A DNA stretch of 64,000 nucleotides from Roseofilum casamattae BLCC-M143 (GTDB lineage Bacteria; Cyanobacteriota; Cyanobacteriia; Cyanobacteriales; Desertifilaceae), in assembly GCF_030068455.1 (NCBI RefSeq), contig NZ_JAQOSQ010000002.1, positions 62,001 through 126,000 on the forward strand. Direction: 5' to 3'. Below the pieces are notes generated by a model, which had not been told where the DNA came from, ran no database searches, and was given only the letters and a program-made list of their open reading frames with translations. Below are positions 1 through 64,000 of the stretch, piece by piece. The position numbers and the translations under genes are program-made. Every line of letters starts with the position of its first letter. The stretch's first letter is position 1.

Positions 1-611
1 AACTCCCCTTATTTCCCCTACCAGAGGTCGTACTGTTCCCCGGCCGGCCCCTGCCCCTACATATCTTTGAGTTTCGGTATCGGATGATGATGAATACAGT
101 GCTCCAAAGTGACAGCCGGTTTGGGGTATTAATGTGGGATCCAACCGATAATACGGCTGCTGCCGTCGGGTGTTGTGCGGAAATTGTTAACTATCAAAGA
201 TTACCCGACGATCGCATGAAGCTGCTTACCCTCGGACAGCAACGATTTCGGGTTTTAGAATACGTGCGGGAAAAGCCGTATCGAGTGGGTTTAGTAGAGT
301 GGATTGAAGATAAACCGACGACTCGAGATCTGAGACCTGTAGCAACGGAGGTGGCGCAACTTTTAAAAGATGTGGTACACCTTTCCTCAAAGTTAACCGG
401 CCAGGAGATCGAGCTACCAGATAATATTCCAACTTTACCTACCGAACTTTCCTATTGGGTGGCCAGCAATTTATATGGAGTTGCTAGCGAACAACAGGCA
501 CTATTAGAAATGGATAGCACGGAAGAACGGTTAGAGCGGGAAACAGAGATTCTTACTTCTACGCGCAATCATTTAGCGGCTCGGACAGTCTTAAAAGATA
601 CCTTTAAGTAA
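1..611 (+). CDS. LON peptidase substrate-binding domain protein (5' end outside window)
   Basis: Stand-alone Lon N-terminal (substrate-binding) domain protein without ATPase or protease parts, as found across cyanobacteria; its cellular role is not established. The first ATG in the window (84) is not the start: the same frame is open back to base 3 and reads LPLFPLPEVVLFPGRPLPLH, the classic opening of this domain, followed by IFEFRYR and MMMN. The gene therefore begins a few codons left of the window and only the extreme N-terminus is missing. Downstream are the motifs FGVLMWDP, AAVGCCAEI and LTLGQQRFRVLEYVREKPY, then a helical tail. It is convergent with the next gene, 32 bases apart. Confidence 0.9.
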   Translation, partial: LPLFPLPEVVLFPGRPLPLHIFEFRYRMMMNTVLQSDSRFGVLMWDPTDNTAAAVGCCAEIVNYQRLPDDRMKLLTLGQQRFRVLEYVREKPYRVGLVEWIEDKPTTRDLRPVATEVAQLLKDVVHLSSKLTGQEIELPDNIPTLPTELSYWVASNLYGVASEQQALLEMDSTEERLERETEILTSTRNHLAARTVLKDTFK

Positions 612-643
612 GAAGCCATGAATAATTCCATGAAAAACTGATG

Positions 644-1504
644 TTAGTGTAGTTGGCAGACAACGCGATAAGTCCCCAACACTTTTATCACATCTGTATA
701 TTTTTTGATTTCTGCTAGTGTATTCTGAATATCAGGTTGGCGAGCATCAGCTTCAATATCAACAAAGAAGAGGTATTCACCAAGCGATCGCTTGGTTGGT
801 CTTGACTCGATCCGACTGAGATTAATTCCTTGACGAGCAAAGATTTCTAGAGGTTTGACCAATACTCCCGGAATATTCGGTAAGCTAAAGGCGATAGAGG
901 TATGAGTGTTGTTGGATTGAAGAGGATTGAGACGAATAGAGCTTCCAGCTCGAGCGATGGCCCAAAAGCGCGTACAGTTATCCGGGCAGTCGTTAATTGG
1001 ATAGGCTAATACAGGAATTTGGTACAAAGAAGCTGCTCGTTGAGAGGATATGGCTGCGATGGGACGATCGCGATCGAGATATTGGATGGCTTCTGCCGTG
1101 GAGTTAGTGGGAATCAGCTCTACTCCAGATAAATGGTGTTCTAACCATTCCTGGCATTGAGCTAAGGCTTGAGGATGAGAATAGACGGTTTTGATGGCCG
1201 CCAGATCTTTCATGTGGGAGAGCAACCCATGAGAAATGGGTAAAACATAGGCTTGTTGAATGTGCAGATCGTCAAGTTGCCACAAGGTATCTAAAGTCAT
1301 CGGAACGCTGCCTTCAATGGAATTTTCCACCGGAGCGATCGCTAACTCAACCTCCCCTCTCGCCAGCGCTTGTAGGGTTTTGGCAATACTCGGATAGGGA
1401 TGCAAGTCTGTAGTATAACCTTGCTGCTCTAGTGTTTCGCGATAGGCGATCGCCGTCGCTTCTGAATAGGTTCCTGGCGGGCCGAGATAAGCAATAGCAA
1501 CCAT
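644..1504 (-). CDS. pheA: prephenate dehydratase
   Basis: Converts prephenate to phenylpyruvate in phenylalanine synthesis. This is a monofunctional enzyme of 286 residues with no chorismate mutase domain. Residues 1-180 form the PDT domain (opening AYLGPPGTYSEATA, and CTRFW containing the conserved TRF). Residues about 200-280 form an ACT domain with the ESRPTK motif that binds phenylalanine for feedback inhibition in this family. The open frame extends 28 codons further upstream, but I place the start at the ATG at 1504 because CAGGAG lies about 8 bases before it and MVAIAYLGPPGT matches the usual family start. It stands alone on the minus strand. Confidence 0.95.
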   Translation of the reverse strand: MVAIAYLGPPGTYSEATAIAYRETLEQQGYTTDLHPYPSIAKTLQALARGEVELAIAPVENSIEGSVPMTLDTLWQLDDLHIQQAYVLPISHGLLSHMKDLAAIKTVYSHPQALAQCQEWLEHHLSGVELIPTNSTAEAIQYLDRDRPIAAISSQRAASLYQIPVLAYPINDCPDNCTRFWAIARAGSSIRLNPLQSNNTHTSIAFSLPNIPGVLVKPLEIFARQGINLSRIESRPTKRSLGEYLFFVDIEADARQPDIQNTLAEIKKYTDVIKVLGTYRVVCQLH

Positions 1505-1769
1505 AATTTTGCTCCTGGTACTTAAGTTTACGACACGACCCCTAACTGAGTAAAATCTTGCAATTTGCTGCCGATCGCCTCTATCCAACGATCCGTAAAT
1601 CTGATAAAAGTTAACAATATAGCATTATTTTTTCACACTGCGTAGTGTATGATAACAGAAACCTAGAGTAAAGCATTACTCTTGCGCAACATATAATAGA
1701 GGTCTGTTATTATCCTGCAATCTCCAGCCGGGATATTAAGGTTTTTGTCAAATAAGTTTACATTCATCC

Positions 1770-2366
1770 ATGAATTTCTCATATAAGATCGCTAAGTTTA
1801 CGGCTGCTCAATTGGTTAATCTTCGAGTTCCAGAAGAACCCATTCCCATACATCATTACCTACGGCAACCGCAACGCCTTGTCAATGCCTTAAGCAGTCA
1901 AAGTCAAATTGAATACTTGAGCGATCGGTTGTTTCGCTTGAAAATGCGCCCCCTAACTTTTATGATGTTTACCATACAACCAACGGTAGATCTGAAAGTT
2001 TGGTCGGATGCCCGAGGCAATATCCAATTGCGATCGGTTGCCTGCGAAATTCGCGGAATTGACTATATAAATCGACGTTTTCACTTGGATTTACAAGGAC
2101 AATTGTGTCCTCAGCAACGCGGCGATCGCACCATCCTGGCAGGAAAAGCCAATCTCACCGTAGAAGTGGAACTACCACCTCCTTTAAATTTAACCCCATC
2201 TTATTTAATCGAGCGAGCCGGTAATGGATTGTTAGCGAGCGTCTTGCTCACCATTAAACAACGGTTGATGCATCAACTGATCCGAGATTATCGGGTTTGG
2301 GTCGCACAGAATGAAGCTATTTCAACAACCATGGATAATGGGCAATTAGTGATGGACAATGGGTAA
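1770..2366 (+). CDS. DUF1997 family protein
   Basis: A 198-residue soluble protein that looks like the DUF1997 family of cyanobacteria and plastids, function unknown. Visible features are the opening FTAAQLVNLRVPEEPIPIHH, the block LRQPQRLVNALSSQSQIEYL, and a long beta-rich middle (LKVWSDARGNIQLRSVACEIRG). The last 13 residues are encoded by a degenerate direct repeat of ATGGAYAATGGG, a short intergenic repeat type that has probably extended the reading frame, so the ancestral C-terminus was likely near AQNEAIS. The next gene starts 42 bases downstream in the same direction. Confidence 0.75.
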   Translation: MNFSYKIAKFTAAQLVNLRVPEEPIPIHHYLRQPQRLVNALSSQSQIEYLSDRLFRLKMRPLTFMMFTIQPTVDLKVWSDARGNIQLRSVACEIRGIDYINRRFHLDLQGQLCPQQRGDRTILAGKANLTVEVELPPPLNLTPSYLIERAGNGLLASVLLTIKQRLMHQLIRDYRVWVAQNEAISTTMDNGQLVMDNG

Positions 2367-2408
2367 GAGCTAAGATAATAGGACGAACAGTTAGGGGTAT
2401 CTTCAACG

Positions 2409-2993
2409 ATGAAACTCGATCCAGAAGCTCGGGCCCATTTCTCCAGTTTTAACCAGGCTTGGAGGTCGCTCTCTCAGTCTTCTCTTATCCCTTTTGCCTT
2501 GTTGGCTGTCGGAGTTACCAGCAATATTATTTATGCCCATGTGCCTCTTGTCGCTTTTGCTGCCATGAGTGGAGTAATCTTACAGAAACGAAAAGCGATC
2601 GCTATTGCTGCTACGATCTGGTCGATAAATCAACTCATTGGCTTTGCTATTCGAGGGTATCCTCTCTCTGGAGTTGCCTTTACCTGGGGAGCGCTCATGG
2701 GAGTGGGAACTCTAGGAGTTGCTTTCTTCGCCAGTCAAAAACCGACGTTTAGCCAGAATACTTGGGTCGGCCATCTCCTCTGGAATGCGATCGCTCTTAT
2801 TGGTGGATTTGTTCTTTATCAAGGATTAATTTTATTCGCCTATCCTGTGCTCGGTGACGGTCATTTCATGGACTCTGCGATCGTATTACGATTATTCGTC
2901 AAACAAATGACTTGGGGAGGAGCGATCGCTCTTGGGTACAACGTCTTACTCTGGCGTATTCAAAGTGTTACCCTATCGAAAACCCATCAGTAA
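2409..2993 (+). CDS. membrane protein of unknown function
   Basis: A 194-residue integral membrane protein with about five hydrophobic segments: near residues 27-60, 63-80, 85-107, 120-143 and 165-185. I do not recognise a named family and see no catalytic motif. The hydrophilic N-terminus (MKLDPEARAHFSSFNQAW) precedes the first helix. It lies between the DUF1997 gene and the 2Fe-2S protein on the same strand, with 42 and 16 bases between neighbours, so the three may be co-transcribed. The 97-residue frame inside it is a shadow. Confidence 0.7.
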   Translation: MKLDPEARAHFSSFNQAWRSLSQSSLIPFALLAVGVTSNIIYAHVPLVAFAAMSGVILQKRKAIAIAATIWSINQLIGFAIRGYPLSGVAFTWGALMGVGTLGVAFFASQKPTFSQNTWVGHLLWNAIALIGGFVLYQGLILFAYPVLGDGHFMDSAIVLRLFVKQMTWGGAIALGYNVLLWRIQSVTLSKTHQ

Positions 2994-3009
2994 CAAATGG
3001 CTCAGACCA

Positions 3010-3879
3010 ATGACAGAATTTTCTCCTTGGGTAACCCCACTAAACCATGCCACTGCTGAACCGCTCCATGGAGGAGGCCAGATCGAATACGAAGACTTTC
3101 CTTGTACGATCGATGTTACCGGTCCTTTGCTCTACAGCCTATTTCAAGAGAATTGGCAAGACGTGCAAATCGGTCATGTTGTCGAAGGAAGCGTCTTAGA
3201 ATTAGAATTTACCGAACCGCCGAAAATCTGTATCCTCTATGATGGCTATCTCACCGTCGTCTCTCCAGGTTGGCACTTACATCTGTGTCTAGAAGAACAC
3301 CTAGGCGGCCCTCTATGCACAACGCCTCCAGAACTGCGCCAACAGCGACTTATTGAGCGAGCCTCACTCTACCGTCGCCTGAATGAAGAGGGACAGCCCC
3401 GCAGTTGGGGGATTCAGTTCTGGAATGGGGCGGGAGAAAAGATGATGAATTTATTTTTACCCAATCCATTTTTAGGGGAAGATGAAGACCTTTTACCCGT
3501 GGGTAAACCTCGGTTAGAGAAACTAAGTTTATACGAAGAATTACGCCAGATTTATGTGTTAGGCGATCGGCCCATTCCCTACGATCGCAACCCCCTTAAA
3601 CGCCCTTACCTTTCCGTCTGTCGCTCCAGTCGCTGCTACCCCTCGCGCCAATGGAAACCTATCTATGAGGCGCTCCAGCAAGGGGTAGCAGAAACGGGTG
3701 CTGAGGTCACGGTTATGAACGCTGGGTGTTTAGAGGTCTGTAAACTCGGCCCCGTCGTCTTTTACTCTGGAGATAGAACCTGGTATACCCGCGTTACCCC
3801 AGAGGTAGCCGAGCAAATTGTTCGAGACCATGTTATTGAAGGTAACCCAGTCTCTAAACATCTCTATCCGCCTAACTAA
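3010..3879 (+). CDS. (2Fe-2S) thioredoxin-like ferredoxin domain protein
   Basis: A 289-residue protein. The C-terminal 80 residues carry a thioredoxin-like 2Fe-2S ferredoxin domain: VCRSSRC followed about 30 residues later by NAGCLEVCKLGPVVFYSGDRTWY, giving the paired cysteines that hold the cluster in this fold. The N-terminal 200 residues have no motif I recognise, though cyanobacterial proteins with this arrangement are common. Role: probably electron transfer or cluster sensing, partner unknown. The open frame begins upstream inside the previous gene; the ATG at 3010 gives a start 16 bases after that gene's stop, although no strong Shine-Dalgarno is visible. Its 3' end is followed immediately by an insertion-sequence remnant. 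Confidence 0.75.
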   Translation: MTEFSPWVTPLNHATAEPLHGGGQIEYEDFPCTIDVTGPLLYSLFQENWQDVQIGHVVEGSVLELEFTEPPKICILYDGYLTVVSPGWHLHLCLEEHLGGPLCTTPPELRQQRLIERASLYRRLNEEGQPRSWGIQFWNGAGEKMMNLFLPNPFLGEDEDLLPVGKPRLEKLSLYEELRQIYVLGDRPIPYDRNPLKRPYLSVCRSSRCYPSRQWKPIYEALQQGVAETGAEVTVMNAGCLEVCKLGPVVFYSGDRTWYTRVTPEVAEQIVRDHVIEGNPVSKHLYPPN

Positions 3880-3931
3880 TCGTATTACTACCGATAACAC
3901 TTGTCAGAGAGTCCAAGCGATCGTCCGAGCC

Positions 3932-4315
3932 ATGGAACTGGGAGGAAGGTATAGTCAATTGGAATGTGCGATTCGTTTGGATGGAAATGAGCATCAGTTG
4001 CTCGACATCATCGCTCTGACTATCTGTGCCGTAGTTTGTGGAGCCGAGAGCTGGGTAGAGATTGAACTGTATGGAAAAGCCAAAGAAGAGTGGCTCAAAA
4101 GTTTTCTGCAATTGCCCAATGGCATTCCCTCCCATGACACCATTGCTCGGTTATTCGCTGCATTAAACCCGGAAGCGCTCTCGAGCTGCTTCTTAAGTTG
4201 GGTTCGCTCAGTCGGACAATTAAGCACGGGAGAAATAGTTGCCATTGACGGTAAAACCCTACGTCATTCCTACGACAGCGGCGGTAAAAAGGGGAGCGAT
4301 CGCAGTCATAATTAG
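3932..4315 (+). pseudogene. ISAs1-family transposase remnant, 3' truncated
   Basis: The N-terminal third of an ISAs1-type (H-repeat-associated) transposase. Recognisable blocks are LLDIIALTICAVVCGAESW, GKAKEEWLKSF, LPNGIPSHDTIARLFA and IVAIDGKTLRHSYD, the last carrying the first acidic residue of the DDE triad. It stops after GGKKGSDRSHN, where a complete enzyme of about 370 residues would continue. The missing two thirds are not in the following 70 bases, so the copy is dead. No terminal repeats found by eye. Confidence 0.85.
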
Positions 4316-4386
4316 TCGATCTCCATTAAGATTATTGTCTATTATTTTTGATTATAACCTCCGATCATTATACTAGAAAATACTAG

Positions 4387-5172
4387 CTATTTATCGCTAG
4401 ATTGCAATAACCAGAGACCGGTATAAGTCATGCCGGAATTATCGGGTTGGACGAGGAGAAAATGCAATCTGCGCGGTTGTTGTTTGCGCTGTTCGTAGGT
4501 TTGTCCGGCTTGGCGAACTTCGGGATCTTCAAAGGTTGCAATGACCCAGCGATCGACTAATCCAGATTCTAAAATAAGTCCGTCCGGTTGACCGGGAATA
4601 AAATTGAGACTGACGGGTTCGACTTCTGCTAGCCATTGGCAAAATTGTCGGGATTGACGACCGCCATCGATAACGACTCCGGGAATAGAAAGAGTGGAAG
4701 GAAGTCCGAGATTAAGCGGCAGTAGGTCTTCTGGTAAGGATTTGAAGGGAATGAGGCGATCGCCAATTCCAGAGATTAAGTCATCGGCTCTAATGGTAGC
4801 AAACCGCCAGCGATCGCCCCAGAGAGTTTCCGGTAGGGGAAGGGGTGGGGGTTGCTCGATCGCGATAGAACCCTTACCTTCACCAACGATCCACTCTTTT
4901 AAAGTTGTGGTGCGTCGCGTTGGCGCGATCGCAATGCCTAATTTTTGCCCCACAGGTTCGAGTAAATGTAGGGTTTGCGGGCGAAATACTTGGATGGTTT
5001 TGGGAAGAGCGCCAAAGCTAGAGAGTTGGGCGAGCAACCACTCACTGCTGACTTCAGACTGAGGACAGGTGGCGCGGTAGCGAAACTCACCGGGAGTCGG
5101 TTCGCAGATAAATAACTCCCAGACTGATGGAGCGCGATCGCTGCGATAACAATCAACTTGCCAAATCTGCAT
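4387..5172 (-). CDS. Tab2/Atab2 family RNA-binding protein
   Basis: A 261-residue protein of the Tab2/Atab2 (DUF1092) family. In algae and plants the relatives bind the 5' region of chloroplast mRNA for a photosystem I subunit and support its translation; the cyanobacterial role is inferred from that. Family features seen: the opening IWQVDCYRS, VWELFICEPT, and the C-terminal FLLVQPDNSGMTYTGLWLLQ. Transcribed away from the avtA-like gene with a 115-base divergent promoter region between them. Confidence 0.85.
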   Translation of the reverse strand: MQIWQVDCYRSDRAPSVWELFICEPTPGEFRYRATCPQSEVSSEWLLAQLSSFGALPKTIQVFRPQTLHLLEPVGQKLGIAIAPTRRTTTLKEWIVGEGKGSIAIEQPPPLPLPETLWGDRWRFATIRADDLISGIGDRLIPFKSLPEDLLPLNLGLPSTLSIPGVVIDGGRQSRQFCQWLAEVEPVSLNFIPGQPDGLILESGLVDRWVIATFEDPEVRQAGQTYEQRKQQPRRLHFLLVQPDNSGMTYTGLWLLQSSDK

Positions 5173-5287
5173 AAGAGTTCGTCCGAGAGTTCATAAAATC
5201 GTTATGTTTTCTTTACACGAGATTCCGTTTCCCAGAAATCGTGTCATCTTAGATCTTATGCGAACTGAAAGATTTCAAGAATAGCTT

Positions 5288-6571
5288 ATGGAACCTGCCC
5301 TGACTCAATTTGGTACTCAGATGTCTCGCCTCAGTGGAGTCCGAGCCATTATGAAAGATATTATCGAAACCTTGCGTGCTGGAGGAGGGCAGCAATTTAT
5401 TAACCTGAGTGCGGGAAATCCGGTAATCTTGCCGCCAGTAGAACACTTATGGCGGGAATGCACGGAAGATTTGCTCGCCAGTCCGGAATATGGGGAAGTG
5501 GTCTGTCGGTACGGTTCGTCTCAAGGCTATCAACCCCTGATCGATGCGGTGGTGGACGATTTTAATCAACGCTATGACTTAAATTTAAGCGATCGCAACA
5601 TCTTAATTACTCCTGGCTCCCAGTCGATTTATTTCTACGCCGCCAATGCCTTTGGCGGATATACCCAAGACGGACAACTGAAAGAAGTCGTTCTGCCACT
5701 GAGTCCGGAATATACTGGTTATGGTGGAGTTTGTCTGACTCCAGAAGCCCTGAAAGCCTATAAGCCGACATTAGATATCGACGAAGGAAATCATCGGTTT
5801 AAGTATCGTCCTGATTTTAGTCAATTAAAGATTTCCGAAGACACGGGATGCTTGATTTTTTCTCGTCCTTGTAATCCGACGGGTAACGTGCTCACGAACG
5901 AGGAAACCAGCAAAATTCAAGCTTTAGCCACGGAATATAACGTACCTCTGCTCATTGACTCGGCGTACGGCCCTCCCTTCCCAGCGCTCAATTTCACCGA
6001 AATGACTCCGCAGTTTGGCGGGAATTTAATTCATTGCATGAGTTTATCGAAAGCAGGGTTGCCGGGAGAACGCATTGGGGTTGCTATTGGTGAAGAAAAA
6101 CTCATCAGCGTACTCGAAGCCTTCCAAACCAACTTGTGCATTCACTCCTCTCGATACGGTCAGGCGATCGCCGCTCGTGCCATTCGTTCCGGTCAGTTGG
6201 CGCAATTTGCCGAAACCGTCATTCGTCCCCACTATCAAGATAAATTTGCGCAATTAGAGAGTAGTTTAACGGCAGCCATGCCCGATAATTTACCTTGGTT
6301 CTTGCATAAGGGAGAAGGGGCAATTTTTGCTTGGTTGTGGTTGCGGGATCTGCCGATTACCGATTGGGAATTGTACCAAACTCTGAAGAAAGTTGGCGTC
6401 ATTGTGGTTCCTGGAAGTACGTTCTTCCCCGGATTAAAAGAAGATTGGGCGCACAAACACCAATGCATTCGGATTAGTTTGACCGCAACTGGTGAGGAAA
6501 TTGCCACGGCAATGCAACGGTTAGCGCAAGTCGTGGAGCAAGTCTATTTGCAAACGGCGATCGCTCATTAA
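5288..6571 (+). CDS. avtA: valine--pyruvate aminotransferase
   Basis: PLP-dependent class I/II aminotransferase of 427 residues, the AvtA type, which transfers the amino group between valine/alanine and 2-oxoisovalerate/pyruvate. Seen: INLSAGNPVILPPVEHLW near the start, RYGSSQGYQPLIDA, SRPCNPTGNVL (the conserved NPTGN loop), LLIDSAYGPPFP and SLSKAGLPGERIG, which contains the PLP-binding lysine, then CIRISLTAT near the end with the carboxylate-binding arginine. Start at the first ATG. It ends before a hairpin shared with the convergent proX-like gene. Confidence 0.9.
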   Translation: MEPALTQFGTQMSRLSGVRAIMKDIIETLRAGGGQQFINLSAGNPVILPPVEHLWRECTEDLLASPEYGEVVCRYGSSQGYQPLIDAVVDDFNQRYDLNLSDRNILITPGSQSIYFYAANAFGGYTQDGQLKEVVLPLSPEYTGYGGVCLTPEALKAYKPTLDIDEGNHRFKYRPDFSQLKISEDTGCLIFSRPCNPTGNVLTNEETSKIQALATEYNVPLLIDSAYGPPFPALNFTEMTPQFGGNLIHCMSLSKAGLPGERIGVAIGEEKLISVLEAFQTNLCIHSSRYGQAIAARAIRSGQLAQFAETVIRPHYQDKFAQLESSLTAAMPDNLPWFLHKGEGAIFAWLWLRDLPITDWELYQTLKKVGVIVVPGSTFFPGLKEDWAHKHQCIRISLTATGEEIATAMQRLAQVVEQVYLQTAIAH

Positions 6572-6587
6572 GCTCATTGATAAGATA

Positions 6588-6617
6588 TGTAGGGGCGAAA
6601 AACTGTTGGCCCCTACA
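6588..6617. repeat. stem-loop TGTAGGGGC / GCCCCTACA
   Basis: A perfect 9-bp inverted repeat (6588-6596 and 6609-6617) with a 12-base loop, in the short space between two convergent genes. It may end transcription in both directions, but it has no clear T-tract. The GTAGGGGC palindrome type is also a dispersed element in cyanobacterial genomes. Confidence 0.6.
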
Positions 6618-6728
6618 AGTCTCATTGCGATTCAAATTGACTGGATGTGGGAAAAGTCGATCGAGGTAGAGGCAATTTTATTGCTGATTGCTACAACTAC
6701 ACTGTCTGCATCAACACCAAAATTAAGA

Positions 6729-7757
6729 TTATTTGCCAGCCGCTTTTGCTTCTTCAATCCATCCATAAAACTGAGCTTGATTTTCGATCGCCCATTCTTC
6801 AGCCATCAGGCGCATATCTTCTGGAGTATTTTCCCCATCTTTAATCCGCAAGCTCGCTGCATTCATATCGTCCACAGGAATTTGCACCAGTTCAAACCAA
6901 CGTTTTGCGACGGGATTATTGGCGGCAAACTCTTTATTAACAACTAGGGTTTGTGAAGCCGCCGGTAACCCCAGATTTTTGCCATCAAATGTGGTCTCTT
7001 CGGTGGTAATGTCGCTCAAATTTTCAGGAAGATCGGTATAAGGAACTTCTAACCATATGGTATCTTGGTTGGGTTTGAGTATGGCAAAGATCCAATGAGG
7101 CTTATAGGCATAATACAGAATCGGTTCCCCTGCTTCATAACGAGCGATCGCATCTGTCAGCAGCGCTGTATAATTCCCTTGGTCTTGTTCGACTCTATCT
7201 TGCAGTCCATAAGCTTCGATATGATGATTGATGGCTTTTTCGCAAGTCCAACCTGGGTTGCATCCGGTTAAATTGGCTTTACCATCCCCATCGAAATCAA
7301 AGAGTTTGGCAATCTCCGGATCTTTGAGCTGCTCTATGTTAGTAATTCCGTGCTTGTCTGCCGTTTTTTTATCAATCCGATACCCTTGGGTTCCAACCGC
7401 AATTAAAACTCCGACCCCTTCCAGTTTTTCCTCACCGCCAACATTGTTAAAAAATTCTTCGTGTCCGGGTCGATAATAGACCACGCTGTAGTCGATGTCG
7501 TTATTAGCAATAGACAAGTAGAGAGCTGGATATTCTAACTCTTTAACTGGCTCGACTTGATATCCTAGTTGTTCTAAACCCAGATTAACCACTTGAGTTT
7601 GGAAACTTTCTTCCACCCAACTACTATGAGCCGAGCGAATGGTGACCTCTGGCAGAGGAGGTGACTGGTTTGATTCGGTTTGGCAAGCCGAAAGTCCCAC
7701 CAATAGAGAAATAAACGTAGAAATTAGGATACACTTTTGAAAATGTTTAGTTTTCAT
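6729..7757 (-). CDS. glycine betaine/proline ABC transporter substrate-binding lipoprotein (ProX/OpuAC type)
   Basis: Periplasmic solute-binding component, lipid-anchored: the signal sequence ends in the lipobox LSAC, giving a mature N-terminal cysteine at about residue 25. The body (VTIRSAHSSWVEESFQTQVV, LGYQVEPVKELEYPALYLSIANNDIDY, YYAYKPHWIFAIL) is typical of OpuAC/ProX proteins, which bind quaternary ammonium osmolytes through aromatic residues. I prefer the ATG at 7757 to a TTG four codons upstream. The matching permease and ATPase genes are not adjacent, so the substrate is inferred from family only. Confidence 0.85.
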   Translation of the reverse strand: MKTKHFQKCILISTFISLLVGLSACQTESNQSPPLPEVTIRSAHSSWVEESFQTQVVNLGLEQLGYQVEPVKELEYPALYLSIANNDIDYSVVYYRPGHEEFFNNVGGEEKLEGVGVLIAVGTQGYRIDKKTADKHGITNIEQLKDPEIAKLFDFDGDGKANLTGCNPGWTCEKAINHHIEAYGLQDRVEQDQGNYTALLTDAIARYEAGEPILYYAYKPHWIFAILKPNQDTIWLEVPYTDLPENLSDITTEETTFDGKNLGLPAASQTLVVNKEFAANNPVAKRWFELVQIPVDDMNAASLRIKDGENTPEDMRLMAEEWAIENQAQFYGWIEEAKAAGK

Positions 7758-7946
7758 GAATTTTTGCAATCATCGCCTGTCCGCAGAACTCTCGCTCAAC
7801 ATCATACCCTAATATTATCGCTTGGGAGATTGGATTTATTCTGCCCTATTTCCGAATTTACAACTTCCTTTGGATGACTCGATCGCGATCGCCGGATAAA
7901 AAACGATCTACACTACATATAGGGATTACCCAAGGAGTCTGAAGTT

Positions 7947-8227
7947 ATGCCGTTTAGCCAATATAAAAATATTGCAGATGTTGCGAAAGAATTCCAGATT
8001 AAGTGTCGCGTCGCTAACGTCGTACAAGAACTTCCATTTGCCGTTCCGCAGAGTTTTCGCGAAGATCTAGAGTTTATTCTAGCTTATGGAGCCGTCGTGT
8101 TTGGGAATTCGGTCAATTGCAAGGAGATGAATTTACCAGAAACTTAACGTCTTATACGACGGGTAACCTAGACCAATTGTTTGCAGTGGTTAATGCTCTA
8201 TTCGATCGCTGTTTGCCCGACTCATAG
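7947..8227 (+). pseudogene. internally deleted gene of a cyanobacterial hypothetical family
   Basis: The 5' part reads MPFSQYKNIADVAKEFQIKC and then SFREDLEFILAYG, which resembles the start of a family of cyanobacterial proteins of roughly 180-200 residues (from memory). The frame closes at 8147. In the +1 frame from about 8100 to the TAG at 8225 the sequence reads WEFGQLQGDEFTRNL, then a run ending DQLFAVVNALFD, which looks like the C-terminal part of the same family. A deletion of the middle with a frame change near 8095-8105 explains both halves. Function of the intact family is unknown to me. Confidence 0.6.
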
Positions 8228-8239
8228 GAATCCATAAGA

Positions 8240-8272
8240 AAAAGCAACCCCAACACTGTCGAGATTGCTTTT
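8240..8272 (-). terminator. candidate intrinsic terminator
   Basis: Read on the minus strand, AAAAGCAA pairs with TTGCTTTT across a 17-base loop and runs into TTTTTCTT. It lies about 45 bases beyond the stop of the minus-strand acidic repeat protein, so it probably ends that transcript. The stem is short and A/T-rich. Confidence 0.5.
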
Positions 8273-8316
8273 CTTTAGCGATCGATAATGACTACTGAAT
8301 CGAATTTACCGTACAA

Positions 8317-8877
8317 TTAGCCAATAGAGTAAGTTGACTCATATTCAATGTTTGTCGGGACAATAGGATCGTTTTCCTCATCACGATCGGTACGCGATAC
8401 CTCCAAAGTCCAGTTAGGAGGAACGATCGGATCGTCATCAGGTTCGCTACCTTCAGTGTCTACGAATTCCACTGCAGCATTTGGAGGACTAATAGACTGA
8501 CTGGAACCGTCTTGTTTTTTGGGATTGCCATTATTTCCTGCCAGTTTAATGTCAAATGAAGTGGGCACAACATTAGTCGGAACAATGTCTTCTTCCTCCT
8601 CTTCTTCGACTTCAACAAAAGCAAATCGAGCTGGAGTCGGAACAATTGGATCGTCATCAGAAGCATCATCGTCAGGCTCAACAAAGGCGAGTTGAAAGTT
8701 CGGAGGGACAATTAGATCGTCTTCCGGCTCGGGATTCTCTTTTTTCGAGGTATCTGTATTAACTAGAATGTTCGTTGTGGGGTCGATCGCGATTGATGCT
8801 AATGTGGTCATACTCGGGATTTGCACGATCGCCAGACTAGCAATAACCAAAAGTTTTTTAGGAATGAAGTTAGCCAC
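8317..8877 (-). CDS. secreted acidic protein with repeated DDPIVPPN motifs
   Basis: A 186-residue protein of no family I recognise. It starts with GTG at 8877, supported by GGAGG about 8 bases upstream. Residues 1-28 look like a signal peptide (KKLLVIASLAIVQIP, small residues after). The mature part is strongly acidic and contains five spaced copies of a motif (D/E)D(D)(P/L)IVP(P/T)N: EDDLIVPPNFQL, DDDPIVPTPARF, EEEDIVPTNVV, DDDPIVPPNWTL and ENDPIVPTNIEY. There are no cysteines and no catalytic motif. Acidic repeats of this kind may bind cations or a partner outside the cytoplasm, but that is a guess. Divergent from the next gene. Confidence 0.75.
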   Translation of the reverse strand: MANFIPKKLLVIASLAIVQIPSMTTLASIAIDPTTNILVNTDTSKKENPEPEDDLIVPPNFQLAFVEPDDDASDDDPIVPTPARFAFVEVEEEEEEDIVPTNVVPTSFDIKLAGNNGNPKKQDGSSQSISPPNAAVEFVDTEGSEPDDDPIVPPNWTLEVSRTDRDEENDPIVPTNIEYESTYSIG

Positions 8878-9000
8878 GTTCTTGCCTCCAAAATCTTGTG
8901 CTTTGTGAACTAACTTGAGTATTTATGTAGTTCAAATTGTCGAACGAGCTGTAAATATTTAGTGTTTTCCTTAACTTCTGGAATCGGTTGTAAATAATTT

Positions 9001-9027
9001 AAATAGTTGAAATAGTTAAAATAGTTT
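9001..9027. repeat. three tandem 9-mers AAATAGTTN
   Basis: AAATAGTTG, AAATAGTTA and AAATAGTTT follow one another without gaps in the AT-rich 196-base spacer between two divergent genes, 47 bases before the GTG of the plus-strand gene. Position and spacing suit a binding site for a regulator or an upstream promoter element. No regulator is identified. Confidence 0.5.
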
Positions 9028-9073
9028 CTAGCACATCTGCGACAATCTGTGATAAATTAAGACAGAATCTATT

Positions 9074-10078
9074 GTGAGAAAACTAATGGTTGCTTTGATT
9101 CAAGAACAATCGAGCGATTTTCTGGTTCGGTTTCTCCAGAGTATTGCAGAAGAGTTAAAAGCTCAGTCCGGATTTAACTTGCGCGAAGAAGTCTTCTTTC
9201 CCTTGCGCTACGACCGAGACCGCCCGAAAACCGTACAGCACAAGTACATTGCACAAAAACTAATGCCCAAAGACTCTCGTTTGGGTGATGGGTATTATTG
9301 GGGTTCGATTAGTACAACATCACAAAATGTGGCCAGATCTATCGCTGGTCAATATTCGCAAGAAATGAAAGAAGATGGAGTGGATCTCGATATCTTGCTT
9401 CAAGGGAAACCCGGCCAACGGGGAACCTGGGAAATTGCCTATGATTGGTTGTGGGATTGTAAATATCCACGCTGGCTAAATGATAATTATTGGAACCATT
9501 TGATCTGCAAAGCGAAAACTTATTCAGACTGGATACAATTTTCTGAGGAAGATAACTCTTGTACAGCAACAGATTCCCGAAACAGTGTCATGTCTAAAGG
9601 TCCGGCTTTAGAGAGACTTTCTCGGGAAAATCGGAGTAAACCTTCTACTATCGTCAAAAACCAGCACTTGTTCATGCAAATTGATTTAGAGTATCGCGAT
9701 CGCCAATTGCTCTTGTTGAATCGAAGCGAACAGGGAAAACTGGTTATTTCTCCATCATCTGGATACGGACTAAATACTAGAATGAATGCTGCTCCTCTCC
9801 AATTACCTCAGAAAGAAGCTTTTGCTTATACAAGCGAGCAGTATTTTAAGTTCAAGAAAAAAGGTATTGAAGAATTTCTTGCCATTGTGCTTCCCACTCA
9901 GTTAGATATGCAGAACTTCCTGCCCGATCCGGAACAAGAACTAATCCCAGAACTGACCAATCACCGGTTTGAGCTAATCTTTTCCGAACTGGAGAAACAG
10001 CGAGATTGGCATATCTTTTATCAAGCGTTTCAAGTGCGATCGCAAAAATCAAAAAAACAAAAATCTCGCACGGATTAA
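9074..10078 (+). CDS. unrecognised protein, 334 residues
   Basis: I do not recognise this protein. It is soluble, with no signal peptide or membrane segment. The N-terminal half has many aromatics (YYWGSISTT, WEIAYDWLWDCKYPRW, NDNYWNH). The C-terminal half reads LLLLNRSEQGKLVISPSS and then FAYTSEQYFKFKKKGIEEFLAIV, which loosely resembles the beta-rich DUF4384 type that follows enzymatic domains in cyanobacteria, but the match is too weak to assign. The start is uncertain: GTG at 9074 or ATG at 9086. Its 3' end overlaps the convergent pentapeptide gene by four bases. Confidence 0.7.
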   Translation: MRKLMVALIQEQSSDFLVRFLQSIAEELKAQSGFNLREEVFFPLRYDRDRPKTVQHKYIAQKLMPKDSRLGDGYYWGSISTTSQNVARSIAGQYSQEMKEDGVDLDILLQGKPGQRGTWEIAYDWLWDCKYPRWLNDNYWNHLICKAKTYSDWIQFSEEDNSCTATDSRNSVMSKGPALERLSRENRSKPSTIVKNQHLFMQIDLEYRDRQLLLLNRSEQGKLVISPSSGYGLNTRMNAAPLQLPQKEAFAYTSEQYFKFKKKGIEEFLAIVLPTQLDMQNFLPDPEQELIPELTNHRFELIFSELEKQRDWHIFYQAFQVRSQKSKKQKSRTD

Positions 10079-11379
10079 TCTCGTCCTCGTTGCTCCCGAA
10101 TATCCGGAGTAATCGACCAACAATATCCCGTTTTGCCATCCGGTAAAATAACCTCGCATAGACTCGTTCGGCGCAGTCCAATACTTTCGGTCAACGCCTC
10201 ATCTAATAGTGCCCCGCGTAGTTTGACATTCTGGAGCAATGCTCCGCGAAAATCTGCCCCTCCTAAATCCGCATTCGTGAAATTGCTATTCTGCAACACC
10301 GCATTGCGGAAGCTTGCCCCAAACAGATCCGTATCCTGGAAATTTGACCGAAAAATAAACGCATTCTCAAAGCTCGCATTGCGCAATCGTGCCGTTTCAA
10401 AATTGAGTTGAATTAACCGAGTATTCTGGAAATTGGCATCCCTTAAATCGATGCCGGATAAATTCACCTTGCGCAAGACAATTTCTCCCAGCTCCGTATT
10501 TTGGAAATTCGCGGTAAATAAATCAGCTCTTCTCAAATTCGCTCCTTCCAGAATAGCCAACTCCAGATCCGCATTGCGCAAGTTCGCGTGCTCCAAACTC
10601 GAATTAGTTAAATCCGTCTCGCTTAACAAAGCGCCGCGCAAATTCGCCCGCTTAAAATTCGTATTTTCCAGCATCGAACCGCGTAAATCTGCGATCGCAG
10701 CATCGGTTTTCTCCAGATTGGTTTCCCGCAGCGATGAGGTTCTTAAGTCCGAAATGAATAAGCTAGAATCTTGCAGTTGACTGCCATCCAAGTTCGCATC
10801 GACTAATCTGGCACCTTGGAGCAACGTTCCCTGTAAATTTGCTCCCTGTAAATTCGCATTCTCCAAGTTCGCTCGACTCAGATTTGCTCCCGATAAATCC
10901 ACTTCCGCTAAATCTCGATCTTGCCCGCCATCATTGACCAACTCCCAGGTTAAACGCCATTTCGGATCGATTAAGGTATCGTCATCCAAACGAGCCTTGC
11001 GCAAATTAGCTCCAGTTAAATTAGCATAACTGAGATCGGCTCCGCGCAAATCCGCACCAATTAAATTCGCGCCTTCCAGATTTGCTCGCCGCAAATACGC
11101 TCCCCTGAGATCGGCATTTTGCAGCTTCGCATTTCGCAGATTCGCTCCGGATAGGTTACTATCGCGAAGGAAAGCTTGTCGTAGCTCGGCATCCTTTAGG
11201 TTGCAGCGCACGCAGTCGCGAGTTCGGAGCAGTCGGCGTAAATGCCCCTGTTTGAGAGCGCAAGCGGGAGAAGAACCTGCTAGGAGAAGTAAGGCTATGG
11301 CAATAAGAGAAGAGAGGGTGCGAGACGGTATGCTGGTAGAGGCGATCGCCATCTTGCTCGTCTGGAATAAAGAAGCCAT
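10075..11379 (-). CDS. exported pentapeptide-repeat protein
   Basis: About 434 residues. An N-terminal hydrophobic segment with a small-residue end (LIAIALLLLAGSSPACA) indicates export. It is followed by the cyanobacterial leader LLRTRDCVRCNLKDAEL with a CxxC pair, then more than 50 A(D/N)LxX pentapeptide units in two blocks separated by an insert (about LDDDTLIDPKWRLTWELVND). Such repeats fold into a right-handed square beta-helix; function is unknown. The C-terminus (CEVILPDGKTGYC) has two more cysteines. Start is uncertain among GTG 11391, ATG 11379 and ATG 11352; I use 11379. Divergent from the TPR gene. Confidence 0.85.
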   Translation of the reverse strand: MASLFQTSKMAIASTSIPSRTLSSLIAIALLLLAGSSPACALKQGHLRRLLRTRDCVRCNLKDAELRQAFLRDSNLSGANLRNAKLQNADLRGAYLRRANLEGANLIGADLRGADLSYANLTGANLRKARLDDDTLIDPKWRLTWELVNDGGQDRDLAEVDLSGANLSRANLENANLQGANLQGTLLQGARLVDANLDGSQLQDSSLFISDLRTSSLRETNLEKTDAAIADLRGSMLENTNFKRANLRGALLSETDLTNSSLEHANLRNADLELAILEGANLRRADLFTANFQNTELGEIVLRKVNLSGIDLRDANFQNTRLIQLNFETARLRNASFENAFIFRSNFQDTDLFGASFRNAVLQNSNFTNADLGGADFRGALLQNVKLRGALLDEALTESIGLRRTSLCEVILPDGKTGYCWSITPDIREQRGRD

Positions 11380-11454
11380 GATAGAACTCACAATGACACG
11401 AGGCTGATTTCTCTAGTTGTAACTGCTATGGGTAACTTTGTGGGAGAAGTAGAG

Positions 11455-13134
11455 ATGAAACGTATTATTCGCTGGTGCAGAAAGATCGTACCTTCCCTAA
11501 CAGCAATCTCCTTAATTATTGCTCTCTCGCCAGCGCGGGCGCAAAATTTTCCCGACCCCTTTCGGCAACTGCGCAATTTCAACTATTGGGCCAATCTCTG
11601 CGCTCTCTACGTTGATGAAGAACTCGATAAAATGCTCGAAGCTTGCGACCAAGCCTTATTGTTAAAGCGGAAAAGACCTCAAGTTTGGGCCGATCGCTCT
11701 CGGGTATTATTAAAGCAGGAGCGCTATTCCGAGGCCATCGCATCAGCCGACCAAGCTATTCGCCGCGATCGCACATTTTCCCGCGCCTTCACCTACCGCT
11801 GTCAAGCTCTCTTCGAGTTACAACGCCACGAAGACGCTCTCGATGCCTGCGAGGAAGCCTTGCGCCTAGACACCAACTGGGGACGGGAAAACCCGGTCAT
11901 GGTTTGGTATCAGCGCGGATTAATTTTAGAAGCCTTGGAGGAATATCAAAATGCCGTCACCTCCTACGAGCGCGGTTTAAACCTGGAACCGGAATCATCA
12001 TTACTGCTTACCTATAAATGCGGCGCACTCTTACAACTGGAAGACTATCAAGATGCGATCGCCGCCTGCCAATCTGCCCTCGATATTAACGATCGCTGGG
12101 AACCGGCCGAAGATAGTTTAGCCTGGCAATATCTGGGAGTCGCTCTGAATCGCAGCGAATTTGCCGAAGGTGCCATTGAAGCCTACGATCGCGCTTTAAA
12201 TCAAAATCCGCAAAATGCCAGCGCCTGGGTGCAGCAAGGCATCGCTCTGAGCAAAGAAGGCAAGCACCTAGAAGCCCTCAATTCTTACAATCAGGCCATA
12301 AGGCTGCAAGAAAATTCTACCTTCGCTCTCATTCATCAATGCCAAACTCTAAATAAGCTGAAGCGCTATGAGGAAGCGATAAAAGCCTGTGAAGCGGCAC
12401 TGCAAGGAGACGGACAGTGGGGAGAAATGGGAGTTGCGCAAGCTTGGAACCAACTGACTATCGCCCAAACCCAACAAGGCAACTACAAAGAAGGACTCGT
12501 CGCCGCCAACCGTGCCGTCGGATTTCGTCCCGACTTTACTGAAGCTTGGAATAACCGAGGAGTCACCCTCTGGTTTTTAGAAGACTATCCCGAAAGCCTT
12601 GCCTCCATCGCTCGCTCTCTGCAACTGCAACCCGATTATATCCAAGCCTGGTTAAATCGCGGGCGAGTCTTGCGCTCTGCCGAACAGTATATTGAATCTG
12701 TCGGTGCTTACGACCAAGCTTTGCGCTACGATCCGGAAAATGCCAATGCTTGGGCCAACCGCAGCGTCGCCCTCTGGTATCTAAAAGAATATGACAAAGC
12801 GCTGAAATCTGCCCAAGAGGCGATCGCTCTCGATCGCGAACTCTTCCTCGGTTGGTACAATCAAGCCGTAGCTTATACCTCTCTCCAGGAATACGAACGC
12901 GCCATCACCTCCTACGGCACAGCACTCAATCTCGCGCCCAAAAATGCCAGTCTCTGGGCAGCCTTTGGTGCCGTGCTCGAAAAAGCCGGCCGCGACGACG
13001 AAGCGAGCCGAGCGTATCAAGAAGCACTTAAATTCGATCCGCAACAGGCGATCGCTCGTGAAGGACTGCGCAGTCTAAACTCCAAACAACAAAGCCAGCA
13101 ACGTGGAACCACAGAGCCTCAAAATCTGCAATAA
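11455..13134 (+). CDS. exported tetratricopeptide-repeat protein
   Basis: About 559 residues. An N-terminal signal peptide (KIVPSLTAISLIIALSPARA, cut before QNFPDP) is followed by some twelve TPR units covering nearly the whole protein, for example AWVQQGIALSKEGKHLEALN and AWNNRGVTLWFLEDYPESLA. TPR arrays act as protein-binding scaffolds; no enzymatic domain is present. I place the start at ATG 11455, nine codons inside the longest frame, because GGGAGAAG lies just upstream and the signal peptide follows directly. Divergent from the exported pentapeptide protein, with about 75 bases between the two starts, which suggests a shared promoter region. Confidence 0.85.
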   Translation: MKRIIRWCRKIVPSLTAISLIIALSPARAQNFPDPFRQLRNFNYWANLCALYVDEELDKMLEACDQALLLKRKRPQVWADRSRVLLKQERYSEAIASADQAIRRDRTFSRAFTYRCQALFELQRHEDALDACEEALRLDTNWGRENPVMVWYQRGLILEALEEYQNAVTSYERGLNLEPESSLLLTYKCGALLQLEDYQDAIAACQSALDINDRWEPAEDSLAWQYLGVALNRSEFAEGAIEAYDRALNQNPQNASAWVQQGIALSKEGKHLEALNSYNQAIRLQENSTFALIHQCQTLNKLKRYEEAIKACEAALQGDGQWGEMGVAQAWNQLTIAQTQQGNYKEGLVAANRAVGFRPDFTEAWNNRGVTLWFLEDYPESLASIARSLQLQPDYIQAWLNRGRVLRSAEQYIESVGAYDQALRYDPENANAWANRSVALWYLKEYDKALKSAQEAIALDRELFLGWYNQAVAYTSLQEYERAITSYGTALNLAPKNASLWAAFGAVLEKAGRDDEASRAYQEALKFDPQQAIAREGLRSLNSKQQSQQRGTTEPQNLQ

Positions 13135-13163
13135 GTAGGGCTTGCTGAAAAAGAGAGTCATAT

Positions 13164-13538
13164 CCCTCTTCTGTCACTCTCCGAAAATTAGGATAGAATG
13201 AAATGAGAGTGTCAAGGGCTGAAAATCAGACAGAGTAATGGATGTAGAGTTACAAATCTTAAAACATTTACCGCGATCGCCTCAAACAACGATTTCGGTG
13301 GTGGATGAGTATTGTGAAAGTTATAAAGATATGTTCTGTGAAGTGAGGAGTTATGAATATTTTAAATATTTACATATAGGAATCATTTCTCCAATAAAGA
13401 GAAAATCATTTCCTGAAATCGCTAAGGCAGTTGGGATAAATTGTCCTCAATCATTACACCATTTTATCGCTAATTCACCTTGGTCAATAGAAGAGCTGAG
13501 GTTCCGATTCATTGAAATCGGAGAGTGACAGAAGAGGG
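13164..13538 (+). mobile_element. 375-bp miniature element derived from an IS701-family insertion sequence
   Basis: A perfect 21-bp terminal inverted repeat, beginning CCCTCTTCTGTCACTCTC, lies at 13164-13184 and, reversed, at 13518-13538. Between them is only the first ~96 codons of an IS701-type transposase. The element has both ends but no complete enzyme, so it could move only with a transposase supplied elsewhere. The right terminal repeat supplies the stop codon of the truncated frame. Confidence 0.85.
13238..13528 (+). pseudogene. IS701-family transposase, N-terminal fragment
   Basis: 96 codons matching the start of IS701-type transposases: MDVELQILKHLPRSPQTTIS, then VVDEYCESYKDMF, YEYFKYLHIGIISPIKRKSFPEIAK and NCPQSLHHFIANSPWSIEELR. 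A complete enzyme has roughly 400 residues and a DDE catalytic core, all absent here. The frame ends in the right inverted repeat of the miniature element that contains it. Confidence 0.85.
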
Positions 13539-13712
13539 GTAATTGCAGATGAATTAGCCGAAGCTCTCGAAGCAGAAGTTCAGGCCAAACAAGAGGCCAT
13601 AGAGCGAGCTGAAGCAGCGCAAGAGCAAACCGATCGTCTCCAAGCGTTATTGGCTCGCTATCAAGAACAATTCGGTATCTTAGATGACTCGATCGCCAAT
13701 GGACTTTTATAA
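13539..13712 (+). pseudogene. C-terminal coiled-coil tail of a Uma2-type protein, 5' part lost
   Basis: Directly after the miniature element the frame reads VIADELAEALEAEVQAKQEA, then ERAEAAQEQTDRLQALLARY. This helical tail is typical of cyanobacterial Uma2 (DUF820) endonuclease-like proteins, but the catalytic domain is missing. There is no in-frame start after the element, so this is the leftover 3' end of a gene that lost the rest. Only 29 bases separate the TPR gene from the element, so the catalytic part was deleted rather than displaced nearby. Confidence 0.6.
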
Positions 13713-13740
13713 TGATCCATATCTACAATTCCTATATTGA

Positions 13741-14499
13741 ATGACTACTCCGGAAACGCCGACTAAACCTAGCGATACCGACTATCTCGACGAACTGCCC
13801 GATGATGTAGAGATGTCTCTGTTCGACCATCTCGAAGAATTGCGACAGCGGTTTTTCTATGGCCTCATTGCTGTTGCGATCGCTGTAGTTGGCTGTTTTA
13901 CCTTTGTTAAACCCATCGTCCAGATCCTGGAAGTCCCTGCCGGCAACGTCAAATTCTTACAACTGGCTCCGGGAGAATACTTCTTCGTTTCCCTGAAAGT
14001 TGCCGGTTATAGCGGTCTCATCCTCGCTACTCCCGCTATTCTCTACCAGATTATCCAATTCGTTCTGCCCGGACTCACCCGTCGCGAACGTCGCTTCATC
14101 CTTCCCGTGGTCGTTGGCTCCAGTTTTCTCTTCCTGGGAGGGCTAGTTTTTGCCCAAACCTTGCTCATTCCAGCAGCGCTGAAATTCTTTATTAGCTATG
14201 GCGCTGAAGTCGTCGAACAAGCGTGGTCGATCGATCGCTATTTTGAATTTGTCTTACTCCTCATGTTCAGTACGGGCTTAGCGTTCCAAGTTCCCGTCAT
14301 TCAAGTTCTCCTCAGTCTCCTCGGTATCGTTTCTGCCGAACAAATGCTGTCTGGATGGCGATATGTGGTTATGGGTGGCGTTATTTTAGGAGCCGTACTC
14401 ACTCCCTCTACCGATCCGGTGACGCAAAGTTTGCTTGCCGGTGCCGTGTTGGGGTTATATTTTGGCGGTATTGGTTTTGTCAAAGCCATCGGCCGTTAA
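13741..14499 (+). CDS. tatC: twin-arginine translocase subunit TatC
   Basis: 252 residues with six membrane helices: the core of the Tat receptor, which recognises twin-arginine signal peptides and passes folded proteins over thylakoid and plasma membranes. Diagnostic motifs: [13 protein letters not shown] (cytoplasmic N-terminus with the conserved glutamates), the [17 protein letters not shown] block, GLAFQVPV with helix 4, and [14 protein letters not shown] hydrophilic 25-residue extension precedes the first motif. TatA/B genes are not adjacent, which is usual in cyanobacteria. Confidence 0.95.
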
Positions 14500-14571
14500 G
14501 TAATAAAACTCTCCGGAGGGAACTTCCGAACCCTTGCATCAGACAAAAATAAGGGTTGAGGAGTATTGATT

Positions 14572-14769
14572 ATGGTTCCCAAAACTTGTATTGCTGACTG
14601 TACGAATAGCTACTGTCCCTTCATTCAAGACCCGCAAAACAACCGCCGTTATGTTTGTCTTAAGTGCGGGTTAGATCGATCGCTCGATGAAAATGAAGAG
14701 AAGAGCGATCGCACTTCTGTCATTTCCTTAATGCTCATGGGAGTCATTATGATTCTCGTGCTGCTCTAA
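14572..14769 (+). CDS. small zinc-ribbon-like membrane protein
   Basis: 65 residues. The N-terminal half has five cysteines (CIADCTNSYC, then YVCLKCGL), suggesting a metal-binding knuckle; the C-terminal 20 residues (VISLMLMGVIMILVLL) form one membrane helix. ATG 14572 is preferred over TTG 14566 because GAGGAG lies 8 bases upstream of it. Function unknown. It overlaps the convergent HAD gene by four bases. Confidence 0.7.
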   Translation: MVPKTCIADCTNSYCPFIQDPQNNRRYVCLKCGLDRSLDENEEKSDRTSVISLMLMGVIMILVLL

Positions 14770-15608
14770 CACAGAATAAACCTTTCAATAGCCGCGATCG
14801 CGCCATCATCTTCGACGTCGGGAGCAACCCAATCAGCAATCTTTTGTATTTCTGGAGGACTGTTGCCCATCGCCACTCCAATACTCGCACATTTTATCAT
14901 TTCTAGGTCATTAAAGTTATCGCCGATCGCCATAACGCGGTCTATGCTAATTCCTAAAATAGTTTCTGCTAAATATTGAATGGCGCGCCCTTTATTGGCG
15001 GCGGGATTGGTAATTTCCAGAAAGGTTGGGGTAGAACAAGTAAAATGCAGTTGGGTTTCGGCATAGGATTGACTCAAATAGGCAGAAACTTCTGCGATTA
15101 ATTCTGTATCGGCACTCAAGGCTAAAATTTTAGTCGGTTCCGCGTTTTCTCCAGTATCTAATAAGCTGCGCAGGTCGCCAACCACGTTCACTTTTGCCGA
15201 CGATCGCCGAATATAATTTCGGGTATCATCGGATAGTTCTCGCACGTACAATTGGTCATTCAGATAAAAATGAATGCCCAGGCGATCGCGATATTCTGAG
15301 GTTTCTAAAACGTCGATAATTTCACGAGCCAGAGGAATAGAGACGGGAATATGTCGATATACTTTCTCAGTTTGCGGATGTTTAATTAAGGCTCCGTTAT
15401 AACAGATTAAGGGTAATTGCGAGCCAATTGCCTGATAAAATCGGCAAGCGGAAAAAAACATGCGTCCCGTGGCGATCGCCACCGGTATTCCTAATGCCTG
15501 AACTTTGGAGATTGTGTCAATAACGGGCTGAGTTACCTGATTTGATTCCCCTGCGATCGTGCCATCAATATCTAAAATTAGGAGTTCGATTTGCGAGCGG
15601 CTAGACAT
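14766..15608 (-). CDS. Cof-type HAD-IIB family phosphatase
   Basis: 280-residue phosphohydrolase of the haloacid dehalogenase superfamily, IIB (Cof) subgroup, acting on small phosphorylated metabolites such as sugar phosphates or nucleotides; the substrate cannot be read from sequence. Motifs in order: LLILDIDGTIAG (nucleophile and acid aspartates), VAIATGR (motif II), the C2 cap in the middle, ANKGRAIQYL (motif III lysine), and MAIGDNFNDLEMI (motif IV metal-binding aspartates). Confidence 0.9.
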   Translation of the reverse strand: MSSRSQIELLILDIDGTIAGESNQVTQPVIDTISKVQALGIPVAIATGRMFFSACRFYQAIGSQLPLICYNGALIKHPQTEKVYRHIPVSIPLAREIIDVLETSEYRDRLGIHFYLNDQLYVRELSDDTRNYIRRSSAKVNVVGDLRSLLDTGENAEPTKILALSADTELIAEVSAYLSQSYAETQLHFTCSTPTFLEITNPAANKGRAIQYLAETILGISIDRVMAIGDNFNDLEMIKCASIGVAMGNSPPEIQKIADWVAPDVEDDGAIAAIERFILC

Positions 15609-15632
15609 GAGGAATAACGAAGAATTAAAACT

Positions 15633-17228
15633 CTAGCTTAACTGTACCACAGCTCGATTGTCTAAGAGGGTTTGGTTGGTGAGTAAATCTTCGACGCTCA
15701 GGCGTAAAACGCGATCGCCATCGACTTGAAAACGAAGCCGAATGCGGTCGTTTCCGGGAATGCCCGGAGGATTTAATGTCGCAATCGTGCGCGCATTTTC
15801 ATCATCATTGAGGGCAATCACCGAACGGGTATCGCTACTGAGAATTTGCGCAATCAGGCGATCGCCATCAAAGTAAATTTCGGTTCCCCCAGTTTCGGCG
15901 CCTAATTCTCCCAAAATTAACTCAATTTTTGGCTGTTGTTCCATGGAAGCCCCCAAAGTTAATTCCACGGGGTTAGACATGGGATAAGGTTGCCCTTCTT
16001 TAATAATGGGATGCCAACTGTGAGATTTCGTTCGGCGGTTCCAATAGCGAATGCCATAACTGTGATAGAGGAAATCGGTTAATTCTACACCTCTATCTAA
16101 TTGTAAGGCACCTTGAGAAATGGCTTCAAACGGGCGATCGCACCGTACTTTTTGTTCGGTAAAATACCCTTTAATCCAAGCTTGGACTGAGGGAATTTGC
16201 GAGCTACCGCCAACGAGCAATACGGCATCAATCTCATCTTTTTGAATGCCTTGGCGCTTAGCTTGTTGCAAGACTCGCTCTAAGCTACTATCGAGTCGGA
16301 TAAACAACTTTTGTTCGGTCAGAATTTCCTGAAACTGTTTGCGATTCAAGGTGAATTCGTAGGTTTCCAAAGATTCCCGATCGAAATATATCTCGCTGGC
16401 TTTCTGTTGTGTTGATAGCGCAATTTTGAGTTTTTCTGCCAATCGAGTTAAAGCGCGCGATCGCGTTAACTCATGCTCGCTAATTAATTTATCTGCAATC
16501 CAACCATCGAGATCGGAACCCCCTAAGTTTAAACCTTCCTTAGCCAAAACTCGCGCGGTTTTTACCTGTTGTGCTGACTGCTGGACAAAAGATTTATCGC
16601 CCCACTTCAGCACAAATCCCAAAGGATTATTGGACGAACTTTTATCGCTGCTATCTGAATTCAGTTGTACCAGAGAAAAATCGAGAGTTCCGCCACCAAA
16701 ATCAACGACCAAAATTAAATTGCGATCGCTCACTCCATAGCCTAAAGCCGCCGCTGTCGGTTCGTCAATAATTCTCACCTTCCCGACCGACACCGTTTGA
16801 CACAACTCTCCCAACCAATAGCGATAGGTTTCAAAACTATCGACCGGAACGGTTAAAATCAAAGACTCTTCTAAATTTACTTCGTTCAGGATACCTTGCA
16901 GAAACCAAGTCCCCACTCGTTCAAAGCTGAGAGATGTACCATCCAACTCCGGCAAAAATCCCTGAACTTCCGTACCAATGCCGCGCTTAAAGTTACGAAA
17001 AAAGCGCGGATCGCTGGTTAAATCCAATCCGCGATCGCGAACTTGCTGTCCGATTAAAACTTGTCCGGATTCAGCATTTTCTACATAAACTAGACTGGGG
17101 ATCGTTGGAGGATTAGGAGGCTGCTGGAGAGAATAGTTTGGAAGACTCAAGGTTTCTGGAGTTTCGGTCACCGGGTTCCAGCGGGTAATCGCCGTATTCG
17201 ACGTCCCAAAATCAATCGCGATCGCCAT
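15633..17228 (-). CDS. Hsp70-family ATPase lacking the DnaK lid
   Basis: 531 residues. The actin-like ATPase fold is clear: IAIDFGTSNTAITRW (phosphate 1), IIDEPTAAALGYG, LVVDFGGGTLDFSLV (phosphate 2) and DAVLLVGGSSQIPSVQAW (adenosine loop). The C-terminal ~130 residues look like a short beta-sandwich substrate domain, without the DnaK helical lid. Such Hsp70-like proteins are widespread in cyanobacteria; clients are unknown. Divergent from the NIL/ferredoxin gene, with a 77-base spacer holding both promoters. Confidence 0.9.
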   Translation of the reverse strand: MAIAIDFGTSNTAITRWNPVTETPETLSLPNYSLQQPPNPPTIPSLVYVENAESGQVLIGQQVRDRGLDLTSDPRFFRNFKRGIGTEVQGFLPELDGTSLSFERVGTWFLQGILNEVNLEESLILTVPVDSFETYRYWLGELCQTVSVGKVRIIDEPTAAALGYGVSDRNLILVVDFGGGTLDFSLVQLNSDSSDKSSSNNPLGFVLKWGDKSFVQQSAQQVKTARVLAKEGLNLGGSDLDGWIADKLISEHELTRSRALTRLAEKLKIALSTQQKASEIYFDRESLETYEFTLNRKQFQEILTEQKLFIRLDSSLERVLQQAKRQGIQKDEIDAVLLVGGSSQIPSVQAWIKGYFTEQKVRCDRPFEAISQGALQLDRGVELTDFLYHSYGIRYWNRRTKSHSWHPIIKEGQPYPMSNPVELTLGASMEQQPKIELILGELGAETGGTEIYFDGDRLIAQILSSDTRSVIALNDDENARTIATLNPPGIPGNDRIRLRFQVDGDRVLRLSVEDLLTNQTLLDNRAVVQLS

Positions 17229-17305
17229 AATAATGAAAAAATCTCAAGGAAATCTTATCGGTTTAGATAAAGTGCTATGATTTTAGCAAACAAGGGGACG
17301 AGGCG

Positions 17306-17710
17306 GTGAAAAAACGAGTGACATTAACCTTCGGGCAACTAGTCGTGCAAATGCCCGTGACCTATCGTTTAGCCAAAGATTTTAATGTTGCCGCTAACAT
17401 TATTCGCGCTCAGGTTGCTCCCAATCAAATGGGTAAGTTAGTGCTGGAATTATCCGGAGATATCGATCGCTTGGAAGATGCCATTGAGTGGATGCGATCG
17501 CAGAATATCCAAGTCTCGCAAACCACCAGCGAAATTGTCGTTGATGAGGAGCGTTGCGTTCATTGCGGACTCTGTACCGGAGTGTGTCCGACTCAAGCCC
17601 TCAGTTTGAAGCCAGATACGTTTAGCTTAACCTTTACGCGATCGCGCTGCATTGTCTGCGAGCAATGCATTCCCACTTGTCCGGTGCAAGCAATTTCCAC
17701 CACCCTTTAA
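17306..17710 (+). CDS. NIL domain protein with two 4Fe-4S clusters
   Basis: 134 residues. Residues 1-75 match the NIL domain (KRVTLTFGQLVVQMPVTYRL, VLELSGDIDRLEDAIEWM), the small ligand-binding fold first seen in MetN transporters. Residues 76-134 hold two 4Fe-4S motifs, CVHCGLCTGVCP and CIVCEQCIPTCP, as in bacterial ferredoxins. In this family the fusion is associated with electron transfer and possibly sulphur amino acid metabolism; the exact partner is unknown. The start is GTG at 17306. Confidence 0.9.
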   Translation: MKKRVTLTFGQLVVQMPVTYRLAKDFNVAANIIRAQVAPNQMGKLVLELSGDIDRLEDAIEWMRSQNIQVSQTTSEIVVDEERCVHCGLCTGVCPTQALSLKPDTFSLTFTRSRCIVCEQCIPTCPVQAISTTL

Positions 17711-18052
17711 GGATCGTCGTTTTCAAATTAATCGAGCGATCGCAATGGTTCGGCAAGTTCGTAACAAATGTTTACACTATGGGAAAGAGAATAACTGAAT
17801 CGCTCTGTAAGAGTTCGACCAATACCGTAGGAATTTTCCGAACGAACAACACCAGGAAAGAAAACCATATAATAAATGGGAACGGGGGATTAGCCAACGA
17901 TTGCGATCGCCTGCCCCTGGCTTAACCGAAACGGACTCTAGGGAGATCGAGAGCACCGATCCTTCTCGCGCACGGACGTTCGTTGAATGCAAAATCCCCG
18001 TGTTTTGGAATCGGGGAGTGTCCATCAAACCCAGTCATGGATTTTGGTAACG
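17711..18052. other. intergenic region upstream of the membrane subtilase gene
   Basis: 342 bases without a supportable gene. The open frames crossing it are out of codon style with their neighbours. A short hairpin (TCCCCG at 17995-18000, CGGGGA at 18012-18017) lies about 35 bases before the ATG of the next gene and may sit in its leader. No tRNA or known riboswitch pattern was recognised. Confidence 0.4.
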
Positions 18053-19819
18053 ATGAAAAAATTTCTACTTTTCTGTTTATTTGTACTGAGTATAGGGTTT
18101 GCCTTATTCAATACGAAAGGATTGGCAACGGAAGGAACCTATCAGTCAATTCTGCTTGATTTCCGCGAAGATCGAGCCAACCAAATCCCAGAATTAGTGC
18201 AAACGATCGCTAAAGACTATGGCGTTGCTCCGCAGCTGAATAGTCAATTTTCTCTAGAAGACCATCTCTATATTCTCGATGGCGATCGCGCTCTGCTCGA
18301 GGAACTGCAAGAAGGGCCGCTGCAAAACTATACCGAAACCATCGAACCCAATTATATTTATCGAGCCACCGACATTCCCGATGACCCCGATTATCCCAAA
18401 CAGTGGAATCTGCGCAGCATTAATATCGAGTCTGCTTGGGAAGAAACCAAAGGCGATGGAGTAACCGTTGCGGTCATCGATACTGGAGTGAGCAAAGTTC
18501 CTGACTTGAAAGAAACTCAATTCGTACAAGGATACGACTTTGTGAACGATCGCATTGAAGCCACCGACGATGCCGGTCACGGGACTCATGTCGCCGGAAC
18601 CATCGCCCAATCGACCAATAATGGTTATGGGGTGGCCGGTATTGCTTACGAAGCTAAGTTAATGCCCTTGAAGGTACTGTCCGCTAGTGGTGGCGGCACG
18701 GTAGCCGATATTGCCGAAGCGATTAAGTTCGCCGCCGATAATGGTGCCGATGTCATTAACCTCAGTTTAGGGGGCGGTGGCGAAAGCGACGTAATGGAAG
18801 AAGCCATTAACTACGCCCACGATAAAGGGGTTGTAATTATCGCCGCTGCGGGAAACTCCAACCAAAATGCAGCCAGCTATCCGGCGCGCTATCCCCATGC
18901 GATCGGAGTTTCTGCTCTCGATCCTTCCGGACAAAAAGCACCCTATTCTAACTTTGGCGCTGGAGTCGATATCTCCGCTCCTGGAGGCAGCGAAGGGGGC
19001 AAAATCCTGCAAAATACCATCGACCCGGAAACCGGTAAACCCGTATTTGCCGAATACCAAGGCACGAGCATGGCCGCGCCTCACGTTGCTGGAGTGGCAG
19101 CTTTAGTCAAGGCGGTTGGTATTGAAGAGCCGGACGCCATCCTCAATATCTTGAAAGAATCCTCTCGCGCCGTCACCGAAGACCCTCTGAACCATTTCGG
19201 TGCCGGGCAACTGGATGCAGCCGCAGCAGTACAATTAGCCGCGAAAGGACAAATTACCTTCCAAGATTTCTTCCGCTGGTTGCGCGACAATGGTTATCTC
19301 AATCCTCGGTTCTGGATTGATGGTGGCGCGATCGCCCTCATGCCGAAAATTGCGATCGTTTTAGGTTCCTATTTGCTCGCCTGGTTCCTGCGCAACTACT
19401 TCCCCTTTGGTTGGAGCTGGTCTCTGGCAACCGGTCTCGTCAGTGGCAGCACGGGGCTGTTCTTCTTGCGCGGTTTCTACGTCTTAGATATTCCCCAATG
19501 GCCCTTCCGCATGATGGGTAGCTCCATGGCTGAATGGGGCAATATTATTAGCGGAAGTCCCCTGCTCAACCCCATCTGTGCCAGCGTCCTTATTCCCCTT
19601 GTCCTCACCGTCGCCTTACTCGGCCATACTCCAGGGAAATGGTTTGCCATTGGCACCAGCTTGGGTTTTGCCAGCTTCCTCGGCTTCACCGCCTTTAGTT
19701 CTCCAGAACTGCTCTGGTTGGGCAGCGGCTGGCCGGCGCAAACCTTTCTGGTTGTCAATGCCCTGTTATGCTTTGCCCTCGCTCGTTTAGCTGTTGTTGG
19801 AGAGAGGAAAGTCGCATGA
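18053..19819 (+). CDS. membrane-anchored subtilisin-like serine protease (S8)
   Basis: About 588 residues. A signal peptide or anchor (FLLFCLFVLSIGFALF) is followed by a propeptide-like stretch and the subtilase catalytic domain: VAVIDTGVS (Asp), GHGTHVAGT (His), the oxyanion Asn in AAAGNSN, and GTSMAAPHVAG (Ser). After residue ~400 come five or so membrane helices (IAIVLGSYLLAWFL, SVLIPLVLTVALLG, FLVVNALLCFALARL), an uncommon addition that would fix the protease to the membrane. Start at ATG 18053, where the signal peptide begins, not at the longer frame start. It overlaps the next gene by four bases (ATGA). Confidence 0.9.
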   Translation: MKKFLLFCLFVLSIGFALFNTKGLATEGTYQSILLDFREDRANQIPELVQTIAKDYGVAPQLNSQFSLEDHLYILDGDRALLEELQEGPLQNYTETIEPNYIYRATDIPDDPDYPKQWNLRSINIESAWEETKGDGVTVAVIDTGVSKVPDLKETQFVQGYDFVNDRIEATDDAGHGTHVAGTIAQSTNNGYGVAGIAYEAKLMPLKVLSASGGGTVADIAEAIKFAADNGADVINLSLGGGGESDVMEEAINYAHDKGVVIIAAAGNSNQNAASYPARYPHAIGVSALDPSGQKAPYSNFGAGVDISAPGGSEGGKILQNTIDPETGKPVFAEYQGTSMAAPHVAGVAALVKAVGIEEPDAILNILKESSRAVTEDPLNHFGAGQLDAAAAVQLAAKGQITFQDFFRWLRDNGYLNPRFWIDGGAIALMPKIAIVLGSYLLAWFLRNYFPFGWSWSLATGLVSGSTGLFFLRGFYVLDIPQWPFRMMGSSMAEWGNIISGSPLLNPICASVLIPLVLTVALLGHTPGKWFAIGTSLGFASFLGFTAFSSPELLWLGSGWPAQTFLVVNALLCFALARLAVVGERKVA

Positions 19820-20040
19820 GTTTAACGGTCAATGGCGCGATCGCGCGGCAAGACATCGGTCCTGGCGTATGGTCTCTAGTGACCCCAGAGGGGACCACCT
19901 ACGAACTCAAAGACGCCCCCCCAGATCTCAAGCAAGCGGGGCTACAGGTGCAGGTGGAAGGCAATTTGCGCGAGGATATCATGACCATGGCCGCCATCGG
20001 GCCAGTGTTGGAAGTACTCTCGTTTGAGAGCCTGGATTAA
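19816..20040 (+). CDS. small protein translationally coupled to the subtilase
   Basis: 74 residues, beta-rich, with no membrane segment: MSLTVNGAIARQDIGPGVWS and then LKDAPPDLKQAGLQVQVEGN. The pattern resembles a small OB-like barrel, but I cannot name the family. Its ATG overlaps the protease stop codon (ATGA), which indicates coupled translation and suggests a related job, for example a partner of the protease. Its stop is followed 10 bases later by the end of the convergent kinase gene. Confidence 0.7.
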   Translation: MSLTVNGAIARQDIGPGVWSLVTPEGTTYELKDAPPDLKQAGLQVQVEGNLREDIMTMAAIGPVLEVLSFESLD

Positions 20041-20050
20041 TGACTAACGG

Positions 20051-21412
20051 TCATCCTTGATGCTCTTGTTTGACCGGGATTTGGATCGTAAATTCCGTTC
20101 CCTTACCGACCTCTGACTGGCAAGCGATCGAACCGTGGTGTTTGTCCACAATAATTGAATACCCGATCGACAGCCCCAAACCCGTCCCTTTCCCGACGGG
20201 TTTGGTGGTTACAAACGGACTAAAAATCGTCTCAATCGTAGACTCTTCAATTCCCGGGCCGTTATCGGCAATTGTAATTTCTACCGTTTTAGAACTCGCC
20301 AACTTCGTCGTTAAGGTAATTTCATTCGGATAGTTGATTAGCTCGTCATACGTTTTCTTTTCCCGTTCATTTTGCTCGTCTAACGCATCGATCGCATTGG
20401 CCAGCACATTCATAAAGACTTGGTTTAAAGGTCCGGCATAACACTGCACAATGGGCACATCTCCATAATTCTTACAGATCTTAATCTCCGGTCTTTGCTC
20501 GTTAGCTTTCAACCGATGTCTTAAAATCATCAACGTACTCTCTAATCCTTCATGGATATCCATGTCCGTACAAGTATTGCTGTCAGAACGGGAAAAATTG
20601 CGTAGAGACAAGCTAATATTGCGAATCCGTTCGATCCCCGATTCCATTGACGAAAGCACGTTGGGTAAATCTTCCATCAGATAATCGAGTTCGATTTCTT
20701 CAGCATGATCGGTAATCGTTTCTCCCGGATCGGGAAAGACTTTTTGATAGAGCTTGAGATGCTCGAAAATATCTGTCGTATATTCTACCGACATGTTAAT
20801 ATTACCCGCAATAAACCCGACTGGATTATTAATTTCATGAGCAACCCCAGCAACCAACTCGCCTAAACTCGACATTTTTTCGCTTTGAATTAACTGGACT
20901 TGAGCCTGTTGCAAGTACTCGAGAGATTCCGATAATTGGGCGGTTCTCTCGGCAACGCGTTGCTCCAGCTCTGCCGTTAAATTCTGCAGTTTTTGGTTCT
21001 GAGATTTGAACTGGCGCGTTAATTGTTGCAACCGGAGATGGACATCCATTCGAGCGAGGACTTCATCTTGTTGAAACGGTTTCGTGATATAGTCTACTGC
21101 TCCGGCTTCAAATCCTTGGACTTTATCTAAGGTATCGGATAAGGCTGTCATAAAAATTACTGGAATTTCTGCGATTTGCGGCATAGATTTAATCCGACGG
21201 CAGGTTTCAAATCCATCCATTCCCGGCATCATCACATCCAATAAAATCAGATCCGGAGTCACTTCTTGGAGTTTTTCTAGTGTACTTTCTCCATCTTTGG
21301 CTACTAAGACCTTAAATCCTATGTTCTTCAAAAAATTAAAGAGAACTTTAATATTGGTTGGATTATCATCCACAATGAGGATTAGGTTAGGTTGGGCTGT
21401 CTCTGTCTCCAT
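20051..21412 (-). CDS. hybrid response regulator / sensor histidine kinase
   Basis: About 453 residues. N-terminal receiver domain (LIVDDNPTNIKVL, LILLDVMMPGMDGFE with the phospho-acceptor Asp, then VIFMTALSD and DYITKPF). A coiled coil (about residues 130-175) follows, then a histidine kinase core: GELVAGVAHEINNPVGF with the phosphorylated His, N box NVLANAIDALDE, and G boxes IADNGPGIEES and GKGTGLGLSIGYSI. There is no sensor or membrane region, so it probably receives its signal through the receiver or a partner. ATG 21412 has GGAG at a good distance; longer starts are possible. Confidence 0.9.
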   Translation of the reverse strand: METETAQPNLILIVDDNPTNIKVLFNFLKNIGFKVLVAKDGESTLEKLQEVTPDLILLDVMMPGMDGFETCRRIKSMPQIAEIPVIFMTALSDTLDKVQGFEAGAVDYITKPFQQDEVLARMDVHLRLQQLTRQFKSQNQKLQNLTAELEQRVAERTAQLSESLEYLQQAQVQLIQSEKMSSLGELVAGVAHEINNPVGFIAGNINMSVEYTTDIFEHLKLYQKVFPDPGETITDHAEEIELDYLMEDLPNVLSSMESGIERIRNISLSLRNFSRSDSNTCTDMDIHEGLESTLMILRHRLKANEQRPEIKICKNYGDVPIVQCYAGPLNQVFMNVLANAIDALDEQNEREKKTYDELINYPNEITLTTKLASSKTVEITIADNGPGIEESTIETIFSPFVTTKPVGKGTGLGLSIGYSIIVDKHHGSIACQSEVGKGTEFTIQIPVKQEHQG

Positions 21413-21780
21413 TGATTGCATCTCCAGCGATCGAGATTGAGGAACTAAGGGCAAGTATTGAGTCGGAAATCAGGCGCTTTCTGCTATTGCAGAGATGAAG
21501 GACCTAGGGAGTAGGTAAGAGGAAATCGGGCATTGGCTCATAGTATATCGTTTTTAAAATTAAACTCCGTACTCTAGAAGAGCGAGAACTGCAGTGAGCG
21601 GTCTTGAACATTGCTCCGTACAGAACTTATTTCAAAGCTAATTATTTTGCTAAAATGAATATAGCCCTGGAGCAATTTGATGTCAGGCAGTCTTTAGCTC
21701 GATTTTATTTTATAACCGATGTTGCACAATGAGGAGAAAATTTTTCTGTCGAACCTTATACATTTAGGAAATAGATAGTT
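21413..21780. other. intergenic region between divergent kinase and DUF4126 genes
   Basis: 368 bases that must hold the promoters of both neighbouring genes. AGGAAA lies about 10 bases before the ATG of the plus-strand gene. I see no RNA gene, repeat or convincing hairpin. Confidence 0.4.
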
Positions 21781-22380
21781 ATGATTGAGGTTTTGGCAGT
21801 TCTTTCTGCATCAGCATCGGCAGGCATCCGAGTTGCTCTGCCTTTGTTAATCATTGGGTTATTGCATGGTGGCTCCTTGTGGTCTCGCGTCCCTATTCTA
21901 TCCCTAATTCCTCCTCAAGTCGTGTTGGGAGTTTTGGTGAGTTGGTCTCTATTTGAGTTGGTCGCTCCCAAGCAACTTTTGGGACAGCGAGTGCAACAGT
22001 TAGTCCAGTTGGTGTTGAGTCCAATTGTCGGTACGATTATGGCATTGGCGATCGCTCAAGTGACGATTGGAGAACCGGTTTGGCTGATCGGGATGATTGC
22101 TGCTGTTGGCGGTATATTTGCTCTGGTTTTGCAGTTAGTCCAGGCTGGATGGTTTTACCGCTTGCGGGGCCTGCCATTGTGGGCAATTTTTCTCCAAGAT
22201 TTGCTCTGCGTCGCCCTCGTCTTGTTTGCCTTTGACGCTCCTGAAGAAGGGGGATTGATCGCGCTGTTGTTGCTGTGGTTGGCGATTCGTAGCTCTAAGG
22301 AATGGTATCGCTGGTATGTAGAACAGGCACAACCTAGCGATCGCCATCAACCTCGCCGTCACAAAATGAATTCCGATTAG
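21781..22380 (+). CDS. DUF4126 family membrane protein
   Basis: 199 residues, about five membrane helices, then a basic tail (RHQPRRHKMNSD). The opening EVLAVLSASASAGIRVALPL and the middle ELVAPKQLLGQRVQQLVQLV followed by LSPIVGTIMA resemble the DUF4126 family; its function is not known. No catalytic residues stand out. It is a single-gene unit, with long spacers on both sides. Confidence 0.75.
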   Translation: MIEVLAVLSASASAGIRVALPLLIIGLLHGGSLWSRVPILSLIPPQVVLGVLVSWSLFELVAPKQLLGQRVQQLVQLVLSPIVGTIMALAIAQVTIGEPVWLIGMIAAVGGIFALVLQLVQAGWFYRLRGLPLWAIFLQDLLCVALVLFAFDAPEEGGLIALLLLWLAIRSSKEWYRWYVEQAQPSDRHQPRRHKMNSD

Positions 22381-22730
22381 TTGTCTTTTTGCTACTCTCA
22401 ATCATTCGTCAGATATTCACTACTACTTAACATAGCAGTTCGCCAGGGATTGTATCTCACTTATTTGTGTAAAGAAATTGTAATATTTCTTTGAACGAGC
22501 TTAATCTTTGCCGGCCGTGGCTCGATCCTCTCGAGTACTTATGTCTTCATCGAACATCAGTCGAACGATATGTCAGTGCTTTCACGAGTTAGGTGGAGGG
22601 AGCTTTGGCTTTCTTTATTAAATCTTTAAGAAAAAACCCTGACGCTTGTTCGGATCTTTATGTAGAATTCGTTGATTTCGGGTAGGCTGAGAATAGAATA
22701 AAGTATGTAAAATTTCAGGAAATAATAATC
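22381..22730. other. intergenic region upstream of a PEP-CTERM gene
   Basis: 350 bases without a gene. It contains the promoter region of the PEP-CTERM protein and an A/T-rich stretch. No RNA gene, riboswitch or repeat was recognised. Confidence 0.4.
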
Positions 22731-23417
22731 ATGACTAATAACTGGCAGCAATTAACACTCAGTGCAACAACCGCGTTGGCGATCGCGGCGATCGCTCCAT
22801 CAGCTCAGGCAATGAGCTTGGTTCCGCAAGAAGAAGGAGAAGTGGATGTGGGTTTGGGATGTTTAACCACTTGTATTTCCCTTCCTAATTTGATTACCTC
22901 TATCGTTAGTGAAGTGGACGGGACGACTGGAGCGAGAAGCCGCCTGTTTGTGGATGATGTGACGGGTAGCGCCAATAACTATGGCTCGGTGAATCTGAAT
23001 CAAGGCGATATTGGAACCAACTCCACTGGATTTTGGTATCGTCCGGTTGAAGAAACAGAAGAAGACGGACAACTGGAAGTGGGAACCTTTACGTTTACCT
23101 TCAAGAAAACGATTTCTGAGTTAATGATTGACTTCTTCGATACTGAAGTTGGCGGTCAAACTGGAATTCTGGAAGTGAACGGTCAGAGCTACAACTCTTT
23201 TGTTCCCAATGGTGGAAATGGCAATATCTTCACGCAAACGTTGAATGATGTTTCTTCGATTACTCTGAAGCTAGGTTCGGATTTCGTACAAGGCACTGGC
23301 GATGGCGTTAACTTCCGCATCGCCGCTTCAGCTTCAGTACCGGAACCGGCGAGTTTACTCGGCTTAGGAGCGGTAGCTGTTTTGGGTGCTTTCGGCCTGC
23401 GCAAGCGTTCGGTTTAA
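22731..23417 (+). CDS. PEP-CTERM sorting domain protein (LEVG type)
   Basis: 228 residues, exported. Signal peptide at 1-27 (TTALAIAAIAPSAQA). A beta-sandwich middle contains LEVGTFTFTFKKTISELMIDFFDTE, spelling the LEVG block of a known PEP-CTERM subfamily. It ends with the sorting signal VPEPASLLGLGAVAVLGAFG and LRKRSV: the PEP motif, one membrane helix and basic residues. In this system exosortase cuts at PEP and the protein becomes attached to or released at the cell surface, often with exopolysaccharide. No exosortase gene is nearby. Confidence 0.9.
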   Translation: MTNNWQQLTLSATTALAIAAIAPSAQAMSLVPQEEGEVDVGLGCLTTCISLPNLITSIVSEVDGTTGARSRLFVDDVTGSANNYGSVNLNQGDIGTNSTGFWYRPVEETEEDGQLEVGTFTFTFKKTISELMIDFFDTEVGGQTGILEVNGQSYNSFVPNGGNGNIFTQTLNDVSSITLKLGSDFVQGTGDGVNFRIAASASVPEPASLLGLGAVAVLGAFGLRKRSV

Positions 23418-23463
23418 TAATTCTTCATGAATGGTTTGGATAATCGGGCGATGGTTATCGCTA

Positions 23464-24360
23464 TTATTCGCGTGACTTAGGGTGCTCTACATTTGACCCA
23501 TTCGGGAAATTAGGAATTTGCAAGGCAATTTGGTAGAGTTTTCGCTTCGGAAGATGAATCAGTTCGGCTAAATGACGACTGGCTTGCGATCGCGACCAAC
23601 CTTGTTGTAATAGTTCGGTGAGTTCGGCTTTTAATGCAGCCTCAGACCATTCTCGACTGTCGATCTCTGCACCGGCCAGTACGAGGGTAAATTCTCCTTT
23701 CGGAGGATAATCTTGATAGTGCGAACGGGCTTCGTTTATCGTTCCTCGCCAAAACTCTTCATATTTCTTGGTCAGTTCGCGACCGATCGCAATGGCGCGA
23801 TCGCCAGAGCAAGCGAGCTGCAAATCTTGTAAGGTCGTTAGTAAACGATGGGGCGCTTCGTATAAAATAACCGTTCGGGTTTCTGCTTTCAGGTGCTCTA
23901 ACCGCTGCTGGCGAGATTTTCCTTTCAGAGGAAGAAAACCTTCAAAGCAAAAGCGATCGCTCGCTAACCCAGAAGCCGAGAGAGCCGTGAGCGCGGCATT
24001 GGCTCCGGGAATGGGAACCACCGTAAACCCAGCATCTAAGGTGGCGCGGATCGGTTCGTATCCCGGATCGGAAATACCGGGAAGGCCGGCATCAGAGACG
24101 AGGGCGATCGCCTTTCCTTGCTTCATCAGTGCCAGCAGTTGCGGAATGCGCTGCTGTTGGTTGTGCTCGTGACAGCTAATTTGGCGCGTCTCGATTTGGA
24201 AATGCTGCAATAATTTACCGGTATGACGGGTATCTTCGGCGGCGATCGCATCGACGGACTGCAAGATGCGCACCGCTCGAAAGGTCATATCTTCTAGATT
24301 TCCGATGGGAGTTCCCACAACATATAACATTCCCCGTTCCCCATTCCCTAGCGCATTCAT
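23464..24360 (-). CDS. rsmI: 16S rRNA (cytidine(1402)-2'-O)-methyltransferase
   Basis: 298 residues, tetrapyrrole-methylase fold. RsmI methylates the ribose of C1402 in the 16S rRNA decoding centre using SAM. Motifs: YVVGTPIGNLEDMTFRAVRI, AAEDTRHTGKLL, LVSDAGLPGISDPG, VPIPGANAALTALSASGL and FCFEGFLP. The first ATG (24360) overlaps the upstream regulator's stop codon as ATGA, so the two are probably co-translated; ATG 24330 (MLYVVGTPIGN) is an alternative start that fits homologues better. Confidence 0.95.
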   Translation of the reverse strand: MNALGNGERGMLYVVGTPIGNLEDMTFRAVRILQSVDAIAAEDTRHTGKLLQHFQIETRQISCHEHNQQQRIPQLLALMKQGKAIALVSDAGLPGISDPGYEPIRATLDAGFTVVPIPGANAALTALSASGLASDRFCFEGFLPLKGKSRQQRLEHLKAETRTVILYEAPHRLLTTLQDLQLACSGDRAIAIGRELTKKYEEFWRGTINEARSHYQDYPPKGEFTLVLAGAEIDSREWSEAALKAELTELLQQGWSRSQASRHLAELIHLPKRKLYQIALQIPNFPNGSNVEHPKSRE

Positions 24361-25034
24361 GATTGATTGAGACCGTGCTCGATCGCAAACCGAACTAACT
24401 CCGTACGGCTATTGGTTCCGGTTTTGACAAACAAGCGACTCACGTATTTTTCCACATTGCGGACGCTCGTTTCTAACCGGCGCGCGATTTCTTTATTCAT
24501 TAAACCTTCTGTAACTAAGTTCAATACGCTTTGTTCTCTTGGGGTAAAGTCAATTTGAATGGAAGGCTTGGTTGTCGGTACATTCTTTCCATGTTGCAAC
24601 ATTCCTTGAATTTGAGTGAGTTGCCGTTTAATATCATCTAATTCTGTAGAACTACTGGCCGCCGCACGACGTTCGAGTAAATTTTTAATCATCACTTCCA
24701 GTTCTTCCGGATCGAAAGGTTTGGCCAGATAGGCATCGCATCCAGCTTGATATCCTTGAATGCGATCGCTAGTCATTCCTTTTGCGGTTAAGAAAACTAC
24801 CGGTAACGATTTAAATCGTTCGTCCTCTCGCAGTTGTTGCAAAAACTGATAGCCATCCACTTGCGGCATCATAATATCAGAAATAACTAAATTCGGAACC
24901 ACTTGCTGGACTTTCTCCCAACCTTCGATAGCGTTATTTGCGACTTCAACAATAAATCCGGCATCTTCTAAATAGGCTTGGACTGCCTCGCGCAAGCCGG
25001 GTTCGTCATCGACTAAGAGTAATTTGGCAGACAT
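24357..25034 (-). CDS. NarL/LuxR-type response regulator, Ycf29-like
   Basis: 226 residues. Receiver domain 1-120 (LLLVDDEPGLREAVQAYLED, LVISDIMMPQVDGYQFL with the phosphorylated Asp, FLTAKG, YLAKPF), then a linker, then a LuxR-type helix-turn-helix (FTPREQSVLNLVTEGLMNKE and IARRLETSVRNVEKYVSRLF). This closely resembles Ycf29 of cyanobacteria and red-algal plastids, an orphan regulator of unknown targets. ATG 25034 has GAGGT at about 8 bases and fits family starts better than 25049. No kinase gene is beside it. Confidence 0.85.
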   Translation of the reverse strand: MSAKLLLVDDEPGLREAVQAYLEDAGFIVEVANNAIEGWEKVQQVVPNLVISDIMMPQVDGYQFLQQLREDERFKSLPVVFLTAKGMTSDRIQGYQAGCDAYLAKPFDPEELEVMIKNLLERRAAASSSTELDDIKRQLTQIQGMLQHGKNVPTTKPSIQIDFTPREQSVLNLVTEGLMNKEIARRLETSVRNVEKYVSRLFVKTGTNSRTELVRFAIEHGLNQS

Positions 25035-25238
25035 AAGTGGTGACCTCATCGATCGTCATAACGTTTTCTTAGTCTAACGAATTGTGGGATCTGGAGCGAA
25101 TCTTGTACGGGCAAACGGCCGTTCGTCCCGAAATACAGCACGTTTGCGACTTTTCCTTCTCTTATACCTTGGGGACGTAGCGTTGGGATTTGAAATCTGC
25201 TATTGTGTCCTCATTCCGATCGCTGAGTTACTGGGAAA

Positions 25239-26621
25239 ATGGACAGTAATTTTGATTTTATTCGATTTCTGAAAGCGACTCGCCCCAACGATACCATTGA
25301 TGTGAGCGATCGCGAGCAGAGAAAGCTCTATATTGATTTTACCGACGTTCGGGGCGATGCCGTTATTACCCAGTTATTCGAGCATATTACGGAAATCTAT
25401 CCCGACGAACCCACCTGCAATTTATTCACCGGACATATTGGTTGTGGGAAATCCACGGAATTATTGAAGCTGAAAACCGAACTGGAAGCAGCAGGATTTT
25501 ATACCATTTATTTCGCTTCGAGCGAAGACTTGGAATTAGGGGATGTGGATATTGTTGACGTGTTATTGGCGATCGCCCGCCGCATTTCCCAAGGACTGGA
25601 AGAACTGCAACTTCCTCCAGCAAAAGGACTGCGCGGAATTTTGAACCAAACCACAGAGTTATTGCAAAAGGAATATAAACTGACTGGCGTAGAATTGGGG
25701 ATTCCGGAGAGCGAAAAGCTACCTCAAGTTGGAATTAAGGCAAATTCGGAAGGGTTTTCCTTAGCTGTCGGAATTGGTAAAATGACGGCGAAAGCGAAAG
25801 GGGACTCGAAACTGAGAGAGAAAATGAATCAGTTTCTCGGACCGCAAAAAATAGAGTTAATTTCAGCGATTAATGAAGAACTGATCGAGCCGGCTATTAC
25901 CCTACTCAAACAACAAAATAAGCAAGGATTAGTTATTATTGTCGATAACTTAGACCGGATTGATGCGACGCGCAAATCTTGGAAGCGTCCCCAACAGGAA
26001 TATTTGTTTATCGACCAAGGTGAATTTCTGCAAAAATTTCAATGCCATATGGTTTATACCATGCCACTGGCCCTGCGATTTTGCGATGAATACAACCGTT
26101 TAACGACCCGCTATGCTGAAGCGCCGAAACTTTTGCCCATGGTACGGCTGAAGGATCGCGATCGCCAAGACTTTCCCGCAGGAATGGCAAAAATGAGGCA
26201 AATGGTTCTCGCCAGAGCTTTTCCTGACTTGAGTCCGGAAGAACGGCTCCCTCGAGTTACGGAAATCTTCGATAACTCGTCTAGCTTAGACCATCTGTGT
26301 CGGATTAGTGGCGGTCATGTCCGCGAACTCTTACAACTGCTGACGGAGTGGATTTCTAAAGACCGAAAAAAAGGAAAACTCACTCGCGAAAGCTTAGATT
26401 TTATTATTCGCCAGCGACGCAGTAACATGATGTTGCAAATTGATGATGCGGAGTGGGAATTATTACGACAAGTGCAAAAGACGCGGCACGTCAGCGGCGA
26501 TGAAGGCTACGATAAATTAATTCATTCTCGTTTAGTCTTCGAGTACCAAGACAATGGAGAATCTTGGTTCGATCTTAATCCGATGTTGCACGGCGCAAAA
26601 CAATTAACCGAAGCCCAGTAG
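25239..26621 (+). CDS. AAA-type P-loop ATPase paired with a STAND/WD40 protein
   Basis: 460 residues. Walker A GHIGCGKSTEL at about 65-75 and Walker B LVIIVDNLDRI at about 229-240, with the KAP/archaeal-ATPase style DNLDRI. The N-terminal IDVSDREQRKLYIDFTDVRG motif recurs in a class of cyanobacterial ATPases, in my memory often beside large signalling proteins. A C-terminal winged-helix-like region follows (WELLRQVQKTRHVSGDEG, SRLVFEYQ). No membrane segment. It lies 113 bases before a giant STAND NTPase gene in the same direction; a REP palindrome overlaps its stop codon. Function is unknown; a regulatory or defence role is inferred from the partner. Confidence 0.8.
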   Translation: MDSNFDFIRFLKATRPNDTIDVSDREQRKLYIDFTDVRGDAVITQLFEHITEIYPDEPTCNLFTGHIGCGKSTELLKLKTELEAAGFYTIYFASSEDLELGDVDIVDVLLAIARRISQGLEELQLPPAKGLRGILNQTTELLQKEYKLTGVELGIPESEKLPQVGIKANSEGFSLAVGIGKMTAKAKGDSKLREKMNQFLGPQKIELISAINEELIEPAITLLKQQNKQGLVIIVDNLDRIDATRKSWKRPQQEYLFIDQGEFLQKFQCHMVYTMPLALRFCDEYNRLTTRYAEAPKLLPMVRLKDRDRQDFPAGMAKMRQMVLARAFPDLSPEERLPRVTEIFDNSSSLDHLCRISGGHVRELLQLLTEWISKDRKKGKLTRESLDFIIRQRRSNMMLQIDDAEWELLRQVQKTRHVSGDEGYDKLIHSRLVFEYQDNGESWFDLNPMLHGAKQLTEAQ

Positions 26622-26645
26622 AGACAAGGCATGCCTTGTCTCTAC
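26618..26645. repeat. 28-bp REP palindrome (copy 1)
   Basis: Perfect palindrome with left half GTAGAGACAAGGCA and right half its reverse complement. It overlaps the stop codon of the upstream ATPase gene and is followed by a half copy CTTGTCTCTAC. The same palindrome occurs three more times around and inside the RAYT gene at 50.3-51.1 kb. Confidence 0.9.
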
Positions 26646-26734
26646 CCATGTCTTGTCTCTACGGCAGACCCCGAAAACATCCTCAATAAAACGGATTTGG
26701 TATAACCCTATTCCCCATTCTTCATGACCTAACC

Positions 26735-29700
26735 ATGATAGTTCTCAGTCCCGATAATCGAGAAAATCTAGAAAATTTGAATTGGATGCTCGAAGCCTCG
26801 CGCGGTGAATTTATTTTGGCGATCGCAGTTTGTAATTATGGTAATTTGCAGCAAGCGGCGATCGCAGAATTAGTGCGGATGTCGGCTTTAGCAGTTCGGG
26901 TAGTGAAATTACAGGAAACGGACATTTCTTTATTCGATGCATTGCGCCGCGAGTTGTCCGATATAGCCATAGCCGAAAGCGCTGTCATGGTCACCGGTTG
27001 GGAGCGAGTGGAGCAACTGGAGAAACTGTTGGCTTCGGCGAACCAGGTGCGCGAGTCTTTGAACGCAGATTTTCCGATCCCCATGGTGTTTTGGGTGACT
27101 CATGAGGTCTTGAAAACCCTGCTGAAATCCGCTCCAGATTTGGCCAGTTGGGCAAGTAACTATCAATTTCGGTTACCTTCAGCAGCAGTAAACGAGTGGT
27201 TAGCCGAGCGGGTGCAGCAGGTGCGATCGCATGGAGATATCTTAACTCCGGAAGCAGCGAAGGCACTGCGCGGGGAACTGGAGGCCATGCAACGGGAGAT
27301 GGACGAGGAGGAAGAGGTCGCTCTGAGTGCTGAAGGAAGAGCGCATCGGGAAACCTTGTGGGGTATCGCTTGCGTGCCTTATGGAGATAATCGCCAACTT
27401 CAGGAAGCTGTTGCCCATTATCGAGCGGCGCTGGAGATTTGGGAAGAGCAAGGCAATTTAGAGGAACAAGGCTATTTATACAGTCGGTTGGCTTATGCTT
27501 ACTTTCGCCTCGCATTTCCGACGAGGGAGAACGTGCAGTACGTGCCGCCAAAGTTATTTGAGGAATTGATAGCAGAACAGCGGTGCGAAGGTTCCGAGTG
27601 GCAGGTAGCTTATGATTACGTGCGGCGGACTTTAGCACTGTGGGAAGAAGCTGGAAAGTTGGAGAATTTGGCCGGGACGTTTCATCGGTGGTTAGGACTA
27701 TTGCGATATTTGCAACATTGGGAGATGTTAGCGCAGTTAGCCGAGCGCGTGATTCCGTTGCATGAGGATGAGGAAAAGTGGCCGAAGAACTATCTGCTGC
27801 GGGATTATTCCGTATTGGCAGAGGGGGCGTTTGCACGAAAGCAATGGAAAGAAGCGGAGCAGTGGAGCGAAAAGGTATTACAGGGAGTATCTGGAGAGTC
27901 GAATCGATATTATGTGGCCTTGTCGCGGCTGATTTTAGCTAAAGTTTATCGCGATCGCAACCAGAAAGATAGAGCGATCGCGCAGTTGCAGCAGGTACGC
28001 GAGTCCGGAGTCGAGCGATCGCCGAGATTGCATGTAGAATCATTGCAGTTATTGCGCGATTTGTTATTCGATCGCAAAGACTATCTGGAAGCTTATGAGG
28101 TGAAGCGGGAGTTACGGACGGCGGAGTTTGACTATAATTTTCGCGGGTTTATTGGAGCCAGTCGCTTGAAACCCCGACCCCAGCAACGGGGAGTTGCGCC
28201 AGAAATTCGTGCTGCGGGAAGAGAGCCAGCGGTTGAGGAGTTAGTCGAGCGGATCTTAAATACTTCTCATGTGGTGACGGTGATTTATGGGTATTCGGGG
28301 GTGGGGAAGAGTTCGCTCTTGCAAGCGGGATTAGTTCCAGCGCTGGAGGCAACAATACATCGAGACCGAATTCTTCCCATTCTCTTGCGGCGCTATGAGG
28401 ATTGGCAAGGACGCATTGGAAGGCAGTTGGAGCGCTTTGGGTTAGACCCCTCAACTCCGCTCGGGGCACAGTGGACGGAGGCGGATTTATTAGAAGTGTG
28501 GCGAGAGGCAGACCGTTCTCATCAGCGTATTGTCTTGATTCTCGACCAGTTTGAGGAGTTTTTCTTTCGGTTTCCGATGAAGCAGGAACAGAAACAACTG
28601 TTTCGCTTGCTTTCTCAGGGTTTGGAGCAGTGTCCGGCATTGCAAGTCGTCATTTCCATTCGCCAGGACTTTATCCATTACTTGTTCCCCCAACGGGAAT
28701 TGCAACGAGCGGGGGATATGCTCAGTCCCGGGAATACTTATCCCTTGTCTTATTTTCAACCCCAGGAAGCGGTGCAGATTATGCAGCGGTTGACGGAACC
28801 AACCAGCTTTCATCCGGAAGAGGAACTGTTGCAGCAACTGGTTAAAGATTTGGCGGGAGATGCGGAAGAAGTGATTCCCATTGAGCTGCAAATTGTGGGC
28901 AGTCAGTTGGAGGATAGTTATATTACGCGGTTGCAGGAGTACTCCCGGTTGCATGAGGGGGCACTGGAGCCGAAAACGGAGCTGGTACGGCGTTATATCC
29001 AGACTATTGTGCAAGATTGTGGCATGGAACACCAGGAATCGGCGTATTGGCTCTTGTTTCTGCTAACGGATGAGAATTTGCGCCGGCCGGTAAAAACAGA
29101 GCAGGAACTGCAACGGGAGTTACGGCAAAAGATAGAGAAAGCAGATTTACCCCTAGTCCTGAAGATTTTAGTGGGTTCGGGATTGGTGCTTTTAATAGAG
29201 GAGCGAGGGGAAGAGTGCTATCAGTTGGTGCACGACTATTTGGTGCGCTACGTGCGCGAGAAGGAACCAGAATTACGACAGTTGCAGGAGAAACTGGAAC
29301 GGGAGCAAGCGAAACGGCAAGTAGCGGAACGAAGTTTAGCTGAGATTGAGAAAAAAGTGCGGCGGAGTCGTTGGCAATTGGGATTGACTTCTGTCGCTTC
29401 AGCGGCAATTCTTGTCGTAACATTCGGGCTGTTTCGTCAAGCTAGAATAGAGCGCCAATTGGCTCTAGACGGAACTCGATGGGAACGGCTGGGGGTTAGA
29501 GCCATAGAGCAATTTGAAGACAATGGCGAGCAGTTGGAAACTCTGGTTTCTGCCCTACAAACTGCTCAAGAGTTACACCCTCATACTGCGAATCAGCCCA
29601 TCACTGAGTATGCCGCCTATCGTCCCATTTCGGCATTGCAACAGATTACCCAAATTATTAGGGAGCAGAATAAAATTCCTCACCAGGATGAAGTCTGGGA

Positions 29701-31729
29701 CGTAGAGTTTTCTCCTGACGGACGCTACCTGGCCACTGGCAGCGATGACAACACAGCCAAGATCGTAGAAGTCGAGAGTGGCAAAACTCTGCACACCATT
29801 ACTCACCAAGAGAGGGTTATGGGAGTAGCGTTTTCCCCCGACGGACGCTACCTGGCCACTGGCAGTGAGGACAAAACAGCCAAGATTACAGAAGTCGAGA
29901 GTGGCGAAACTCTGCACACCATTACTCACCAAGAGAGGGTTATGGGAGTAGCGTTTTCCCCCGACGGACGCTACCTGGCTACTGGCAGTGAGGACAAAAC
30001 AGCCAAGATTACAGAAGTCGAGAGTGGCAAAACTCTGCACACTATTACTCACCAGAATTTGGTCTGGAGAGTAGAGTTTTCTCCTGACGGACGCTACCTG
30101 GCCACTGGCAGCACTGACAAAACAGCCAAGATCGTGGAAGTCGAGAGTGGCGAAACTCTGCACGCTATTACTCACCAGGATTGGGTATCGAAAGTAGCGT
30201 TTTCTCCTGACGGACGCTACCTGGCCACTGGCAGTGAGGACAAAACAGCCAAGATTACAGAAGTCGAGAGTGGCAAAACTCTGCACACTATTACTCACCA
30301 GGCTGAGGTCTGGGGAGTAGCGTTTTCTCCTGACGGACGCTACCTGGCCACTGGCAGCGCTGACAACAAAGTTCAGATCGCCGCAGTTAAGAGTTGGCAA
30401 ACCCTGCACACCATTAATCATGAGGGTGAGGTCTGGGGAGTAACGTTTTCATCCGACGGACGCTACCTAGCCACTGGCAGCTCTAACAATACAGCCAAGA
30501 TAACCGCAGTCAAGAGTTGGCAAACCCTGCACTCCATTACTCACCAAGGGACAGTCCGGGAAGTAGAGTTTTCACCCAAAGGACGCTACCTGGCGACTAG
30601 CAGCTCTGACAAAACAGCCAAGATCGTAGAAATTGAGAGTAGGCAAACCCTACAGACCATTACTCACCAGGATTCAGTCTGGGCAGTAGATTTTTCCTCC
30701 AATGGACGTTACCTGGCGACTGGCAGCAAGGACAAAACGGCAAAGATAACGGAAATCGAGAGTGGGCAAACCCTACAGACGATTACTCACGAGGATAAAG
30801 TCAGGGCAGTAGATTTTTCCTCCAATGGACGCTACCTGGCGACTAGCAGTTCTGACAAAACGGCAAAAATAACGGAAGTCGAGAGTGGAACAACCCTGCA
30901 CGCCATTACTCACCAGGATACAGTCTGGGAAGTAGAATTTTCCCCCAATGGACGTTACTTGGCCACTGGCAGCAGGGACAAAACGGCAAAAATAACGGAA
31001 GTCGAGAGTGGAACAACCCTGCACACCATTACTCACGAGGATACAGTCTGGAAAGTAGAGTTTTCCCCCAATGGACGCTATCTAGCCACTGGCAGCGATG
31101 ACAATACAGCCAAAATAACAGAAGTCGAGAGTGGGAAAACCCTGCACGCCATTACTCATAAGGGGAAGCTCGAGGCGGTGGTCTTTTCCCCAGACGGACG
31201 CTATCTAGCCACTGGCAGCGATGACAATACAGCCAAAATAACAGAAGTCGAGAGTGGGAAAACCCTGCACGCCATTCCTCACGAGGATAAAGTCTGGGGA
31301 GTAGAGTTTTCCCCCAATGGACGCTACTTGGCTACCTACAGCAATAATACGATCGCAAAGATAACGGCAGTCGAGAGTGGGCAGACCGCTGCATTACAAG
31401 GTCACTCGGATGATGTGACTGATGTGGCTTGGTCTTCCGATGGAGACCGCATTGCAACAGGTTCGCGAGATAGTGCAGTAAGACTCTGGACAAAAACGGG
31501 TCAGGAGTTGGCTGTCTTTGAAGGTCATCAAGGCTGGGTTGGTTTGATGCGCTGGGATGAAGAGGGGCGCGAAATTACTTCGGTTGCAGTTGATGGCAAT
31601 ACTGTTACCGTAATGAAATCGCCTGTAGAAACCCTAGAGGAGCTAATTGCGCGGGGATGTCGTTGGGTGCGACCTTATCTGACCAGCAATAACAAGCAGA
31701 TTGAAGGATGCGAGCAGTATTGGGAATAG
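26735..31729 (+). CDS. giant STAND NTPase with TPR-like helices and a C-terminal WD40 propeller
   Basis: 1664 residues. Residues 1-180 form an alpha/beta domain I do not recognise. Residues 190-460 are helical and TPR-like (AVAHYRAALEIWEEQGNLEE). A novel STAND (nSTAND1-like) NTPase follows: Walker A YGYSGVGKSSLLQAGLVP from 518, Walker B RIVLILDQFEEFF near 600. A coiled coil (about 845-875) leads into one hydrophobic segment (880-900). From 983 to the end there are 14 nearly identical 41-residue WD40 units plus two divergent ones. Proteins of this layout are switch-like: the WD40 part senses a ligand, the NTPase oligomerises, the N-terminus signals. In bacteria some act in antiviral defence. 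Ligand and effector here are unknown. Confidence 0.9.
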   Translation: MIVLSPDNRENLENLNWMLEASRGEFILAIAVCNYGNLQQAAIAELVRMSALAVRVVKLQETDISLFDALRRELSDIAIAESAVMVTGWERVEQLEKLLASANQVRESLNADFPIPMVFWVTHEVLKTLLKSAPDLASWASNYQFRLPSAAVNEWLAERVQQVRSHGDILTPEAAKALRGELEAMQREMDEEEEVALSAEGRAHRETLWGIACVPYGDNRQLQEAVAHYRAALEIWEEQGNLEEQGYLYSRLAYAYFRLAFPTRENVQYVPPKLFEELIAEQRCEGSEWQVAYDYVRRTLALWEEAGKLENLAGTFHRWLGLLRYLQHWEMLAQLAERVIPLHEDEEKWPKNYLLRDYSVLAEGAFARKQWKEAEQWSEKVLQGVSGESNRYYVALSRLILAKVYRDRNQKDRAIAQLQQVRESGVERSPRLHVESLQLLRDLLFDRKDYLEAYEVKRELRTAEFDYNFRGFIGASRLKPRPQQRGVAPEIRAAGREPAVEELVERILNTSHVVTVIYGYSGVGKSSLLQAGLVPALEATIHRDRILPILLRRYEDWQGRIGRQLERFGLDPSTPLGAQWTEADLLEVWREADRSHQRIVLILDQFEEFFFRFPMKQEQKQLFRLLSQGLEQCPALQVVISIRQDFIHYLFPQRELQRAGDMLSPGNTYPLSYFQPQEAVQIMQRLTEPTSFHPEEELLQQLVKDLAGDAEEVIPIELQIVGSQLEDSYITRLQEYSRLHEGALEPKTELVRRYIQTIVQDCGMEHQESAYWLLFLLTDENLRRPVKTEQELQRELRQKIEKADLPLVLKILVGSGLVLLIEERGEECYQLVHDYLVRYVREKEPELRQLQEKLEREQAKRQVAERSLAEIEKKVRRSRWQLGLTSVASAAILVVTFGLFRQARIERQLALDGTRWERLGVRAIEQFEDNGEQLETLVSALQTAQELHPHTANQPITEYAAYRPISALQQITQIIREQNKIPHQDEVWDVEFSPDGRYLATGSDDNTAKIVEVESGKTLHTITHQERVMGVAFSPDGRYLATGSEDKTAKITEVESGETLHTITHQERVMGVAFSPDGRYLATGSEDKTAKITEVESGKTLHTITHQNLVWRVEFSPDGRYLATGSTDKTAKIVEVESGETLHAITHQDWVSKVAFSPDGRYLATGSEDKTAKITEVESGKTLHTITHQAEVWGVAFSPDGRYLATGSADNKVQIAAVKSWQTLHTINHEGEVWGVTFSSDGRYLATGSSNNTAKITAVKSWQTLHSITHQGTVREVEFSPKGRYLATSSSDKTAKIVEIESRQTLQTITHQDSVWAVDFSSNGRYLATGSKDKTAKITEIESGQTLQTITHEDKVRAVDFSSNGRYLATSSSDKTAKITEVESGTTLHAITHQDTVWEVEFSPNGRYLATGSRDKTAKITEVESGTTLHTITHEDTVWKVEFSPNGRYLATGSDDNTAKITEVESGKTLHAITHKGKLEAVVFSPDGRYLATGSDDNTAKITEVESGKTLHAIPHEDKVWGVEFSPNGRYLATYSNNTIAKITAVESGQTAALQGHSDDVTDVAWSSDGDRIATGSRDSAVRLWTKTGQELAVFEGHQGWVGLMRWDEEGREITSVAVDGNTVTVMKSPVETLEELIARGCRWVRPYLTSNNKQIEGCEQYWE
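29681..31402 (+). repeat. 14 in-phase tandem copies of a 123-bp WD40-encoding unit
   Basis: Exactly 14 x 123 bp, each coding for a 41-residue WD40 unit with the constant core FSPDGRYLATGS and mostly TAKITEVESG. Variation concentrates in the few residues after the HQ/HE that opens each unit (DEVWD, ERVMG, NLVWR, DWVSK, AEVWG and so on). Units 2 and 3 are almost identical at DNA level. The antisense frames over this array are by-products of the repeat. Confidence 0.95.
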
Positions 31730-31942
31730 AGAATAAATCCGGTTGGTGTAACGAATTTTCGCGGAGACGTTGCCGGATAAAACCTAATCATTTCTTAAGG
31801 GGTGGGTGAAATAACCTCGGTCAGAGGAATTGACCCCGATCGCAAATTTCCCAACTCAGATTATGCCTACAGGGGGCATTGTAATTGCGATCGCAATCCG
31901 ATTCACTAGAAAGTGGAAAAATTGTCATGCAAACACTCTACT

Positions 31943-32773
31943 ATGGTCAATCGACCTTTGCAGAATTGGATGGCTTGCGTTCTGGTCGCAATTAGCGCCA
32001 TCGGATGTAGCTCTACCTCATCCAGCGCCCCCGCAAGCACTCCAGGAACCCTAGATTTCCGCGCCAATGGTGAAGACTTTGTCCGGCAAGGATTTGTCGC
32101 CAAAGATGGTTGGGCGATCGCATTTAACCATCTCTACGTTACCCTGTCCGAAGTCACGGCATACCAAAGCAACCCACCTTTTAATCCCGATGTTGAGGGA
32201 GAGATCGAAGCCGAGCAAACCATCCGGTTCGATCCCCCCAAAACCGTGGATTTGGCAGCGGGAGACGAAACCGCCGAGCCGATTTTAGTCTACCAAGCCA
32301 CGGACGCGCCAGCCGGAGCTTACAATGCTCTATCATGGAAAATGATTCCCGCAACTGAAGGGCCGGCAGACGGCCAAACCTTAGTGTTGGATGGAGTCGC
32401 GCAAAAGGGCGATCGCACCATTAACTTTACGATTAGCATTAATCGAGAGTATCAATACTATTGCGGCGAATTTGTCGGCGACGGACGCAAAGGACTGCTC
32501 GAACCGGGAAAAACCTCCGACCTGGAAGCTACGTTCCATTTCGATCATATCTTTGGAGATGCAGATGCCCCACCCGACGACCCCATTAATACAGGCGCCT
32601 TGGGATTTGCCCCCCTAGCGAAACTGGCAACCGACGGAACTCTCGAAGTGGACGACGAGGAATTGCAGACGCGCCTGAGTCCGGAAGAAGAACAGCAATT
32701 AACGAAAACATTGCTCTCTCTCGGTCACGTCGGGGAAGGTCATTGCCGACAAACGGCGATCGCCCCCAACTAA
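31943..32773 (+). CDS. lipoprotein of a nickel/cobalt uptake cluster (DUF4382-like)
   Basis: About 276 residues. Signal peptide with lipobox AIGC, so the mature protein is lipid-anchored. The body is beta-rich: HLYVTLSEVTAYQSN, FDPPKTVDLAAGDETAEP, PAGAYNALSWKMIP, resembling DUF4382-type surface domains. Two later cysteines (YYCGEF, EGHCRQ) and FHFDHIFGD could contribute to metal or disulphide binding. It starts at ATG 31943, ten codons inside the longest frame. It lies 40 bases upstream of the NikL-like gene, so a role at the outside of the metal transporter is inferred from context only. Confidence 0.7.
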   Translation: MVNRPLQNWMACVLVAISAIGCSSTSSSAPASTPGTLDFRANGEDFVRQGFVAKDGWAIAFNHLYVTLSEVTAYQSNPPFNPDVEGEIEAEQTIRFDPPKTVDLAAGDETAEPILVYQATDAPAGAYNALSWKMIPATEGPADGQTLVLDGVAQKGDRTINFTISINREYQYYCGEFVGDGRKGLLEPGKTSDLEATFHFDHIFGDADAPPDDPINTGALGFAPLAKLATDGTLEVDDEELQTRLSPEEEQQLTKTLLSLGHVGEGHCRQTAIAPN

Positions 32774-32813
32774 CATCAATCCGAACCTGTCCTATCGAAA
32801 CACTGGCAAAACA

Positions 32814-33371
32814 ATGATGAAATGGAAGAGCGCGATCGCAAAACCGGTGCTGAATGCGATCGGATTGGGAGCATTAGCAACAGTATTATGCCTGACACTA
32901 TCCAATCGGGCGATCGCCCATGGAGTTAGTGTCACTAATCGAGCCATCTCTGCCATTCAAGTGCAAGCGGTTTACGACACCGGGGAACCCATGGATAAGG
33001 CACAAGTGACTATCTATGCCCCAGATAACCCCCAGGAACCTTGGATGCAAGGCCTGTCCGACGATCGCGGCCAGTTTCTTTTCGTCCCTGATTTGAACGA
33101 AACTGGGACATGGACAGTGAAAATTCGCAAAGCCGGCCACGGCAGTGTCATCACCATCCCCATCGGAGAGTCTGGAGAATCTGAAACCTCTGGAGCAAGT
33201 ACGAGCGATAGTACGCCAACCCAGCAACCCATCCCCATTGCACAAGGAACCGTCAGCAGAAACCATGGCACGAACGCCTTGCAAAAAGCCGTCATGATGG
33301 CTTCCGTATTCTGGGGATGCACGGGAACCGCGCTATTTTTCTCGCGGAGCGGCTCCAATGCACATTCCTGA
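32814..33371 (+). CDS. NikL-like accessory component of a nickel/cobalt ECF transporter
   Basis: 185 residues. A signal peptide ends in NRAIAHGVSV, leaving a histidine at or close to the mature N-terminus, a pattern seen in NikL/NikN-type components that hand metal to the transporter. The middle is a carboxypeptidase-regulatory-like beta sandwich (QVQAVYDTGEPMDKAQVTIY, DDRGQFLFVPD). A C-terminal hydrophobic segment (AVMMASVFWGCTGTALFF) anchors it. Its 3' end overlaps the CbiM gene by 14 bases, strong support for a joint function. Confidence 0.75.
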   Translation: MMKWKSAIAKPVLNAIGLGALATVLCLTLSNRAIAHGVSVTNRAISAIQVQAVYDTGEPMDKAQVTIYAPDNPQEPWMQGLSDDRGQFLFVPDLNETGTWTVKIRKAGHGSVITIPIGESGESETSGASTSDSTPTQQPIPIAQGTVSRNHGTNALQKAVMMASVFWGCTGTALFFSRSGSNAHS

Positions 33372-34011
33372 CGGTATTGTAGCTCCCCAAGTGGCGATCG
33401 GCGGGTATGCGATCGCCAGCGGATTCATGTGGTTCTCTCTAAAACAAATAGAGAAACACGCGGGAAACGATACCGGAAAAAATAGCCGCATCCCCCAAGC
33501 CTCCCTGCTTACAGCCGCATTTTTCGCCGCCTCCTCCATCCATATCCCCATTCCGCCCGCCAGCGTTCATTTCGTGCTGAATGGCTTGCTGGGGGCAGTT
33601 TTGGGCTGGTATGCCTTTCCGGCGATCGCGATCGGTCTCTTTTTGCAGGCCGTCATGTTCCAACATGGCGGCCTCTCCACCTTGGGAGTAAACTTACTGT
33701 TGATAGGAACTCCAGCCTTATTAGCCGGTTCCTTATTCCATTCCCGCTTACTTTTGGCGCGTAAGGGACGGTTTTGGACGGGATTGTTCGGCTTTCTTTC
33801 CGGAAGCATAGCATTAGCCTTGTCCGCAACCATCTTCTTTTCTACAATTCTAATGACCCTACCCGCCGATATCGATCGCCAAGCCGAACAAGCCGCACTC
33901 TTCGGACTCTTAGCAGCTCACATTCCTTTGGCAATTCTAGAAGGGATATTTACAGCGATGATAGTCGTCTTTTTGCAACGCGTGAAACCAGAATTAATCG
34001 AGCGACATTAA
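33358..34011 (+). CDS. cbiM: nickel/cobalt ECF transporter substrate-specificity component CbiM
   Basis: 217 residues, about six membrane helices. It begins MHIPDGIV: in CbiM/NikM the first residues, with His2, form the metal site inside the membrane. Further family blocks: FFAASSIHIPIPPASVHFVLNGLLGAVLGW, FLQAVMFQHGGLSTLGVNLL and AAHIPLAILEGIFTA. Start at ATG 33358, inside the previous gene. The usual partners CbiQ (transmembrane) and CbiO (ATPase) are not in the following sequence, which turns to a convergent sugar dehydrogenase gene. Metal specificity (Ni or Co) cannot be told here. Confidence 0.9.
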   Translation: MHIPDGIVAPQVAIGGYAIASGFMWFSLKQIEKHAGNDTGKNSRIPQASLLTAAFFAASSIHIPIPPASVHFVLNGLLGAVLGWYAFPAIAIGLFLQAVMFQHGGLSTLGVNLLLIGTPALLAGSLFHSRLLLARKGRFWTGLFGFLSGSIALALSATIFFSTILMTLPADIDRQAEQAALFGLLAAHIPLAILEGIFTAMIVVFLQRVKPELIERH

Positions 34012-34106
34012 TTATAGTCAATTAGAATACCAGTGAGACGTTGTAAGTTCTGGCTCCGATGGTACGGAGAATCTGTTTCACCTTTGACCAGCAATTCAAT
34101 TAATTA

Positions 34107-35318
34107 TTAATTATTAATTGGTTCCAGGCGGAGGAGACGACCGTTTCGTGCGTCCGTCAGCACGTAGAGCATCCCATCGGGACCTTGTCGTACGTCGCGG
34201 ACTCGCTGACCTATGGAAATTGACTCTTGGTTTAAAACATTACCCGACTCATCTACCTCGATACGGCGAATATCTTGCGAAACCAAACCCCCAGCAAACA
34301 GGTTCCCTTGCCACTCGGGAAAAAGCGTCCCCCGATAAACTGCCAACCCAGAGGGAGCAATTGACGGAGTCCATATCACTTTCGGGTCTATCATACCAGG
34401 TAGGGAGGTTTCCGGAGAAATCAGACCGCCGGAATATTCCCGACTGTGAGTCGCGACCGGCCAGCCATAGTTGTCACCCGCTTTGACCCAATTGACCTCA
34501 TCTCCTCCGCGAGCGCCATGCTCCGTTGCCCAAACCCGATCGCCCGCAGCATCGAAAGCCAGTCCTTGGATGTTACGATGGCCGTAGCTCCACACTTCCG
34601 GGGCGGCATTGGCATCGCTGACAAAGGGGTTATCCGACGGGATAGAGCCATCGTCGTTGATGCGAATAATCTTGCCCAGATGACTGCTCGTGTTTTGTGC
34701 TTGTTGGCGGATAAATTCCCCTTCGAGTTCTACCGGAGGATTACCTCCGTCGCCAATAGAAGCTAATAGAGTACCGTCCGGCAACCAGAGCAAACGGGAG
34801 CCAAAGTGCTGCCCTCGCGATTTGGTTTGGGACACCTCAAAAATGACTTGCCAGTTGCTCAGAGAACTGCCATCAAACGTGGCGCGAGCGATGCGAGTTC
34901 GGTTGTCGGAAGTAGTTCCATGAGCATAGGAGAAGTAAACCAGGCCGTTGTCGGCGAAGCGGGGATGCAAGGCGATATCGAGCAAACCGCCTTGGCCTTG
35001 GTTCAGCACTTCTGTAACTCCAGGGATGGGCGCGGGATCGAGGATGCCATCTCGGACAATACGCAATTGTCCCGATCGCTCTGTAATCAGAATCGAACCA
35101 TCCGGCAGCCAGACAAATCCCCAGGGATGTTCGAGATTATCTACCACCGTGACGATTTGGAAGTCGCGATCGCCCCGAGCCAATTCGATCGCAGTTGGGG
35201 GTTCCGATGACACTTGCTGGCTACACGCGCTGGCTCCGAAAAGAGCGATCGCAGATCCGACAGTCAGGAGGGTACTGATTGCGATCGGAAGTATTCGATT
35301 TCGATCCATGGGAAACAT
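34107..35318 (-). CDS. PQQ-dependent aldose sugar dehydrogenase-like lipoprotein
   Basis: 403 residues. N-terminal lipobox GASAC indicates lipid anchoring. The six-bladed propeller of soluble glucose/sorbosone dehydrogenases follows: LEHPWGFVWLPDGSILITER, GQGGLLDIALHPRF, HFGSRLLWLPDG (catalytic His region), YGHRNIQGLAFD and WATEHGARGGDEVNWV. Family members oxidise aldoses with PQQ. Cyanobacteria seldom make PQQ, so the cofactor may be scavenged or the function may differ. Either ATG 35318 or 35309 may be the start; neither has a clear ribosome site. Confidence 0.85.
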   Translation of the reverse strand: MFPMDRNRILPIAISTLLTVGSAIALFGASACSQQVSSEPPTAIELARGDRDFQIVTVVDNLEHPWGFVWLPDGSILITERSGQLRIVRDGILDPAPIPGVTEVLNQGQGGLLDIALHPRFADNGLVYFSYAHGTTSDNRTRIARATFDGSSLSNWQVIFEVSQTKSRGQHFGSRLLWLPDGTLLASIGDGGNPPVELEGEFIRQQAQNTSSHLGKIIRINDDGSIPSDNPFVSDANAAPEVWSYGHRNIQGLAFDAAGDRVWATEHGARGGDEVNWVKAGDNYGWPVATHSREYSGGLISPETSLPGMIDPKVIWTPSIAPSGLAVYRGTLFPEWQGNLFAGGLVSQDIRRIEVDESGNVLNQESISIGQRVRDVRQGPDGMLYVLTDARNGRLLRLEPINN

Positions 35319-35323
35319 TTTAA

Positions 35324-35440
35324 TTCAAAATGCAAAATGCAAAATGGCGATCGTTCGGGAAAAGCAGGTTATAACTGCACTTTTACCAGTCAACCCGCTC
35401 CTATGTTATCGAAAGATCGCTTAATCTCGGCCAAAAAGGC
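35324..35440. repeat. dispersed ~117-bp repeat, copy 1
   Basis: Starts TTCAAAATGCAAAATGCAAA, continues through a GCGATCG site, a CAACCCGCT block and ATGTTATCGAAAGAT, and ends TTAATCTCGGCCAAAAA. A diverged copy lies at 35-39 kb distance in the same orientation (39035-39152). Next to it is a small stem CTACAGC/GCTGTAG (35444-35464). Confidence 0.75.
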
Positions 35441-35512
35441 CGCCTACAGCCGGAATTGCTGTAGCAGAAGCGTCCTACGCTACAATTTTCCTAAGTATTC
35501 TGCGCTCCAGTT

Positions 35513-37744
35513 ATGTCTTCCCAGCATCGCCTCTTTCGCTATCTGCGCCTATTCTTCGTGGCTCTGGCCTTTGTCCTCTATCCGTTCCTGGTTAATCAAA
35601 TCCCGCCCTTAGCTGACCTCATGTTGTGGTTCGAGGATGTGCCACCAATTTTCATCGGGATAGCAGCGCTGCTGTTTGCGGCTATTGTTGTCGTCGGGCC
35701 GGAATTATTAAATGTCAAAGAGAAGAGTACCGAGGACTTATGGAAAGAGTTTGCGCGAAAAAATCAAGGTATTATCTATGGACGCTGGAAAACCAATCTC
35801 TATCAAGAGTGCCATATTGATATTCATTCCAAGAATTCTCCGGAAGATTTAGGCTCGCTGCAGTTAACATCAAGACAGGTAGAGTCACCACGGGTAGAGT
35901 CGCGACGGGTAGCCAGGAAACCCAAACCAACTCAGCCTGACGCGATTCGCGATTTCCAGACACAATGGAACGAGCTGCGGCAAAGTGTTATATCGCTGCT
36001 GAAACCGGTAGCGCCGTTAGAAATTGAAGAAATCTTACCCAGTTTCGAGTTAGAAGTAGAACGGCAGGAGCAGGACTTAGAGACGAATGAGACTGTCCCA
36101 ATGGGGAATAAATCCATTGCTGAGGCGTTTGCAGAAGCCAATCGGCGGTTGCTGATTTTAGGAGAACCGGGAAGCGGCAAAACGACGGAACTGTTGAAAC
36201 TGGCCCTAGCTTTGGGAAAAAAAGCCGTTCAAGACTCCGAAGAACCCATACCGGTGATTTTCGAGCTGTCTACCTGGCGCGGGGAGCACATGCTGGAGTG
36301 GATGGTGGAGCAAATGGCAGCACAGTATGGGTTAAAGCCAGAACTCTGTCGCCAGTGGATTTCCGAAGACCGGATTGTTCCTTTGCTCGATGGTTTGGAT
36401 GAGTTGGGAGAATATAATGATGGCATGAGATTAGCGGTTGCGGCGATCGAGGAATTGCAAGAAAACTACGAGCAGCAGCAACATGCTTTGGTCATTTGTT
36501 GCCGGATTGCCGATTATGAAAGCATTACCGCAGGGCCGGATGCCGAACGTCAGTACTTGCGCACCATGAAAAAAGCAGTGCGATTGTGTCAGTTAAGTAA
36601 CGAGCAAATTAAAGATTACTTAGAGCAACGTCTCGAAAAAAATGAAGGCACGCTATTTTGGCAAGACTTAGCGGCTCGTCCGGTATGGCTGGAATTAGCG
36701 AAAAAACCGATGTTGTTGAATTTAATTCTGATTACTTACCGGGAAGGAGGATTGCCAAAGAATGTACAAACAGATATTACTGATTGTCAAGCACTGCTGT
36801 TTGATGAGTTTTTGGCGCGCCAACTTCCCTTAAAGGATTATTCCACTGAGGAAGCGATGAAATATCTGGCTTGGTTGGCTGCCAGTATGGGGAAACCAGG
36901 GATTAATCAACGGGAGTTTTTAATCGAAAAATTGCAACCAACTTGGTTGGAAAATGCCCGGCAATACCGACAATATCGCCTGATTGTTGGGCTGATTTTT
37001 GGGCTGATTGGAGGGCTGATTTTCGGGCTGATTGGAGGGCTGATTGTCGGGCTGATTTTCGGGCTGATTGGAGGGCTGATTTTCGGGCTGATTGTCGGGC
37101 TGATTGGAGGGCTGACTACTGAAAATTCCTCCATTCAGTTAACAGAAGCCCTCGATTTATCTTGGTCGGGAATCCAACGCGGATTACGTCAAGGGCTGAT
37201 TGGAGGGCTGATTTTCGGGCTGATTGTCGGGCTGATTGGAGGGCTGATTGGAGGGCTGATTTTCGGGCTGATTTTCGGGCTGATTGGAGGGCTGATTTTC
37301 GGGCTGATTTTCGGGCTGATTGTCGGGCTGATTTTCGGGCTGATTGGAGGGCTGATTGGAGGGCTGAGAGCCGACTTAAAAGTGAAACAACGTCCCAATC
37401 AAGGCATCCAAGAAACAGGAATTAAAACCCTAATTACTATGGGTTTAGCGATGCCGCTATGCCCGTTTATAGTCATTGTACCCCTTTGGGCAACGGGACA
37501 GAATATCGCTCTGCTAGATTCCTTGATTTTTGGCATAGGAATGGGAGTATGGATTGGATTTTATGCTGGAGGTGGTGATGCTTTAGTCCAACATTTTGCC
37601 CTGCGTTGGGTGTTGTCTCGTCGGGGAAAAATGCCGAAGAATTATGCTCATTTTCTGACGCAAGCCAGTGCTGCCGGAATCTTAAAACAATCCGGGGGAC
37701 GGTTTCGCTTTTATCACGATACACTGCGGGAACACCTCGCCTGA
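35513..37744 (+). CDS. membrane-bound NACHT NTPase with GLIx-repeat transmembrane region
   Basis: 743 residues. Two N-terminal membrane helices (LFFVALAFVLYPFLV, FIGIAALLFAAIVVVG), a linker, then a NACHT domain: Walker A LGEPGSGKTTELL near 217 and Walker B RIVPLLDGLDELGEYND near 290, with the small residue/acidic pattern of NACHT proteins, and CRIADYE further on. From about 490 to 620 the membrane region consists of 10 and then 14 four-residue units GLI(F/G/V), split by a polar insert with an amphipathic helix. It ends RFYHDTLREHLA. Bacterial NACHT proteins include phage-defence ATPases; here a membrane effector is plausible. The frame continues after one TGA into a signal-peptidase-like domain. 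Confidence 0.9.
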   Translation: MSSQHRLFRYLRLFFVALAFVLYPFLVNQIPPLADLMLWFEDVPPIFIGIAALLFAAIVVVGPELLNVKEKSTEDLWKEFARKNQGIIYGRWKTNLYQECHIDIHSKNSPEDLGSLQLTSRQVESPRVESRRVARKPKPTQPDAIRDFQTQWNELRQSVISLLKPVAPLEIEEILPSFELEVERQEQDLETNETVPMGNKSIAEAFAEANRRLLILGEPGSGKTTELLKLALALGKKAVQDSEEPIPVIFELSTWRGEHMLEWMVEQMAAQYGLKPELCRQWISEDRIVPLLDGLDELGEYNDGMRLAVAAIEELQENYEQQQHALVICCRIADYESITAGPDAERQYLRTMKKAVRLCQLSNEQIKDYLEQRLEKNEGTLFWQDLAARPVWLELAKKPMLLNLILITYREGGLPKNVQTDITDCQALLFDEFLARQLPLKDYSTEEAMKYLAWLAASMGKPGINQREFLIEKLQPTWLENARQYRQYRLIVGLIFGLIGGLIFGLIGGLIVGLIFGLIGGLIFGLIVGLIGGLTTENSSIQLTEALDLSWSGIQRGLRQGLIGGLIFGLIVGLIGGLIGGLIFGLIFGLIGGLIFGLIFGLIVGLIFGLIGGLIGGLRADLKVKQRPNQGIQETGIKTLITMGLAMPLCPFIVIVPLWATGQNIALLDSLIFGIGMGVWIGFYAGGGDALVQHFALRWVLSRRGKMPKNYAHFLTQASAAGILKQSGGRFRFYHDTLREHLA
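36989..37369 (+). repeat. two arrays of the 12-bp unit GGGCTGATTNNN in the NACHT gene
   Basis: About 10 units (36989-37110) and 14 units (37193-37369). The last codon is TTC/TTT, GGA or GTC, giving GLIF, GLIG or GLIV. A unit change keeps the frame, so copy number can vary without breaking the protein. Confidence 0.9.
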
Positions 37745-38266
37745 GAGAGCGACTCACCTGCCTATACCCTACCTCCCGAGCAAAACAATTGGGTTTTGTA
37801 TTTCGTCTTGCTTTTCATGGCGGCTTGGTTGCGCAGCGGCATTAGTCGATTTTCCGCACAAACCATTGCCAATGTGGGACTAGAGACAGTATTGCGTCCT
37901 GAAGAAACCGTATTGACAGACCTCGTAACCTATCGTTTCCGTCCATTTCGTCGAGGGGATGTGATTCTTTTGGAAATGCCAGAATTGAGTACTATCAAAT
38001 ACATTATTGCTCAATCCAACGAAACCATCGCCATCCAATCCGGTCAAATTTTTATCAACAATCGTCTCTTCGATACTGATTCTATCGAACTACCCCCAAC
38101 CTTCAATCAACCTGCCATTACCCTGAGAGCCGATGAATATTACGCCATTGTCACCGACCCGGATTATCCTGGTGATGATGTGGGTTTAGTCGTCTCCCGC
38201 AAGCAGATTCGAGGTCAGGTTGTTTTCCGCTTGTATCCCTTCCATCGCTTCGGTTTCCTCGATTAA
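37745..38266 (+). pseudogene. signal-peptidase-I-like (S26) domain, in frame with the NACHT gene after one TGA
   Basis: Frame continues directly from the NACHT stop: TGA, then ESDSPAYTLPPEQNNWVLYF, a membrane helix, and an S26-like body (RPEETVLTDLVTYRFRPFRR, GDVILLEMP, IQSGQIFINNRLFD, YAIVTDPDYPGDD, VFRLYPFHRFG). The catalytic serine motif (PSGSM in true enzymes) is replaced by NVGLETV, and the general-base lysine region reads KYIIAQSNETI, so it cannot be a normal peptidase. No ATG with a ribosome site precedes the helix; the only early starts are TTG 37796 and ATG 37817. It is either a degraded fusion partner, a readthrough extension or a weakly started separate gene. Confidence 0.6.
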
Positions 38267-38335
38267 CCTCGAAGTGGGATCGTCCAGAGCAAGCAACCCG
38301 TTTTCTAGGTATAAAATAGCTTAATTTTTCCGGGC

Positions 38336-38390
38336 GCTTACCAATACCAAGCCTCTGGTTTTCCCGGAAACTGAATCTACCGTTCGCGCG
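38336..38390 (-). pseudogene. duplicated tail of a phytochelatin synthase gene
   Basis: On the minus strand this reads RTVDSVSGKTRGLVLVS (one or two differences), the same 3' end found in the larger remnant at 38694-38915. The two DNA copies agree at roughly nine of ten positions over about 55 bases and flank a small gene. Confidence 0.65.
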
Positions 38391-38410
38391 CGTTCTTCAA
38401 GAAGCACGGG

Positions 38411-38665
38411 TTAAAGCATTTTACCTGCGATCGTATCTTTACATTTATAATTACTTTCAGTTTCAGTATTGACAATCGGCTCAATCCCTTGAACTTCTTG
38501 AAACCATTGATTCCAAGCCATACCTAAACGTTCTTCCTCGTCAGAAGATTGAATGACCAAAGACACTCGAACATTGCCTTGGCATTCTGCTAGATATTCT
38601 TGTATTTCTGAAGATATTGTTAATCTCCCTTGTTGTACCTGCAAACTAAAAACTTTTGCACTCAT
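38411..38665 (-). CDS. small protein, antitoxin-like
   Basis: 84 residues: MSAKVFSLQVQQGRLTISSE, then IQEYLAECQGNVRVSLVIQS and SDEEERLGMAWNQWFQEVQG. The short beta-strand opening followed by an acidic helix resembles cyanobacterial antitoxin-type proteins, but no toxin gene is adjacent and I cannot name the family. A strong Shine-Dalgarno (AAAGGAG) precedes ATG 38665, so the gene is probably expressed. It sits between two copies of the phytochelatin synthase gene tail. Confidence 0.6.
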   Translation of the reverse strand: MSAKVFSLQVQQGRLTISSEIQEYLAECQGNVRVSLVIQSSDEEERLGMAWNQWFQEVQGIEPIVNTETESNYKCKDTIAGKML

Positions 38666-38693
38666 CAATCGACTCCTTTTTGAATTAGTGTAA

Positions 38694-38915
38694 CTACAGA
38701 GCACTCACCAACACCAAGCCTCTGGTTTTCCCAGACACTGAATCTACGGTTCGCGTGGAATTCCACAGATCTTCGGCCGTAACCCAAACGGGAGGATACT
38801 TATACCGAGCAACATCGAGAATCAAAAAGCGATCGCTCTCCTCATGATACGCTGCGACAGGCGAAATATGTCCCCCGCGCTCCTGGTCGATGGACTTGCG
38901 CAGATAATTTACCAA
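38694..38915 (-). pseudogene. C-terminal fragment of a phytochelatin synthase-family gene
   Basis: About 73 codons: VNYLRKSIDQERGGHISPVA, DRFLILDVARYKYPPVWVTA, EDLWNSTRTVDSVSGKTRG. These are the catalytic-histidine (GGHISP) and aspartate (ILDVARYKYPPVW) blocks of the papain-like phytochelatin synthase fold. The N-terminal half with the catalytic cysteine is missing upstream, and the only start is a TTG, so the enzyme that would act on glutathione is gone. Confidence 0.85.
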
Positions 38916-39034
38916 GACGAGGAATCAAAATTAATTAACCGTTCGGCAATGGGTAACGTTTGCGCGATCGCTCTGCCACCCAAGAGAATGAGGACTGAAA
39001 CAAGGAGAGAGAGATTTACGGGAATTCATATCAG

Positions 39035-39152
39035 TTCAAAATGTAAAATTCAAAATTGCGATCGGTTCGGAAAAAACGGGTTAACCGAACGTTTGCCAGT
39101 TAACCCGCTACTTATGTTATCTAAAGATGGCTTAATCTCGACCAAAAATGGC
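39035..39152. repeat. dispersed ~117-bp repeat, copy 2
   Basis: Same order of blocks as 35324-35440: TTCAAAATGTAAAATTCAAA, GCGATCGGTTCGG, TTAACCCGCTACTTATGTTA, TCTAAAGATGGCTTAATCTC. This copy runs through the stop codon and last few codons of the Bax-inhibitor-1 gene, which may be where the repeat came from. Confidence 0.75.
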
Positions 39153-39860
39153 AATCAGCAAGCGCAAGATAAAGACAAACAAGTTAATGTAGGTCAAATA
39201 CATTGACAATGCTGCCGAGAGATATTGGCGATCGCGATAGGTGCGCGGCAAAATAAAGAAATCGACCACGGCAACTCCGCAGAAGAGAAAGACTCCAAAC
39301 CCAGAAATGGCAATCTCTAACCAGTTGGCCGTATAAACTCCAAAGAGAGAAAAGAGCAATTGAGCGACAATAACGACACAGAAACCAATCAAGGCCATGT
39401 ATACGGTTTGCGTCAGAGCTAACCCATCTTTTTCCGAGAGTCCGGAGCCTATTTGTCGGGCAATAATAAAGGTAGTTCCGCAACCGAGGGCCGCAAAAGC
39501 AATGCCTTGAATGCCGACTCCGTCGGTTCCCAGAGCGACGTAGACTAAGCCGCTGAGGGTATAACCGGAGAGCAGACTGTAGGTTGCCAATAAAGGCAGA
39601 GCTACACTGTTATTGGCTTTCTCAGCCACGCCTCTAGCGATAAAGAAGAGCACCAACTCGGCAATCATCGCCGCAATAAAAGTTGGCATGAAGATGCTGG
39701 GGTTGCTGTGAATGACAGCAAGTCCGCCATAGGTTCCTAGCGCAGTGAGGACGAGGCCGCCACCAACGTAAGGCAAGGCATTCGAGACCACATTGGGGCC
39801 GATGACGCTTTGGCCTTTGGCTTCGCGAATGTCATTGAAGAAATTAGAGCTGTTACTCAT
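39132..39860 (-). CDS. Bax inhibitor-1 family membrane protein
   Basis: 242 residues with seven hydrophobic segments, for example LVLTALGTYGGLAVI, IAAMIAELVLFFIARG, LIGFCVVIVAQLLFSLFGVY and VFLFCGVAVVDFFIL. The C-terminal YLSAALSMYLTYINLFVFILRLL with the conserved L-Y-L-D/T-x-x-N-x-F pattern is the BI-1/YccA/TMBIM signature. Relatives leak calcium or modulate membrane proteases; the cyanobacterial role is unknown. Its last codons belong to a dispersed repeat. Single-gene unit. Confidence 0.9.
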   Translation of the reverse strand: MSNSSNFFNDIREAKGQSVIGPNVVSNALPYVGGGLVLTALGTYGGLAVIHSNPSIFMPTFIAAMIAELVLFFIARGVAEKANNSVALPLLATYSLLSGYTLSGLVYVALGTDGVGIQGIAFAALGCGTTFIIARQIGSGLSEKDGLALTQTVYMALIGFCVVIVAQLLFSLFGVYTANWLEIAISGFGVFLFCGVAVVDFFILPRTYRDRQYLSAALSMYLTYINLFVFILRLLIAIFGRD

Positions 39861-39984
39861 AGGTTGTTCTGTTGAACCTCCATTGCAAAGATCTATCTAT
39901 ATTGTAATTTAGCGTTTTGAACAAAATTGTGGCGGCGCTGCCGGGACGACGGCCTCGGTTTTACGTCATTTTGAGTCACAAAAA

Positions 39985-40590
39985 TTATTTTTTGGGCGAT
40001 CGCAACGGCTCTTGTAATGCCTTGATAACCAGAGAAATCGTCCGAGAGTCGGTTAACATCCACGGATGGAATAACACCGGAACTGTCACATTACGACCGA
40101 CAGGCAGGCGCGAACTGCGAGCGGGGAAAATCATCAAGTCGTTCTTCGTCCAAATCGAGGTAAAGTTAATCGATTCGAGTTGATGTAAATCCCGGTTGAG
40201 GTCTTGCAAAAACGAACTATCCGGTCGCATTTGCCGACATCCTGGATTTTGCCGCACGTAAGCGATCCAACTGCCATTATGAGGGGAAGAAAGGGTAATG
40301 AAGCGATCGCATCGGCTCAGTCCGCCCAGCCGTTGCAAATAATACCGACTGATGATGCCGCCCATGCTGAACGCAACCAGGTCAAACCGGGTCTCGGGGA
40401 GAAATACGCCATCGACATAATCGCGTATTTGTTCGGCTAGGCGATCGAGTCCTTTTTTACCATTATTCGGAATTAAATCTAAGGGATGAATGGACCATCC
40501 TTGGGTTTGCAGTGCCTTGCCCATTTTAGAGAACACGGCACCGGTGTCATCAATTCCATGAATCAAGAGGATAGGGTTGCGATCGGTCAT
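39985..40590 (-). CDS. alpha/beta-hydrolase, lipase-like
   Basis: 201 residues. LLIHGIDDTGAVF supplies the oxyanion-hole HG, and DLVAFSMGGIISRYYLQRLGG holds the nucleophile elbow (S in FSMGG; usual form GxSxG with A for the first glycine). The acid and histidine are probably the D in TKNDLMI and the H in LFHPWM. Resembles triacylglycerol-lipase/PGAP1-type esterases acting on ester bonds; substrate unknown. No signal peptide. Confidence 0.85.
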   Translation of the reverse strand: MTDRNPILLIHGIDDTGAVFSKMGKALQTQGWSIHPLDLIPNNGKKGLDRLAEQIRDYVDGVFLPETRFDLVAFSMGGIISRYYLQRLGGLSRCDRFITLSSPHNGSWIAYVRQNPGCRQMRPDSSFLQDLNRDLHQLESINFTSIWTKNDLMIFPARSSRLPVGRNVTVPVLFHPWMLTDSRTISLVIKALQEPLRSPKK

Positions 40591-40645
40591 GGGAGAGTTC
40601 GCGATAATACTTCAACTCTAACAGTTAATTTGGCTCGCCGAGCAT

Positions 40646-40780
40646 CAGGTAGCTGAGCGCAGTCGAAGCTACCGACTACTCAACCTTAATCAGCCTCCAG
40701 GTAGCTGAGCGCAGTCGAAGCTACCGACTACTTAACCTTCACAGGTCTTAGGGGGGAGTTCGACTGCGCTCAACCCCCCC
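40646..40780. repeat. three hairpin repeats downstream of the GIY-YIG gene
   Basis: Two identical units at 40646-40680 and 40698-40732 (52 bases apart) form GGTAGCT-loop-AGCTACC. The third at 40751-40780 forms GGGGGG/CCCCCC with a GTT/AAC extension. All share the loop core CGACTGCGCTC, in the reverse orientation in the first two. The third overlaps the end of the GIY-YIG gene and encodes its last residues. Confidence 0.9.
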
Positions 40781-41074
40781 TCGCCGATAGTGCGATTCAT
40801 TCTGACATTCTGCCAAAATATGAAGTCTATTCCAGTCAGTATTCATCAACGCGATTTTCTTCTTGCGACTCCAACCCTGCACCTGTTTTTCTCGGTGAAA
40901 CGCATCCGCCACATGGTCGTAATATTCTGCATAAACCAACGTTACAGGTAATCGTTGTTTGGTATGATTGGCCCCGAAACCATTTTGGTGTTCCCATAAC
41001 CGTCGGGATAAATCCTTTGTACTTCCCGTATAGAAGGAACCATCCGAACATTTAAGGATATACATATGGGGCAT
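40748..41074 (-). CDS. GIY-YIG nuclease domain protein
   Basis: 108 residues, a single-domain URI-type GIY-YIG endonuclease: MYILKCSDGSFYTGSTKDLSRRLWEHQNG (YIL and YTG stand for GIY and YIG; catalytic Tyr, Arg), HTKQRLPVTLVYAEYYD, then AFHREKQVQGWSRKKKIALM with the metal-binding Glu. The protein could nick or cut DNA with a metal ion. The last residues (VERSRTPP) come from a hairpin repeat, and the longest frame starts inside the repeat array on the other side. ATG 41074 with AGAGAT upstream is preferred; 41095 and 41065 are possible. Repeats of one type on both sides suggest the nuclease belongs with them. Confidence 0.85.
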   Translation of the reverse strand: MPHMYILKCSDGSFYTGSTKDLSRRLWEHQNGFGANHTKQRLPVTLVYAEYYDHVADAFHREKQVQGWSRKKKIALMNTDWNRLHILAECQNESHYRRGGVERSRTPP

Positions 41075-41091
41075 TTTAGATAATCTCTTAC

Positions 41092-41350
41092 TCATCAAGA
41101 CCGGGCTTCGACTGCGCTCAGCCCTCATTGACTAAGTTCTCATCATCAAGATCGGGCTTCGACTGCGCTCAGCCCTCATTGACTAAGTTCTCATCATCAA
41201 GATCGGGCTTCGACTGCGCTCAGCCCTCATTGACTAAGTTCTCATCATCAAGATCGGGCTTCGACTGCGCTCAGCCCTCATTGACTAAGTTCTCATCATC
41301 AAGATCGGGCTTCGACTGCGCTTAGCCCTCATTGGCTCAGTTCTCATCAG
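41092..41350. repeat. five tandem 51-bp hairpin units upstream of the GIY-YIG gene
   Basis: Units begin at 41103, 41154, 41205, 41256 and 41307 (period 51). Each holds the stem GGGCT/AGCCC around the loop TCGACTGCGCTC, followed by the spacer TCATTGACTAAGTTCTCATC. The last copy is decayed in loop and spacer. Because 51 is divisible by three, a meaningless open frame crosses the array. Confidence 0.95.
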
Positions 41351-41560
41351 CCTTGCTCAGCGTTTATCGGTATACAATAATTATAACGATCGCATGTCTT
41401 GCAATAGATACTCACGACTCAAAATCAATTAATTTCTCAATCATCAGCAGCGATCGTCATCTTTACCATGAGCTTAACAATGCGTAATAATAGAGAGCGA
41501 AGATAAACTCATCTTGGCAATCCAAGATTGAATGCTGTCCCCACCACCGAGGATCGAGAC

Positions 41561-43066
41561 ATGAACGAACGCGAAGCTAGCGGGATCGACGATCCCTCAG
41601 AAGTCTTCACCGATGCGGAAGAACTATTCCCGGACGAAATCCATACCCCCGCTCCTGCTGCTCCAGGAAGAAGCGAGCGTCGGGGACTGTTGTTTGTCGC
41701 TCTAGGTATTGGTGTCGTTCTAGGAATAGGGGTATCGAGCTTATTCCAATCCTCGCAAACCGCTCCCGTGCAACCGGCGACAGCAACTCAATCGGAAGAT
41801 CCGGTACAAACGGTTACCTTATCCACAGTCAAGCGTACGCAAATTCCGCGAACCTTTACGGCAACCGGAACCGTGGAAGCCTACGACCTCCTGCCCATTC
41901 TGCCGCAAATTTCCGACCTCCAAATCCGTCAAGTGTTGGTGGATGAAGGGGATTGGGTGGAGAAAGGGCAATTATTGGTTGTATTAGATGATTCCGTCTT
42001 GCAAACCCAGATTGGCGAAGCCAAAGCGGACGTACAAGCCAACCAAGCCATGGTGCAAGAGCGGCAAGCGGCAGTGGGACAAGCCAAATCAGCTCTAGAA
42101 GCGGCCTTAGCCAACCAAACGGAAGCGGAAGCCGGAAAAGAGCAGGCGATCGCCTCTCTGGCGCAAGCGGAAGCCGAATTAGAGCAAGCCGAGCGAGAGT
42201 TAAAGCGATCGCAAACCCTCAGTGACGAAGGGGCCATCAGCACTCAAGATGTGGATAATCGGCGTACTGCCGCCCAAACCGCTGCCGAAGCCGTCCGAGT
42301 CGCGCAAGCCAATGTGAACAGCGCCAACGCCAGAATTAGCAGTGCCAAAGCCAACGTCAGCAGCGCTCGCGCCGGAATTAGCAGCGCGCAAGCCAACGCG
42401 AATACGGCAGTCGCTCAGCTCAACAGCCAGCAAGCAAGATTGGCGCAACTACAAACCCGACTGGGACAAACCCAGGTGAAAGCTCCTGCCAGCGGCAGAA
42501 TTTCCGAACGCAATGCCCGAGTTGGGGATTTAGCCAGTCGGGAGAATGCAATGTTCCGCGCGATTAATCAAGGAGCCTTGGAGTTGCAAGCCACCATTCC
42601 GGAAATGCAATTAGGGCAAGTACGTATTGGCTCGGAAGCAATGGTTACTTCAGATGCAGATTCTCGGATTAAGTTGAAGGGAACAATCCGCGAGATTGCG
42701 CCTCTAGTCGATGCCGAGACTCGACAAGCCACGGTAAAAATTGACCTACCAACATCCTCCTTGTTGCGACCTGGGATGTTCCTAACGGCAACCCTGACCT
42801 CGCAAACGAGCCAAGGACTGGCGGTTCCAGCAGAGGCAGTTCTTCCTCAATCTGATGGCAGAACCATTGTGTATCAGGTAGACGAGAAGAACCGGGCGAT
42901 CGCCAAAACCGTAGAAGTCGGAACCACTCTGCCCGGAAAACCACCGCAAATTGAAGTGAAACAAGGACTGAATTTTGGCGATCGCATTATTGTCCTCGGT
43001 GCTGGATTTATCAAAGAAGGGGATATCGTCCGCATTGCCAGCGAACAGTCTACCGTCATTCAGTAA
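41561..43066 (+). CDS. RND efflux periplasmic adaptor subunit
   Basis: About 501 residues, membrane-fusion protein linking the inner-membrane RND pump to an outer-membrane channel. Acidic N-terminus, one membrane helix (LLFVALGIGVVLGIGV), then a lipoyl half motif (IRQVLVDEGDWVEKGQLLVVLDD), a very long alanine-rich coiled-coil hairpin (residues about 150-310), the second lipoyl half (VKAPASGRISERNARVGDLA) and beta-barrel and membrane-proximal domains (LRPGMFLTATL). ATG 41561 has GAGGA at a suitable distance; the longest frame starts with a TTG. 38 bases before the pump gene, same operon. Confidence 0.9.
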   Translation: MNEREASGIDDPSEVFTDAEELFPDEIHTPAPAAPGRSERRGLLFVALGIGVVLGIGVSSLFQSSQTAPVQPATATQSEDPVQTVTLSTVKRTQIPRTFTATGTVEAYDLLPILPQISDLQIRQVLVDEGDWVEKGQLLVVLDDSVLQTQIGEAKADVQANQAMVQERQAAVGQAKSALEAALANQTEAEAGKEQAIASLAQAEAELEQAERELKRSQTLSDEGAISTQDVDNRRTAAQTAAEAVRVAQANVNSANARISSAKANVSSARAGISSAQANANTAVAQLNSQQARLAQLQTRLGQTQVKAPASGRISERNARVGDLASRENAMFRAINQGALELQATIPEMQLGQVRIGSEAMVTSDADSRIKLKGTIREIAPLVDAETRQATVKIDLPTSSLLRPGMFLTATLTSQTSQGLAVPAEAVLPQSDGRTIVYQVDEKNRAIAKTVEVGTTLPGKPPQIEVKQGLNFGDRIIVLGAGFIKEGDIVRIASEQSTVIQ

Positions 43067-43104
43067 TCGGCCATCAATAGAGCGCACTCTCCCGACTCAT
43101 CACT

Positions 43105-46100
43105 ATGTCATTTAAAATCTCCTCTTGGTCTATCCATAAACCCATCCCCACGATTATCCTCTTCATCATTCTCGGAATCGTCGGACTTTTCTCCTTTACC
43201 CAACTGGGAATTGATGAAAACCCTAATGTGGACGTGCCTTTTGTTTCAGTCACCATTACTCAATCGGGAGCGGGACCGACGGAACTGGAAACAGAAGTCA
43301 CCAAAAAAGTAGAGGACATCGTCGCGGGTTTAAACGGCGTAGATGACGTGAACTCCACCATTACCGACGGTCGATCCAACACCACGATTATCTTTGAGTT
43401 AGAAACCGATAGCGATACGGCAGTTAACGACGTGCGGAATGCGATCGACCAAATCCGCCAAACCCTGCCATCGAGCATCGACGATCCGATCGTACAAAAA
43501 GTCGATTTTATTGGCGGAGCGGTCATCAACTATGCCGTCACCTCTCCCCAGCGTTCCGTAGAAGAATTAAGCGATCTGGTCGATCGCAAAATTTCTCGCG
43601 CTCTCCTCAGCTCTCCAGGCGTGGCTCGAGTCGATCGCATTGGTGGAGTAGACCGAGAAATTCGCATCGATCTCAATCCCGCTCGCTTGCAAGCCTTGGG
43701 GATTACTGCTACAGAGGTGAACCAACAGATTCGCGACTTTAACGTCAACCTTCCCGGAGGGCGATCGCAAACCAACGGTACAGAGAAAACCATCCGCACT
43801 CTCGGGAGCGCTCCCACCATCGATGACCTGCGAAACTATCGAATTGTATTGCCTAACGGCTCGGATGTTGCCCTCACCAGCTTAGGAGACGTTACCGATG
43901 GCACTGCCGAACCCCGCCAACTCTCGCGCTTGACAATTAAAGGCGATGAGGACGTACAGCAAGCTCCCGTAGTTGGCTTCTCCGTATGGCGCAGTAGCGG
44001 AAGCACTCTGGTGAGCGTCGAAGAAGGAGTGCGCGAAAAAGTTGCCGAACTCGACGAAACCTTGCCGGACGATATTCAACTACAATTAATTTTTACCAAC
44101 GCCGACTATATTCGCCTCTCCTATCAAGCCTCTATTGATGCTCTGGTGATTGGGTCTCTGTTAACCGTGATTACCGTCGGTATTTTTCTGCGAGACTGGC
44201 GCGCTACCCTCATCACCGCCATGGCTCTTCCTCTTTCGATCGTACCTACATTTATGGTCATGCGATCGTTTGGCTATACCCTCAATGACATGACCTTGCT
44301 CGGTCTCGCTCTAGCCATGGGGAATTTGGTGGATGATGCCATCTGCATGATCGAGAATATTACCCAGCACATCCAGATGGGGAAACGGCCGTTTCAAGCA
44401 GCATTGGATGCCGCAAACGAAATTGGCTTAGCCGTACTCGCCACCACAGCAACTATTGTCGCCGTTTTCCTCCCCGTAGCCTTTATGGGAGGCATTCCCG
44501 GAAAATTCTTCCAACCCTTTGCTCTCACCGTAGCTGTAGCCACCATGTTTTCAACCCTAGTGGCGACAACCATGACTCCGATGTTGGCAGCCTACTTGTT
44601 GAAAGGGAAAGCCGATCGAGGCACATCTCCAACAAATACACCACAGCGCTCCTCCAGTGCCGATCTCTCCCATCGCGGCTTCCGTTGGGGAAGCCAAACT
44701 CTGCATCCCTACCGCGCCATTCTCGGTTGGGCCCTTTCCCATCGAATCGTGACTTTGATCGTTGCTCTCGCCTTCTTTATGGGATCTCTGCAACTGGTTC
44801 CCCTAATTCCAACCGGGTTGTTTAGCGGATACGATCGCGGCCTAGCTCAAGTGACCATTGAGCTACCCCCTGGTTCGACATTGCAAGCCACCGATGCAGC
44901 CATGCAAGCCACCGTGGAACTATTGCAAGAACATCCCGCTTTTGCCAGCGCTCTTGGAAATGCCGGAGGGGATGAAGAAGGAATTAATGAAGGATTAATT
45001 TACGTGAATCTGTTGCCGAAAGAGGAACGGGAAGCCTCGCAAGCCGAGTTTGAACGAGACATGCGATCGCAGTTTATCGAGATTCCTGGCGCTCGCGTCA
45101 GTTTCCAATCTCAAGGCGCGGCCGGCAATTCTAAAGATGTTTCCGTGGTGCTCAATAGCGAAAACCCAGAACTCTTGCAGCAAACGGCCGAAGACCTGCA
45201 AACTTACATGCGCGGCGTGGCCGGACTGGTTGAAGTTAGCTCCAGCGCCAGTTTAGTCAAGCCGGAACTCCTGATCGACCCCGATCCCCAGCGAGCAGCA
45301 GATTTAGGCGTTTCCGTAGACGCGATCGCCCGTACCGCTTCTCTAGCCACTATTGGCGACAATGACGCCAACTTAGCCAAATTTAACCTACCCGATCGCC
45401 AAATTCCCATCCGCGTGCAAATTGCCACGGAATCCCGCAATGACATGGAAACCCTGCGTCAGTTGCGCGTCCCCAGTCAAAATGGCGGAGTCGTTCCGCT
45501 TATGGCCGTGGCCGATATTCGCTTAGGCAGCGGTCCTTCCCAAATTGACCGGTTCGACCGCTTGCGCCAAGTTTCTGTCGAAGCCAACTTGCAAGGTCTT
45601 TCCCTCGGTCAAGCCATGGGCCCCATCAATGAATGGTTGGACGAAAATCTGCCCGAAGAAGTCAGACAACAACCTTCCGGAGATGCCGAGATCATGCGAG
45701 ATATTTTTGCTCGCTTTGCCAGTTGTTTGGGATTAGCCGTTCTCGGAATTTATGCCATTCTCGTATTGCTCTACAACAACTTTATCTATCCCATGACCAT
45801 TATGGTCGCCCTCCCTCTCTCGGTTGGTGGCGCGCTCATTGCCTTGATGATTACGCAGAAAGAGTTAGGACTGTTTGCCTTAATTGGTATCGTGCTCTTA
45901 ATGGGATTAGTCACCAAAAATGCAATTTTGCTGGTGGATTGTTCCTTAGCCAATATGCGCGAAGCAGGAATGAAACAAAAGTCCGCCATTATGGCTGCTG
46001 GAATTTCCCGTCTGCGACCGATTTTCATGACTACATTTTCCACCATCGCCGGAATGACTCCCATTGCTCTAGAATTGGGGGCAGGATCGCAAGTACGCTC

Positions 46101-46296
46101 TCCCCTGGCAATTTCCGTCATCGGCGGCATGACCACAGCCACGCTCCTAACTCTGGTAGTCGTCCCAACCTTATTCACCTATATTGACGGTTTGGGTCGC
46201 TTCTTGCTGCGAGTGGTGACCGGACAAACCCACCGCCGACCTCGCCTGGCGATTACTCCCAAAGGGGAAAATAGCCAGTTTCCGGTTGGGAAATAG
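43105..46296 (+). CDS. RND family efflux transporter permease (AcrB/HAE1 type)
   Basis: 1063 residues, inner-membrane proton-driven pump. N-terminal helix ([18 protein letters not shown]), first porter domain, then helices with [20 protein letters not shown], whose two aspartates carry protons in this family, then a second porter domain, and the closing helices [20 protein letters not shown] and [14 protein letters not shown]. Exports hydrophobic or amphiphilic compounds in HAE1 members; the substrate here is unknown. No outer-membrane factor gene follows, so a TolC-like channel must come from elsewhere. Confidence 0.95.
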
Positions 46297-46532
46297 GCTG
46301 TTACAGTAAGGCTCTTCAGGCTCGCGATCGCCTGCTGGCTCACGTTGAATCTGGTCTGAAGGTGAAATTGAGAAAACGCTCGGAGGATGGTAAAGCAGCC
46401 AGTTAAAGGCCCGATCTAACTTTCCCGGCCATCATAATCTCTGGAGAAATGCGATCGCGCCTGATGGCTGTACGGTAGTAGCAGGGGATAGTGAAGAGAG
46501 ATTAACTCTGGATTCTGCTCCTTGCGACTTTA
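46297..46532. other. spacer between convergent RND and Uma2 genes
   Basis: 236 bases. No supportable gene, repeat or strong terminator was seen, although two convergent transcripts end here. Confidence 0.4.
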
Positions 46533-47090
46533 CTAAATAAAGAAACTATTGATACGGCAAGAGAAACCCAGGAGGATATCGGAGGTGATTTCATCATCGT
46601 CCATGAGAGTTTCTATTAATTGAAGTTTACCGCGATCGCGCCGATAAATTTCGATTTTCTCCAGCCGCCAGTCAACAATCCAATATTCCCGAACGCCTTG
46701 GTTTGAATATAACTTGAGTTTGCTTTCTCGGTCGCGGCGCACATCAGCCGGAGTATTTGATAAAACTTCAATAACTAATTCTGGCGCATCGGTTAAATGA
46801 CCGGCTTCATCCATACAATTGTTTAGTTTTTCTTGACTTATCCAGACTAAATCGGGAATGACATTATCCGTATCTCGAAAGACCAAACCTGGATTAATAA
46901 CAACTGTCCCTGACTGTGTTTGTTCCGACCAAACTCCCAGAGCTATTGTGATTTTACTAATAGTTTTTTGATGCTGCCAATGAGGAGCGCGAGTCATGTA
47001 CAGTTCTCCATCAATAATTTCATAGCGGTTGGGACTATCGGGCAACAGCTCTAGGTCGGCTGAAGTCCAAGGAATTTGCACGATACTCAT
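46533..47090 (-). CDS. Uma2 family endonuclease-like protein
   Basis: 185 residues. Uma2 (DUF820) fold of the PD-(D/E)xK superfamily: NRYEIIDGELYMTRAPHWQH, then VINPGLVFRDTDNVIPDLVWIS, APELVIEVLSNTPADVRRDR, KLKLYSNQGVREYWIVDW. The PDLVWI aspartate, the ELVIEV glutamate and the following lysine (ESKLKLY) fit the nuclease site. Very numerous in cyanobacteria; cellular role unknown. ATG 47090 has a strong GGAGGAG upstream; the longer frame back to 47222 lacks family residues. Divergent from gcvP. Confidence 0.9.
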   Translation of the reverse strand: MSIVQIPWTSADLELLPDSPNRYEIIDGELYMTRAPHWQHQKTISKITIALGVWSEQTQSGTVVINPGLVFRDTDNVIPDLVWISQEKLNNCMDEAGHLTDAPELVIEVLSNTPADVRRDRESKLKLYSNQGVREYWIVDWRLEKIEIYRRDRGKLQLIETLMDDDEITSDILLGFSCRINSFFI

Positions 47091-47217
47091 CACATGGCTC
47101 CTCCATTTACTCCATGATACCTTTTGCCCGATCGCGAGCTGACTCAGAGAAAAAACGGTTCGATCTGACGCTATTGGCGATCGCTCTCTCGGGATTATGC
47201 CAAAATCGGGAACATCC

Positions 47218-47278
47218 GGCACACTAAAGAATAGAGTGCCATACTACTGCGCGGCGATCGCCCGAGATGGTACTCTAT
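47218..47278 (+). promoter_or_regulatory. two mutually exclusive stems before gcvP
   Basis: The segment ATAGAGTGCCAT (47231-47242) can pair upstream with GGCACACT (47218-47225; one internal mismatch) or downstream with ATGGTACTCTAT (47267-47278; 12 pairs, one of them G-U). The second loop itself contains GGCGATCGCC. Overlapping alternative stems of this kind can switch gene expression. It lies 28 bases before the gcvP ATG. It lacks a recognisable glycine-riboswitch core. Confidence 0.45.
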
Positions 47279-47305
47279 ATCCCTTTGATGTGAAAATGGA
47301 TCGCT

Positions 47306-50242
47306 ATGCCGAAATCAGACGTACTCACCAATTCCAACATGACAACCGGAAGCCAATCAGTTGCCCAAAACTCCTCTGCGTCTGAAGTCCAGAACGCTCG
47401 CCGCACCTTTGCCGATCGCCACCTCGGGCCGAATGGCAAAGATATTGCTAAAATGCTGAAGCAGTTAGAACTCGATAGTCTCGATACTCTCATCGAGCAA
47501 ACGGTTCCGCCAGCGATCCATCTCACTCGTCCCCTGCAACTCCCCGAAGCGCAAAGTGAAGCGGGAGCGCTGCAAACCCTGAAAGCGATGATGAGTAAAA
47601 ATCGCATCTTCCGGTCTTATATCGGAATGGGATATCATAATTGCGTTACTCCTGGGGTTATCCAGCGCAACATTCTGGAAAATCCCGGTTGGTATACCGC
47701 TTATACTCCCTACCAAGCGGAAATTGCTCAAGGTCGTTTAGAAGCACTGCTCAATTTCCAGACTCTAATTATTGACTTAACCGGCCGGGAAATTGCCAAT
47801 GCGTCTTTGCTGGACGAAGCGACTGCCGCTGCTGAAGCGATGAGCATGAGCTACGGTATTTGCAAGAAGAAGAAAGCCAATAGTTTCTTTGTTTCGGAAG
47901 AATGCCATCCGCAAACCATTGAAGTCGTGCAAACTCGCGCTCGTCCCCTCGGTATTGATGTCATTGTTGGCGACCATCGTACCTTTGATGTTGGCGAAGT
48001 CTTCTTTGGCGCGCTATTGCAATATCCGGCTAGTGATGGTGCAATTTATGACTATAGCGAGTTTATTGCTAAGGTGCATGAAGCCGGTGCTTTAGCCACA
48101 GTGGCCGCAGATTTGCTCAGTCTGACAGTATTGACGCCTCCGGGAGAGATGGATGCGGATATTGTCGTGGGTAATAGCCAGCGGTTTGGCGTCCCCCTCG
48201 GTTATGGCGGCCCCCACGCTGCATTTTTGGCGACTCGCGAAGCCTATAAGCGGCAAGTTCCGGGACGCATGGTGGGTGTTTCTAAGGATAGAGAAGGTCA
48301 ACCCGCATTGCGTTTAGCGTTGCAAACTCGCGAGCAACATATTCGTCGGGATAAGGCCACCAGTAATATTTGTACGGCTCAGGTATTGTTGGCGGTGATT
48401 GCGTCCATGTATGCAGTTTATCACGGGCCGGAAGGACTGAAGGCGATCGCAAATACGGTCCATTCCCACACCATTCTCCTCGCCGAAGGACTGAAGAAAT
48501 TAGGCTACAGCTTGCCCGATACGCCATTTTTTGACACGTTGCGGGTAAATTTGGGCAGAACCTCCTTGGAGAGCGTTCTAGCTGCCGCTCAAGCGAAAGA
48601 AATTAACCTACGCGCGATCGATGAAACCACCGTTGGTATTTCTCTGGACGAAACCACGAGTCTGGAAGATATCCTCGATTTGTGGGCTATTTTTGCTGGA
48701 GATAAGGAACTTTCCTTTACCGCTGAGGAAATTATGGCTGCGGCTCCTGTTGCTGCGGTCGGTGACTTTGCGCGCACCAGCGATTATTTAACTCATCCGG
48801 TATTCCATCTCTACCATTCGGAAACCGAGTTGTTGCGCTATTTGCATCGCTTGCAAGCCAAAGATATTAGCTTAACTACGTCCATGATTCCCTTGGGATC
48901 TTGTACGATGAAGCTGAATGCCACGGCGGAAATGGTGCCGGTGACTTGGCCGGAAGTAGGACAAATTCACCCCTTCGCTCCTGTCGAACAAGCGCAAGGC
49001 TATCGGGAAATGTTCCAACAGCTCGAAAAATGGCTGGAGGAAATTACCGGATTTAGCGCAGTTTCTTTGCAACCGAATGCGGGGTCTCAGGGCGAGTATG
49101 CCGGATTGTTAGTGATTCGAGAATACCATCAACAGAACGGACAGGGCGATCGCAATATCTGCTTAATTCCCGAGTCCGCTCACGGCACAAACCCGGCGAG
49201 TGCGGTGATGTGCGGCATGAAAGTAGTTGCAGTAAAATGCGATCGCCAAGGGAATATCGACCTGGATGACCTGAAAGCAAAAGCGGAGAAGCATTCGGAG
49301 AAACTCTCGGCGCTCATGGTCACCTATCCTTCCACCCACGGCGTATTTGAAGAAGCTATCCAAGAAATCTGCGCCACCATCCACCAACATGGCGGTCAAG
49401 TTTATATGGATGGCGCAAATATGAACGCGCAAGTTGGCTTATGTCGTCCTGGAGACTACGGCGCCGATGTTTGCCACCTCAATTTGCACAAAACCTTCTG
49501 CATTCCCCACGGTGGCGGCGGTCCGGGTATGGGCCCCATTGGCGTGCAAGCGCATTTAGCTCCTTTCTTACCCAGTCATAGCGTGGTTTCTCCCGGTGAA
49601 GGCAGTGGTGCGGTTGCGGCAGCACCTTGGGGAAGCTCCAGCATTCTGCCCATTTCCTGGATGTATATTGCCATGATGGGTAATGAGGGATTAACCGATG
49701 CGACGAAAGTTGCTATTTTGAATGCGAATTACATCGCTCATCGCCTCGATCCCTATTACCCGATTCTCTATACTGGGAAATCTGGGTTTGTCGCGCACGA
49801 GTGTATTGTCGATTTGCGTCCGGTGAAAAAATCCGCCGGTGTGGAAGCAGAAGATATCGCCAAACGGTTGATGGACTACGGGTTTCACGCGCCGACCATG
49901 TCCTGGCCGGTAGCGGGAACCATTATGGTCGAACCTACCGAAAGCGAGTCTATCGAAGAATTAGACCGTTTCTGCGATGCGATGATTGCCATTCGCGAGG
50001 AAATTGCCGAGATTGAAAACGGAGAAATTTCTCAAGAGGATAATCTGCTGAAGAATGCTCCTCATACGGCGCAAATGTTGTTAGCTGATGAATGGACTCA
50101 TCCCTATTCTCGCCAACAAGCAGCTTATCCCGCACCTTGGACTCGCGATAGCAAATATTGGCCGCCAGTAGCCAGAATTGACAATGCGTTCGGCGATCGC
50201 AATTTTGTCTGCTCTTGCGCTCCCATGGAAACCTATTCCTAA
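47306..50242 (+). CDS. gcvP: glycine dehydrogenase (aminomethyl-transferring), P protein
   Basis: 978 residues. PLP enzyme of the glycine cleavage system: decarboxylates glycine and passes the aminomethyl group to the lipoyl arm of GcvH; in cyanobacteria part of photorespiratory glycine use. Opens with [20 protein letters not shown], then [20 protein letters not shown] and [20 protein letters not shown], and holds the PLP lysine in [20 protein letters not shown]. Both halves of the fused homodimer type are present and complete. ATG 47306 is used; 47339 is also possible. GcvT and GcvH are not in the window. Confidence 0.95.
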
Positions 50243-50327
50243 CGCCTTCCGCTAGAAACCGGGTTTCTTCATCTATCTTGAATAGATAGCGAAAGTTATA
50301 TCAAATCCGGTTAATTAGATCGGCATT

Positions 50328-50355
50328 GTAGAGACAAGGCATGCCTTGTCTCTAC
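50328..50355. repeat. 28-bp REP palindrome (copy 2), 3' side of RAYT
   Basis: Perfect palindrome, half GTAGAGACAAGGCA. Followed by CCCACC and CCCAT with two partial right halves (TTTGTTTCTAC, CTTGTCTCTA). It lies between gcvP and the end of the RAYT gene. An AGAAACC/GGTTTCT palindrome sits about 70 bases upstream. Confidence 0.9.
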
Positions 50356-50449
50356 CCACCTTTGTTTCTACCCATACCTTGTCTCTAGCCACCCCTATCG
50401 ATATGCAAATGGATTGAAAAATTCCCATTGTCCAAAAAATAACGCCGAT

Positions 50450-51049
50450 TCAAACGCGATCGCCTCCATAAAAACAATCATCTTGCCAATTGCGCGGATT
50501 ATTGATGATATATTCTACAATTTGTGCATAGGATTTCTCATTCCGAATAATATGGTCATGAAATCGGGATTGCCAGAAAAAATCAAAACCCAATCTCCGC
50601 GCATGTTTGGTCACGGCCGATTTATATCCCCCCACAATAGATGAAATTGTATTTTTCCCCTGATTTTGAAATCGTTGTTGACCAATGGTTGCATTGGTTG
50701 TTGTTGTAGAGACAAGGCATGCCTTGTCTCTACGGGAATCGTGGGAATTGTGGGAATTATTGGATTTATTGGGATTATCCAAAATCAAAATACCGTGAAC
50801 GTGATTCGGCATTACCACAAATTCCGCCAATTCTACATTTATGGCATGATTTTTAATCTCATACCATAACACATCTGCCAAAATCCCCACATGAGATAAT
50901 CTCATTTTTCCATTGACAACCTCACCCAAAAAAGGAAAGCGATCGCCCGTACAAATGGTGATGAAATATATTCCATTCGAGCTGTAATCCCAAGATGGCA
51001 AACGAGCTGAAGGAACGCGATAGATTCCTTTAAATTTTTCCTGATTCAT
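50450..51049 (-). CDS. REP-associated tyrosine transposase (RAYT), Y1 HUH type
   Basis: 199 residues. Y1_Tnp fold: GIYFITICTGDRFPFLG, then AEFVVMPNHVHGILIL with the HUH metal motif (HVH), and ARRLGFDFFWQSRFHDHIIR followed by EKSYAQIVEYIINNP, where the tyrosine acts as nucleophile. Such enzymes nick single-stranded REP hairpins and are thought to spread them. ATG 51049 has GGCAGGT before it. A REP copy is inserted within the gene and encodes RRDKACLVSTT in frame between the HUH half and the tyrosine half, so activity may be weakened. Confidence 0.9.
   Translation of the reverse strand: MNQEKFKGIYRVPSARLPSWDYSSNGIYFITICTGDRFPFLGEVVNGKMRLSHVGILADVLWYEIKNHAINVELAEFVVMPNHVHGILILDNPNKSNNSHNSHDSRRDKACLVSTTTTNATIGQQRFQNQGKNTISSIVGGYKSAVTKHARRLGFDFFWQSRFHDHIIRNEKSYAQIVEYIINNPRNWQDDCFYGGDRV
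50706..50733. repeat. 28-bp REP palindrome (copy 3), inside the RAYT gene
   Basis: Perfect palindrome identical to copies 1 and 2. It keeps the RAYT reading frame open and is bordered by low-complexity ATTCC/ACAAC triplets (encoding NNSHNSHDS and TTTTNAT). Confidence 0.9.
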
Positions 51050-51075
51050 GATACCTGCCACCATTGCGATCGGTC

Positions 51076-51103
51076 GTAGAGACAAGGCATGCCTTGTCTT
51101 TAC
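51076..51103. repeat. 28-bp REP palindrome (copy 4), 5' side of RAYT
   Basis: One mismatch to the other copies (CTTTAC in place of CTCTAC), followed by CCCATGCCTTGTCTCTA, the same tail as copy 1. It lies 27 bases before the RAYT start. Confidence 0.9.
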
Positions 51104-51145
51104 CCATGCCTTGTCTCTATCTAATATCAGTGTTATTCAAATTTA

Positions 51146-53134
51146 CTATAAGTGGCTGGAGATGGTTTGCCACGCGCGCAAGGTTTCGGCAACGCTCCAG
51201 GCTTGAGCGATACAGCCTCTGGGAGTAAAGGGAGCATCGCCGTCAAAGATTTCGCTAATACTGCCCATACCATGAGTCATGAGGCAATCTGCCATAGGCG
51301 AGAGGAAGCTGAGAGCGATCGCGGGTCGATGATAAGCTTTGAAATGGGCGATCGCAAACGAACCGAGCAGCCAACCCCAGGTGGTTCCTTGATGATACGC
51401 GCCATCTCGATGAGCCAGATCGCCGCCATAACGGCCGATATACTGGGGATCTTTGGGACTGAGCGATCGCAACCCGTAGGAGGTAAGCAATTCTCGACTG
51501 CACGTATCGACGACTCCCTGCTGTTGGGTTAGGGTTAGGGGACTGTGGGATAAAGAAACGGCAAAAATTTGATTGGGCCGCACGGCGCGATCGCTGCCTT
51601 TAGCCGTATCTAAGACATCGTAGCAGCCGTTTAACTCCGAATTCCAAAAGCGCTGAAATCCTCGAGCTGCCTCGTTTGCCAGTCGGACATAGGATTCGTC
51701 GGCTTTCCCTAATTTCCGCGCAAACTCAGCCATAATTCGCAGTGCGTTATACCATAAGGCATTCACTTCTACCGGTTTACCCTGACGTGGAGTCACCGTC
51801 CATCCCTTATATTTGGCATCCATCCAGGTTAGTTGCGTTCCTTCTTCCCCAGCAAATAAGAGTCCATCCTCGGGGTCGCGGTGAATCTGGTAGCGGGTTC
51901 CGCGACAATGCCAATCGATAATCTCGGCTAAAATAGGAAAGAGTTCGGCAACGAAGGCGCGATCGCGAGTGGCTTTGTAATATTGACTGATGGCTTCAAA
52001 GTACCACAAGGTAGCATCGACGGTATTGTAAGCTGGAGTTTCTCCATCGTTGGGAAACACGTTGGGTAACATGCCGCGATCGACATAGCGAGCAAAGGTT
52101 TGCAAGATTCGTTTGCCAATGTCGAACTGTCCGGTGGCGATAGTTAAACCAGAGAGACTAATTGTCGTATCTCGTCCCCAGTCGGTAAACCAAGGATATC
52201 CAGCAATGACAGTTTTTCCACGGACTCCATTGCTGAGGGGACGACAGACAATAAATTGGTTTGCTGCTAAGATGAGCTGTTGGATCCAATCTGGAGTGCT
52301 ATGAGTCGTTAGGTAAGGTGTCGATCGCCAGCGCTGTAGTAATCGTTTTTCGTAGCGATCGCGATCGCGCAAGCCTAGAGCGCCATCGAGGTTGGCATTG
52401 GCCTGAGTCGTGGCGACGACGGTTAAGGACTCCCCGAACTCGAGAGTAGCTTCTAGGGTACAGGCGTGATAGTGCCGATCGCGATCGCGATCGCCTCGAT
52501 AGCGCTCCATCGATAGGTCATAGCCAAACATCCATTGGCTTTCCCGACGAAATTCTGCTCCAGAACTAAATAGATAGAAGGGTACGGACTCAGAGTTCGC
52601 GGAAATTTTGACACCATCGGAGACCGACTCGACGGTCATCTCTAAGTCTTCATTATCTTGGATGGTATTGTGAGGACGGTAGTTTGCGATCGCCTGGAGG
52701 GACAACTGTAACGGGCCGCTGCTCCGCAAGATGGTGTAGCGAATATAGGTAGTATTTTGCCGCTGCTGCATCCAAACCCGCTTTTCAATCAGCGCGTCTC
52801 CACAAGCAAATGTCCAGACAGGAACCGTTCCTTCTAACCGAAAACTCTGGATCTGCCGATAGCCGTGTCCTTCAATTTGTCCCCGAGTAGAACGGTTGGT
52901 AAATAAGGGATAGGAGGTGTTATTATAGCAAACCGTCTCATCGAGTTTCGCCAGCAGCAGAGTGCGCCGGACCGGAGGTTGCAGAGCGGCCACCAACAAG
53001 CCATGATAACTGCGCGTCAGCACTTGGGCGATCGTTCCAGAAGCATATCCCCCCAGTCCATTGGTCGCTAACCATTCACGGGACTCTGCTAGAGCGAGAT
53101 CTCCGCAAATTTCTCGTCCCACTTCAATAGCCAT
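51146..53134 (-). CDS. amylo-alpha-1,6-glucosidase / glycogen debranching enzyme family protein
   Basis: 662 residues. N-terminal domain: REWLATNGLGGYASGTIAQV, LTRSYHGLLVAALQPPVRRT. C-terminal alpha/alpha barrel of the eukaryotic-debranching-enzyme glucosidase type (GH133-like): VIAGYPWFTDWGRDTTISLS with catalytic aspartates, NTVDATLWYFEAISQYY, TWMDAKYKGWTVTPRQGKPV, EVNALWYNALR, and YHQGTTWGWLLGSFA. It likely removes alpha-1,6-linked glucose in glycogen breakdown. A 27-base gap separates it from the pentapeptide gene on the same strand. Confidence 0.9.
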   Translation of the reverse strand: MAIEVGREICGDLALAESREWLATNGLGGYASGTIAQVLTRSYHGLLVAALQPPVRRTLLLAKLDETVCYNNTSYPLFTNRSTRGQIEGHGYRQIQSFRLEGTVPVWTFACGDALIEKRVWMQQRQNTTYIRYTILRSSGPLQLSLQAIANYRPHNTIQDNEDLEMTVESVSDGVKISANSESVPFYLFSSGAEFRRESQWMFGYDLSMERYRGDRDRDRHYHACTLEATLEFGESLTVVATTQANANLDGALGLRDRDRYEKRLLQRWRSTPYLTTHSTPDWIQQLILAANQFIVCRPLSNGVRGKTVIAGYPWFTDWGRDTTISLSGLTIATGQFDIGKRILQTFARYVDRGMLPNVFPNDGETPAYNTVDATLWYFEAISQYYKATRDRAFVAELFPILAEIIDWHCRGTRYQIHRDPEDGLLFAGEEGTQLTWMDAKYKGWTVTPRQGKPVEVNALWYNALRIMAEFARKLGKADESYVRLANEAARGFQRFWNSELNGCYDVLDTAKGSDRAVRPNQIFAVSLSHSPLTLTQQQGVVDTCSRELLTSYGLRSLSPKDPQYIGRYGGDLAHRDGAYHQGTTWGWLLGSFAIAHFKAYHRPAIALSFLSPMADCLMTHGMGSISEIFDGDAPFTPRGCIAQAWSVAETLRAWQTISSHL

Positions 53135-53160
53135 AAAATCTTAAATCTCCTCTGATGTCT

Positions 53161-54165
53161 CTAGGAATGGATCTTCCCATCTGGCATTATGGCTCCGGTT
53201 AAATTGGCCTCTTGCAGATTAGCTCCGATCGGGATTGCATCTCGAAGGCTGGCTCCGCGCAGATCGGCACCGCGCAAACATGCTCCATCCAAATTAGCAC
53301 CCCATAAATAAGCATCGCGCAGATTGGCTTCCGTCAGATCGGCGCCCCTGAGATCGGCCAGATTGAGGTTAGCTTCGCTTAAGTCAGCTTGGCGCAGATC
53401 GGCATCGCACAAGTTGGTTTTCATCAGGTTGGCTTGGACGAACATTCCTCTTCTCAGTAGGGTTTTGTGCATGTCTGCTTTGGTGAAGTTGGCTCTGTTA
53501 AAGCTGGTTAACCTCATCTGAGCGCCACCGAGGTTGGCTCCAGTGAAGTTAGAGTCTGCTAATGTTGCCCCATTGAGTTTGACCTCATCCAGTTCCAGAC
53601 CGCTAAAGTCGCTGCCATTGAGTTTTAAGCCATTCAAGAACGCCCCACTGAGTTTCACTCCATTCAAGCTTGCTCCTTGTAGGTTTGCTCCACTCAGCCG
53701 CGCTCCGGATAGGTTTGTCCAGTTGAGATTTGCTCCCTGTAGATGAGCCGATCGCAAATTAATTCCGTTCAGATTCGAGCCACAGAGGTTGACTCCGGGC
53801 ATTTTGGCGCGGTATAAACTAACCCAAGTTAAGATGGCACCACTGAGTTTGGCTCCGGTGAGATCGGCTTTGCCTAGATGAGCGCCGCGCAGATCGGCTT
53901 TGGTCAAGTCGGCCTCCATCAGTAAAGCACCTTGCAGCTTGACATAACTGAGATTGGTACCGTACAAAAAGGCTCCATTTAAGTTGGCATTTTTCAAAAA
54001 GCACCGCTTCAAATACGCTCTGGCGAGAGAGGAGTCTTGGAGGTTGCACTCGGATAAATTGCAGCGATCTAGAGTAACCCCAATCAAGTTAGCGCTGTTT
54101 AAATCCAAGCCGCGAAAATCCCGTTCTCCATGAGTATATCGTTGCAAGAGTTCATTAGCATCCAC
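53161..54165 (-). CDS. cytoplasmic pentapeptide-repeat protein
   Basis: 334 residues. Opens with the common cyanobacterial cap DANELLQRYTHGERDFRGLD, then roughly 60 uninterrupted A(N/D)L pentapeptides ending TGAIMPDGKIHS. No signal peptide, unlike the pentapeptide protein at 10-11 kb. Predicted to form a long right-handed beta-helix; function unknown. Likely transcribed before the debranching-enzyme gene, 26 bases downstream. Confidence 0.9.
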   Translation of the reverse strand: MDANELLQRYTHGERDFRGLDLNSANLIGVTLDRCNLSECNLQDSSLARAYLKRCFLKNANLNGAFLYGTNLSYVKLQGALLMEADLTKADLRGAHLGKADLTGAKLSGAILTWVSLYRAKMPGVNLCGSNLNGINLRSAHLQGANLNWTNLSGARLSGANLQGASLNGVKLSGAFLNGLKLNGSDFSGLELDEVKLNGATLADSNFTGANLGGAQMRLTSFNRANFTKADMHKTLLRRGMFVQANLMKTNLCDADLRQADLSEANLNLADLRGADLTEANLRDAYLWGANLDGACLRGADLRGASLRDAIPIGANLQEANLTGAIMPDGKIHS

Positions 54166-54637
54166 GGTCTTTCTCTCCTCATATTGTTTTAGAATTTCAT
54201 GAGATATTTCATTGTCGTCGAGCTAGCATTAACCATGTCTCGACTCGGACAGTCTCTCCAAGGTTCGGTATTTTTTCAGTGTATCGCAGGCATGTAGGGA
54301 AAGAATTAATACTTAAATTACTATGACATGTTTTGCCATCTGCAAACTCGCAAGCACAATAAAAGTTAAGCAATAGATGATTAACGACTCAATTTGTATT
54401 TATCTGTTACAAAGTCACGAGCGATCGCTAACTACAATCTCCGTTCTTTGTCAAGGTACTTCCCGTCTCAGTAGATTCAGAAAAACAGTCGTAAGTTTAA
54501 GAAACTTAATGTAAACGTTCGTGAAATCGCTTTAAGCTAAATAGATTAGGGTTCGCTAACTCTAATCTTTTACAGAGACTGCCGATCGCGACTGTCTCGC
54601 TCGTCTTTTACTTTCAAAATAGGGAACTGTTTTAGAT
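54166..54637. promoter_or_regulatory. spacer and promoter region of ho1
   Basis: 472 bases without a gene, between divergent starts. It contains a perfect inverted repeat TAAGTTT-AAG-AAACTTA at 54492-54508, about 130 bases before the ho1 ATG, with the symmetry expected of an operator. No Shine-Dalgarno of note; no RNA gene recognised. Confidence 0.45.
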
Positions 54638-55357
54638 ATGACTGCCAATTTAGCTACTAAACTTCGTGAGGGAACGAAAAAAGCTCACACCATGGCGGAA
54701 AACGTCGGTTTTATCAAATGCTTCTTAAAAGGAACAGTGGAGAAAGGCTCTTATCGGAAACTGACGGGCAACCTCTACTATGTCTATTCCGCAATGGAAG
54801 AAGAAATGGCTCGCCACAAGGAGCACCCGATCTTGGGTAAAATGTACTTCCCAGAACTCGACCGGAAGCAGGCAATTGAAGAGGATTTAGCCTTCTATTA
54901 CGGTGCTTCCTGGCGCGACGAAGTCGTTAAAAGCCCGGCAGGTGAAGCCTATGTAGAACGGATTCGGCAAGTGTCTAACGAAGAACCCGAACTGTTGATT
55001 TCTCATCTGTATACCCGGTATATGGGCGACCTGTCGGGGGGACAAATTCTGAAGAAAATTGCTCAAACTGGTATGAATCTTCCGGAAGGTCAAGGCACTC
55101 AGTTCTATGAGTTCGACCAGATTCCCGATGAGAAGGCGTTTAAGAATAACTATCGGCAAACCATGGATGAATTGCCCATTGATGATGCAACTGCCGATCG
55201 CATTGTTGAGGAAGCCAATGCTGCATTTCGGATGAATATGAATATGTTCAACGAACTCGAAGGTAACTTGATTAAAGCCATCGGACAATTTTTGTTTAAC
55301 AGCTTAACCAAGCGTCGCGGTTCTGGCAGTACCGAACTGGCAACGGCTGATAGCTAA
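54638..55357 (+). CDS. ho1: heme oxygenase (biliverdin-producing)
   Basis: 239 residues. Opens heme to biliverdin IX-alpha, CO and iron with reduced ferredoxin, the first step toward phycoerythrobilin and phycocyanobilin. Seen: LATKLREGTKKAHTMAENVG with the proximal His (KKAHTMAE), FIKCFLKG, YVYSAMEEEM, LISHLYTRYMGDLSGGQIL with the flexible glycine-rich distal helix over heme, and the C-terminal membrane-free tail. It stands next to the phycoerythrin cluster, facing cpeR, so bilin supply and phycoerythrin assembly are neighbours here. Confidence 0.95.
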   Translation: MTANLATKLREGTKKAHTMAENVGFIKCFLKGTVEKGSYRKLTGNLYYVYSAMEEEMARHKEHPILGKMYFPELDRKQAIEEDLAFYYGASWRDEVVKSPAGEAYVERIRQVSNEEPELLISHLYTRYMGDLSGGQILKKIAQTGMNLPEGQGTQFYEFDQIPDEKAFKNNYRQTMDELPIDDATADRIVEEANAAFRMNMNMFNELEGNLIKAIGQFLFNSLTKRRGSGSTELATADS

Positions 55358-55372
55358 TGATTGCAGTTAACC

Positions 55373-55389
55373 GAGCGATCGCGCTCTTT
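55373..55389 (+). terminator. weak hairpin after ho1
   Basis: GAGCG-ATCG-CGCTC followed by TTT, 16 bases after the ho1 stop codon. It contains a HIP1-like core, so it may be chance; listed as a possible weak terminator. Confidence 0.3.
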
Positions 55390-55569
55390 CTGAGAAGTTC
55401 GTTATAGCGCTTTGTGCTAGATCGCCTGTAAATCTGTAAATGCTGTCACCCTGTTATGGCTGGAATGGAAAGGGTTTTCTGAATCCTAACTATTACAACT
55501 GGAACGGGTTGGCAGCATTGCTGTTTATAGTAAAGAGGGATATATCCAGAATTGACTTGAAAACGATCT

Positions 55570-55917
55570 CTAACACCGCTCGTCAAACTTGGTATAGAAA
55601 CTTCCATATTTAATCCAATATTGCTTGAGGTCGTGATGGGGAGTATGCAAACTCGCCTTGGCTTGATATAAAACCACTTGGCGATGATTGCCAATCCAAA
55701 CTTTTTTGCTTGGATGAACAGAAATTACTGTCCCTCCTAAACTCAAAGTACATTCTTCAAACCGCTCAATCGTTGAATATTCTAATGTTTCAAAAATAAA
55801 GAAATTACCCGAGCAAATTAGATGACGGCTGCGAATCCAGGTTTTCATCTTTTTTTCAGCTTGGGGAGGGAGAATGGCCAAGCTTTTACTTTGAGAGCCA
55901 GAGCTGAGAATACTCAT
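55570..55917 (-). CDS. cpeR: phycoerythrin gene activator CpeR
   Basis: 115 residues. Matches CpeR, the small activator that turns on phycoerythrin genes (cpeBA) in green light in Fremyella: ILPPQAEKKMKTWIRSRHLI, CSGNFFIFETLEYSTIERFE, KKVWIGNHRQVVLYQAKASL, HTPHHDLKQYWIKYG. No classical DNA-binding motif. It is the last gene of the cluster, 11 bases after cpeT, the order cpeS-cpeT-cpeR known from the Fremyella cpeCDESTR operon. cpeBA itself is not in the window. Confidence 0.9.
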   Translation of the reverse strand: MSILSSGSQSKSLAILPPQAEKKMKTWIRSRHLICSGNFFIFETLEYSTIERFEECTLSLGGTVISVHPSKKVWIGNHRQVVLYQAKASLHTPHHDLKQYWIKYGSFYTKFDERC

Positions 55918-55928
55918 ATCCTGGTAAT

Positions 55929-56510
55929 TTATAACTCATGAGCAAAACTTTCAATTTTCTCAAATTCTAAAGGTCCTGCCTTCGATCCCCATACTTGTTC
56001 GTGGGTTTCTACATCCATTCCTTTATCCAAACTTTTCCAGGTGGTTTCCGTTAATTCAACTTCACTGACTAAGTAGGTTTGCCGACCCTTACGATGAATT
56101 AAACATCCATTTCCCGGCTCGACTTCACCTCGAAAAACTTTGCCATGACGCCGAAATATCATCGAACAACAGTTTCGCCGTTGTATCACTTCTGGGGTAA
56201 TACTATGTAAAATACTTAAGTCTTGGGAGGCTCCAGCATAAAGCATGGGATCGTCAAGACTATAGTTTTCAATATAAATACGATCGCCGAGATCGACCAA
56301 GTGGTGTATGCCTTGACGATAAGGACTCCAACGGTCGTAGTCATAAACTTGTTCCGAGTAAAATCCAATGCCGGAAAAAAAATCTCGGGGCAAGGGTCGC
56401 CACATCACGTGGATATGAGCGTATGATGTAGGATTAGCATGAGCTTGCTGATAATTGCTAAAATCGCCAGCAAAACAACGGGCTAATGTCATTAATTCAT
56501 GAGAATTCAT
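55929..56510 (-). CDS. cpeT: phycoerythrobilin lyase CpeT/CpcT family
   Basis: 193 residues. CpcT/CpeT lyases attach bilin to the Cys-165 type position of phycobiliprotein beta subunits. Family features: LARCFAGDFSNYQQA, HVMWRPLPRDFFSGIGFYSE, QVYDYDRWSPYRQGIHHLV, RNCCSMIFRRHGKVFRGEVE and PGNGCLIHRKGRQTYLVSEV. Position before cpeR supports CpeT rather than CpcT. 11 bases from cpeR; 103 from the upstream CpeS-family gene. Confidence 0.9.
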   Translation of the reverse strand: MNSHELMTLARCFAGDFSNYQQAHANPTSYAHIHVMWRPLPRDFFSGIGFYSEQVYDYDRWSPYRQGIHHLVDLGDRIYIENYSLDDPMLYAGASQDLSILHSITPEVIQRRNCCSMIFRRHGKVFRGEVEPGNGCLIHRKGRQTYLVSEVELTETTWKSLDKGMDVETHEQVWGSKAGPLEFEKIESFAHEL

Positions 56511-56613
56511 CTCGGAGGCAGATTGTAGAAAAAAGTTTATTATTTCTTTATTCTATCCTAAGTTGCCCCAGGGATTTGAGAAATATTGAATGGATAATAT
56601 CAATGAATTAAAT

Positions 56614-57180
56614 CTAGGAGGAGAGGGAGCGAATTTCGGATGAGAAAGAAGCCGTGGTTACGCCTTGACCGCTGCTGGTTTTAATGAAGGATGCGCGAAA
56701 GCGGAGATTGGGGGTGCCGAACCAAATTCTCTCTTCGGCAGCAGCGTTATCATAAGGTGTAATTAGGGTAAACATGCCTTCGTTGTCGAGGGAATAGTTC
56801 CCGATCGCCGGAATGGTTTCCGCATAGCCGCGATCGCGCAATAATTGACCTTGGTTGATGTTCTCCGAACTGGGAACGGGAACGAGAATACAACTCCCCG
56901 AAAGGTTTTCATCCGGTTTGCTATTCTCCTCGCCTTCATCATCCCAATCATCCTCCCAGTTTGACTCCCCTTGCCAACTCATTTGAAACGGAGAAATAAC
57001 TCGAGCGGGATCGATGTTGTAGAGCGTACAAACTTCGAGGACGCCAGGATCGTCAGTTGGTAAGGCCGCAATGTCAATGGTCGATCGCACTTGTTCAAAC
57101 TGAGCAAAGGCTAAGTGATGGGCGCTGCGTTGCGATCGCCATTGCCCAATTGATTGCTCGACAAATTGATTGAGATCCAT
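56614..57180 (-). CDS. cpeS: bilin lyase of the CpeS/CpcS family
   Basis: 188 residues, lipocalin-like bilin lyase. Opens MDLNQFVEQSIGQWRSQRSA with the family W-x-S-x-R motif; then DPARVISPFQMSWQGE, GSCILVPVP, GQLLRDRGYAETIPAIGNYS and ERIWFGTPNLRFRAS. Between the SW and GSC strands an acidic insert (WEDDWDDEGEENSKPDE) lengthens a loop. CpeS transfers phycoerythrobilin to Cys-82-type sites. Assignment as CpeS rests on the S-T-R order. ATG 57180 preferred to 57207, as family proteins begin MDxxxF. Confidence 0.8.
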   Translation of the reverse strand: MDLNQFVEQSIGQWRSQRSAHHLAFAQFEQVRSTIDIAALPTDDPGVLEVCTLYNIDPARVISPFQMSWQGESNWEDDWDDEGEENSKPDENLSGSCILVPVPSSENINQGQLLRDRGYAETIPAIGNYSLDNEGMFTLITPYDNAAAEERIWFGTPNLRFRASFIKTSSGQGVTTASFSSEIRSLSS

Positions 57181-57220
57181 ATCGTAACTTTTACTGCAAA
57201 TGGGCATAACTTAAGAGAGG

Positions 57221-57787
57221 TTACCGCCTTCTCCGTCTCCTAAGAGCTTGGCTGGAAAAAAATTGGCGCCGTACTTTCGCGATCGATAGCTGGCGATCGC
57301 AATACCAAAATCGACGTTTTTTTTCTCTGGAGAGGGATTGGCGCAAGGGCCGAACGGGCTGGACTTGCCAGCGATCGATCCGTCGGCGAGGAAATAAAGA
57401 ATAAACAGCAACAGGTCGTTGTACTTGCGGTTGTACCGATCTCTGAGGCGTTGGTTCGGGTTCGATCGCTCTGGCTTCGGGTTCGGCGATCTCCGGTGCA
57501 TCAGCAGTTGCTCGTTCTTCATCCCCCTCAGAGATTGGCATTACTGAGGAGGGATGAGACACTCCAATGCTGTCTCCATCCTTTAAAGGGAGAGAAAGAT
57601 TAGAGCTAGCACATTTAATACTCAGGATCTTACCGCCCATGCGATGAATCCGTTGTAGTACTGTAGATAGCTGACGTTGAGATACCTTCAGTCGGTTTCG
57701 ACTGCGACGAGCTGAAGGATAAACTCCTCCCTGCACTTCGATCTCCCAAATCCGCTCGTCTCTGGAGGGGGTCATATCTGAGGTCAT
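57221..57787 (-). CDS. small phycobilisome linker: CpcD domain with arginine-rich tail
   Basis: 188 residues. Residues 10-65 form a CpcD-type linker domain (RIWEIEVQGGVYPSARRSRN, STVLQRIHRMGGKILSIKCA). No rod-linker (Pfam 00427) domain. The remainder is Pro/Glu-rich, then arginine-rich, ending in RRRRRR. Over the last 310 bases another frame of this strand is also open (57211-57522) and looks at least as protein-like (FGIAIASYRSRKYGANFFPA), so a frameshift near 57520 in one version is possible. ATG 57787 has GAGGAG at 8 bases. Placed where cpeE-type linker genes sit. Confidence 0.65.
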   Translation of the reverse strand: MTSDMTPSRDERIWEIEVQGGVYPSARRSRNRLKVSQRQLSTVLQRIHRMGGKILSIKCASSNLSLPLKDGDSIGVSHPSSVMPISEGDEERATADAPEIAEPEARAIEPEPTPQRSVQPQVQRPVAVYSLFPRRRIDRWQVQPVRPLRQSLSREKKRRFWYCDRQLSIAKVRRQFFSSQALRRRRRR

Positions 57788-57972
57788 CGCAGGAACTCCT
57801 CTACTTGCTAGCAAAATCGATAAGGCAACTCATTGCTAAAGCGATCGCTACACCCCAAATTGAGGTAACCCAACTTGAGGTGAGGCGATCGCTCTTGGGG
57901 TTGAAATGCTTTTGAATCGGTCAGCTCCCAACTGGCGATCGGGTAATCTATCGCTAATGGGATGCCTCGATT

Positions 57973-58719
57973 CTAAACAACCTCAGTAATACTGACAATC
58001 TGGCGACCTTTACGGTTAATAGTCTGGATTTGAGCCGTCATATTATCCGAGTTGACCAAATACTCCGAAGTTACCCGGCGACGATTGCGGCCGGTTGCTC
58101 CGGTTACCACGATCTTGAAGGTTTTGTCCGTCGCATCAACACCAGCAATCCGTCCGCCTTTCGCAGTTGGATCGTTAGCTGGAGCGCCGTTTCCACCCAC
58201 AGCAGCCACTAGACGAGAGGCAGTGCTTGCACTATCGACTTCCGCATCACCGCGAAGCAAGGACATAATGTTGTTGTAGCCAACTTGCTTTTGTCCCACT
58301 TCGCTGGTTGTCCGATAATAAGGAACCACGCTATCGCCAAAGTTATCTTGATATTCCTCGCTATCAATGTAGGAGTTGATTTCAGCATCGTATCCTTCTT
58401 CGATACAGATGCGAATGTGCTCGGCAATTTCGGTTTGGTCGCTAGGCGCGCGTCCGAGCAGGTGCTTGAAGTTGAGTTCGATGAACCGGTAGGGAGCGCA
58501 GGACTCAAAATAGCGAGTGCGGTAGATTTCGGACTTCGCTACAGCTCGGACAAAATCGCGAACCGTAATGTCGCCATTGCACAACTGAGATTCTGCGCTA
58601 ACGAGGCGATCGCTCTCCAACAAGTGGGGGTTGCCCAATACTTGACGGTAAACCGCGCGAATGATGGTTTCTAGATCGCCTTGACCGTTACCATTCCACA
58701 GCTCTAATGTGTCTGTCAT
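57973..58719 (-). CDS. phycoerythrin-associated rod linker (CpeD/CpeE type)
   Basis: 248 residues. Phycobilisome rod linker domain at about 12-145 (LETIIRAVYRQVLGNPHLLE, FVRAVAKSEIYRTRYFESCA, PYRFIELNFKHLLGRAPSDQ, DAEINSYIDSEEYQDNFGD). A C-terminal CpcD-like domain (FKIVVTGATGRNRRRVTSEY, IQTINRKGRQIVSITEV). It joins phycoerythrin hexamers into rods; whether it corresponds to CpeD or CpeE cannot be decided by eye. ATG 58719 (MTDTLELWNG) fits family starts; the longer frame to 58758 does not. Confidence 0.85.
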   Translation of the reverse strand: MTDTLELWNGNGQGDLETIIRAVYRQVLGNPHLLESDRLVSAESQLCNGDITVRDFVRAVAKSEIYRTRYFESCAPYRFIELNFKHLLGRAPSDQTEIAEHIRICIEEGYDAEINSYIDSEEYQDNFGDSVVPYYRTTSEVGQKQVGYNNIMSLLRGDAEVDSASTASRLVAAVGGNGAPANDPTAKGGRIAGVDATDKTFKIVVTGATGRNRRRVTSEYLVNSDNMTAQIQTINRKGRQIVSITEVV

Positions 58720-58866
58720 AATCGTAGATCTCCTCAATATTTGAATGAGTTTTGCCAAATTGCTGCTTTAATTACCGAATGTCATCAAACGGCTCATCTA
58801 TTTATCTTTTTAAATTATTGCCGTTCAACTCAATATCATTCTTTTCTTTTCAATGATTCAGGAGGT

Positions 58867-58901
58867 CTCCAATTTTCCGCAGTTCTGCCAGAAAATTGGA
58901 G
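58867..58901 (-). promoter_or_regulatory. intercistronic hairpin after cpeC
   Basis: Perfect 11-bp stem, CTCCAATTTTC paired with GAAAATTGGAG, loop of 13, in the 259-base gap between cpeC and the next linker gene. It lacks a T-tract on the minus strand. It may be a partial terminator or an RNA-end stabiliser setting the ratio of cpeC to downstream genes, as hairpins do in other phycobilisome operons. Confidence 0.6.
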
Positions 58902-58978
58902 GAAGGAATGCAAAATTACTCGCGAGTAACGTATTCCTCCAATGCTCCTAATCTCCATCGAGATCGACCCAAGTGGAA

Positions 58979-59851
58979 TTAGTTCACCACGGTAATGCTA
59001 GCAATTTTGCCGCCTTCCCGGTGAATCCGCTGGTAGGCTTGCGACAAATTGTTGAAGGGAACCAAATACACCTTGTTGCTGCGACGGAATCGAGAAATCC
59101 GATTCACCGCACCAGGAGAAGCATAACCGGTAACTTCGATGCGATAAACCTGTCCGGCATCATCAGCACCAGCACCATGTCGAGTGCGAGCGCCCAGGGT
59201 TGGGTCTTGGAACGACCAACCGCTGACGCCACCCGAAGGAGGTACGATCGCAGTCGGAGTTTGTTGAATCACGTATTGATTCAGAGCTGGAGATTTACCA
59301 GCCAAGCTTCCTTTGAAGTCGCTACTCGAAGCACCCCGCAGCAGTTGGAACATGTGGGTAAAGCCCACCATGGTCGTACATGCTTCGGTTTTATAGCCGC
59401 GAATGTAGGGAACGATGTCTTCGCCAAAGTTATCTTGGTATTCGTCACTGTCGATGTAGGAATCGATGTCGGCTTCAAAGCCTTCGCTATCGAGAGTATT
59501 GCTATGAGCTTTCATTTCATCATAGGTATTGGGTGCGCGACCCAACAGATGTTTGAAATTTAACTCAGTTGCGCGATAGCGAGGGCAGGACTCGAAGAAG
59601 CGAGAGCGGTATAAATCCGATTTGGCAACCTGACGCACGAACTCGCGTACGCTTAACTCGCCCCGTTTCAGTTGAGATTCGGGAACGGTTAACCGTTCGC
59701 TTTCCATCACGTAGGCATTGCCTAATACTTGTCGGTATACCGCCCGAATGATTTCCTCTACCTCTTCCGCCTTCTGTCCGGGACAGAATTCTACGGGTTC
59801 GGTTTCTTCAAATAAGGCGACGCCTAATTCAGATGCAGGTCCAAAAGGCAT
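58979..59851 (-). CDS. cpeC: phycoerythrin-associated rod linker CpeC type
   Basis: 290 residues. Rod linker domain (EEIIRAVYRQVLGNAYVMES, FVRQVAKSDLYRSRFFESCP, RYRATELNFKHLLGRAPNTY, SYIDSDEYQDNFGEDIVPYI) and a C-terminal CpcD domain (YRIEVTGYASPGAVNRISRF, LSQAYQRIHREGGKIASITV). First gene of the linker/lyase/regulator series, with AAGGAG upstream of ATG 59851. The name cpeC rests on gene order; a CpcC-like protein would look alike. Confidence 0.85.
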   Translation of the reverse strand: MPFGPASELGVALFEETEPVEFCPGQKAEEVEEIIRAVYRQVLGNAYVMESERLTVPESQLKRGELSVREFVRQVAKSDLYRSRFFESCPRYRATELNFKHLLGRAPNTYDEMKAHSNTLDSEGFEADIDSYIDSDEYQDNFGEDIVPYIRGYKTEACTTMVGFTHMFQLLRGASSSDFKGSLAGKSPALNQYVIQQTPTAIVPPSGGVSGWSFQDPTLGARTRHGAGADDAGQVYRIEVTGYASPGAVNRISRFRRSNKVYLVPFNNLSQAYQRIHREGGKIASITVVN

Positions 59852-60013
59852 TATTATTCCGATCTCCTTAGGGGGTCTACAAAAGTTGGATTGCTGAGAA
59901 GGATGAGATAAAACGTTAATAAACTTAACATTTTACTTAAGGAAGAACCCAATCTAGAGATTGACAGATTCTGCGCAGCCTTAATCTAAATTCCTTCAAG
60001 CGTTTTTAAGTTT

Positions 60014-60187
60014 TTACGCGTCCCATTTCTCCATTACTGCTTGCAGAGAGGCGATCGCGGTCTCGGGCACTGGAAAACAGTGTCTCACCTTGATGTCCAT
60101 CTCTTCCAGCAATTTTGAATTGGGAACAGCTAACAAACCCTTTATACACTGAGGATTAGCCCCATATGTATGAAGAATTGTAAAAGC
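60014..60187 (-). pseudogene. open fragment in the cpeC upstream region, no start codon
   Basis: 57 codons between a TAG and a TAA read like real protein: LHTYGANPQCIKGLLAVPNS, KLLEEMDIKVRHCFPVPETA, then IASLQAVMEKWDA. There is no ATG, GTG or TTG before the conserved-looking part. I do not recognise the family. It may be the 3' end of a gene lost from this place, or a short gene using an unusual start. The rest of the 380-base gap (59852-60231) must hold the cpeC promoter. Confidence 0.35.
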
Positions 60188-60231
60188 CTAACAGCGGAGA
60201 CTGACCTTGAGAGGGCACCTACGAAGATCTT

Positions 60232-60795
60232 TCAAGTCGGTTGCATTTGTTTTTGTTCGACTCCAAATCCCACCAATGCCAGTTTGCTGAGGGGTTCGCC
60301 TTCGGGAGGTCGATGGTAGTTGAAGATCCGCCGAATTCTGAGGGTTGGCTCGATTAAGGTAATGGAATCTACGGAGACAATGCGCGTATAGTTTGTCGTC
60401 ATCAACAATTCCAGACTGCTGGGATCGAAGCGGAATTGAGCAACTTTGGGTTGAGCTTCTTCATAAGCGCGATCGCGCAGATAGTCTCCAGTCAGGACTC
60501 CAGCGTCGTTTCCTTGGGGAACAAAGAGCATGTTTAGCTGTTGGGAAACCCGTTCTCCTTTCTCAGAGACTGTATCAAATCCTAAGTGAAAACCGCACAA
60601 GGATTCAACATTATCCAAACTCGGGCGTTGATTATCGACCAAGACTTTGCTCTTCGCGGCCGTAGATAAGGGTTCGATCGCAAATTCCGTGCGCGATCGC
60701 TCCACCTCTTGCGCTGTCAGATAATGATAGGTTCTTTCTGTCGCCCAACGTCCGACGCAACAGTCAAAAAAATATTGAAATTTCTCAATTGACAT
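60232..60795 (-). CDS. second CpeS/CpcS-family bilin lyase (CpeU/CpcU-like)
   Basis: 187 residues. Family features: FFDCCVGRWATERTYHYLTA with the W-x-x-(E/Q)R-x-x-H motif, KSKVLVDNQR, LCGFHLGFDT, GDYLRDRAYEEAQPKVAQFR and RIRRIFNYHRPP. It differs clearly from the CpeS copy at 56.6 kb; the opening CVGRWATERTYHYL fits the CpeU/CpcU side of the family, so it may form a heterodimer or have a different subunit specificity. Five bases downstream of the phycobiliprotein-like gene, hence co-transcribed. Confidence 0.8.
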   Translation of the reverse strand: MSIEKFQYFFDCCVGRWATERTYHYLTAQEVERSRTEFAIEPLSTAAKSKVLVDNQRPSLDNVESLCGFHLGFDTVSEKGERVSQQLNMLFVPQGNDAGVLTGDYLRDRAYEEAQPKVAQFRFDPSSLELLMTTNYTRIVSVDSITLIEPTLRIRRIFNYHRPPEGEPLSKLALVGFGVEQKQMQPT

Positions 60796-60800
60796 CTTAG

Positions 60801-61403
60801 TTATAATACCTCTCTTAATTTGGTATATCCAGAAAATCCTTTTAGACTTTCGATTAAGCGATCGAAATAGGGAGCATAGTCAGTGGTTGCAGACCCCGCA
60901 CATTCCGCCAGGCACACCTCCCGTAACGCCTCTAATCCCACCAGCATGGCATCTAAAGGCACATCTAATTCTTGATAGAGTAAATCCATATAGTGCAGTC
61001 CTTCCGCACTGAGATATTCTAGATTTTTCCCCGCAATACCATAGTGAATACAACGCAAAAAATGCCAGAAATCGCGCCAGCAGTTTTCCGCTCGTTTTTC
61101 GGGATAGAGCTTGCCACCGGGTTGGGTAATTTCAGGAAATCGAGCGAGGACCTGCGATCGCGAGCGATCTACTAGTTCCGAAGCGCGATCGCGCAATCTT
61201 CTCGCCATTTGCAGTTCTGCATCCGCCCGATTCAGTTGGGTTTCGAGACTGCGAAAATCCTCATCTGATAAATAACGTCGCTCTCGATTGACTTCTTCAA
61301 AAATAGAAATCCAATCGTCATTATTTCCCGTATACCAACTCTCAAAACTAACAATTTGAGCTTTAGCAATTAATTCTTGGGCTTGCGGACTGAGCATGGT
61401 CAT
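60801..61403 (-). CDS. phycobiliprotein-like globin-fold protein
   Basis: 200 residues. Fold of phycocyanin/allophycocyanin subunits with an extended N-terminus. The block AENCWRDFWHFLRCIHYGIA, then GKNLEYLSAEGLHYMDLLYQELDVP, aligns with the bilin-binding region CxRD of true subunits: the chromophore cysteine and partner Arg-Asp are all present (CWRD). Such orphan subunits may bind bilin as a sensor or lyase helper rather than as bulk antenna. Directly upstream of a CpeS-family lyase that could chromophorylate it. Confidence 0.8.
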   Translation of the reverse strand: MTMLSPQAQELIAKAQIVSFESWYTGNNDDWISIFEEVNRERRYLSDEDFRSLETQLNRADAELQMARRLRDRASELVDRSRSQVLARFPEITQPGGKLYPEKRAENCWRDFWHFLRCIHYGIAGKNLEYLSAEGLHYMDLLYQELDVPLDAMLVGLEALREVCLAECAGSATTDYAPYFDRLIESLKGFSGYTKLREVL

Positions 61404-61455
61404 TCAATAAAAAAGTTAGAAATTAAAAAGGGAAAATTTCACAGTCTATGGCGAG

Positions 61456-61674
61456 CTAACCTTGTTGTCCTTGCAACGCCTGAAGGGCCTGCTTAATTTT
61501 AATCATTTCTGGATGGTTCTCTAAATCGTCCAGCGCTTGTTTCTTAGAAATCTTCTTGGTCTTGCGAGCGGACTCTAACGCATTTTCAGTCAAGCGATCG
61601 CGATAGGCTTCAAGTTCGCCAATGACCTCTTGAATTTCTTCTGCAGAAGCAGGAGTAGAGCTAGATTCAGACAT
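61456..61674 (-). CDS. small helical protein at the head of the phycoerythrin cluster
   Basis: 72 residues, predicted mostly helical and charged: EEIQEVIGELEAYRDRLTEN, ALESARKTKKISKKQALDDL, ENHPEMIKIKQALQALQGQQ. No family recognised. First of the minus-strand run leading to the phycobiliprotein-like protein 52 bases downstream; the divergent HEAT-repeat gene starts 118 bases away, so this spacer holds both promoters. Confidence 0.65.
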   Translation of the reverse strand: MSESSSTPASAEEIQEVIGELEAYRDRLTENALESARKTKKISKKQALDDLENHPEMIKIKQALQALQGQQG

Positions 61675-61792
61675 AACAGTATAACGGTTTGCATTGAAAA
61701 TCCTTATTATCTTCCCAAATCTTGGGGTCTATGGTTAGAATTTTAAGAAACGTAACACGCCAACTCAAGATCTAGCGCGATCGCCCAAGCCC

Positions 61793-62479
61793 ATGGAACT
61801 GCATCAAATCCAAACCGCTCTCAACAGTTCTAACTCCCAAGACCGACTCAAAGCCGTTACTGCTCTTAAGGATTATAGTAGTGAAGATGCCGTTCCGCTG
61901 TTGATGAGTAAAATTGGCGATCCTGACTTTCTCGTTCGCTCCTTCGTTGCCATGGGACTCGGACGCAAGCAGTCTCCCGAAGGCTTTCCAGCCTTACTCG
62001 AACTACTCAAACGAGACCCCGACCCCAATGTTCGCTCGGAAGCGGCCAACTCTCTCTCCTACTCCGGACAAGTGGCCATCTCTCACCTGGTAACGGCCTT
62101 CCACCAAGACGATCACTGGTTATTACGCCGCAGTATTATTGCTGCTTTAGCCGATCTCAATGCACCAGAAGCTCTATACGACGTTTGCTTGTGCGGCCTC
62201 GACGGAGACGATCTGACCGTAGTTGAAGCCTCAATTGCAGCATTAGCTCTACTACCAAATAGCTCTCAAGAAGAAGCAGCCTTGCAAAGCCTATTATCTC
62301 TAGTGTCTTCAGAAGAATGGCGCATTCGCAGGAAAGTCGCTTGGGCCCTGCAAAAATTCAATCGTCCCCAGGCTGAAGTTGCCTTACAGACTCTAGCGAA
62401 AGATGAAAACCATCGCGTTGTTGCTGCCGTTCTAGAAAATGCGCTGACTGAGGATGGCGAACGAACTGAGGAGATCTGA
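61793..62479 (+). CDS. HEAT-repeat protein of the CpcE/NblB-like class
   Basis: 228 residues made of about seven HEAT/PBS-lyase repeats (KIGDPDFLVRSFVAMGLGRK, LLKRDPDPNVRSEAANSLSY, EEWRIRRKVAWALQKFNRPQ). Similar scaffolds are the bilin lyase subunits CpcE/CpcF and CpeY/CpeZ and the phycobilisome degradation factor NblB; its place beside the cpe genes fits any of these, but sequence alone does not separate them. Followed by a strong terminator. Confidence 0.75.
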   Translation: MELHQIQTALNSSNSQDRLKAVTALKDYSSEDAVPLLMSKIGDPDFLVRSFVAMGLGRKQSPEGFPALLELLKRDPDPNVRSEAANSLSYSGQVAISHLVTAFHQDDHWLLRRSIIAALADLNAPEALYDVCLCGLDGDDLTVVEASIAALALLPNSSQEEAALQSLLSLVSSEEWRIRRKVAWALQKFNRPQAEVALQTLAKDENHRVVAAVLENALTEDGERTEEI

Positions 62480-62482
62480 AAA

Positions 62483-62513
62483 ACCGGGTTTCTATAGGTT
62501 AGAAACCCGGTTT
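62483..62513 (+). terminator. strong intrinsic terminator after the HEAT-repeat gene
   Basis: Perfect 13-bp stem, AACCGGGTTTCTA (62483-62495) with TAGAAACCCGGTT (62501-62513), loop TAGGT, then TCTGCTTTTTG. It starts four bases after the stop codon. It may also serve the convergent PEP-CTERM gene. A shorter AGAAACC/GGTTTCT relative occurs at about 50255 after gcvP. Confidence 0.85.
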
Positions 62514-62566
62514 CTGCTTTTTGACCAAACCTGCCCCGCATCATTATCTGCTGCGATCGTTGTTCC

Positions 62567-63124
62567 CTATCGTCCAAACAACTTTCGTTTCATGGCAACG
62601 CCAAGGGCAATAAACCCAATCGATAATACTCCGAATACCGAAGAGGCTTCCGGGACGGGTTGGGCCTCGCAGTTCGCCACATCGCAGACATCTAGTTGTT
62701 GCTTTAATGAAAGCTCGTTAATTTCATAAGATGTACCCAAGATGGACTCGAATACGCGATCGAGTTGTCCGGAATTAAACGTCAGGCTCGAGGTTTCTGC
62801 CTGGCTAAAATCTTCTAAAATGCCCTCTTCCGTTTCGGGAAGTACAAGATAATAAAAGTTGCCTTTGGGGTTATTCTCAGTAGGAGTGAATTGCATCATT
62901 TGCATATCCTCAATCCATGCCGATGAGTTGGGATATTCATTCCAGAATCCAATGGCAGGATCGTAGTAGTATTGCATGTCCCAGAAAAACCAGAGAAAGG
63001 GTACGGAAACCGATTCGTTAGTGGTAGTATTTTGCAGTTCTACATAGCCGCTGGATTTAGTAAAAAACCTCATTCCTGTGGTTTCGGTGTAGTCGTTATT
63101 TTGGATTAACCAGTTTGAAGACAT
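62567..63124 (-). CDS. PEP-CTERM protein without an obvious signal peptide
   Basis: 185 residues. C-terminal sorting signal: PVPEASSVFGVLSIGFIALG, then VAMKRKLFGR (PEA in place of PEP, one helix, basic end). The body is rich in aromatics (VPFLWFFWDMQYYYDPAIGF). The N-terminus MSSNWLIQNNDYTETTGMRF is not a signal peptide, although exosortase substrates need one. Either the true start lies elsewhere (no upstream in-frame start with a signal is visible) or the 5' end is damaged. Confidence 0.75.
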   Translation of the reverse strand: MSSNWLIQNNDYTETTGMRFFTKSSGYVELQNTTTNESVSVPFLWFFWDMQYYYDPAIGFWNEYPNSSAWIEDMQMMQFTPTENNPKGNFYYLVLPETEEGILEDFSQAETSSLTFNSGQLDRVFESILGTSYEINELSLKQQLDVCDVANCEAQPVPEASSVFGVLSIGFIALGVAMKRKLFGR

Positions 63125-63247
63125 AATGAACCTATTTGAAAGTATGCTGTTTGTGTTCCGAACAATTATTTCGTTGAGCTATGGTTTGTCGATCGCATAA
63201 ACTCTCGGTGGAGAACGAGATGATAAAATCATGAGAAAATTCATTGC

Positions 63248-64000
63248 CTATTGAGTTCCGTAAAGATTTAACGTCCAATCATGCCAGTAATTGTCCGGAG
63301 AATCATTCCCTGTCTTTTTGTCTCTCACTGTCAATTTCCACTGCCCGCCTGAAGGTTCGTCCCAATGGCGAGCAGACGTAAATTTCCAAGTGTGGGAGTT
63401 ATCGTCAAATTGATATTGTGGATTAAAATGTTGCTCTGACAAAATCGATTGGCTGACTTGCTTTTTACCAGATTCATCCCTGTAGATATGCTCTAAAACA
63501 ATTTCCAAATCTCCTTTGTACTGATGGTCGGCATTCAACTCAATCTCTACCCACTCGAGGGCGATCGCATTATCGTCTTTCAACTTAATTTTGGATTTCA
63601 ATTTTTTCTTGTCTTTCAGCCGTTTATTCACATTTTTGGTTTCCGAAATCTGGACTTCTTCAGCCACTGTTGTCCAGGTTTTCGCCAGGTTAACTGCCGC
63701 TTCTGCATCCACCGCACCAAACCCATAGTTATGGTTCACCCAATGCCCCGCCCCATTCTGCGTCCAATCATCATTAGTCGGGTCATTTTTCTGCGCGCTT
63801 TTGACTAAAATATGCTGGACATCTCGCGCGGTTAAATTTGGATTAGCTTCGAGCATTAAAGCGACAATGCCAGAAACAATAGGAGTCGCCGCAGAAGTTC
63901 CTCCAAACGTTCCGGGAAAATAGTCATTGCTGTCGTCTCCGTCATCGCTATAGGGACCGGTTGTGGTGATGCCGACATAATTTTCGGGAGTGCCATTATC
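63248..64000 (-). CDS. subtilisin-like serine protease with P domain (N-terminal part outside window)
   Basis: The 3' 251 codons of a larger gene. The first visible part contains GTFGGTSAATPIVSGIVALM with the catalytic serine of S8 proteases, followed by ANPNLTARDVQHILVKSAQK. Near the end lies a proprotein-convertase P domain (VEIELNADHQYKGDLEIVLE, HTWKFTSARHWDEPSGGQWK, then LTVRDKKTGND and WTLNLYG). Between them is a lysine-rich linker. The frame is open through base 64000, so the Asp and His motifs lie beyond the window. Likely secreted. Confidence 0.85.
   Translation of the reverse strand, partial: DNGTPENYVGITTTGPYSDDGDDSNDYFPGTFGGTSAATPIVSGIVALMLEANPNLTARDVQHILVKSAQKNDPTNDDWTQNGAGHWVNHNYGFGAVDAEAAVNLAKTWTTVAEEVQISETKNVNKRLKDKKKLKSKIKLKDDNAIALEWVEIELNADHQYKGDLEIVLEHIYRDESGKKQVSQSILSEQHFNPQYQFDDNSHTWKFTSARHWDEPSGGQWKLTVRDKKTGNDSPDNYWHDWTLNLYGTQ

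Follow-up and report, generated by a model that had tools for sequence, protein, structure and literature searches.

Hairpin repeats with a constant loop and a variable stem are linked to GIY-YIG nuclease genes, and this link is both solid and broad. In the window, the 64-kb stretch of DNA analysed here, eight hairpins of this type surround a gene for a small GIY-YIG protein. From the sequences it is concluded that GIY-YIG proteins are the putative cognate nucleases of two families of REP-like hairpins, which they would recognise and cleave. It seems fairly likely that the locus is a REP-like element, made up of a hairpin-specific nuclease gene and cognate hairpins that would be read through the loop, nicked and copied by the host, and that a related branch of GIY-YIG proteins does likewise with CGTC REPs.

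The GIY-YIG locus and its hairpins

The features of the locus and its neighbours are as follows.

39985-40590, minus strand: alpha/beta hydrolase gene, neighbour of the locus
40648-40673, minus strand: hairpin 1, 3' of the gene; stem GGTAGC/GCTACC, core TTCGACTGCGCTCA
40700-40725, minus strand: hairpin 2, 3' of the gene; stem GGTAGC/GCTACC, 52 bp from hairpin 1
40748-41128, minus strand: longest GIY-YIG open reading frame, 126 aa (Pfam PF01541); hairpin sequence encodes both ends
40748-41074, minus strand: GIY-YIG gene from the conserved Met (MPHMYIL..., 108 aa), from the starts of relatives
40751-40780, plus strand: hairpin 3; stem GGGGGGaGTT/AACCCCCCC; homology to genome G034 starts within its 3' arm
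41092-41346, plus strand: five 51-bp units in tandem, all with a GGGC/GCCC hairpin
41103-41124, plus strand: hairpin 4, at the start of the 5' array; homology to G034 stops just beyond it, at 41127
41154-41175, plus strand: hairpin 5, GGGC/GCCC stem
41205-41226, plus strand: hairpin 6, GGGC/GCCC stem
41256-41277, plus strand: hairpin 7, GGGC/GCCC stem
41307-41328, plus strand: hairpin 8, GGGC/GCCC stem, one loop substitution (CTTA)
41528-43066, plus strand: HlyD-type gene, neighbour of the locus

The first-pass annotation had described three hairpins after the gene and five before it, and all eight were found: the minus strand carries the gene, and three hairpins lie 3' of it and five 5'. The three stem types are also those described earlier. 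The loop had been called identical throughout. This is true of seven hairpins, which have the exact loop CGACTGCGCTC and share the core given above, but hairpin 8 has the loop CGACTGCGCTT, a single-base difference. The seven exact copies are the only ones in the window and every one of them is at this locus, whereas 100 shuffled windows contained a mean of 0.05 copies and a maximum of 1. A spacing of 51-52 bp had been given for both sides of the gene; the core-to-core distance is indeed 51 bp in the 5' array, but it is 52 and 53 bp between the 3' hairpins. The protein is 108 residues long, as proposed, when read from the start codon kept among relatives, the Met at 41074, but the longest frame gives 126.

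Hairpin sequence extends into the reading frame. Hairpin 3 encodes the final ten residues (GGVERSRTPP), in agreement with the first-pass annotation. The longest frame had been said to begin inside a hairpin, but it starts a few bases beyond hairpin 4 and then translates this hairpin as MRAERSRSP. No terminal inverted repeats are found at the locus, where the inverted pairs consist of loop cores only, and the hairpins of the window (type 1) carry no unpaired GTAG or CGTC end tag. The source genome (G000) has a size of 5.1 Mb.

Linkage of type-1 hairpins to GIY-YIG genes

Homologous loci were chosen by protein alone, as the best 80 of at least 547 confirmed relatives. By their record titles they come from Cyanobacteria, Bacteroidota, Pseudomonadota, the actinomycete Agreia, a spirochaete, Cloacimonadota and others. 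A strict type-1 motif, TTCGAC-N1-6-CTCA, was counted in them with the reversed motif as control. Within 200 bp of the gene it reaches 3.1 copies per kb on the upstream side and 5.0 on the downstream side, compared with 0.03-0.14 copies per kb far off (1-8 kb); the reversed motif was not found within 200 bp of the gene at any of the 80 loci. The strict motif is within 200 bp of 57/80 GIY-YIG genes versus 25/611 control open reading frames of the same loci (p 1e-44), and for small control frames the count is 8/241. It lies upstream of 29 of the 80 genes, downstream of 49 and on both sides of 21. Counts of 9-mers made with no motif given beforehand also recover the type-1 sequence. The link between hairpin and enzyme that had been proposed from one locus thus extends across several phyla, and its absence, named in advance as grounds for giving the idea up, is not what was found: the linkage is far above chance.

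A larger set of 97 loci was formed from the 80 protein-chosen loci, the window and 16 loci from a search of the order. A wider motif, TTCG[AG]C, is present within 500 bp in 86 of the 97 loci and absent at 11; the strict motif is absent within 200 bp at 23 of the 80. The strict motif was not seen at L046-L058, the 13 most distant loci taken from that order search, which are outside the 97-locus set. Hairpins lie within 300 bp on both sides of the gene in 51/97 loci. The nearest upstream hairpin is in minus orientation in 39/60 loci and the nearest downstream hairpin in plus orientation in 53/77, and the inverted arrangement is thus preferred without being obligatory. Two closely related loci, L035 and L059 (the latter from Microcystis), have unequal tandem runs of a hairpin unit of about 22 bp downstream of the gene.

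Constant loop, covarying stem and protein tree

The notion of a constant loop on a covarying stem was examined in 294 distinct hairpin contexts and was borne out. Stem positions 1, 2 and 3 pair in 93, 91 and 89% of contexts, compared with 57, 36 and 39% when the right arms are shuffled. Pairing is 74% at position 4 (shuffled 49%) and 58% at position 5 (28%), and at position 6 it is at the shuffled level. Contexts that are paired at all five positions contain 29 distinct 5-bp stems. Outside the 5-bp stem, a C at +6 is conserved (262/294, among the pair types listed) and a G at +7 less so.

There are two main classes of loop, one of 14 nt, TTCGRCTNCGCTCA, and one of 13 nt, mostly TTCGRCARGCTCA. 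When these were placed on a tree of the proteins, which is built from few alignment columns and has numerous open forks, loop class changed 7 times; in 500 shuffles of the labels the mean was 13.2 changes and the minimum 10. The labels were majority calls for 84 loci (70 and 14) with one tie (L135). The proposal that the constant part is the element read by the protein gains support, in so far as sequences can give it, from the match between loop class and protein tree and from the second repeat that goes with a second branch. A comparison of L038 with L039 as a case of loop inversion was dropped; the upstream flanks are not homologous.

A second branch with CGTC-tagged REPs

A second branch of GIY-YIG proteins (type 2), found in Proteobacteria, is flanked by another palindrome, the CGTC-tagged REP of the dRS3 type. 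Locus L049 served as the query for 143 genomes from the class to which the Methylococcaceae MAG G205, which carries L096, belongs. Protein matches were found in 82/143 genomes and the best 30 loci were analysed. The type-1 motif is near 2 of these 30 genes, both of them poor matches. Counts of 9-mers at type-2 loci bring up CGTCATTCC and CGGAATCCA, and the palindrome GTCAT[CT]C...G[AG]ATC[CT]A is within 300 bp of the gene at 15 of the 23 complete loci (a count that excludes L250-L251 and five clipped loci). Its density falls from 4.0 per kb in the first 200 bp to 1.3 at 200-400 bp, 0.27 at 400-800 bp and 0 at 800-1500 bp. The pattern was derived from the 9-mers of the same loci and its controls are the far bins, the reversed pattern and the type-1 loci; the reversed pattern is not found at type-2 loci and the palindrome at none of 80 type-1 loci.

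Ten named type-2 loci were also chosen from 34 plasmid-collection records with such a protein. Two records of this collection, NZ_CP119142.1 and NZ_AP026896.1, are chromosome-sized (2.17 and 4.94 Mb) and are probably mislabelled chromosomes. Palindromes flanked by CGTC or CCTC are present at 9/10 of the chosen loci, and at 7/10 they are within about 370 bp of the gene. Palindromes that fit the definition of a CGTC REP (a CGTC, TGTC or CCTC tag, an 8-9-bp stem starting from AT, a loop of 4-5 nt and a CCA-like tail) are found at 7/10. Those of Novosphingobium and Sphingobium are 8-bp palindromes flanked by CGTC, without the AT start and the CCA tail, and at one locus, on a Planktothrix plasmid, no CGTC palindrome was found. 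All tagged palindromes of the 4-kb stretch are near the gene in Azospirillum, Aeromonas and Shinella. The array extends to 1.9 kb in Photobacterium, and in Neisseria, Rhizobium and S. meliloti part of the palindromes are 0.5-0.7 kb from the gene. Nearness says little in Neisseria because dRS3 is abundant there, with 755 listed in N. meningitidis in the stem-loop survey (PMC2267715). The Azospirillum lipoferum gene (L253, plasmid AZO_p3) is located, with CGTC REPs, between sufB and sufC of the suf operon, and the gene on the Planktothrix agardhii plasmid (L261) lies between an MmeI-type restriction gene and DISARM drmA.

Copy number across genomes

The number of hairpins was surveyed in 195 genomes of the order and 149 genomes of Bacteroidia, with statistics that ignore kinship. 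In the order, the median is 23 motifs in the 17 genomes that have a close gene, 13 of which contain at least 5. The median is 0 in 164 genomes without any match, of which 36 have at least 5 motifs and 8 at least 20, and it is also 0 in 14 genomes with distant matches only. In Bacteroidia the motif is present in 15/17 genomes with a strong match (at least 100 bits; median 6), in 21/27 with a middling match (median 7) and in 41/105 with a weak match or none (median 0, at least 20 motifs in 7). The expectation that hairpin number tracks the gene therefore holds for the medians, 23 versus 0 and 6 versus 0, but the two are not tied, as hairpin-rich genomes without a close gene match exist (G049, G057, G092, G387 and G405). 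The gene may have been lost from these genomes or the hairpins may have spread in another way. Hairpins can persist without a close copy of the gene, since at least 20 motifs are carried by 8/164 genomes of the order that lack any match and by 7/105 of Bacteroidia with at most a weak match. A PF01541 search of 12 genomes that are rich in hairpins but have no close gene found 25 further loci (UvrC and others), with the type-1 motif at none of them.

In the genome of the window, 19 of the 23 dispersed exact copies are beside or within one element with terminal inverted repeats (TIRs). It is about 150 bp long with TATAG...CTATA ends and contains two head-to-head hairpins of the type-1 loop family. 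Examples in this genome are as follows.

Around 2001 of L012, minus strand: TIR element
L010-L025 and L028: further examples

It resembles a TA-targeting MITE into which a pair of hairpins was captured. The hairpin count in this genome mostly reflects the MITE because so many of the dispersed copies ride in it, and copy number in this genome was rejected as proof of spread driven by the nuclease. At L009, L014 and L026 of the same genome, hairpins have apparently been inserted within the loops of other hairpins (TTCGAC^TTCGCTCA). The point of insertion may mark a cut site.

Mobility of hairpins and gene

Empty sites were sought in Agreia; in the close relatives of the window the flanking genes are on different contigs. 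Two Agreia genomes share 92% identity in the 8 kb upstream of the GIY-YIG gene and 88% in the 8 kb downstream. Agreia sp. Leaf283 has 473 motif copies and Leaf210 has 62, with reversed controls of 5 and 8, and in 400 kb of syntenic sequence there are 64 versus 6 motifs (TTCG[AG]C-N2-3-GCTCA). The Leaf283 motifs of this region form 36 clusters, of which 21 could be placed in Leaf210, and 15 of the 21 sites are free of the motif there. The cleanest insertions are clusters 16 (an inverted pair), 20 and 34 (a 52-bp segment). At clusters 18, 19, 24 and 28 of the 15 the two genomes align with no insertion and the motif arose by substitution; the remaining motif-free clusters are in poorly aligned stretches. 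From the copy numbers we infer that Leaf283 gained hairpins, not that Leaf210 lost them.

The gene is also found as a unit at unlike sites. Genome G034, of the same genus as the window, has an 85%-identical unit between dissimilar neighbours; relative to the window it starts in the 3' arm of hairpin 3 and extends as far as the end of hairpin 4. The 5' hairpin of the unit is whole, and at the 3' break there is the C-rich arm only and no complete hairpin. The G034 neighbourhood was not found in G057, G076, G093 or G127. At some loci (Winogradskyella) the neighbourhood is conserved, so the gene is often inherited in place.

These results bear on three other explanations. The hairpins could be regulatory, serving in autocontrol of nuclease expression or as terminators or processing sites and scattered by passive duplication. 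Their positions immediately upstream and downstream of the gene would suit such a role, as would the tandem duplications in the window and in loci L035 and L059. However, hundreds of dispersed copies and insertion polymorphism exceed what autoregulation would require and the hairpins are found in both orientations, which makes a regulatory origin quite improbable.

Could the gene instead be a free-standing homing endonuclease, for which hairpins made and spread by something else are mere landing sites? GIY-YIG homing enzymes are known (PMC1564403), about half of the 97 loci have hairpins on both sides of the gene, and hairpins are plentiful in some genomes without a close gene copy. Mere landing sites would not be expected to follow the protein tree by loop class, to differ between two protein branches as two dissimilar repeats do, or to be more numerous in gene-bearing genomes, and the Agreia genome with 473 copies has no match to a Y1 transposase. 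Homing is thus unlikely, though the least unlikely of the alternatives weighed.

The third explanation is that the hairpins are ordinary REPs moved by a RAYT or another transposase, with the GIY-YIG link incidental. REP and RAYT are an established pair (PMC3733652; PMC8266576), and the MITE that carries most dispersed exact copies in the genome of the window would also agree with a transposase. Matches to Y1_Tnp (PF01797) were indeed found in 6 of 10 hairpin-bearing genomes searched, but there is no match in the genome of the window, in the two Agreia genomes (G195, G196) or in G203. A type-1 hairpin is within about 300 bp of just 3 of 30 Y1 loci examined, and these have equal scores and offsets and are apparently copies of one element, while 57/80 GIY-YIG genes have the hairpin close by. 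RAYT was rejected as the mobiliser in the genome of the window and in Agreia, and for the hairpins as a whole this origin is very improbable.

The protein

The only Pfam match of the window protein is GIY-YIG (PF01541, E 2.9e-14). It has the conserved Tyr, Tyr-x-Gly, Arg and Glu of the GIY-YIG superfamily, and 46 sequences share Y, Y-x-G, R, H and E without exception; we take these to be the catalytic residues of the domain. An AF2 model of 40759-41071 has a mean pLDDT of 89.3, with block values of at least 95 across the first 80 residues, so the core is predicted confidently, and the C-terminal end is of low confidence. A structure search with the protein gave UPF0213 BH0048 (1zg2) as the only match with E < 0.001, followed by EF2693 (1ywl; E 0.002), At-HIGLE (E 0.08) and Slx1 (E 0.19). 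The sequence profile also places the two UPF0213 proteins, BH0048 and EF2693, nearest, and the closest named homologues, among the matches listed, are cyanobacterial. At-HIGLE and Slx1 are described as nucleases that act on branched DNA. The predicted likeness of fold is in keeping with action on hairpins or cruciforms but is no proof of it.

The weak structural likeness to Slx1 and At-HIGLE could also be taken to mean that the nuclease restrains hairpins, removing them or resolving cruciforms, and hairpin-rich genomes do tend to carry the gene. Restraint would leave the bracketing of the gene by hairpins unexplained, and also the G034 unit whose homology ends at hairpins, and it is extremely improbable.

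The protein is maintained by purifying selection, as dN/dS is low: 0.02-0.24 in ten pairs, several of them with saturated dS. In four pairs that include the window gene dN is 0.05-0.08 and dS 0.6-1.4; a fifth pair has no defined dS. HsdM of type I restriction systems was found within 700 bp of the GIY-YIG gene in 20/97 loci; single-linkage clustering at 3 kb gave 26 and 22 loci, and domain identity was confirmed for one HsdM and one HsdS. The order hsdM, GIY-YIG, hsdS on one strand is seen in 9 of the 97, which come from several phyla and have the gene and its hairpins between hsdM and hsdS (L030, L031, L035, L037, L059, L067, L112, L121 and L137). Locus L042 (G131:C11:691-1285) has a tandem pair of GIY-YIG matches beside hairpins with the 13-nt loop, and at L104, in a Spirochaetaceae MAG, the gene is interrupted by an in-frame TGA.

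Proposed mechanism and meaning

In the preferred reading of a nuclease with cognate hairpins, the small GIY-YIG protein (UPF0213-like, with a Slx1-like fold) would recognise the folded hairpin, as a single strand or a cruciform. Recognition would be mainly through the constant loop, TTCGRC-N-GCTCA, and the stem would be required only to pair. The protein would then nick the folded hairpin, and host replication or repair would copy hairpins to new sites, singly, paired or with the gene, and would also expand them in tandem. The related branch would treat CGTC-tagged REPs likewise. Recognition, nicking and the route of copying are the parts of this scheme that we infer. GIY-YIG enzymes cut DNA by hydrolysis, without a covalent intermediate, and for this reason the copying step must be that of the host. 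The spread of the hairpins is probably driven by GIY-YIG proteins through host repair.

The loop-constant REP family is known from Cyanobacteria, Bacteroidota, Pseudomonadota, Actinomycetota and others. Since two enzyme branches each accompany their own repeat family, the data suggest that a GIY-YIG enzyme is the missing enzyme behind some widespread small bacterial repeats. In its broadest form, the proposal is that GIY-YIG nucleases make up a second and independent class of enzymes that mobilise REPs, with hairpin codes specific to each subfamily, that nicking and host repair spread both hairpins and gene, and that these nucleases are the enzymes missing from CGTC REPs (dRS3) and from the unnamed loop-constant REPs, a form of mobile DNA without a transposase. 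The chances of this are about even. If true, CGTC REPs, left without an enzyme since 2013, would gain one and an open question would become testable. Small nucleases known mainly from structural genomics (UPF0213) would gain a role, and mobile DNA would be able to spread by a simple nuclease in place of a transposase.

Comparison with known systems

As far as open-access PMC without preprints was searched, the link between GIY-YIG genes and hairpins is undescribed. Among the matches listed there, no paper joins GIY-YIG with bacterial REP-type repeats, and six loop sequences matched no paper there. The statement of the first-pass annotation that it knew of no such system is upheld within the same bounds. 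By term count in the text covered, a phylogenomic paper on GIY-YIG proteins makes no mention of palindromes or hairpins (PMC1564403), RepRanger 2025 (PMC12306157) and a MITE review (PMC10969869) make none of GIY, and the stem-loop survey makes none of a nuclease (PMC2267715).

The second repeat family has a close counterpart. In 2013 Di Nocera et al. described two REP super-families, of which CGTC REPs are one; theirs is the sole open-access PMC match for the CGTC repeat terms (PMC3733652). According to that account CGTC REPs have a CGTC tag, an 8-9-bp stem that almost always starts with AT and a tail that is mostly CCA, CGTC-1 of Neisseria is dRS3, and these REPs "apparently lack a dedicated transposase" (PMC3733652). 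The palindromes at type-2 genes share the CGTC or CCTC tag, mostly the 8-9-bp stem with its AT start, and the CCA-like tail. What differs is that a GIY-YIG gene is linked at type-2 loci; the hairpins of the window are not CGTC REPs.

For the protein, the nearest solved sequences and folds are the UPF0213 and other small stand-alone GIY-YIG proteins (BH0048, EF2693), with At-HIGLE and Slx1 more distant. No report of hairpin repeats beside UPF0213 proteins was found in the open-access literature, and distant cyanobacterial homologues that read as UPF0213-like (L052-L058) have no strict type-1 motif. The catalytic domain is also held in common with GIY-YIG homing endonucleases of the I-TevI type. 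These have extra DNA-binding modules and long asymmetric target sites, whereas here there are hairpins, there is no intron and about 100 aa leave no space for such modules. By their variable stems the hairpins have a further analogy in integron attC sites, which fold, keep core boxes and are substrates of a tyrosine recombinase.

The closest parallel in arrangement is REP/RAYT, in which dispersed short palindromes, often as inverted pairs, flank the gene of a small DNA-processing enzyme. As in a REPtron, the palindrome here flanks the enzyme gene and is dispersed in the genome. Recognition by RAYT relies on the loop and on single-stranded features (PMC8266576). RAYT (TnpA-REP) is an HUH Y1 tyrosine transposase, whereas the enzyme here is a GIY-YIG nuclease with no other Pfam match, and type-1 hairpins have a constant 13-14-nt loop core, a variable stem and no GTAG tag. 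The system is not a REPtron because the Y1 enzyme is absent. The likeness to REP/RAYT that was proposed at the outset, with a GIY-YIG enzyme in the place of the transposase, therefore stands as a likeness in the way the two systems work and not as membership.
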